Under the pieces are notes generated by a model. It did no database searches. It saw only the letters and a program-made list of their open reading frames with translations, and had not been told where the DNA came from. From IMG/VR virus record IMGVR_UViG_3300043436_001246, positions 1 to 21,841 of that record: 21,841 nt of DNA, one strand, 5' to 3'. Positions 1 to 21,841 of the stretch are shown here, one piece after another. The DNA is from a virus. How positions within the stretch are numbered: the first letter of the stretch is position 1; the number at the start of each line of letters is the position of its first letter. The position numbers were made by a program, and so were the translations under genes.

Positions 1-681
1 GATGGGGCGCAGATTGAATTAGAACTTTTACCAATAGTAGGTTCAGGCTCAACTTCTTATAATTTATCTTTAAGTAAGGGAGATTATACCTTAACAGGCA
101 AGGATGCTTCATTAACATTTTCGGCAGGTTCAGTTAGTTACTCAATAACTGCAAGTAAAGGTACTTATAGTTTAAGTGGTAAAGATGCTAACTTTAAAGT
201 AGGTAAAAGTATTGCAAGTGAAAAAGGAAATTTTACACTTTCGGGCAAGGCTGCTGAATTTAAAGTAGGCAGAACTTTATCAAGTGAGAAAGGCGTTTAT
301 ACATTATCAGGGAAAAACGCAGACTTTAAAGTAGGTAGAACATTATCTGCAAATAAAGGGGATTTTACACTTTCGGGAAAAGATGTTGATTTTAGAATAA
401 GTAAAACATTAAGTGCAAGTAAAGGGACTTATACATTAAGTGGTAAGGATGCAAATTTAATTAAATCAGGTAGCACAATTAATTACTCTTTAACTGCAAA
501 TAAAAATGTATATAATTTAACGGGAAAAAATGTAACTTTGCAAATAAACTTTTTAATGGTTTACTATTATGTAAGTCCAAGTTTTAATCTTTATCGATTA
601 AGAGTTTATAAAAGTGGTGTTTGGAAAAATGTAGTATTATACAAATATAAAAATAGTAATTGGAATGAGTTTACCAAATAA
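1..681 (+). CDS. Repeat-built phage virion protein, 5'-truncated by window edge
   Basis: Frame 1 is open from base 1 to a TAA at 679-681, giving 226 visible residues; the true start lies outside the window. Residues 20-181 hold seven copies of a short motif of the type KGxYTLSGKDAxF, followed by a C-terminal segment (about 186-226) rich in Tyr and Trp with no repeats. Repeats of this GxYTLTGxxA type are familiar in phage tail and fibre proteins, so a virion or host-contact role is inferred; no catalytic motif is visible. The next gene starts 17 bp before this one ends, which suggests translational coupling in a late structural operon. The precise structural role is unknown. Confidence 0.75.
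   Translation, partial: DGAQIELELLPIVGSGSTSYNLSLSKGDYTLTGKDASLTFSAGSVSYSITASKGTYSLSGKDANFKVGKSIASEKGNFTLSGKAAEFKVGRTLSSEKGVYTLSGKNADFKVGRTLSANKGDFTLSGKDVDFRISKTLSASKGTYTLSGKDANLIKSGSTINYSLTANKNVYNLTGKNVTLQINFLMVYYYVSPSFNLYRLRVYKSGVWKNVVLYKYKNSNWNEFTK
58..543 (+). repeat. Seven protein-coding repeats, spacing 27-22-22-22-22-27 residues
   Basis: The Gly-Lys pair of the motif (T/S)GK occurs at residues 33, 60, 82, 104, 126, 148 and 175 of the reading frame starting at base 1. The four inner intervals are exactly 22 residues (66 bp), while the first and last are 27. The inner units share K-G-x-Y/F-T-L-S-G-K-x-A-x-F-K-V-G-R-T-L. The repeat is at protein level (all periods are multiples of 3), consistent with a beta-rich repeat fold. 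Confidence 0.85.
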
Positions 682-1567
682 TAAATTAACAATAGTTGTC
701 GATAACCCTATTTGTGCAAATGCTAACGTAGAAAATAGTAATGCAAGTTATACTAATAGTGTACCGAGTGGAGGAACTTTAATACTACCTACTCAGGAAA
801 TACAAAACAATGGGGTTGCAAGTGGATTTATTCCAAGTGTAGGTACTATTAATGTAACTACTAATGCAGCACCAACAAGTTTTACAATAACAGGTAGAAC
901 GATTGATATAGTAGTCCCTGCGGGGTCAAGTCCAAGCGGTGTACAATTTCAGTTTCCAATCCCTATACAGCGTACATCATACAGAACAGGAGATGAAGGG
1001 TGGAGAGTTCAAAATGGTTGGTATGATTATACACCTCCTGCAATGCCTAAAGTAGTGGCTGAATTAGATTATACAATTACTAATTGGGCAGATACACTAT
1101 CAAGTGCTTTAATAGTAAATGGAGTAAGTAGCACAAATAGATTTGTAGATGCTTTTGGTGCTAAAATAGCAGGTAGTGCAAGTGTTGTTATTGACAAATT
1201 ACAAGGTGTTGCATTTACAAGAAGCACAATTAATAAAGCGAATTGGAATGCCGCAATAGATGATGCTTTGACGTATTCTGTAACTGTAAATTCAATAACA
1301 TTTGCAGATTGGTATTGCGTAGGGTTAAATGACATACTACCAACAACAAGAATGGAGGCGAGTGTTGGGTTTGCACAATTAATAGATTTGTCTGCACAAT
1401 TATTTATATTCTCAGGCAACGTATATACAGCAACTACTAATCCTGCAAATACTGCTCAAATGTGGCACGTTGTATTTTCATCTCGCAATTACACTGCGAT
1501 TGACAAAACTTTTGGTATATCAGCAATTTATGTACACGATGCAAAAAATTTAATAACCGCACCATGA
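665..1567 (+). CDS. Putative phage tail/virion protein, 300 aa
   Basis: ATG at 665 overlaps the end of the repeat protein by 17 bp and the stop overlaps the next ATG (ATGA at 1564). The protein is rich in Thr, Ser, Asn and Val with few charged residues in its first 130 residues. Its N-terminus (residues 8-60, with VPSGGTLILP and later VPAGSSPSGVQF) reads as beta-strand material typical of secreted or virion surface proteins; the C-terminal half has aromatic and Ala/Ile-rich segments. No family was recognised with certainty. Position between a repeat-built virion protein and the lysis genes suggests a tail fibre, adhesin or baseplate-associated protein. The function is inferred from context only. 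Confidence 0.6.
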   Translation: MSLPNNKLTIVVDNPICANANVENSNASYTNSVPSGGTLILPTQEIQNNGVASGFIPSVGTINVTTNAAPTSFTITGRTIDIVVPAGSSPSGVQFQFPIPIQRTSYRTGDEGWRVQNGWYDYTPPAMPKVVAELDYTITNWADTLSSALIVNGVSSTNRFVDAFGAKIAGSASVVIDKLQGVAFTRSTINKANWNAAIDDALTYSVTVNSITFADWYCVGLNDILPTTRMEASVGFAQLIDLSAQLFIFSGNVYTATTNPANTAQMWHVVFSSRNYTAIDKTFGISAIYVHDAKNLITAP

Positions 1568-2034
1568 TAATAGGTAATTTCAATAAACAAGATTTTAAAG
1601 TATATGTTGACTATTACTTTAGAGAAAACAACTTAGATGTTGGCAGACAATTAGGGTACTTTGACTTTAAAAATAATTGGGAAAAAGTCAGCACAAATAC
1701 AGATTTAGAAAGTGTATTTGATGATGTTACTTTAGAAAGTTTAAACATTGAGGATTTAAATTATTTTACACCACCTCCATTAAGTCCTTACGCAGTTGTA
1801 ATTCCTGAAATATATCAATGGGCATTCCCCGAGAATAAGTTTGTTTTAAGCGGTTTTGAAATACCATTAGACACACACAATAATGATAAGGTAGTAAATT
1901 TAGCTTATTTTATGTGGACTGAATTTAGGGCAGAATTAGACTCAGGTAATTACGAAGATTTAAAACGAGCATTGATGCCTTTGTGGGACTATGTAGAACT
2001 TCAAGTAATAAACAATAATTTAGTTATTTTATGA
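1564..2034 (+). CDS. Hypothetical protein in tail/lysis operon, 156 aa
   Basis: The gene is joined to both neighbours by 4-bp ATGA overlaps (1564-1567 and 2031-2034). The product is acidic and rich in aromatic residues, with a PPPLSPY stretch near residue 70 and no signal peptide, transmembrane segment or catalytic motif that I recognise. Because it lies between virion proteins and a membrane protein, it may be a small virion component or chaperone, but this is only positional inference. I do not recognise the family. Confidence 0.6.
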   Translation: MIIGNFNKQDFKVYVDYYFRENNLDVGRQLGYFDFKNNWEKVSTNTDLESVFDDVTLESLNIEDLNYFTPPPLSPYAVVIPEIYQWAFPENKFVLSGFEIPLDTHNNDKVVNLAYFMWTEFRAELDSGNYEDLKRALMPLWDYVELQVINNNLVIL

Positions 2035-2435
2035 TAGGTTTAATTTTATTTTTAGTATCAATATTTTTAGCAGGGGTTATTTACCCTATTGCGTTTACTT
2101 ACTCAGTTGTTTTAACCCTCATTAAAAGTGGGTGGCATAGCTTAGATGAATATTTATTTAGATGTGCATTAGCGACAGACCAACATGCCAATAGTTTTTT
2201 AGCTAAATTATTCAATGATGTAATGATTAAAACAGGCGGTCATAAGTTTGGAAACCCCGATGAAACCATTAGTTCTGTAATTGGTAAAAATAAATTAATG
2301 GGTAAATTGTCATACTTTGGGAAAGTTTTAGATTTTATCTTACATTTGTTGGATAACAATCATAGTATAAAATCCATAGAACATGATGAAAATTTCCCTG
2401 AAAAAATGGATACAAGTAATACTAATGATAATTAA
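2031..2435 (+). CDS. Membrane-anchored protein with DETISS motif, lysis-region
   Basis: 134 residues. Residues 2-30 form one long, or two closely spaced, hydrophobic segments. They are followed by DQHANSFLAKLFN (50-62) and FGNPDETISSVIGKN (73-87), then an amphipathic region and an acidic, hydrophilic tail. The DQ-AN-LL...DETIS(S) pattern recalls a family of small proteins of unknown function found near lysis or structural genes in many tailed phages; that resemblance is from memory and was not searched. ATGA overlap with the upstream gene; an 18-bp gap follows, the only gap in this run of genes. A role at the inner membrane during lysis is a reasonable guess. Confidence 0.55.
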   Translation: MIGLILFLVSIFLAGVIYPIAFTYSVVLTLIKSGWHSLDEYLFRCALATDQHANSFLAKLFNDVMIKTGGHKFGNPDETISSVIGKNKLMGKLSYFGKVLDFILHLLDNNHSIKSIEHDENFPEKMDTSNTNDN

Positions 2436-2453
2436 ATTAGACGATAGATATAG

Positions 2454-2690
2454 ATGATTTTCGATTGGCAATTTTTATTTGATAGTTTAAAAAAACAAGG
2501 CTTAATAGCTATCTTGTTGGGTGCGGTTATTTATCTACAATACAATGCTTATGAACGATTGAAAGATGAATTAAAAGCCGAGCAAAAAGAAATGAGATTA
2601 AAGTTAGAAAAACAAATTGAAGATTTAGAAATAAAATTATTAAATTGCGAGAAATCAAGAATTGAGGAATTATTAAGAATTAAACAATGA
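2454..2690 (+). CDS. Holin-like small protein: one TM segment plus coiled coil
   Basis: 78 residues: a short N-terminal part, one hydrophobic segment at about 15-30 (GLIAILLGAVIYLQY), then a strongly charged helix (33-75) rich in Glu, Lys and Leu with heptad-like spacing. One N-terminal TM plus a charged coiled tail is the layout of BhlA/UviB-type phage holins and of some Rz-like proteins. It sits two genes upstream of the endolysin, so holin or holin-regulator is the best call. Its stop overlaps the next ATG (ATGA, 2687-2690). Confidence 0.5.
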   Translation: MIFDWQFLFDSLKKQGLIAILLGAVIYLQYNAYERLKDELKAEQKEMRLKLEKQIEDLEIKLLNCEKSRIEELLRIKQ

Positions 2691-2845
2691 ATTATTTAAT
2701 CAACGAATTTTTAGAATTTTTAGCAAACTTAACTTTTATGTTAGCAGTCATGGGAGTTACATTCTTTGTGCTTACTTTCTTTGTTGAGTGCCTTTGTGCA
2801 GGAATATTACTTTACTTTTTAAAACCATTAATCAAAAGAATATGA
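2687..2845 (+). CDS. 52-aa membrane protein, candidate holin/antiholin
   Basis: A short frame from ATG 2687 to TGA 2843-2845 that begins with an ATGA overlap and ends with another onto the amidase ATG at 2842. Residues about 8-45 are almost continuously hydrophobic (FLANLTFMLAVMGVTFF and a second segment ending GILLYFL), followed by KPLIKRI, a basic C-terminus. This fits one or two membrane spans. The exact overlaps at both ends, and the fact that it supplies the ATG context of the amidase, argue that it is real. A holin or antiholin role is inferred from being next to the endolysin. Confidence 0.6.
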   Translation: MNYLINEFLEFLANLTFMLAVMGVTFFVLTFFVECLCAGILLYFLKPLIKRI

Positions 2846-3285
2846 GAGATATTAAATTCATCGTAGTGCATTGCACCGCAGGACAACCAAACCAAAAAAC
2901 CGAAAGTATAAAAGACTATTGGAAAAGAGTTTTAAAATGGAAGTCAGTAGGTTATCACATTATTATAAATGAGGATGGAACTTGGGAAAGATTGTCAGAA
3001 GATATTAATCCGACTAATGGAGTTAAAGGTCATAACCATCACTCTATCCATATATGTTACAAAGGTGGTTTAAAAGGCGTAGATACTCGCACAGAGGCAC
3101 AAAAAGTAACTTTAAGAGTTATCCTACAAGAGTATAAATTAAAGTATCGTAAGGCGTTTATATTAGGTCACAGAGATTTAAGTCCTGATTTAAACAAAGA
3201 TGGTAAGATAAGTAAAAACGAATGGGTTAAAATTTGCCCTTGCTTTTCAGCAACTGAGGAATATAAATCATTGAACACTTTATGA
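2842..3285 (+). CDS. N-acetylmuramoyl-L-alanine amidase (endolysin)
   Basis: 147 residues of the Amidase_2/PGRP family, which cut the amide bond between N-acetylmuramic acid and L-alanine in peptidoglycan. Visible motifs: IVVHCTA with Zn ligand H10, GYHIII with Y38, GHRD with Zn ligand H110, and K130-I-C-P-C-F with C132 as the likely third ligand and K130 as the likely catalytic Lys, as in T7 lysozyme. The in-frame ATG at 2788 would add 18 residues that overlap the upstream membrane gene; ATG 2842 is preferred because it forms an ATGA overlap and puts the first beta strand at the N-terminus. There is no signal peptide, so export through a holin is expected. Confidence 0.9.
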   Translation: MRDIKFIVVHCTAGQPNQKTESIKDYWKRVLKWKSVGYHIIINEDGTWERLSEDINPTNGVKGHNHHSIHICYKGGLKGVDTRTEAQKVTLRVILQEYKLKYRKAFILGHRDLSPDLNKDGKISKNEWVKICPCFSATEEYKSLNTL

Positions 3286-3473
3286 AACTAACTAAAAAAA
3301 CTAAAATATTAGGAATACTTAACATCGTATATCTATGTGTAATTGCTATTGAAGAGAGTAAGGCAATAGAGATGTTTCCTTTTGAAGATAATATAAAGCA
3401 AACTATTAAGGGAATTATACTTGTATTAGTTGGTGTACTTAACTTTGTTATTGCTCAATTAAAAATAAAATGA
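3282..3473 (+). CDS. Small two-TM protein, candidate holin
   Basis: 63 residues with a basic N-terminus (MKLTKKTK), a hydrophobic segment at about 9-24, a short charged loop containing PFED, and a second hydrophobic segment at about 44-60 ending in KIK. Two TM segments with both ends basic is a class II holin layout. It follows the endolysin with an ATGA overlap and is followed by another ATGA overlap. It could also be an antiholin paired with one of the upstream membrane proteins. No sequence family recognised. Confidence 0.55.
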   Translation: MKLTKKTKILGILNIVYLCVIAIEESKAIEMFPFEDNIKQTIKGIILVLVGVLNFVIAQLKIK

Positions 3474-3544
3474 ATATTTATTTAAAAACATTCTTAAAAG
3501 CACTTATTCTTATAAGTTTTATTGCTTTAATTTTATCGTCATGA
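3470..3544 (+). CDS. 24-aa hydrophobic peptide, linked by ATGA at both ends
   Basis: ATG 3470 overlaps the previous stop (3470-3473) and TGA 3542-3544 overlaps the spanin ATG at 3541. The peptide has a short polar start (MNIYLKTFLK) followed by a hydrophobic stretch to the end. It may be a tiny membrane peptide or only a coupling frame that carries ribosomes from the upstream gene to the spanin. Its length makes a protein function uncertain, but the overlap at both ends is hard to ignore. Confidence 0.4.
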   Translation: MNIYLKTFLKALILISFIALILSS

Positions 3545-4008
3545 AATACACACAAAGACAAATTAACATATTTAAAAAAATGCCTACTAAATTATTTTAT
3601 TGGTTTGCTTATAGATTTATTTTATTACTATTAATACTTTCGTCTTGTAACGCATCAAAAAAGTGCGAACGTATAAGTAGTAAGGCAATTGCATTAAAGT
3701 GCTTTAAAAACGATACTATTAAGTTTTACGATACTACTTTCGGTCAGGTGTACGATACTTTCGTACAATTCAAAACTAATAATGAATTTGATACTCTATT
3801 TGTAGATAGTGGAGGGGTTAAAGTTAAGACTATAATCCGTTGGAAAACTAAAGAACTTTGGCAGACAATAACTAAGGATACTATCATAAAAGAGTTTTAC
3901 AGGGTTAATAAGGTCATCACTAAAAAAGAAATACCTCAATGGACTAAGTGGATTTGGTTTGCGTTTATTATGATTTTAGTAGGTATTTATATCTCATTCA
4001 AAAAATAA
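3541..4008 (+). CDS. Unimolecular spanin (u-spanin)
   Basis: 155 residues with the two hallmarks of a u-spanin: an N-terminal lipoprotein signal (hydrophobic 25-34, lipobox LSSC with acceptor C36) and a C-terminal TM segment (about 134-152, WTKWIWFAFIMILVGIYISF). The lipid would hold it in the outer membrane and the TM in the inner membrane, fusing both at the last step of lysis, as known for T1 gp11. The middle (55-125) has repeated YDT/FDT units suited to beta strands. It is the last gene of the lysis cassette. A start at the in-frame ATG 3580 would give a more usual signal length; ATG 3541 has the ATGA coupling. Confidence 0.8.
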   Translation: MKYTQRQINIFKKMPTKLFYWFAYRFILLLLILSSCNASKKCERISSKAIALKCFKNDTIKFYDTTFGQVYDTFVQFKTNNEFDTLFVDSGGVKVKTIIRWKTKELWQTITKDTIIKEFYRVNKVITKKEIPQWTKWIWFAFIMILVGIYISFKK

Positions 4009-4019
4009 ATAAAAAAAAG

Positions 4020-4050
4020 TTTGGAAATTTAAAAAGTTTAATTAACTTTG
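4020..4050 (+). promoter_or_regulatory. Bacteroidota-type promoter (TTTG-N19-TAACTTTG)
   Basis: TTTG at 4020-4023, then 19 bp, then TAACTTTG at 4043-4050 followed by C. This matches the -33/-7 consensus of Bacteroides and Flavobacterium. A long A-tract lies just upstream. It follows the last lysis gene and would drive the replication operon, with transcription starting near 4055. Confidence 0.8.
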
Positions 4051-4062
4051 CAAACGTAATCA

Positions 4063-4171
4063 CACACGACAGATGATTAAGATATTAAACAAATTTATTG
4101 GGAGGGTTAAAAATAGTTCTAAACTATGGTGTAGTCGTGTGCACCACCCTCTTATATTTAACTACACACGA
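4063..4171 (+). promoter_or_regulatory. Structured leader with two competing pairings
   Basis: Between the 4020-4050 promoter and the HNH ATG at 4173. CACACGAC (4063-4070) can pair with GTCGTGTG (4134-4141), enclosing GAGGGT/ACCCTC elements (4102-4107, 4146-4151) in part and a hairpin ATAGTT/AACTAT (4113-4118/4122-4127). Alternatively TCGTGTG (4135-4141) can pair with CACACGA (4165-4171), placing a stem directly before the start codon. The two pairings exclude each other, which is the layout of an attenuator-like or translational switch. Confidence 0.4.
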
Positions 4172-4204
4172 AATGAATTATTCAGAAAAACTTTCAACTC
4201 ATAG
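4073..4204 (+). CDS. Possible 43-aa leader ORF, doubtful
   Basis: ATG 4073 lies 22 nt after the -7 box and opens a basic 43-residue frame ending TAG 4202-4204, which overlaps the HNH start by 32 nt. It could be a leader peptide that couples translation to the HNH gene or disrupts the structured leader. It may equally be chance; no family recognised. Confidence 0.25.
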   Translation: MIKILNKFIGRVKNSSKLWCSRVHHPLIFNYTRNELFRKTFNS

Positions 4205-4556
4205 TTGGAAACAAAAACGCAAAGAAATTTTATTGCGAGATGATTTTACATGTCAAGTTTGCGGACACAAAGACATTAAAAACGAAATCCATCATTCAAT
4301 TTATTACCCTGATAAAGACCCATGGGATTATCCTAATGACAACTTAATTACACTTTGTAGAGTTTGTCATCAACAGGAGGAGGATTTAAAAGATTTTGAT
4401 TTAGCATCATTAAGATATTTATTTTCAATAGGTATGTTAAGAACTGAATTAAACAATATAATTAGTAAGTTATCACAAGCAAATGATGATTTTAATAATA
4501 GAGAATTAATTAAAGAATTTATAGAACACATTAATAAATTTAAAATGTTTAAATAA
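4173..4556 (+). CDS. HNH endonuclease
   Basis: 127 residues. Motifs in order: MNYSEKLSTHSWKQKRKEILLRD (1-23, shown here as YSEKL...RKEIL), C27-x-x-C30 knuckle, the catalytic pair H40-H41, the Asn-containing NDNLITL (56-61), and C62-x-x-C65-H66. This is a zinc-ribbon HNH nuclease of the type common in Bacteroidota phages; it cuts DNA, with possible roles in packaging, homing or host DNA degradation. ATG 4173 is chosen over a TTG at 4098 because family members begin close to the YSEKL segment and the extra 25 residues look unrelated. First gene of the replication operon, 2 nt before the initiator. Confidence 0.8.
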   Translation: MNYSEKLSTHSWKQKRKEILLRDDFTCQVCGHKDIKNEIHHSIYYPDKDPWDYPNDNLITLCRVCHQQEEDLKDFDLASLRYLFSIGMLRTELNNIISKLSQANDDFNNRELIKEFIEHINKFKMFK

Positions 4557-4558
4557 TT

Positions 4559-5152
4559 ATGAGCGAAGATACTTTTAAAAATCGTACACAATTTAAGTTT
4601 TATAAAAGCTATTATGAACTTGCAAAAGAAATTGATAATGATAAAGACAGGGCAGAATATTTAATGGCAATTTGTGAATATCAATTTACAGGCATACAAC
4701 CTGAGTTAAAGGGTATGACAAAGTTTGCTTTTTTAAGTCAAAAGCATTCACTTGAAAAACAAGTAGTTGGATTTAAAACTGCAACTGACCCTGATAGGAT
4801 ACCCCCTATGGATACCCCTGAGGGATACCCCGATAGCATACCCTTAGTGCATACCCCTAATGCAATAAAGAATAAAGAATATATAATAGATAATAATCAA
4901 GAAGAAAGTATTAAGGTAAATACAAAAATATTTATACCACCTACTTTGTCTGATGTACAATCTTATTTTGAATTAAACGGATATTCTTTAGAGTCTGCAA
5001 ACAAAGCATTTAATTATTATGCAAGTGCAAATTGGGTAGATAGTAAGAATAATAAAATAAAGAATTGGAAACAAAAAATGATAGGGGTATGGTTTAAAGA
5101 AGAAAATAAGATTAAATTAGCAACCAAAAAAATAACACCGACTTATGGATAA
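4559..5152 (+). CDS. DUF6291-like replication initiation protein
   Basis: 197 residues in two parts. Residues 10-70 (FYKSYYELAKEI...AEYLMAICEYQFTG...PELKGM) resemble DUF6291, and residues 125-190 (PTLSDVQSYFELNGYS... NYYASANW... IKNWKQKMIGVW) resemble the C-terminal module of phage and plasmid replication initiators, related in layout to DnaD-type proteins. The linker between them is Pro-rich and encodes five DNA iterons (4799-4863), the same arrangement as the lambda O gene with its internal origin. It sits directly upstream of the primase-helicase and overlaps it by 8 bp. Origin binding and helicase loading is therefore the likely role; family names come from memory. Confidence 0.65.
   Translation: MSEDTFKNRTQFKFYKSYYELAKEIDNDKDRAEYLMAICEYQFTGIQPELKGMTKFAFLSQKHSLEKQVVGFKTATDPDRIPPMDTPEGYPDSIPLVHTPNAIKNKEYIIDNNQEESIKVNTKIFIPPTLSDVQSYFELNGYSLESANKAFNYYASANWVDSKNNKIKNWKQKMIGVWFKEENKIKLATKKITPTYG
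4799..4863 (+). repeat. Five 13-bp iterons: probable replication origin
   Basis: Five adjacent 13-bp units start at 4799, 4812, 4825, 4838 and 4851: ATACCCCCTATGG, ATACCCCTGAGGG, ATACCCCGATAGC, ATACCCTTAGTGC, ATACCCCTAATGC. A weak copy (TGACCCT) fits one period earlier at 4786. Because 13 is not a multiple of 3 the repeats fall in all three reading frames, so they are kept at DNA level. The next 60 bases (4864-4923) have only about 10 G/C and would suit an unwinding element. Iterons plus A+T-rich DNA inside an initiator gene is the lambda-type origin layout. Confidence 0.7.
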
Positions 5153-6971
5153 ACAATGTACGATATACAAAAACATATTTAATAAAGAACCTCACTTTAT
5201 TACAATAGATGATTGCCTGAATAGAATTAAACAAGGCAGGTCAAAAAAACAAGTTGAATTGATTAGGTCAGCACTTGACAAAGAAAGGTCAAACGAACTT
5301 AAAAAGAATTTACCCTCAGTTTGTTTTTCAGGAATATTTAACGGAGAAAGAAAAGATGAATTGATTGTAAGTCATTCAGGTTTTATAGTTTTGGACTTTG
5401 ATGATGTAGACGATGTTGAAACATTAAAGCATGAATTGATTGCTAAAGAGTTTATAAAAGCTACATGGGTTAGTCCCTCAGGCAATGGAGTTAAAGCATT
5501 AGTAAAGATTGCAAGTGGAGAGAAACACAAAGAACACTTTGCATCATTGCAGGAGTTGTTTCCACAAATAGATAGGTCAGGGGTTAATGTTGCAAGGGTG
5601 TGCTATGAAAGTTTTGATGATGATATTTTTATCAATGACAATGTAAAGCCATTCACAAAAACTAAGAAAATAGAAAGAGTTTTAGAAAAGGAAATAGATT
5701 TAGACTCAGGCAAAACATTTGATAAAATTTTAAAGTGGCTAACTAATAAAGGAGATGCGTTTGTAACAGGAGAAAGAAACCTATTTATATTTAAGTTAGC
5801 AAGTGCTTGTTGTCGATTTGGTTTATCTGATTACGATACTGAAAGGTTTATAAATAATTCAATCTTAATCAATGATAATTCATTTAGTAGTATTGAGGCA
5901 CAACACGCTATAAGAAGTGCTTACAAATCAAATGCAAATAAGGCAGGAAGTGCATACTTTGAGAAAGATGTATTGATAGACAGGGTTAATAGAAGTGAAG
6001 TGCAGATAGACCCTCAGATATTTAACTTAGATGTAAAACCTAAAGATGTAATATTTGGAGAAGATGTAAAAGAGTCAGCATTAAAATTATATCATTCAGG
6101 GTATGAAAGTGCAGATACAACCGAAGTGCCTGAGTTAGATGAGTTTTGGAAGTGGAAAAAAGGGGAGATTACTTTATTGTCAGGAATTGGTAACTATGGT
6201 AAGTCAACATTTTTAAAATACATACTACTTATCAAGTCAATTAAGAAAGGTTGGAAGTGGGCATTGTTTGCACCTGAGGACTTTCCTGCACACGAGTTTT
6301 ATCATGACTTAGTAGAGATGTATATTGGAGATGACTGCACACCTAAGAACTCTAACAGAGTATCAATAGAATTATATGAACAAGTTTATGATTGGATTAG
6401 TAAGCATTTTTTCTTTGTTTACCCTAAAGACATACTATCAACACCTGAGTATATCAAAGAAAGGTTTTTAGAGTTGATTATTAAAGAACAAGTTAATGGA
6501 GTTATAGTTGACCCGTTTAACCAAATGGATAATGACTATTCAAAAACAGGAGGTCGTGATGATAAATATTTAGAAGTGGTTTTGGCAGACTTTAAAAGGT
6601 TTGCACAAATTAACGATATACCTTTTATTGTAGTTGCACACCCTAAAGCAATAAGAAACAAAGACCCTCAGGGAAATTATGAATGCCCCGATGTATTCGA
6701 CTTAGCAGGGGGCGCAATGTGGAACAATAAAATGGATAATATAATGATTTATCATAGACCATTCAGAGGCTCAGACCCTCAGGCAACTAATTGCGAACTA
6801 CAAGTAAAGAAAATAAGACGTCAAAAGATTGTTGGAAGTGTTGGCACTTTAGATTTTAATTTAATCAAGTTTACAAGACGATATGCCTTTGCAAGTCAGA
6901 TTGATTATGTTAAACAATTAGTAAGTGAAGAAGTAAACTTAGAAGATAACATAGAAAAATTACCTTTTTAA
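5145..6971 (+). CDS. Bifunctional primase-helicase (BT4734/VirE_N-like primase, RecA-type helicase)
   Basis: 608 residues. N-terminus (about 55-165): archaeo-eukaryotic primase-like BT4734/VirE_N domain with the acidic motif LDFDD (83-87), the SPSGNGVKALV loop (110-120) and VARVCYES (149-156). Residues 190-262 form a helical linker resembling a PriCT-type region. Residues 330-590 form a RecA-like helicase core with Walker A GIGNYGKST (347-355, K353), Walker B VIVDP (453-457), VVAHP (496-500) and a C-terminal LAGGAMWNNKMDNIMIYHR region typical of T7 gp4/Twinkle-like helicases. It would unwind the fork on ssDNA and make primers. Overlaps the initiator gene by 8 bp. Confidence 0.85.
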   Translation: MDKQCTIYKNIFNKEPHFITIDDCLNRIKQGRSKKQVELIRSALDKERSNELKKNLPSVCFSGIFNGERKDELIVSHSGFIVLDFDDVDDVETLKHELIAKEFIKATWVSPSGNGVKALVKIASGEKHKEHFASLQELFPQIDRSGVNVARVCYESFDDDIFINDNVKPFTKTKKIERVLEKEIDLDSGKTFDKILKWLTNKGDAFVTGERNLFIFKLASACCRFGLSDYDTERFINNSILINDNSFSSIEAQHAIRSAYKSNANKAGSAYFEKDVLIDRVNRSEVQIDPQIFNLDVKPKDVIFGEDVKESALKLYHSGYESADTTEVPELDEFWKWKKGEITLLSGIGNYGKSTFLKYILLIKSIKKGWKWALFAPEDFPAHEFYHDLVEMYIGDDCTPKNSNRVSIELYEQVYDWISKHFFFVYPKDILSTPEYIKERFLELIIKEQVNGVIVDPFNQMDNDYSKTGGRDDKYLEVVLADFKRFAQINDIPFIVVAHPKAIRNKDPQGNYECPDVFDLAGGAMWNNKMDNIMIYHRPFRGSDPQATNCELQVKKIRRQKIVGSVGTLDFNLIKFTRRYAFASQIDYVKQLVSEEVNLEDNIEKLPF

Positions 6972-6973
6972 TC

Positions 6974-7168
6974 ATGGATATAATACAACTACTCAAAAAA
7001 GAACTACCCGATTGCCAAATTCAGCAACAAGACAACCTAATTTATGTATTTAAAGAGGGTAAAGCAACTCACTATGACTACAATTACCTTAATTATTTGT
7101 TTGAAAGTGGGCAATTAACTGAAAAAAATATAAAATTTATGTTGTTATTAATCAATAAGTTACCTTAA
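6974..7168 (+). CDS. Hypothetical protein, 64 aa
   Basis: Starts 2 nt after the primase-helicase stop, so it is co-transcribed with it. Soluble, with a mix of charged and aromatic residues (HYDYNYLNYLFESG in the middle) and no known motif. It closes the replication operon: an A+T-rich dyad and a new promoter follow. I do not recognise the family. Confidence 0.5.
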   Translation: MDIIQLLKKELPDCQIQQQDNLIYVFKEGKATHYDYNYLNYLFESGQLTEKNIKFMLLLINKLP

Positions 7169-7192
7169 AAATAAAAATAATTTAAAAAATAA

Positions 7193-7223
7193 TTTTTATT
7201 TATCAAAATAACTATTATCTTTG
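7193..7223 (+). promoter_or_regulatory. Bacteroidota-type promoter, TATCTTTG, near-leaderless
   Basis: TATCTTTG at 7216-7223 followed by C, with a T-run at 7193-7197 in place of TTTG, 18-19 bp upstream. The ATG at 7228 is only 4 nt beyond the box, so the transcript should begin at or near the start codon. Upstream, 7169-7182 and 7188-7201 form a 13-of-14 inverted repeat of A/T pairs, and 7172-7191 is identical to 10854-10873 (see the promoter at 10875). Confidence 0.7.
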
Positions 7224-7227
7224 CTCT

Positions 7228-7452
7228 ATGAATAACGAAAATCAAATAACAGAACAAATTAAATTTGCATTACATGACTTAACAAATGCAGCAGAAAACA
7301 ATTCAAAAGGTTTTAACATTAATAGTGCAATAGCAGAAATTAATATTAATGGTATTAATTATCAAATTCAAGTACAATTTGTAGCAGATAAACAAATTTG
7401 GTGCGATGAATATGGAGTTAAGTTTTCAGAAATAGTAAGAATTCACAAATAA
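7228..7452 (+). CDS. Hypothetical protein, 74 aa
   Basis: First gene after the 7193-7223 promoter and likely translated from a leaderless mRNA. The product is polar and Asn/Ile-rich, with alternating hydrophobic residues (AEININGINYQIQVQFVA) suggesting a small beta sheet. No family recognised. Being at the head of the recombination operon suggests an early role, which is inference. Confidence 0.55.
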   Translation: MNNENQITEQIKFALHDLTNAAENNSKGFNINSAIAEININGINYQIQVQFVADKQIWCDEYGVKFSEIVRIHK

Positions 7453-7464
7453 CAATTAAACAAT

Positions 7465-7797
7465 ATGCAACAAACAATCCAACTAATCGACAAGGCTTTA
7501 GTAAAAGCAAACAATGACCTCAACAATCAAGAAATTGAGGTAAACTACACACCCGACTTCTTAATCGAGTTACTAACTGAACTTAAAGAAACATTAACAC
7601 CTCAACAAAAAGTAGATGTTTATGAAATTCGTAGAGAGTATTCAAACAATATCGGAGAATGGGGTTACTACATTTACAAGAATAGCAACTATGTAGCAAT
7701 GGCATTTAGTATTGAGTTAGCACAACACAAGTTAGAAGAGATTAAGAAAAACACTAAAGTTGAAGTAATGCACAGAGAGGAGGTAATCAGTGAGTAA
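7465..7797 (+). CDS. Hypothetical protein, 110 aa
   Basis: Mostly helical and charged, with a LIELLTELKETLTPQQK helix, a central aromatic patch (GEWGYYIYKNSNYVAMAF) and a C-terminal helix. Ends 8 bp inside the annealing-protein gene, whose ribosome binding site it encodes. Family not recognised; position ties it to the recombination module. Confidence 0.55.
   Translation: MQQTIQLIDKALVKANNDLNNQEIEVNYTPDFLIELLTELKETLTPQQKVDVYEIRREYSNNIGEWGYYIYKNSNYVAMAFSIELAQHKLEEIKKNTKVEVMHREEVISE
7778..7792 (+). promoter_or_regulatory. Shine-Dalgarno AGGAGG before GTG start
   Basis: AGGAGG at 7778-7783 lies 6 nt before the GTG at 7790. Almost no other gene here has such a site, as expected in Bacteroidota, so this strong one decides the GTG start of the annealing protein. 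Confidence 0.5.
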
Positions 7798-8362
7798 GTC
7801 AGTATTTAATACCTTAGCGTCTATTGACTGCAATGGTAAAGTAGAAAAAAAGAACGGACTAACTTACCTTAGTTGGATATGGGCGTGGTCAGAAGTTAAA
7901 AAGGTTTATCCATCAGCAAATTACAGAGTAGTAAACTTTGATGGCAGACCTTACCTATTTGATGAACACTTAGGCTACTTAGTTCAGACCGAAGTAACCA
8001 TTGATGGCGAAACTATCCCGATGCAGTTGCCTGTAATGGATAACATGAACAGGGCGCAAAGGCACATCGTATATCAGAAGTTTAATAAGGATATACAACC
8101 TGCTACAATGTTTGACATCAACACCGCAATAATGAGATGCCTGACTAAAAATTTAGCAATGTTTGGATTAGGTAGTTACATCTATGCAGGGGAGGACTTG
8201 CCAATGGTAGAAACTGAGGTGGACTTATCAGCTATTCAAACTAAAGTTGATAGTTGCACTACCTTAGATGAATTACAAATGTTATACGATAGCTTAGAAC
8301 CATCAGAAAAAAGCAAAGCAAAGGCACTATTCACTAAAAAAAGAATACAAATCAATGGATAG
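7790..8362 (+). CDS. DUF1071 single-strand annealing protein (Sak/Rad52-like)
   Basis: 190 residues. DUF1071 hallmarks: KKNGLTYLSWIWAWSEVKKVYP (20-41, part), the LPVMD motif (80-84), NTAIMRCLTKNLAMFGLG (111-128) and YIYAGEDLP (130-138), followed by a short helical C-terminal tail (148-185). The family anneals complementary single strands coated or exposed by a partner exonuclease and belongs to the Erf/Rad52-like recombinases. The next gene is a YqaJ-type exonuclease, overlapping by 8 bp, which makes a Red-like pair. GTG start supported by an SD sequence. Confidence 0.85.
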   Translation: MSKSVFNTLASIDCNGKVEKKNGLTYLSWIWAWSEVKKVYPSANYRVVNFDGRPYLFDEHLGYLVQTEVTIDGETIPMQLPVMDNMNRAQRHIVYQKFNKDIQPATMFDINTAIMRCLTKNLAMFGLGSYIYAGEDLPMVETEVDLSAIQTKVDSCTTLDELQMLYDSLEPSEKSKAKALFTKKRIQING

Positions 8363-9095
8363 AAAAGGAATGTTCACCGCAAGTCGAATAGGCGACTTGC
8401 TTGCAGGTGGCACAGGCAAAACTAAACTAAACTATATCTTTGATATTGCTTTAGATTTACATGGGTTAAAAAAAGAAGTAAGCACTAAAGCAATGGAACA
8501 TGGCATAGTAAACGAAAGGTCAGCAATAGACATCTTAATATCTAAGCATGGAGGCAAAGCAAACTTAAACGAAGTGGGCGGTCAGACCTTTTATAAAGTG
8601 AATGACAAATTAGGGGCGACTCCCGATGCTTTAAGTAGCGAATGGGTAGGCGATGCTAAGTGCCAATTTAATATATTTAATTTTGTGGAACAGAACGATA
8701 AGTTAGCAAAGAAATACTACCTACAAGTCCATACTCAGATGATGGCTCTAAACGTAAATAAAGGCTATCTAATCAACTATCTAACTAAGCCTGAGCAATG
8801 GGGCGAAGATAATTGGACTGAGTATCCGTTTCCATTAGAGGATAGATTTTTTATTCATGAGATTGAAAGAGACGACTCAGTATGTGAGGAAATTTTACAA
8901 GCAGTAGAAACTAACCACCATTTAATAGATGTTGCCTTTCAGATGCAAGGCTCAGCAAGTTTAATGGATAGTGATGAGTTTTTTTATAGTCAGTTAGTAG
9001 GCAGACAAAGGTACTTAAAACTTAAAGAAGTTAATTGGGTAACTAATGAAAGAGAGGTTATAAGACATGAGTCAGAATTTTACGTTAAAAAATAA
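8355..9095 (+). CDS. YqaJ-type viral exonuclease (lambda exo fold)
   Basis: 246 residues. Motifs in order: FTASRIGDLLAG (7-18), HGIVNERSAI with E54 (49-58), GATPDA with metal ligand D91, the D100-A-K102 catalytic pair, and YYLQVHTQM with Q124/Q128. These match the YqaJ viral recombinase family, 5'-3' double-strand exonucleases that leave 3' tails for an annealing protein. The usual E-x-K appears as D-x-K, which keeps an acid but is less common. An 8-bp hairpin lies within codons 9-16. Overlaps the annealing-protein gene by 8 bp. Confidence 0.85.
   Translation: MDRKGMFTASRIGDLLAGGTGKTKLNYIFDIALDLHGLKKEVSTKAMEHGIVNERSAIDILISKHGGKANLNEVGGQTFYKVNDKLGATPDALSSEWVGDAKCQFNIFNFVEQNDKLAKKYYLQVHTQMMALNVNKGYLINYLTKPEQWGEDNWTEYPFPLEDRFFIHEIERDDSVCEEILQAVETNHHLIDVAFQMQGSASLMDSDEFFYSQLVGRQRYLKLKEVNWVTNEREVIRHESEFYVKK
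8379..8400 (+). repeat. Perfect 8-bp inverted repeat at start of exonuclease gene
   Basis: GCAAGTCG (8379-8386), a 6-nt loop, CGACTTGC (8393-8400). It begins 24 nt inside the exonuclease coding region and could form an mRNA hairpin or a protein-binding dyad. It may also be chance from coding ASRIGDLL. Confidence 0.6.
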
Positions 9096-9118
9096 ATAGG
9101 AATTTAATAAATAAATAA

Positions 9119-9126
9119 TATATTTG
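9119..9126 (+). promoter_or_regulatory. -7 box TATATTTG, near-leaderless promoter
   Basis: TATATTTG at 9119-9126 followed by CGAC and ATG at 9131, only 4 nt away. No TTTG lies at the expected -33 position (about 9096), so the promoter is called on the -7 box, the 35-bp gap between genes and the matching layout at 7216. Confidence 0.6.
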
Positions 9127-9130
9127 CGAC

Positions 9131-9403
9131 ATGGGAAAAACAATATACTTAACAGAACAATTTGTAGACTGCATTGAAATGGATTGCGAAATCTACTACA
9201 CAAGGGGCAAAGATGACGATGGGCAACCAATGGCAGAAATCGTCAAAGTAGTTACTAACTTGGAAGTTTACAAGCAAAGCAACAAGATTACAAAAATAGA
9301 GATGCAAATACCTTTCTTAGCGGATAGTTTACTATTTGAGGAGATTGCAGAGTTAGCTAATGAGGATTTGATGAGTCAGTTGCAGGATAGTTATACAGAT
9401 TAA
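9131..9403 (+). CDS. Hypothetical acidic protein, 90 aa
   Basis: Follows a -7 box by 4 nt, so probably translated from a leaderless mRNA. The protein is acidic, with a DDDG turn near residue 28 between predicted beta strands and an acidic C-terminal helix (FEEIAELANEDLMSQLQDS). No family recognised. It leads the methyltransferase/NinG group, with a 4-bp gap to the methyltransferase. Confidence 0.55.
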   Translation: MGKTIYLTEQFVDCIEMDCEIYYTRGKDDDGQPMAEIVKVVTNLEVYKQSNKITKIEMQIPFLADSLLFEEIAELANEDLMSQLQDSYTD

Positions 9404-9407
9404 AAAT

Positions 9408-10187
9408 ATGAATACAATAAGAAAACAACAATTTGAATTTAGACCTGAGTTATATAATGACCATTTCCAAAATTACAAGCGTTACAATATCCCAAAAGCA
9501 CAATTAATAATAGCAGATATACCTTATAATTTAGGTAATAATGCTTACGCCTCAAATCCAAGTTGGTATGAGGGTGGAGATAATAAAAATGGCGAAAGTC
9601 AATTGGCAGGTACAGAGTTTTTTGATACAGATAAAAACTTTAGAATTACTGAGTTTTTACATTTTTGCTCAACTATGTTAATGAAAGAACCAAAAGAAAC
9701 AGGCAAAGCACCTTGTATGATTGTATTTTGCGCATTTGACCAACAATTTGAATTAATAGAAAAGGCAAAAAAATACGGCTTAAATAACTATATTAATTTA
9801 GTCTTTAGAAAAAACTTTAGCGCACAAGTATTAAAAGCAAATATGAGAGTAGTTGGTAATTGTGAGTATGCCGTAATTCTTTATCGTGATAAATTGCCAA
9901 AGTTTAATAATAATGGTAAAATGGTTTTTAATTGTATGGATTGGGTAAGAGATAGCGAAACTGAAAAAATACATCCGACTCAAAAACCAATCAAAGTATT
10001 AGAAAACTTAATTGAAATATTTACAGATAAGGGTGATGTAGTTATAGACCCTTGCGCAGGTAGTGGTTCAACATTAAGAGCAGCGATACAAAAAAACAGA
10101 AAGGCTTATGGGTTTGAAATTAAGAAAGATTTTTTTAAACTTGCAAAAACTAAGATGTTAAACAATATGCAACCTAAACTATTCTAA
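9408..10187 (+). CDS. DNA methyltransferase, N6-adenine/N4-cytosine type
   Basis: 259 residues. Catalytic motif IV occurs as DIPY (37-40) in place of DPPY, followed by NLG. HPTQKP (189-194) precedes motif I, DPCAGSGS (214-221), and E237 in YGFEI fits motif II. The order IV, then variable region, then I is that of the beta class. It transfers a methyl group from SAM to an exocyclic amine of A (or C). No restriction gene is adjacent, so it is an orphan enzyme, probably protecting phage DNA from host restriction or acting in regulation. Its stop (TAA) overlaps the next ATG by 1 nt. Confidence 0.85.
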   Translation: MNTIRKQQFEFRPELYNDHFQNYKRYNIPKAQLIIADIPYNLGNNAYASNPSWYEGGDNKNGESQLAGTEFFDTDKNFRITEFLHFCSTMLMKEPKETGKAPCMIVFCAFDQQFELIEKAKKYGLNNYINLVFRKNFSAQVLKANMRVVGNCEYAVILYRDKLPKFNNNGKMVFNCMDWVRDSETEKIHPTQKPIKVLENLIEIFTDKGDVVIDPCAGSGSTLRAAIQKNRKAYGFEIKKDFFKLAKTKMLNNMQPKLF

Positions 10188-10819
10188 TGAAACTAAAACT
10201 ATGTAAGATATGTAAAGCGCAATACACACCTGTAAAACCATTGCAGGTTGTGTGTTCGCCAATTTGCTCAATAGAATACTCAAAGATACACCTACCCAAA
10301 GTAAAGATGACAGAGGCAAACCAAAAGCGTAAAGAAAACAAAGCTAAATTAAAGGACTTAGAGAACCTTAGTTATTGGAAAAAGATATTACAGGCACAGG
10401 TCAACTTGATTGTAAGGTTAATAGACAAAGGTTGTAATTGCATAAGTAGTGGGCGACCTTATAAAGATACAGACGAATGTGGGCATATGGCATCGAGAGG
10501 CTCAAACCCTGCTTTACAATTTAATTTATTCAATATGTACTCACAAAGTGTTCATGACAATCAGCACCTCAGCGGAAACCTTTTAGAGTATCGTGAAATG
10601 TTGGAAAAACTAAACATCTATGACTTATATTTAGAACAAAAGCGGAAATATCCAACATTGAAAATAACAAAAGAGGAAATAAAAGAGGCAATTCAGAACG
10701 CAAAAAGTGTAATTTTAGAATTAAAAATGCTAAATCAAGAAGAATTGTTGCCAAGAACGACTGAAAAAAGGGTTGAATTAAGGTTAAAATATCAAAAAAG
10801 ATTAAATATTTATAAGTGA
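10187..10819 (+). CDS. NinG/Rap-like recombination nuclease
   Basis: 210 residues. An N-terminal zinc finger, C6-x-x-C9 with C23 and C27 (CKICKAQYTP...VVCSPIC), is followed by a charged helix and a second Cys/His cluster (C83, C85, C98-G-H100, H123, H127). This is the layout of lambda NinG (Rap), a structure-specific endonuclease that resolves branched recombination intermediates. The C-terminus (145-210) is a long charged helix. It belongs with the annealing protein and exonuclease upstream. End of its operon: a promoter follows. Confidence 0.75.
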   Translation: MKLKLCKICKAQYTPVKPLQVVCSPICSIEYSKIHLPKVKMTEANQKRKENKAKLKDLENLSYWKKILQAQVNLIVRLIDKGCNCISSGRPYKDTDECGHMASRGSNPALQFNLFNMYSQSVHDNQHLSGNLLEYREMLEKLNIYDLYLEQKRKYPTLKITKEEIKEAIQNAKSVILELKMLNQEELLPRTTEKRVELRLKYQKRLNIYK

Positions 10820-10874
10820 AGATGCTTGTATTTATTAGTGTTGTAGACTATTTTAAAAATAATTTAAAAAATAT

Positions 10875-10905
10875 CTTGTTTATATGAATACTAACCCTAT
10901 CTTTG
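10875..10905 (+). promoter_or_regulatory. Bacteroidota-type promoter (CTTG-N19-TATCTTTG)
   Basis: CTTG at 10875-10878, 19 bp, TATCTTTG at 10898-10905. The 20 bases at 10854-10873 are identical to 7172-7191, and in both promoters that block ends 24 bp before the TATCTTTG box. The leader to ATG 10931 is about 20 nt. Confidence 0.75.
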
Positions 10906-10930
10906 TATCAACAATTAAGAAAAAAATATT

Positions 10931-11146
10931 ATGACATCTACATTAACAATCGAAAAAAGAAACAAAGAAGTTGCATCTAAATTAAATAGTATTAATTATA
11001 TTATCAAATCAGCACCTACAAAAGAAAAAGCATTTGAAAGATTAAGAGATATTTTATCAAGTGATATTAAGTTAGGATTTGGCGGTAGTCATATATGGTG
11101 CGCTAATGTAAAAAACGAAAGACTATTTATAATAACAGGATATTAA
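10931..11146 (+). CDS. Hypothetical protein, 71 aa
   Basis: A single gene between its own promoter and a hairpin terminator, so it is probably expressed as a monocistronic message. N-terminal half helical and basic (EKRNKEVASKLNSI), then an FGGSHIWC segment and a hydrophobic C-terminus (RLFIITGY). No family recognised. Such an isolated, well-bounded small gene may be highly expressed, perhaps a host-takeover protein; that is speculation. Confidence 0.6.
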   Translation: MTSTLTIEKRNKEVASKLNSINYIIKSAPTKEKAFERLRDILSSDIKLGFGGSHIWCANVKNERLFIITGY

Positions 11147-11152
11147 ACAAAA

Positions 11153-11176
11153 GGGAGGGGCAACCCTCCCACTTTT
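11153..11176 (+). terminator. Hairpin terminator with GCAA tetraloop
   Basis: GGGAGGG (11153-11159), GCAA loop, CCCTCCC (11164-11170), then AC and TTTT (11173-11176). Seven G/C-rich pairs closed by a GNRA tetraloop; an AAAA run precedes the stem, so it may act in both directions. The T-run is short, so termination may be partial and let transcription reach 11191. Confidence 0.7.
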
Positions 11177-11190
11177 AAACCCCAAACAAT

Positions 11191-11445
11191 ATGACAAAAG
11201 TAATAGAATTAAAAGACCTACATTGTGCATTAGGTCACATGACCTACAAGGTAAGCGGATTTGTTTCAGCCTACAAAGAAGATAACAAAGTAAAAGTTGA
11301 GGCGGTTAATCTTGATGTAGTAATACTTGACAATGTAGGAGAGCCAAACCAAATGTATAAGTTAAACGAAGTGCAAAAAGCAAACTTTGAAAACCGATTA
11401 AATCAGTATCCACAATTCCACCAATTTATTGAAACACAATTATGA
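11191..11445 (+). CDS. Hypothetical protein, 84 aa
   Basis: Starts 15 nt after the terminator hairpin's T-run with no new -7 box, so it depends on read-through. Beta-rich first half with alternating Val and charged residues (KVKVEAVNLDVVILDN) and a helical C-terminus. Ends with an ATGA overlap onto the DnaA-like gene. Family not recognised. Confidence 0.55.
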   Translation: MTKVIELKDLHCALGHMTYKVSGFVSAYKEDNKVKVEAVNLDVVILDNVGEPNQMYKLNEVQKANFENRLNQYPQFHQFIETQL

Positions 11446-11831
11446 CACAATTAGACAGACAAATAGAAATCAATCAGCAACGACTATTAAGGTTGTATGC
11501 AAAGAAACATATTCAAGGAGAGTTCAACACCTTAGTAGACAATGAAAAGATTATCCAAGTAATTAATAGTGTAGTAGGAGTTGACATAACTAAACGATGT
11601 AGGTTTAAATGGTTTGTTATTGGGCGTACATTTTTCTACAAGATAATGAGAGAAAAAACTGACCGAAGTTTAAAAAACATTTCAGCCTTATTAATTAATC
11701 AAGACCACGCTACTTTGATACATCATTTGAATGACTTTGAGAATAGATATAGTTACGAGAAAGACTTTAGAAAGGCTTATGATGAAGTTGAAAAAAGAAT
11801 AAAAACATTAAACCAAGTAGCAACATCATGA
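11442..11831 (+). CDS. Stand-alone DnaA domain IV-like DNA-binding protein
   Basis: 129 residues. After a helical N-terminus, residues 33-100 follow the DnaA C-terminal pattern: VVGVDI (44-49), R62 in GRTFFYKIMRE, SLKNISALL (76-84) and QDHATLIHH (87-95), corresponding to the DnaA signature RDHxTVxHA. No AAA+ domain is present. DnaA domain IV binds DnaA boxes, so this may be an origin-binding, regulatory or host-replication-interfering protein. A near-match to a DnaA box (GTATCCACA, 8 of 9) lies at 11406-11414 in the preceding gene. Confidence 0.65.
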   Translation: MTQLDRQIEINQQRLLRLYAKKHIQGEFNTLVDNEKIIQVINSVVGVDITKRCRFKWFVIGRTFFYKIMREKTDRSLKNISALLINQDHATLIHHLNDFENRYSYEKDFRKAYDEVEKRIKTLNQVATS

Positions 11832-11983
11832 GCGACTCAACAATTTTCGGACAACTAATTAAACCTAAAAAAGTGGTTAAGTTAAATACTACAATAGCGA
11901 AAGAGTGCAAGTCATTTGAGTTATGGGTTAGATATATGCAGATTAAACACAGGGTAAGAATACAACTGAGTAATCAATGTTAA
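11828..11983 (+). CDS. Hypothetical basic protein, 51 aa
   Basis: ATG 11828 overlaps the stop of the DnaA-like gene (ATGA) and the frame runs to TAA 11981-11983. The product is basic (KPKKVVKLN; QIKHRVRIQL) with one Trp and no known motif. The overlap supports it as a real gene; function unknown. Confidence 0.5.
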   Translation: MSDSTIFGQLIKPKKVVKLNTTIAKECKSFELWVRYMQIKHRVRIQLSNQC

Positions 11984-12014
11984 TAAAATACTATAAAATA
12001 TTAATTAAATATAT

Positions 12015-12022
12015 TAGATTTG
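12015..12022 (+). promoter_or_regulatory. -7 box TAGATTTG, near-leaderless promoter
   Basis: TAGATTTG at 12015-12022, then CAATGTG and ATG at 12030 (GTG at 12027 is also possible). No clear TTTG at -33. Its position in a 46-bp gap and the short distance to the start codon match the other promoters here. Confidence 0.6.
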
Positions 12023-12029
12023 CAATGTG

Positions 12030-12230
12030 ATGAAAAAACCAAACAACAAAAAGAACTGCGGTAGAAAGCCGATGCAATGGATAGACAAAAAAGGTCAGAT
12101 ACTAATTACTATTCCTAACTCAGTCATTAACGAGTTAGCCCCTGAGAGTGTTGCTGAGGATAAGAAGTATTTATTTGTAGGCAAACTATTAAGTGACAAT
12201 ATACAAGCCATTAAAAGCCAATTAAAATAG
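12030..12230 (+). CDS. Hypothetical basic protein, 66 aa
   Basis: ATG 12030 is 7 nt after a -7 box; a GTG one codon earlier (12027) is the alternative. Very basic N-terminus (KKPNNKKNCGRKPMQW), then beta-like GQILITIPNS and a helical C-terminus. This could bind nucleic acid. It ends in TAG, and the next frame continues in phase immediately after it. Family not recognised. Confidence 0.55.
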   Translation: MKKPNNKKNCGRKPMQWIDKKGQILITIPNSVINELAPESVAEDKKYLFVGKLLSDNIQAIKSQLK

Positions 12231-12725
12231 TTGCTAACCGATGATAACATATTAGCCATCTACAATTCTCCCGACCTTATCAAAGTATGTAAGAAGTTAT
12301 ATGATCAAGATTGGGAGGAGTTAAGGTCAATAGTTATCGAGCGAATAATCCACAAAACAGAATTAGAAAATACTAACATGATTGCTTACTCTATACAATG
12401 TGCTTATAATTCATTTAAGAACAACATTAAGAAAGATAGTTTAATGGTAAGCGGATTAAGTTTAGTAGGAATTGAAAACCCAAAAAGCGATATTGAATAT
12501 AAGGAATATTTTGAGTTCGCATTAGATAAGTTGACCGAAAAAGTTAATCAAGACAAAAACGATTTTAAACGAATGTATTGGGCTAATATTTATGACATAT
12601 TAATAATGCACAAAGGGAATATTTTAAAGGCTCAAAGGCAAATTAAACTACCTTACTTTGAAGTTCGCAAGGCGGTAAGAGAGTATGAAGAATATTTAAA
12701 AGATTATTTTAAAAACAAGATATGA
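12231..12725 (+). CDS. Sigma-70-like helix-turn-helix protein, TTG start
   Basis: 164 residues, all helical. Residues 10-45 (IYNSPDLIKVCKKLYDQDWEELRSIVIERII) and 140-160 (HKGNILKAQRQIKLPYFEVRKAVREYEEYL) recall sigma-like proteins of Bacteroidota phages, with a region-2-like front and a region-4-like HTH at the end. It could direct host RNA polymerase to phage promoters, but the similarity is from memory and modest. The TTG follows the previous TAG with no gap and in the same frame; no in-frame ATG exists before codon 49, so TTG or read-through are the options. ATGA overlap with the next gene. Confidence 0.45.
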   Translation: MLTDDNILAIYNSPDLIKVCKKLYDQDWEELRSIVIERIIHKTELENTNMIAYSIQCAYNSFKNNIKKDSLMVSGLSLVGIENPKSDIEYKEYFEFALDKLTEKVNQDKNDFKRMYWANIYDILIMHKGNILKAQRQIKLPYFEVRKAVREYEEYLKDYFKNKI

Positions 12726-13399
12726 AAACAATCGACTTCACACCAATAGAATTAAACGATGTAGAAGTGACATCAATAGTTTATGATAAAGGTCAGCACC
12801 ACTACTTTAAAAAAGAGTACGACAATAGCCATATAAAGGGCGTAGAACAACAAAGTTACCTTTTTGAATACAACCCTATGATTGAACTATCAAAGTCTTT
12901 CTCAGACGATAAGTATTACGGAGTGTTTAGTTGGAAGTTTAATTATAAAACAGGGCATACTAAGAACACCTTATACAATGCAATGGTAAAAAAACACTTT
13001 AAAAGATACGACATTATAAATATTTGTCAGCCATTGCCTGAACTATATTTAGAGTTTACAGAAAAAAACCACAAAGGGTTTATGAAGTTGTTTAAAGTAA
13101 TATGCAAGGAGTTAAATTTAGTAGTTGCAGAACCTAAGCACACGATATATGGAAACTTTTTTATTGCTAAAGGTAAAGTTTACAAAGAGTATATTGAAGT
13201 GTTAAAGAACGCTATTCAATTAATGGATAGTAAGTACACAGAGTTGGCGTTTAAGGATGCTAAGTATCAAAGTGGATTAAGTCCTGAGCAACTAAAACAA
13301 AGAACGGGATTGGATTATTATACATTTCACACCTTTATTTTAGAAAGGTTATTAAGTCTTTACATAGACAATAAAAGAATTAGCACATTAGACTTATGA
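12722..13399 (+). CDS. Glycosyltransferase-cassette protein of unknown function
   Basis: 225 residues, joined by ATGA overlaps on both sides and directly ahead of a family-2 glycosyltransferase. Visible: YYGVFSWKFNYKTG (65-78), a central ICQPLPELYLEF segment and an aromatic C-terminus (YYTFHTFILERLLSLYI). The FSWKF...K pattern recalls proteins in bacterial and phage surface-sugar loci; I do not know a reaction for them. A role in sugar transfer or glycan modification is inferred from neighbours. Confidence 0.5.
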   Translation: MKTIDFTPIELNDVEVTSIVYDKGQHHYFKKEYDNSHIKGVEQQSYLFEYNPMIELSKSFSDDKYYGVFSWKFNYKTGHTKNTLYNAMVKKHFKRYDIINICQPLPELYLEFTEKNHKGFMKLFKVICKELNLVVAEPKHTIYGNFFIAKGKVYKEYIEVLKNAIQLMDSKYTELAFKDAKYQSGLSPEQLKQRTGLDYYTFHTFILERLLSLYIDNKRISTLDL

Positions 13400-14088
13400 T
13401 AACCATAATAGTAATAACATTTAATGAAGAGTTTATCTTACCTCACTTCATCAAGTGGTATCGTGATAGGTTTCCTAATTGCAAGATAGTAGTGTATGAC
13501 AATGAGAGTACCGATGGCACTAAGAACATTTGTCTATCAACTGAAAACCTCACTTACATACCTTACTACACAGGCAATAAGTTAAGCGACTCTACCTATT
13601 TAAAAATTAAGAATAACGCTTGGAAACATGCAGATACTGATTGGGTTATTGTATGTGATGCAGATGAGTTTTTGGAAGTTAATCCTGAGGACTTAAATAC
13701 TAATCAAACACTATTCGAGAGTAAGGGATTTAATATGTGCAATGTGGATAATACAGACGATGTATGTAATATTAGACATGGAGTTGAGGCGGTGCAATAT
13801 AATAAAATACTTTGCTTTAATAAGAAGTACATTAAAGATATTAATTATGGTGCAGGTTGCCACCACGCTGAACCGATAGGCGATGTAATATTTTCGAGTG
13901 TAAGACCAAAACTATTGCACATGAAGTTTATTAATGTTGACTTATTAGTTAACAAGTATAAATCTTATGCAAGTAGGTTATCAGAAGAGAATAAGGCAAT
14001 GAGATGGGGTTATCATTACGAACAAGAAGAATGGAGAATTAGAGAGGAATTTAAAAACACTTTAAACATAGCAAAAATAATAAGATGA
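13396..14088 (+). CDS. Family 2 glycosyltransferase (GT-A fold)
   Basis: 230 residues. Starts ITIIVITFNEEFILPHF (2-18), followed by VVYDNESTDGT (32-42), which binds the nucleotide sugar, and the metal-binding D-A-D (88-90) in VCDADEFL. This is the Glyco_tranf_2_4-like pattern; such enzymes move a sugar from a nucleotide-sugar donor. The acceptor is unknown: virion protein, host surface glycan and modified DNA are all possible. ATGA overlaps to both neighbours place it in the cassette of 12722-17586. Confidence 0.8.
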   Translation: MITIIVITFNEEFILPHFIKWYRDRFPNCKIVVYDNESTDGTKNICLSTENLTYIPYYTGNKLSDSTYLKIKNNAWKHADTDWVIVCDADEFLEVNPEDLNTNQTLFESKGFNMCNVDNTDDVCNIRHGVEAVQYNKILCFNKKYIKDINYGAGCHHAEPIGDVIFSSVRPKLLHMKFINVDLLVNKYKSYASRLSEENKAMRWGYHYEQEEWRIREEFKNTLNIAKIIR

Positions 14089-14300
14089 AACAGACCGCAA
14101 CAGAATTTCTATTTAATAAACTTTGGGAAACACCTAAAGATAAATTAACTTGGCACGCTATATTAGAACAAGCAAATAAAATGTTTGAGGAACAACAATT
14201 TGATTTTTATATGAAAGGAAATTTTGAGGGGCGTGGCAATTATGAGGAGTCAACTAAAGAAGATTTTGAATTACAATACAAAAAAGAATATGACAAATAA
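14085..14300 (+). CDS. Hypothetical protein, 71 aa
   Basis: Overlaps the glycosyltransferase by ATGA and the following methyltransferase by 11 bp. Helical: TATEFLFNKL, then LEQANKMFEEQQFDFYMKGNFEG. A small family with this TAxEFL...EQAKxME...DxYxxG pattern is common in Bacteroidota phages, function unknown. Acidic C-terminus. Confidence 0.55.
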   Translation: MKQTATEFLFNKLWETPKDKLTWHAILEQANKMFEEQQFDFYMKGNFEGRGNYEESTKEDFELQYKKEYDK

Positions 14301-14880
14301 AAGATTTAAAAAAATAGAACATTACTATCACTTAATTGAGGGGTGGTTCAACATGGAGGCTCAGTACTTAGAACTACTTGATGCAACACCTGAGGGTGGT
14401 ACATTCGTGGAGTTAGGTTGTTACAAGGGTAAGTCAACTTCATTTATAGGGGTGGAAATACATAAGCAAAAAAGAGATATAAACTTCTTTGCAATAGATA
14501 GTTTTCAAGGTGCAACTAATAGCACAGACTTAAACGAAGTTAAAGCCTATGATGGTATTTCAGAAATAGAAGAGGCATACACTTACAATGTATCACTAAT
14601 AGGCAATAAAATTAAAACGATTGTTTCCTTATCACATGAGGCATCACAATACTTTGATGATAAGTCAGTTGATGTTTTGTTCGTCGATGCTGGCCACAGC
14701 TATGAGGCAGTTAAAGCAGACATTGAGGCATGGCTACCTAAAATGAAACCTAATGGAATAATGGCAGGGCATGACTATACGGCATGGGAGGGAGTTAATA
14801 AAGCAGTCAAAGAAAAGTTTGGCACACCTCACAAAGTTGAGAATGATTGTTGGTTTATTTATTTAAGTAAATTATTTTAA
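14290..14880 (+). CDS. Class I SAM methyltransferase (Methyltransf_24-like)
   Basis: 196 residues from ATG 14290; an earlier in-frame ATG at 14224 would add 22 residues that overlap the upstream gene almost entirely and look unlike the family. Motif I VELGCYKGKS (40-49), then FFAIDSF (67-72), and VDVLFVDAGHSYEAV (127-141) with a GHDY motif (160-163). The last two are typical of the Methyltransf_24 / cephalosporin-hydroxylase-like group often seen in surface-sugar loci. Likely modifies a sugar or small acceptor made in this cassette; the substrate is unknown. Confidence 0.8.
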   Translation: MTNKRFKKIEHYYHLIEGWFNMEAQYLELLDATPEGGTFVELGCYKGKSTSFIGVEIHKQKRDINFFAIDSFQGATNSTDLNEVKAYDGISEIEEAYTYNVSLIGNKIKTIVSLSHEASQYFDDKSVDVLFVDAGHSYEAVKADIEAWLPKMKPNGIMAGHDYTAWEGVNKAVKEKFGTPHKVENDCWFIYLSKLF

Positions 14881-14883
14881 ATT

Positions 14884-15465
14884 ATGAAAGAGATAGCAGA
14901 CACAGGATTTTGGAATGGCGAAACTGCACACCACCACCATGTTCACTCAGAGAAATTAAGTGAATGGATTTGTAACTTTATAGAAGAAAAAGGGCAAATG
15001 AGTGTAGTAGATTATGGTTGTGGACTTGGACAATATTGTAAAGACATAAATGATTACTTTGGTAATTGGGTTTATATTTTAGGAGTTGAGGGAAATAAAC
15101 CTAAACAAGCAGTTTATGACAATATAGTTGAGAAAGATTTAACAACTGAATTAGATGGTTTTAAATTATATCAAAGTGAGTTATCAATTAGTCTTGAAGT
15201 GGGTGAACATATACCTAAAGAGTTTATGTGTATTTACTTAGACAACATAACTAAACACACTAAGGAATACTTAATTACATCATGGGCAGTTCGTGGTCAG
15301 GAGGGTTTCGGTCATGTTAATTGCTTAGACAACCACGAGATAATACCTGAGTTTGAAAAGAGAGGTTTTGAATTAATGGAAAAGGAAACAGAAGATGCAA
15401 GGTCAGTAATAGAAGATAAGGCACATTGGTTTAAAAAAACTATTTTGATATTTAAAATAAAATAG
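14884..15465 (+). CDS. Class I SAM methyltransferase
   Basis: 193 residues. A His-rich N-terminus (HHHHVHS, 16-22) precedes SAM motif I VVDYGCGLGQY (41-51), followed by GVEG (64-67), a short EVGEHIP motif (near 105) and SWAVRGQEGFGHVN (near 137-150). EVGEHIP is the methyltransferase motif seen in small class I enzymes that act near sugar metabolism; the His cluster may bind metal. Second methyltransferase of the cassette, 3 nt after the first. It ends in TAG and its 3' end contains the -33 box of the next promoter. Confidence 0.75.
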   Translation: MKEIADTGFWNGETAHHHHVHSEKLSEWICNFIEEKGQMSVVDYGCGLGQYCKDINDYFGNWVYILGVEGNKPKQAVYDNIVEKDLTTELDGFKLYQSELSISLEVGEHIPKEFMCIYLDNITKHTKEYLITSWAVRGQEGFGHVNCLDNHEIIPEFEKRGFELMEKETEDARSVIEDKAHWFKKTILIFKIK

Positions 15466-15473
15466 TACTTTTG
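15444..15473 (+). promoter_or_regulatory. Promoter for tRNA-like RNA (TTTG-N18-TACTTTTG)
   Basis: TTTG at 15444-15447, 18 bp, TACTTTTG at 15466-15473. The box lies 9 nt before the tRNA-like fold, so the primary transcript would start almost exactly at the RNA's 5' end (about 15479-15482). Confidence 0.75.
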
Positions 15474-15482
15474 TATTAACGA

Positions 15483-15547
15483 TGTCAATTAGTGTAAATG
15501 GTAACACCCAACAAGATTGGAATAAGAGTTCGAGTCCCTTATTGACA
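15483..15547 (+). ncRNA. 65-nt tRNA-like RNA with shortened anticodon arm
   Basis: Acceptor stem: TGTCAAT (15483-15489) with ATTGACA (15541-15547), 7 perfect pairs, extendable by A15482-T15548. D arm: GTGT/ACAC with an 8-nt loop containing GG. T arm: 15524-15540 with a consensus TTCGAGT loop and one A-C mismatch in the stem. Between them only 15 nt remain; these form a 4-bp stem CCAA/TTGG (counting C15508) with a 5-nt CAAGA loop, so no normal 7-nt anticodon loop and no variable loop of usual length. The D arm is close to Bacteroidota tRNA-Gln. No encoded CCA. It may be a decayed tRNA, a tRNA mimic, or the folded 5' leader of the phosphoesterase mRNA (ATG 15562). Confidence 0.6.
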
Positions 15548-15561
15548 TTTAATTTAAAATT

Positions 15562-16551
15562 ATGAAAAAACAAGATATAGCAATTAAAGCATTGACTGAG
15601 TTTCCAAAATTAAGTAAGAACGCAATAGTAACTTATTTGTTAGAAACTTATCCAACTTATTTTGATGACTACGAAAACACACGCTCAATAGTCCGAAAGG
15701 TAACAGGCGCACAGGGTGAAAGTAGATTAAAATATAAAGTAGTAGACCATAAGCCTGATATTGAAACTCAATTTAACTTAGCTAAGTCTAAAGGCGAAAA
15801 AAGAAAGTTTATAGACTTACCGAAAGAGTATCACAATATTTTAATAATTAGTGACATCCACTTTCCGAACCACGATGTTAAAGCATTAGGTAAGGCGTTA
15901 GAATATGGTAAGGCTAATAACATTAATTGCATAGTAATCAATGGGGACTTATTAGATAACGAACCATTTACAAATCACGATGCACCACCACCCAATACAA
16001 GTGATGTAAGAGATTGGTTTCAGATGACAGAGGACTTTTTGGATATGTTAATAAGTGAGTTCAAGTGTCCAATATATTATATAGAGGGTAATCACGATAA
16101 TTGGTACATGAGATACTTAATGAAAAAAGCACCTGTTTTATTTAACGACCAATACTATACACTTAGTGCAAGGTTAAAGCTAAGGGAAAAAGGTATTGTT
16201 TGGATACCACAAACAAGTGTATTAATGATAGGTAAGCTACCCGTGACACATGGTCACATGATTGTAAAAGGTTTCTTCAGTCCGGTAAATCCTGCAAAGG
16301 GAGTGTATAATAAGATTAAAGGTTCAATGTTAATCGGTCATTGTCATACAACCTCAGAACATAGTGAGAGTAACTTACAAGGGGATTTAAATACTACTTA
16401 CTCAATCGGTTGTTTATGCACATTAGCCCCCGATTATGACCCGTTTAATTGCAAACATAATTTAGGATTTGCAAGAGTGATAGTACAAGAGAATGGTAAC
16501 TATAGAGTAGAGAATAAAAGAATAGACCAAAAAACTTATGAAGTATATTAA
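15562..16551 (+). CDS. Calcineurin-like metallophosphoesterase with N-terminal helical domain
   Basis: 329 residues. Residues 1-60 form a small helical, HTH-like domain (KQDIAIKALTEFP...NAIVTYLLETYP). The rest has the full metallophosphoesterase set: D98-x-H100 in ISDIH, GD (D129), GNHD (176-179), H230-G-H232 and G-H-C-H (259-262, H260/H262), which bind two metals and cleave phosphoesters. The combination of a DNA-binding-like front with this domain is common in Bacteroidota phages; the substrate is unknown (nucleic acid, nucleotide or sugar phosphate). The mRNA probably begins with the tRNA-like fold. Confidence 0.85.
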   Translation: MKKQDIAIKALTEFPKLSKNAIVTYLLETYPTYFDDYENTRSIVRKVTGAQGESRLKYKVVDHKPDIETQFNLAKSKGEKRKFIDLPKEYHNILIISDIHFPNHDVKALGKALEYGKANNINCIVINGDLLDNEPFTNHDAPPPNTSDVRDWFQMTEDFLDMLISEFKCPIYYIEGNHDNWYMRYLMKKAPVLFNDQYYTLSARLKLREKGIVWIPQTSVLMIGKLPVTHGHMIVKGFFSPVNPAKGVYNKIKGSMLIGHCHTTSEHSESNLQGDLNTTYSIGCLCTLAPDYDPFNCKHNLGFARVIVQENGNYRVENKRIDQKTYEVY

Positions 16552-16639
16552 AAAAACATTAGGATACTCTTTAGGGTACACTTGTTGTATAGTCTATGTA
16601 TTTATGGTAGGATTAATGATTAAATATATTTTTGAATAA
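16538..16639 (+). CDS. 33-aa single-TM peptide
   Basis: ATG 16538 lies in the last 14 bp of the phosphoesterase gene; TAA 16637-16639 overlaps the next ATG by one base. Basic N-terminus (MKYIKKT), then a hydrophobic segment and a short charged end, so a small membrane peptide is likely. The overlaps at both ends support translation; the role is unknown. Confidence 0.4.
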   Translation: MKYIKKTLGYSLGYTCCIVYVFMVGLMIKYIFE

Positions 16640-17586
16640 TGAAAATAATATTAGGTCAATCGCAAGGGGTTAATTATCACAGGCTTTTTAATCCGTTTCA
16701 ATACTTTAAAGTGGAGTTTGTTGCACAGGTTACCGAACCTGAGGACATCATAGTTTACAATGTAAGGGGCATACATCAAAGTTTACAATCAATTAAAGAA
16801 CTTCAAATTAAAGGTAGTAAGGTATGGGTAGATATAGATGATTGGGTAGAGAGACCATTGTGGCATTCAAACAGACAACCTAATGAGTTAGAGATAACAA
16901 GTAATATAATTGCACACCTTAGAAACGCAGACATCGTTACAACGGCAAGTAAGAAGTTAAGAGATGAACTATATCGTCAGTTTAATATTCAATCAATCTT
17001 AGTTCACAATGCAATAACCACAGGAGGCACTCAAGTTGAGCATGAGTTATCATTCGGTTGGATAGGTACACTATCACATCACTTAGACCATAGGTTATTA
17101 GGAATACCTTTATTTCACAAATATAAAGCCTCAAGAGTATTAGGAGGGGCGTCAGGTTATGTACCTGAATATTGGGAACATTTACAAAGAATATGGTCAG
17201 GAAATTGGCAACATCAAGTCAAAGTATTAGAGGCGGTAAGTGTAGACGACTATATGGATATGTATGCTTTAATAGACTTTGCATTGCTACCGAGTTATGA
17301 TGACCTTTATACATCGTGCAAATCAAATCTTAAGTTGTTAGAGAGTGCAGCCTCAGCAATTCCAATTATAACCAATGGAGGAACTTATAGCGATGTTAAA
17401 CCTTATCAGGGCATCAGAGTTAATGGTGCGAAAGAATGGCGTAAGGCTATTGAGTTACTTATAAGAAGTGAACACCAACGAAACGAATATGCTTTAGGAC
17501 TTCAAGATTATGCTAAGGATTACACGATGCAAAAGAGTTACGATTTAAGATGTCAAATAATTAATACTTTGTTAAATAAAAATTAA
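16639..17586 (+). CDS. GT-B glycosyltransferase (GT4-like)
   Basis: 315 residues. Visible: VDIDDWVE (64-71), IVTTASKKLRDEL (99-111), VHNA (122-125), GWIGTLSHHLDHRLL (140-154) at the start of the nucleotide-sugar domain, and the C-terminal donor-binding stretch PSYDDLYTSCKSNLKLLE (218-235) followed by AIPIITN. This is the pattern of GT4-type glycosyltransferases of phages and surface-sugar loci, shorter than most because of a reduced N-terminal domain. It would transfer a sugar; donor and acceptor are unknown. Last gene of the cassette; its 3' end holds the -33 box of the next promoter. Confidence 0.8.
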   Translation: MKIILGQSQGVNYHRLFNPFQYFKVEFVAQVTEPEDIIVYNVRGIHQSLQSIKELQIKGSKVWVDIDDWVERPLWHSNRQPNELEITSNIIAHLRNADIVTTASKKLRDELYRQFNIQSILVHNAITTGGTQVEHELSFGWIGTLSHHLDHRLLGIPLFHKYKASRVLGGASGYVPEYWEHLQRIWSGNWQHQVKVLEAVSVDDYMDMYALIDFALLPSYDDLYTSCKSNLKLLESAASAIPIITNGGTYSDVKPYQGIRVNGAKEWRKAIELLIRSEHQRNEYALGLQDYAKDYTMQKSYDLRCQIINTLLNKN

Positions 17587-17598
17587 ATAGTATATTTG
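17568..17598 (+). promoter_or_regulatory. Bacteroidota-type promoter (TTTG-N19-TATATTTG), leaderless
   Basis: TTTG at 17568-17571, 19 bp, TATATTTG at 17591-17598, then CA and ATG at 17601. The -33 box is inside the glycosyltransferase gene. The start codon is 2 nt from the box, so transcription should start at or within the first codons of the 33-aa frame, or the message effectively begins with the SSB-like gene. Confidence 0.8.
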
Positions 17599-17600
17599 CA

Positions 17601-17702
17601 ATGTTCTATATTAATATTGAAATAAGCAAAGATAAACCAAAAGAGAAACCCAAACAGGTTACGGATAACGAACCAACACAAAATATAAAAACAACAAAAT
17701 GA
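17601..17702 (+). CDS. 33-aa Lys-rich peptide before the SSB-like gene
   Basis: Begins 2 nt after a strong -7 box and ends in an ATGA overlap (17699-17702) with the SSB-like gene. The product is hydrophilic and rich in Lys, Pro and Thr (SKDKPKEKPKQVTDNEPTQNI). It may be a leader frame that couples translation, or the region may only be the 5' leader. Unknown family. Confidence 0.4.
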   Translation: MFYINIEISKDKPKEKPKQVTDNEPTQNIKTTK

Positions 17703-17971
17703 CAGAAAAAATTTACTGCGGAAACGCTAAAACGATTGAAACTAAGTTCGGCAAAATGCTTAAAATTAGTTTTTCAAAATCAGACCTACAAGCATTGAAC
17801 AAAGCAATGGAGGGTAAAGAGTGGGTTAATTGCAACCTAAAAAAGAAACAGACAATAGTAGAGGGTAAGCCTACTCACTATCTTGAAATAGATACTTATG
17901 TTAAACCAACGGACTCAAGAAGTCAAGTAAACGATAGCGAAAACTTGACAAATGATGAACTGCCATTTTGA
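17699..17971 (+). CDS. SSB-like protein with acidic DELPF tail
   Basis: 90 residues. Residues 3-68 alternate hydrophobic and polar residues (KIYCGNAK, MLKISFSK, WVNCNLKKK, THYLEIDTYVK), suiting a small OB-like beta barrel. The C-terminus is a flexible polar linker ending NDELPF, which matches the conserved acidic tip of bacterial and phage SSBs (DDDIPF-like) that recruits partner proteins. It is shorter than usual SSBs (about 110-180 aa), so it is a minimal version or a different ssDNA-binding family. It would serve the replication and recombination modules. No search was run. Confidence 0.55.
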   Translation: MTEKIYCGNAKTIETKFGKMLKISFSKSDLQALNKAMEGKEWVNCNLKKKQTIVEGKPTHYLEIDTYVKPTDSRSQVNDSENLTNDELPF

Positions 17972-17997
17972 TTAACCGAACAACTTAATAAATACGG

Positions 17998-18327
17998 ATG
18001 GAAAAAGATATGACATTTACTGAATACATTAAGACACAAGGTTACGAATTGATGCCACGAAAAGGAAACGCTGAGGACTTTTCTACAATGGCAGTAATGA
18101 CTTCATATTATAAAAAAGACGATATAGTTATAGGTTGGGGATTAAGCGAAGTAGGTAAGCCTCCGACATTAACACATCCAAGATTATACACCTTAACAGA
18201 AACAGAAAATAAAACAATGTGGGTAAACAATGACGATGCTACTATTGAAAGAATAATGAAGTCAGTAAGTAATGAGGAACTATTAACAAGGATTGAAAAC
18301 AATAAACTTAGATTTGAATTAAACTAA
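17998..18327 (+). CDS. Hypothetical protein, 109 aa
   Basis: Begins 26 nt after the SSB-like stop. An FTEYIKTQGYELMPRKG helix, a central aromatic region (SYYKKDDIVIGWGLSEVGKPPTL) and a helical end (IERIMKSVSNEELLTRIE). Stop TAA overlaps the next ATG by 1 base. Family not recognised; may be an accessory of DNA metabolism by position. Confidence 0.55.
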   Translation: MEKDMTFTEYIKTQGYELMPRKGNAEDFSTMAVMTSYYKKDDIVIGWGLSEVGKPPTLTHPRLYTLTETENKTMWVNNDDATIERIMKSVSNEELLTRIENNKLRFELN

Positions 18328-18494
18328 TGGATAAACTATATTCAATACTATTATCTAAAGGTAAAGAAAGACTAATCTACATAGACCTAACTGAATTAGA
18401 AGTAAATGTAAAAAAAGATAAGTATAATGAACATCATTGTATAATAGTAGAACAAGAACAAGACAAAGGTATTCAAATAATAATTAAAAGTTAG
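18327..18494 (+). CDS. Hypothetical protein, 55 aa
   Basis: Starts in the stop codon of the previous gene (TAATG) and ends TAG 18492-18494, two nt before the small terminase gene. Beta-rich pattern with alternating charged and hydrophobic residues (RLIYIDLTELEVNV; HHCIIVEQEQ; IQIIIKS). Unknown family; the overlap and lack of a competing frame support it. Confidence 0.5.
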   Translation: MDKLYSILLSKGKERLIYIDLTELEVNVKKDKYNEHHCIIVEQEQDKGIQIIIKS

Positions 18495-18496
18495 TC

Positions 18497-18907
18497 ATGC
18501 ACCCAACAAGAATATTTAAAACACCCGAAGAATTAGAACAAGCATTTGAGCAATACAAAGAAAGCCTAAAAGAAGAGGCTAAACAATGGCTTAAAGTTCA
18601 ATATGTAGGTAAGGACGGAGAGAGAGTAGCAGACCCTCAGAAAGTGCCTTATACATTAGAGGGATTTAAAAGGTTTTGTAGAAAGAATTACGGAGATGTT
18701 GAACAATACTTTTGGAATAAAGATAATTATTATAATGACTTTGTAGGTATCTGTTCGTACATTAAGAATGAGATAAGAGAAAACCAAATAACAGGAGGGT
18801 TGTTAGGGTTCTACAATCCAAGCATAACTCAAAGGTTAAACAACCTAACAGACAAGGTAGAAACAACTATTGTAGAACAACCTTTATTCCCCGAAACAGA
18901 AGAGTAG
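18497..18907 (+). CDS. terS: Terminase small subunit (gp3-like DNA-packaging protein)
   Basis: 136 residues. Pattern P-x-F-K-TPEELEQAFEQYKE, then a charged basic helix, YTLEGFKRFCRKNYGDV and a C-terminal region (ICSYIKNEI...NQITGGLLGFYNPSITQRLNNL), as in DNA-packaging protein gp3-like small terminases. It recognises the phage genome packaging site and loads the large subunit. Its TAG stop overlaps the GTG start of the large subunit, a coupled pair. Start ATG 18497 is 2 nt after the previous gene. Confidence 0.8.
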   Translation: MHPTRIFKTPEELEQAFEQYKESLKEEAKQWLKVQYVGKDGERVADPQKVPYTLEGFKRFCRKNYGDVEQYFWNKDNYYNDFVGICSYIKNEIRENQITGGLLGFYNPSITQRLNNLTDKVETTIVEQPLFPETEE

Positions 18908-20070
18908 TGTTTAAGCATACCTCAGCAATAAAGAAGTTAAGACGATTAAAGAGCCGTACTAAGATAGTGCAGGGTTCAAGTAGTGCAGGAAAGACATACG
19001 GAATACTTGCAATACTAATTGATAGGGCAACAAAAAAAGATAAGTTAGAGATAAGTGTAGTTAGTGAAACAATCCCACATTTAAGGAGGGGTGCAATGAA
19101 AGACTTTCTTAAACTAATGGTATGGACTAATCGTTTTAATGAGGCTCATTGGAATAAAACATTATTAACTTACACCTTTGCAAATGGTTCTTACATTGAG
19201 TTTTTTAGTGCAGACCAAGAAACAAAGATAAGGGGTGCGAGGCGTGATATACTTTACATTAATGAGTGTAACAATATTCAGTTCGAAACTTACCACCAAT
19301 TAAGCATAAGAACCAATAAAGAGATATGGTTAGATTATAACCCGAGTTCTGAATTTTGGGCACACACCGAATTGAAAGGCGAAGTAGATACTGACTTCAT
19401 TATTATAACTTATCAAGACAATGAGGCATTAGACCAAGCTATTATCAAAGAGATAGAGAAAGCGAAAGTAAAAGGAGATACTTCGGACTATTGGCGTAAT
19501 TGGTATCAAGTGTATGGATTAGGTCAGTTAGGTCAAGTACAAGGTACTATATTCACTAATTGGCATCAGATAGACAATGTTCCTCAGGAGGCAAAGTACA
19601 TCGGGATTGGATTAGACTTTGGTTATAGCAATGACCCTACTGCAATAGTAATGGTTTATAAATGGAATAATGAATTTATCTTAGATGAGATAGCCTATCA
19701 AAAAGAATTAAGTAATAAAGCAATAGCAGACATTTTAAAGCCTTATGGTGGGTTGGTGGTATGTGACTCAGCCGAACCGAAATCAATAGCAGATTTAAGA
19801 AGTTATGGAATAAACGCAACACCATGCGTAAAGGGTAAGGACTCAATAATAAATGGCATACAAAAGATACAAGCATTAGATAGAATACATATTACTAAAA
19901 GGTCAACCAACTTAATCAAAGAGTTTAGGGGTTATGTTTGGAAAACTGATAGGAACGGAGTGGCATTGAATGAGCCTATTGATTTCCTAAATCATGGAGT
20001 TGATGCGATTAGATATATCCTTAGTCATGTCATAGTAAGTCCTAACTATGGTAAGTATCATTTAAGGTAA
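18907..20070 (+). CDS. terL: Terminase large subunit, GTG start
   Basis: 387 residues. ATPase domain: Walker A GSSSAGKT (23-30, K29), Walker B ILYINE (115-120, E120). C-terminal RNase H-like nuclease: acidic residues D237 in GLDFGYSNDPT, D287 in VVCDSAEPKS and D366 in HGVDAIRY. This is the Terminase_3 (PBSX-like) family, the motor that cuts and pumps DNA into the capsid. GTG at 18907 overlaps the TAG of the small subunit. No portal or capsid gene follows; a promoter and tail-assembly genes come next, so head genes lie elsewhere. Confidence 0.92.
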   Translation: MFKHTSAIKKLRRLKSRTKIVQGSSSAGKTYGILAILIDRATKKDKLEISVVSETIPHLRRGAMKDFLKLMVWTNRFNEAHWNKTLLTYTFANGSYIEFFSADQETKIRGARRDILYINECNNIQFETYHQLSIRTNKEIWLDYNPSSEFWAHTELKGEVDTDFIIITYQDNEALDQAIIKEIEKAKVKGDTSDYWRNWYQVYGLGQLGQVQGTIFTNWHQIDNVPQEAKYIGIGLDFGYSNDPTAIVMVYKWNNEFILDEIAYQKELSNKAIADILKPYGGLVVCDSAEPKSIADLRSYGINATPCVKGKDSIINGIQKIQALDRIHITKRSTNLIKEFRGYVWKTDRNGVALNEPIDFLNHGVDAIRYILSHVIVSPNYGKYHLR

Positions 20071-20084
20071 CAATAAACATTAAT

Positions 20085-20092
20085 TAAATTTG
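20085..20092 (+). promoter_or_regulatory. -7 box TAAATTTG
   Basis: TAAATTTG at 20085-20092, 11 nt before ATG 20104, giving a leader of only a few nt. TTTA at 20061-20064 is at a plausible -33 spacing (20 bp). Separates the packaging genes from the tail genes. Confidence 0.6.
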
Positions 20093-20103
20093 TTTTATAA
20101 TAG

Positions 20104-20634
20104 ATGACATTTAAAGACGTAACAATACTACAATTTCAAAAACTACAATCGGCTTTTAAACACTTTGATGGTAACGCTTATGAAGTAGGCATGGCAATAC
20201 TCGACATATTTGAGGGTGTACCTAAAACCTTATCAAGTCAATGGCTCGTTAAAGACTTTGACAAAAGGTTAGCTAAGTATCAATTCTTAATCGATGCTGA
20301 GATGAAAGATAATGAATGGGTTAAAGAGTTTGAATTGAATGGTAAGGTTTATAAAGTTACTCAGCAAGTACACCATTGGAATGTTGAGCAATGGGTTTCA
20401 ATGGGTACTTTAACCCAAGACCCTGATAAGATAATAGAGAATGTCCATTTGATATTAGCAACCTTATGCACAGACGAAAGAGATATAATGGATAGAGCAA
20501 ATGAGTTTCAAAACGATTTAAGTATTGAGGTCGCTTATCCGATAGCGGTTTTTTTTTGCGCGGTTATGTTGAAATTTCACAACGATATGCCAAGCTATTT
20601 TCAGGAGGGGGAGTTAGTACTTGGTTTAGCTTAA
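20104..20634 (+). CDS. Tail assembly chaperone, upstream (G-like) product
   Basis: 176 residues, helical and acidic/aromatic (FQKLQSAFKHFDGNAYEVGMAILDIFEGVPKT). Near its end it carries a run of nine T (20549-20557), inside which the frame can slip back one base into a downstream frame ending at 20774. A short protein with a C-terminally extended form made by -1 frameshifting is the hallmark of tail tube assembly chaperones (lambda G/GT). Position directly before virion genes fits. Without slippage the protein ends 25 codons after the T-run; with it the product is 223 residues. Homology was not searched. Confidence 0.65.
   Translation: MTFKDVTILQFQKLQSAFKHFDGNAYEVGMAILDIFEGVPKTLSSQWLVKDFDKRLAKYQFLIDAEMKDNEWVKEFELNGKVYKVTQQVHHWNVEQWVSMGTLTQDPDKIIENVHLILATLCTDERDIMDRANEFQNDLSIEVAYPIAVFFCAVMLKFHNDMPSYFQEGELVLGLA
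20550..20556 (+). other. -1 frameshift slippery heptamer T TTT TTT
   Basis: The heptamer T TTT TTT falls in frame (codons TTT 20551-20553 and TTT 20554-20556, preceded by T20550), inside nine T's at 20549-20557. After a -1 slip, reading resumes with TTG CGC GGT TAT. The poly-T could also cause slippage of RNA polymerase. A palindrome TGAAATTTCA lies about 14 nt downstream; I see no strong stimulatory stem. Confidence 0.7.
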
Positions 20635-20774
20635 AGTGGGGTTGGTATGATGTAATAATTAAAATGGTAGGCTTTGAAAAAAGGAATGAGATATTTAAGA
20701 CGCCTATCTTTGAGTTCCTTAATCACATGGCATACTTGAAAGATGTTGATATATTTAAGACAGATATAAAATGA
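20556..20774 (+). CDS. Tail assembly chaperone -1 extension (T-like domain)
   Basis: This frame has no convincing start of its own (TTG at 20556 is inside the slippery run) and lies in the -1 frame relative to the upstream gene. It encodes 72 residues rich in Trp, Phe and Lys (WFSLKWGWYDVIIKM; IFEFLNHMAYLKD). The KWGWY...PIFEFL pattern is what I recall from tail chaperone extensions of Bacteroidota phages. Joined to the first 151 residues upstream, it gives a 223-residue fusion. Its stop overlaps the next ATG (20771-20774, ATGA), which places the next gene behind the fusion product. Confidence 0.65.
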   Translation: MRGYVEISQRYAKLFSGGGVSTWFSLKWGWYDVIIKMVGFEKRNEIFKTPIFEFLNHMAYLKDVDIFKTDIK

Positions 20775-21301
20775 GTGCAGAAATAACAGAGAAAATTGCA
20801 GAAGTACTTAAAGAGTGGTCACAGGGTAGAATAGACAACGCTAAAGACTTATTAAAGTCACAGGCTATTCCTTATACAAGTCCACTTAATCAATCCATAC
20901 AGACCACCGAACTAAAGGTACAAGGTTTAAACATCGGAATAGGATTTACTGCTAACGATTATTACATCTACATAGACGAGGGTGTTAAGGGTTTAAAGAA
21001 TAGAGTTCAAAATAGTGGTGTGTTTTCATTTAAGACACCATTTCCAAGTAGGGATATGATTAAGAGTTTAGAAGATTATATCCCAAGATATGGAATAGTA
21101 CCAAGTGGTGGTGGTAAAAAGGTAACAATACCTAAAAAAGAAAAGGCAGCAATAGGTATGGCTTATGCTATTAAACAAAAAGGTATCAAACAGAAACCCT
21201 TTTGGAAACCTACATTTAATGAGGCAGCGTTTAATGACTTAGCCGCAAGACTTGAAGAGGCATTAGGAGAGGACATCAATCTTACCTTAACTATTGAGTA
21301 G
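20771..21301 (+). CDS. Putative neck/tail completion protein (HK97 gp10-like)
   Basis: 176 residues. N-terminal helix, then LNIGIGFTANDYYIYIDEGVKGLKNR (part) with the YIDEGVKG motif, a Lys-rich middle (GGGKKVTIPKKEK), and AYAIKQKGIKQKPFWKPTF near residue 130. HK97 gp10-like neck proteins share a Y-x-x-x-DEG-x-x-G region and a C-terminal FxxP-type element; I recall this only loosely. Follows the chaperone by ATGA overlap and precedes another virion gene, so a head-tail connector or tail-completion role is likely but unproven. Ends TAG. Confidence 0.45.
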   Translation: MSAEITEKIAEVLKEWSQGRIDNAKDLLKSQAIPYTSPLNQSIQTTELKVQGLNIGIGFTANDYYIYIDEGVKGLKNRVQNSGVFSFKTPFPSRDMIKSLEDYIPRYGIVPSGGGKKVTIPKKEKAAIGMAYAIKQKGIKQKPFWKPTFNEAAFNDLAARLEEALGEDINLTLTIE

Positions 21302-21323
21302 CAATAAATAACTATTAACTTTG
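21294..21323 (+). promoter_or_regulatory. Bacteroidota-type promoter (TTG-N19-TAACTTTG)
   Basis: TTG at 21294-21296 (inside the end of the upstream gene), 19 bp, TAACTTTG at 21316-21323. The -7 box equals that at 4043-4050. GTG 21334 follows 10 nt after the box. Confidence 0.75.
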
Positions 21324-21333
21324 TTTTATAGTT

Positions 21334-21841
21334 GTGGCAATTACAATCAATCAACAACCGAGCGGATTAGTATCGGCATTTAATCACATTGACTTCTTAG
21401 TCGATACAAATAATACTCAACCTATTTTCTCTTATCAGATTAAACCAATAGTAGGTGGCAACGCTATTGCTCAGTATGTTAAACCTAAATCAATCTATGG
21501 AAATAAGGCGCACTTTGATGCTCAAAGAACAATTCAAAACCAAGTTAGCTATGACATCACAGGAATAGTTAATAACACCACAGGCATTTATAAGGCAGCT
21601 AATGTGTTCAAAGAGTTCTATATTCAGTTTGCTGAGTTGTCAGGAACAACTAACACGAATGTTGCAAGTGGAAGTCCAAGCAATAGTAATACCTTAATAG
21701 CAGTTAATACTGCATTTGAATATGAGGATACTTTTAAGACTGATTATATTCGTGACTATGTAATAGATGCCTTTGCAAATAAGTACTTTTTAACAGGGTT
21801 GAGGGGTGGTTCAATCCGTATCGGTTCAAATGACTTCTTTG
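21334..21841 (+). CDS. Putative phage tail/virion protein, 3'-truncated by window edge
   Basis: Starts at GTG 21334, the only plausible initiation codon before an upstream in-frame TAA (21316-21318), and is open to the window end (169 codons). The N-terminus reads VAITINQQPSGLVSAFNHIDFLVD, and the rest is Asn/Thr/Ser-rich beta-strand material with aromatic residues, such as AFEYEDTFKTDYIRDYV. Tail or adhesin proteins with this kind of N-terminus occur in Bacteroidota phages; the family was not checked. Head of a structural operon with its own promoter. Confidence 0.55.
   Translation, partial: MAITINQQPSGLVSAFNHIDFLVDTNNTQPIFSYQIKPIVGGNAIAQYVKPKSIYGNKAHFDAQRTIQNQVSYDITGIVNNTTGIYKAANVFKEFYIQFAELSGTTNTNVASGSPSNSNTLIAVNTAFEYEDTFKTDYIRDYVIDAFANKYFLTGLRGGSIRIGSNDFF

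Follow-up and report, generated by a model that had tools for sequence, protein, structure and literature searches.

Introduction

In iteron plasmids and in the RctB system of Vibrio chromosome 2 most repeats are located outside the gene of the initiator, and the initiator proteins come from families other than the one described here. In lambdoid phages the N-terminal domain and the iterons co-vary, and the lambda iterons measure roughly 18-20 bp. Two AT-proximal iterons together with the AT tract suffice for unwinding in lambda (PMC7466680). Phage SPP1 carries oriL inside the gene of its initiator gp38, which works with the loader gp39 and the helicase gp40 (PMC6316719). Short sites are used by known initiators as well, as the RctB 12-mers show (PMC5395669). 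With lambda O and SPP1 gp38 as precedents, the layout of an origin inside its initiator gene is not new; the novelty here lies in the family of initiators, in how widely it is spread and in the evidence that recognition domain and sites move as a cassette.

We analyzed a 21,841-nt (21.8-kb) viral contig, IMGVR_UViG_3300043436_001246, called the window in the following. A first-pass annotation had placed an iteron origin inside a gene of this contig. The observation is real, and its interpretation holds in outline: an origin-like iteron array and an AT-rich element lie inside a probable initiator gene. The features are listed here.

4559..5152, plus strand: proposed replication initiator gene, 197 aa (Pfam DUF6291, phrog_15768 and phrog_16304, two-domain AlphaFold2 model)
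4592..4756, plus strand: DUF6291 domain, residues 12-66, proposed iteron-binding domain (Pfam; domain/iteron swap in relatives)
4786..4798, plus strand: iteron 1, degenerate (TGACCCTGATAGG), in the 13-bp register
4799..4811, plus strand: iteron 2, ATACCCCCTATGG (window sequence)
4812..4824, plus strand: iteron 3, ATACCCCTGAGGG (window sequence)
4825..4837, plus strand: iteron 4, ATACCCCGATAGC (window sequence)
4838..4850, plus strand: iteron 5, ATACCCTTAGTGC (window sequence)
4851..4863, plus strand: iteron 6, ATACCCCTAATGC, adjoining the AT-rich tract
4864..4925, plus strand: AT-rich tract with AATAA repeats, proposed unwinding element (10 G/C in 62)
4931..5119, plus strand: C-terminal domain, residues 125-187, proposed helicase/primase-contact module (joined to other N-terminal halves elsewhere)
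5145..6971, plus strand: primase/helicase gene (BT4734-like_N, phrog_18375, DnaB-like relatives), sharing its first 8 bp with the end of the initiator gene

An iteron array and an AT-rich tract between two predicted domains

In the window sequence, exact ATACCC units start at 4799, 4812, 4825, 4838 and 4851, spaced by exactly 13 bp and each followed by a pyrimidine. A degenerate unit, TGACCCT at 4786, lies exactly 13 bp upstream of the first of them. Tandem Repeats Finder independently reported an array of period 13 with 5.1 copies. Every coordinate that the first-pass annotation had given for five ATACCCy units and a weak sixth thus proved right, and so did its statement that the next 60 or so bases hold about 10 G/C, as counted at 4864-4925. 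The entire window contains eight ATACCC (7.9 are expected by shuffling), five of which are in the array. With 52% G/C, the array is matched by 0.12% of the 65-mers of the window, and only 2.3% of the 60-mers are as G/C-poor as the stretch that begins at 4864. Other repeats of the window (3990-4200, 7150-7240 and 11830-12040) are short pairs or palindromes, with no arrays among them. A non-coding region upstream of an HNH gene, 4057-4171, holds repeated TAAYYACACACGA and an inverted GTCGTGTG copy and is a possible operator/promoter region.

The encoded protein is a member of the Pfam family DUF6291 (PF19808; residues 12-66, E 4.7e-8, 33.5 bits against a curated cut-off of 27.2). Its gene runs from the DUF6291 N-terminal domain through an iteron-encoded linker to a separate C-terminal domain. 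AlphaFold2 predicts two helical domains joined by a linker in which most of residues 85-122 have a pLDDT below 50; this segment accounts for most of what the array and the AT-rich tract encode. This agrees with the earlier placement of the array between two initiator domains. PDB searches by fold and by sequence revealed no solved structure resembling the model. The best matches among viral structure models were mainly DUF6291 proteins, and entries for a replisome organizer and a replication initiator followed lower in the list. The name initiator had been given to the gene at first without evidence and the protein belongs to a family of the DUF type; the analysis described below has since lent that reading good support. 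That the contig belongs to a Bacteroidota phage is suggested by relatives of the C-terminal half in Flavobacterium phages. The proteins of 5145-6971 and 17699-17971 both end in an SSB-like manner (EKLPF and DELPF, respectively), possibly a shared protein-docking tail.

The periodicity is a DNA-level signal

A step of 13 bp cannot be divided by three. The units of the array therefore shift through the reading frames, and the RCCC cores fall in frames 1, 2, 0, 1, 2 and 0. We resampled synonymous codons from the usage of the gene itself while the protein was held fixed (2000 draws). The 13-bp self-match of the gene was 0.72, compared to 0.54 (sd 0.05) in this null, and 0 of 2000 draws reached the observed value; periods neighboring 13 were ordinary in the same test. 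Because protein-preserving recoding never reaches it, the repeat is a DNA feature. Selection on DNA rather than on protein, as had been argued from the frames, is also in line with the significant non-triplet periods in linkers of the wider family.

The motif alone is not diagnostic, since a scan for three units matched mostly unrelated places. Exact 13-bp ATACCC triples occurred in ten stretches among 2.9 million viral contigs. Two of these are homologues of the 4559-5152 gene (L022, the contig of L002, and L019, the contig of L004); in the remaining eight a DUF6291 ORF was not seen.

The closest relatives keep the array and vary its spacing

The DUF6291 half of the window protein is also found in eight further viral contigs, which together with the window form a clade of nine members. 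L002 matches the window protein throughout; the other seven share the DUF6291 half, and their C-terminal halves differ. All nine carry 4-6 RCCC units followed by 60 nt with only 6-10 G/C. The AATAA repeats of the AT-rich tract are kept in eight of the nine, and L031 has a related AT-rich repeat. The spacing of the RCCC units is 13 bp throughout in the window and L002, 14, 13, 13 and 13 bp in L004, and mixed in the remaining members, at 11-14 bp or 25-26 bp (two steps), with L003 the least regular. The arrays of L027 and L028 begin with three units at 12-bp steps, in frame. In every clade member the last two units ahead of the tract are separated by 12-14 bp (L004 has a further degenerate unit after them), and this AT-proximal pair is the most regular portion of the clade arrays. 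What is conserved is consequently an iteron array in the linker but not the figure of 13 bp, because spacings of 11-14 or 25-26 bp occur in other relatives and 11 or 10 bp is usual in the wider family. The exact period recurs only in L002 and nearly so in L004.

A short inverted element (C3-5, a few nt, G3-5) is found in or beside the array in all nine clade members, for example CCCCTGAGGG at 4815-4824 of the window and CCCCCTAGGGGG in L003. Where a direct unit is missing, several relatives have an inverted GGGGT in its place.

Outside this clade, what L005-L013 have in common with the window is confined to residues from about 110-125 to 187. Since the common part is only C-terminal, the C-terminal half travels separately, and comparison of the proteins shows that N- and C-terminal halves recombine freely. 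One of these loci (L012:2851-3000) joins an unrelated N-terminal half to the same C-terminal domain family and carries an 11-bp array (ACCCAACACAG), significant against synonymous recoding. Internal arrays are thus not limited to DUF6291.

Arrays recur in the linkers of the wider DUF6291 family

To sample the family we gathered 109 DUF6291 ORFs, no two of them identical, from phages, prophages and bacterial genomes; a first genome scan that used the N-terminal alignment of the window clade had found no relatives. In many two-domain members the corresponding linker is occupied by tandem arrays, and AT-rich AATGTAAATGATAATG-like tracts come after them. We tested linker periods by synonymous recoding (significance at p <= 0.01) against 280 control ORFs from the same set of loci. 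With DUF6291 genes tested at the domain end and controls at a fixed offset, period 11 was significant in 23 of 85 linkers and 4 of 280 controls (Fisher p about 2e-12), and period 10 in 15 of 85 and 4 of 280, respectively (Fisher p about 2e-7). In 46 of the 85 linkers none of the periods 10, 11 or 13 was significant; either these arrays are irregular or not every DUF6291 member works in this way. The window clade differs from the rest of the family in lacking a GGRPKK-like stretch after the domain and in having arrays of about 13 bp, not 10-11 bp. Across DUF6291 genes the same array layout encodes unrelated linker peptides. L055-L060 and similar loci have ORFs of about 90-130 aa with little beyond the DUF6291 domain, and an internal array was not detected in them.

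The genes next to the DUF6291 gene point toward replication. In the window, L008, L027 and L029 the next gene encodes a primase/helicase, which in L028 lies one gene further. Among the other relatives whose flanking sequence reaches far enough, it is DnaB in L033, L036, L037, L043 and L044, an IstB/DnaC-like ATPase in L042 and an SPP1 G39P-family helicase loader in L040. The next gene has no Pfam match in L003, L004, L031, L032 and L034, and no clear replication gene adjoins L038 or L039.

Domain and repeats vary together

If the DUF6291 domain read its repeats, the two should change together. HACC-rich linkers occurred in 28 of 41 members of the GGRP/GGAP type and in 0 of 10 of the KRxEA type, whereas GCAAV-rich linkers were found in 2 of 41 and 6 of 10, respectively; these classes follow a simple pattern defined after looking at the linkers and shared ancestry was not removed, and p-values for them are for this reason indicative.

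A second line of evidence comes from the Riemerella phages GRNRAP2 and PJA1. Their flanks are 93% identical over 665 bp and 98.5% over 1581 bp, with an unrelated block of about 350 bp in between (about 31986-32335 in L134, PP801059, and about 31281-31641 in L136, PQ820058). The block extends from just before the initiator start codon to the boundary of iterons and AT tract. DUF6291 domain and iterons were thus exchanged as a unit, while the AT tract and the C-terminal half were kept. The window and L002 show the complement of this swap: the N-terminal part, array and AT tract are near-identical (0 differences in 227 before the array, 1 in 78 within it, located in a spacer, and 0 in 62 in the AT tract) and the C-terminal part has diverged, with 30 differences after the tract. 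Both indirect tests, the match of subtype and repeat and the cassette swap, thus suggest that the domain reads its repeats.

The proposed origin and rival explanations

We consider it very probable that the product of the 4559-5152 gene is a phage replication initiator and that the origin lies inside the coding sequence of this gene. The DUF6291 domain would bind the repeated ATACCCy sites in the linker-encoding DNA, and the array of bound molecules would bend or strain the adjoining AT-rich tract. This tract at 4864-4925 would then melt, and the C-terminal domain would recruit the primase/helicase encoded next door, so that the origin would fire at the array and AT tract. The observed basis comprises the array, the DNA-level periodicity, the AT tract, the replication neighbors, the recurrence in the family and the co-transfer of domain and repeats in relatives; the two predicted domains with a low-confidence linker add to it. 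The repeats are also of the kind seen in iteron origins, namely tandem direct repeats conserved at the DNA level.

GC skew is flat and uniformly positive in the window. Of four complete related phages, NrS-2 has its raw skew minimum within the array and GRNRAP2 at most about 0.5 kb away from the gene, a pattern from which PJA1 and tooticki6-1 depart. Because correction for the coding strand removes or weakens the support from NrS-2 and GRNRAP2, we left GC skew out of the case. It is uninformative and neither supports nor contradicts an origin at the array.

As a separate matter, we weighed whether a Bacteroides finegoldii "plasmid 24" (L139, NZ_OY725926.1) could prove autonomous replication, and decided against it. 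Besides a prophage it contains ffh, rho, folD and tilS, and it looks like a chromosomal segment circularised by assembly or amplification.

Arrays of binding sites can also serve regulation, and the repeats might be an operator through which the DUF6291 protein represses or times the replication operon from within its own gene, with the origin elsewhere. Binding by the domain would explain the DNA-level selection and the joint swap of domain and repeats equally well. However, the array lies about 230 bp downstream of the start codon and not at a promoter, and its surroundings hold no more promoter-like matches than chance would give (9 against an expected 8.4). An operator also leaves the AT-rich tract in every clade member and the initiator-helicase neighborhood unexplained, and we regard it as improbable. 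We think even less of a protein-level origin of the repeats, either in a proline-rich linker under amino-acid selection or in slippage of a short tandem repeat. Recurrent TP/IP residues in the linkers of relatives and the in-frame 12-bp units of L027 and L028 would fit such a reading, but recoding that preserves the protein does not reach the observed periodicity, the family periods 10, 11 and 13 are not multiples of three, and one layout yields unrelated peptides. It is already disfavored on these grounds. That the stretch acts as RNA, as a structured mRNA element controlling translation or stability, appears least credible of all. The array does contain short complementary C-rich and G-rich stretches (CCCC...GGG), yet 4770-4930 shows no unusual RNA folding (z = -0.93; 39 of 200 shuffled sequences do equally well) and Rfam gave no match.

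Extending the preferred reading of an origin inside the initiator gene to the family, it is likely, with somewhat less assurance than for the window itself, that the DUF6291 proteins are replication initiators of phages and prophages, a large family so far unrecognised as such, in phages of Bacteroidota, Clostridia and Campylobacterota. Each gene would hold the origin in its linker, with subtype-specific repeats of 10, 11 or about 13 bp; domain and cognate repeats would be exchanged as a cassette, and the helicase-contact halves swapped separately. No paper naming DUF6291 was found in the literature searched, and the matches listed include no evident report of origins in this family; subscription papers, among them a 2006 review of phage replication modules, lay mostly outside that search. 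A Pfam family from gut Bacteroidales and Clostridia genomes and phages thereby gains a candidate function, and a likely replication origin is located in each DUF6291-bearing element. Since recognition domain and sites lie side by side and co-vary, the family is naturally suited to deciphering a protein-DNA recognition code and should be useful for building small Bacteroidota replicons.

Comparison with known systems

Direct-repeat arrays bound by a dedicated initiator, as proposed here, are likewise a feature of iteron plasmids and of RctB of Vibrio chromosome 2. The likeness to lambda O/ori-lambda (and to Stx phages) is closer: iterons followed by an AT-rich tract occupy the middle of an initiator gene, here between two predicted domains, and a helicase or loader gene is adjacent (primase/helicase in the window; DnaB, IstB-like or G39P-type in relatives). 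The first-pass annotation had spoken of a lambda O/ori architecture. As a description of layout this is sound, since iterons, AT tract and neighbors recur through the DUF6291 family; as homology it does not carry over, since neither Pfam nor PHROGs gave a match to a lambda O family. The units are also shorter than the lambda iterons (13 bp here, 10-13 bp in the family), and the position of the P gene is taken by a primase/helicase, DnaB or another loader. The layout would thus be used by a family with no detected relation to lambda O.

SPP1 offers a similar picture. No gp38-named family appeared among the Pfam and PHROGs matches of the 4559-5152 protein, and no family model links gp38 with the DUF6291 protein, a comparison made via family models only; SPP1 also has a second origin, oriR. 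In L040, on the other hand, the DUF6291 gene is directly followed by the G39P-family loader, which is the gene order of SPP1. By analogy, the best reading of the locus is a self-contained initiator with an internal iteron origin that would work like lambda O/ori and SPP1 gp38/oriL.

Follow-up and report, generated by a model that had tools for sequence, protein, structure and literature searches.

A conserved nine-T run predicted to link two reading frames of a tail-module gene in flavobacterial-type tailed phages

A run of nine T's late in an open reading frame raises the questions of whether two frames are decoded as one protein, how the frame would slip and what the products would do. The run lies in the linear IMG/VR virus record IMGVR_UViG_3300043436_001246, all 21,841 bases of which are called the window here, and no other stretch of at least nine T's or A's occurs in these 21.8 kb. 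The zero-frame codons across it are GCG GTT TTT TTT TGC. A first-pass annotation had described a T TTT TTT heptamer in phase with the upstream frame, a downstream frame in exactly the -1 register without a good start, an ATGA overlap with the next gene, and products of 176 and 223 residues. That description of the site and both frames was confirmed and is correct to the base. The heptamer occupies 20550-20556 in zero-frame phase. From the run onward the -1 frame is open (FFLRGYVEIS...), and its earliest possible start, a TTG at 20556, lies inside the run itself. It stops at 20772-20774 within the ATGA. As reading frames, the two products come to 176 aa and to 151 + 72 = 223 aa. The features are as follows.

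18907..20070, plus strand: TerL, the preceding gene and synteny anchor (phrog_2, E 1.9e-34).
20085..20099, plus strand: TAnnTTTG-type motif, 5 bases 5' of the start codon; the number of matches is not above chance.
20104..20634, plus strand: zero-frame ORF of 176 aa, consisting of a 151-aa N domain found in both products (w 0.06 5' of the run; AF2 pLDDT 82.8) and a 25-aa zero-frame tail.
20549..20557, plus strand: T9 slippage run (predicted), with the heptamer at 20550-20556; T9 or T10 in 111 loci plus 79 of 80 more.
20556..20774, plus strand: -1 part of 72 aa (fusion residues 152-223) and stop; w 0.01 past the overlap.
20558..20634, plus strand: dual-frame overlap 3' of the run; pS 0.13 in both frames versus 0.43-0.45 in the flanks.
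20634..20648, plus strand: KWGWY motif within the -1 domain; family comparison shows the strongest conservation here.
20771..20774, plus strand: ATGA overlap of the -1 stop and the next start, seen in the sequence.
20771..21301, plus strand: next gene, phrog_29822, to which phrog assigns no function.

Taken as a whole, the locus is probably best explained as a slip-decoded, two-product tail-module gene with a role like that of lambda G/GT. A single gene of a flavobacterial-type tailed phage would thus give two proteins with the same 151 N-terminal residues. Straight reading would yield the 176-aa protein, and a slip on T9 into the -1 frame would yield the 223-aa fusion, which adds the conserved KWGWY domain.

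The alignment of relatives that the first-pass annotation had called for showed the T run and the -1 frame to be conserved together. Scanning viral contigs with the window fusion returned 14 loci, including 12 complete ones and a partial one (L015) that spans the junction. Exactly T9 in the same phase was present in all 13 close relatives containing the junction, and both stops lay at equivalent places in 12/12 complete ones. The run is unchanged in the window clade despite a synonymous divergence of 0.42 per site. It is also retained in clades at 45-55% identity, as in L029 (55%), L032-L034 and L056 (47%), which keep T9 in phase with an altered zero-frame tail. Further scans, which shared a few contigs, gave 13 Inhavirus-like loci and two sets of the 80 best matches, one from at least 574 relatives and the other from at least 594. 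T9 or T10 followed by a -1 second part was found in 111 loci (35 clusters at 80% identity) and in 79 of the further 80 loci drawn as the best of at least 594; the unscored one, L243, shares its contig with L146, where T9 is present. Among all scored loci (111 and 79), none contradicted the pattern. Neither a run of eight nor an uninterrupted gene at this site, named beforehand as evidence against a slip, was seen in any relative of the two-frame family. Relatives with one continuous frame would rank at least equally in tblastn, so the ranking does not explain why these lists lack them. At the site, Phe was encoded by TTT in 70/70 codons of the 35 cluster representatives, compared with 83% upstream, and the codon following FF (Y, C, L, W or S) begins with T without exception. 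Two scans of GTDB genome contigs returned no relatives, no GenBank phage matching the window fusion was found, and we found no description of the slip site among open-licence papers.

Isolate phages were reached solely with the L029 protein as query. Nonlabens phages P12024L/S carry gp40 (phrog_32199) and gp41 (phrog_38404) immediately 3' of TerL, annotated as separate hypothetical proteins, in contrast to the fusion reading of the window. The two are direct homologues of the window gene, with T9 in the same phase, the -1 frame, KWGWY and gene order alike, although the N domain has diverged too far for BLAST. Parts encoded separately without a slippery site would have counted against the fusion; in P12024L/S, the T9 is there and the -1 frame is open already 5' of the run. 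At L057 3947-4641 (JQ823123 23946-24640), gp40 and gp41 look like one two-frame gene. The window gene fits this P12024-type (Inhavirus-like) arrangement, following TerL, carrying T9 and a -1 KWGWY, and preceding gp10-like and tape-measure protein (TMP) genes.

More distant phages encode both domains in one frame. A structure search with the N-domain model (pLDDT 82.8) led to Flavobacterium phage 6H, and single-ORF homologues were found in FPSV-F7, laban6-1, Ingeline_1, Leef_1 and a Microcystis phage. The zero-frame part of the family matched the single-frame proteins by hhalign at 95.8% (E 7e-9, 166 columns), and the -1 part matched their C-terminus, right after the FF junction, at 60.7% (E 8e-5). 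Profile-profile comparison was clearer than hmmsearch of the single-frame proteins, where N and C profiles scored near shuffled controls. These single-ORF proteins of Duneviridae and the Microcystis phage (phrog_25418) have both domains in identical order upstream of TMP, in one continuous frame whose junction holds T6 or less, in contrast to T9 in the window. That both domains stand in one frame in Duneviridae and other distant phages argues that the fusion is a real protein. Since these relatives make the long form slip-free, a fixed ratio of short to long form does not hold throughout. In the record of phage 6H, the long tail-module ORF is broken near T6 (L153 10040-10927, minus strand), and in the near-identical FPSV-F7 it is intact (L154 6001-6882).

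Selection was computed on 12 distinct window-clade sequences. The zero frame 5' of the run had pS 0.425, pN 0.024 and w 0.06. In the overlap, pS fell to 0.13 and w was about 0.4, each in both frames. Past its own stop, the zero frame is apparently unconstrained, and 3' of that stop the -1 frame had pS 0.447, pN 0.003 and w 0.01. An equivalent switch of frame was observed in most other clades; one group gave an alignment too heterogeneous to interpret. Leaving aside the window and Inhavirus groups, most clades have no zero-frame stop until about 47-66 codons beyond the run, a longer open stretch than codon shuffling of the -1 frame predicts (p 0.0005-0.09 each, not independent of one another); in the window clade, the length of the zero-frame tail was not significant by synonymous shuffle (p 0.13). 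Given the frame-specific constraint and the long zero-frame tails in most clades, both products are likely to be important, the fusion most clearly. The conserved run and -1 frame, the frame-specific selection and the one-frame distant relatives together give strong support, at the level of comparative sequence, for a frame fusion that is real and deeply conserved. As a separate observation, the +1 frame ends 2-4 codons 3' of the run in 30/35 clusters (20558-20572 in the window), so loss of one T would yield a quickly ended product.

The annotation of P12024L/S as gp40 and gp41 would suit two independent overlapping genes, the second with its own start codon. We consider this arrangement very improbable and rejected it, because conservation of the -1 frame begins at the run, ahead of any conserved start codon, the window's only start there is the TTG within the run, the constraint is frame-specific and the parts form one chain in single-frame relatives. 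A wrong homopolymer length in one plain gene is less credible still. T10 or T7 at this position would indeed produce one continuous ORF; however, T9 or T10 with a -1 part recurs at every scored locus, in isolate phages and in contigs of many different samples, both frames are constrained within the overlap, and T9 in 13/13 close relatives makes such an error in the window very unlikely, so a sequencing error was rejected as well. With the fusion retained, what remains to be weighed is how the frame slips, for polymerase and ribosomal slips give the identical fusion. The caution of the first-pass annotation, which had offered polymerase slippage as an alternative to ribosomal slippage, was justified. 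The addition of one U by RNA polymerase on T9 is slightly favoured, because we found neither structure nor an SD-like stimulator and no locus has fewer than nine T's. Equal products and an equal role would follow from -1 ribosomal frameshifting on T TTT TTT, which falls somewhat short of an even chance. Whatever register the run takes, every locus has the heptamer in phase, and P2 E/E', annotated as a translational -1 frameshift, uses GGT TTT TTG. Against the ribosome stands the lack of a recognised stimulator among the 35 representatives, where an SD-like element occurred in 2/35 and downstream RNA structure gave mean z of -0.35, 0.22 and -0.10 for 40, 60 and 90 nt (pseudoknots lie outside this test). 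A ribosome could also use T TTT TTC or seven or eight T's, neither of which is present in the 35 clusters. The frame junction of all scored loci instead holds an A/T run of about nine or more, always T9 or T10, and in L071/L074 the loss of the 5' T (GGT) is offset by the gain of a 3' T (TTG). A review reports that slippage is efficient at nine A/T (PMC5009743), and a study of E. coli RNA polymerase reports that slippage requires at least 7 T and is biased to poly(T) (PMC6260861). The lean towards the polymerase carries a caveat, as hydrophobic residues in both frames could likewise retain the flanking T's.

The tail-chaperone label of the first-pass annotation is plausible: two products and a position in the tail module agree with it, but the gene lies several genes upstream of TMP instead of adjoining it. 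The two-frame gene and TMP share a module in the loci examined, and TMP invariably lies downstream. Across the two-frame clades covered, the gene comes directly after TerL, several genes separate it from TMP, and the module that follows ends in a tape-measure homologue. At the sequence level, the locus presents two products with a common N-terminus joined by a slippery site towards the 3' end of the first ORF. The pair would act like lambda gpG/gpGT: the common N domain would bind the tape-measure protein, and the KWGWY extension would bring in tube subunits. In our judgement, the pair probably works like a G/GT tail assembly chaperone; it is not filed as a member, since the gene is not TMP-adjacent, hhalign against the Mu/P2 chaperone profile gave 2%, and the PF10109 and fold matches are weak. 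PF10109 appeared in 3/46 members (best E 0.0017, below the curated cutoff where shown). The helices of the N model aligned with the HK97 tail assembly chaperone 2OB9 at Z 3.3 over 60 residues and rank 4, which is noise level for helical proteins, and the N-model search returned, as a moderate hit, a viral model carrying the name tail assembly chaperone. No match was found in the PDB by sequence, nor any meaningful one by Foldseek of the N domain against the PDB, and the structure search with the 74-aa C-domain AF2 model (pLDDT 62, poor) yielded no informative match. NCBIfam and most Pfam matches were set aside, as they look like chance. A rather doubtful but still serious alternative takes the fusion as real and assigns the protein a different place in the tail or neck, such as that of a tail completion or connector part. 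Its place after TerL, before a small gp10-like gene and several genes ahead of TMP, would suit such a part, as would the PF10109 and hhalign values and the one long protein of Duneviridae relatives. However, tail chaperones are known for just this pattern, a conserved short:long pair whose slip falls close to the end of the first domain, and the weak fold signals lean to a chaperone.

Several further observations concern the neighbourhood. The next gene (20771..21301), by its size and place, may be neck or gp10-like. FPSV-S2 QCW20388 (phrog_8914) carries the name 'tail assembly chaperone'. Two exact TAnnTTTGTTTTATA motifs, at 20085-20099 and 21316-21330, sit 5 and 4 bases 5' of the starts of the two-frame gene and of the 409-aa-type gene, respectively, in a number not above chance. 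We take TAnnTTTGTTTTATA/TAnnTTTG-type motifs to resemble the Bacteroidota -7 promoter element. Four loci (L028 6394-16667, L033, L056 and L057) encode TerS, TerL, tail genes including TMP, a protease-like gene and head genes, with the tail module ahead of the head module. Elsewhere in the window, a partial ORF at 1-681 holds several repeats like YTLSGKDANFKVGxxLSxxKG and resembles a repetitive virion or fibre protein, and at 13396-15465 a glycosyltransferase-like and two methyltransferase-like ORFs, recognised by eye, lie between the replication and packaging genes.

This tail-module protein is common in environmental Bacteroidota-type phages, where, if annotated at all, it appears as one short ORF or as two hypothetical proteins, and the two-frame reading supplies its correct full-length form. 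If polymerase slippage is true, a virion-assembly ratio would be fixed at the transcript level. Tentatively, a large family of Bacteroidota-type phages may set the short:long ratio of a tail-assembly protein by polymerase slippage on an obligatory T9/T10 in place of ribosomal frameshifting. The family is suited to deciding between polymerase and ribosome: its run does not vary even across deep divergence, a stimulator was not recognised, and P12024L/S, which carry the run, can be cultivated.

Among known systems, lambda gpG/gpGT and HK97-type chaperones share with the window family a common N domain, a short and a long product, a late -1 slip and a tail-module position upstream of TMP. Programmed -1 frameshifting is described for these chaperones by Xu, Hendrix and Duda (2004), as cited in PMC5009743. 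Unlike them, the window family has an obligatory T9/T10 slip site, its gene follows TerL and does not adjoin TMP, and some relatives are single-frame; no significant sequence similarity to lambda or HK97-type proteins was found. P2 E/E+E' also slips by -1 on T's that follow Gly (GGT TTT TTG), comparable to GGT TTT TTT TTG in L071, but has six T's directly before the TMP gene T, whereas the window family has T9/T10 and is not TMP-adjacent. Thermus dnaX and Shigella mxiE (PMC5009743) resemble the window in a long A/T homopolymer and products in differing frames; they are not phage tail genes, and transcript heterogeneity was measured there, whereas the window is known from sequence. Programmed switching of frame within a tail-module gene is therefore known in kind, and the obligatory T9/T10 and possible control by the polymerase would be the distinctive parts.
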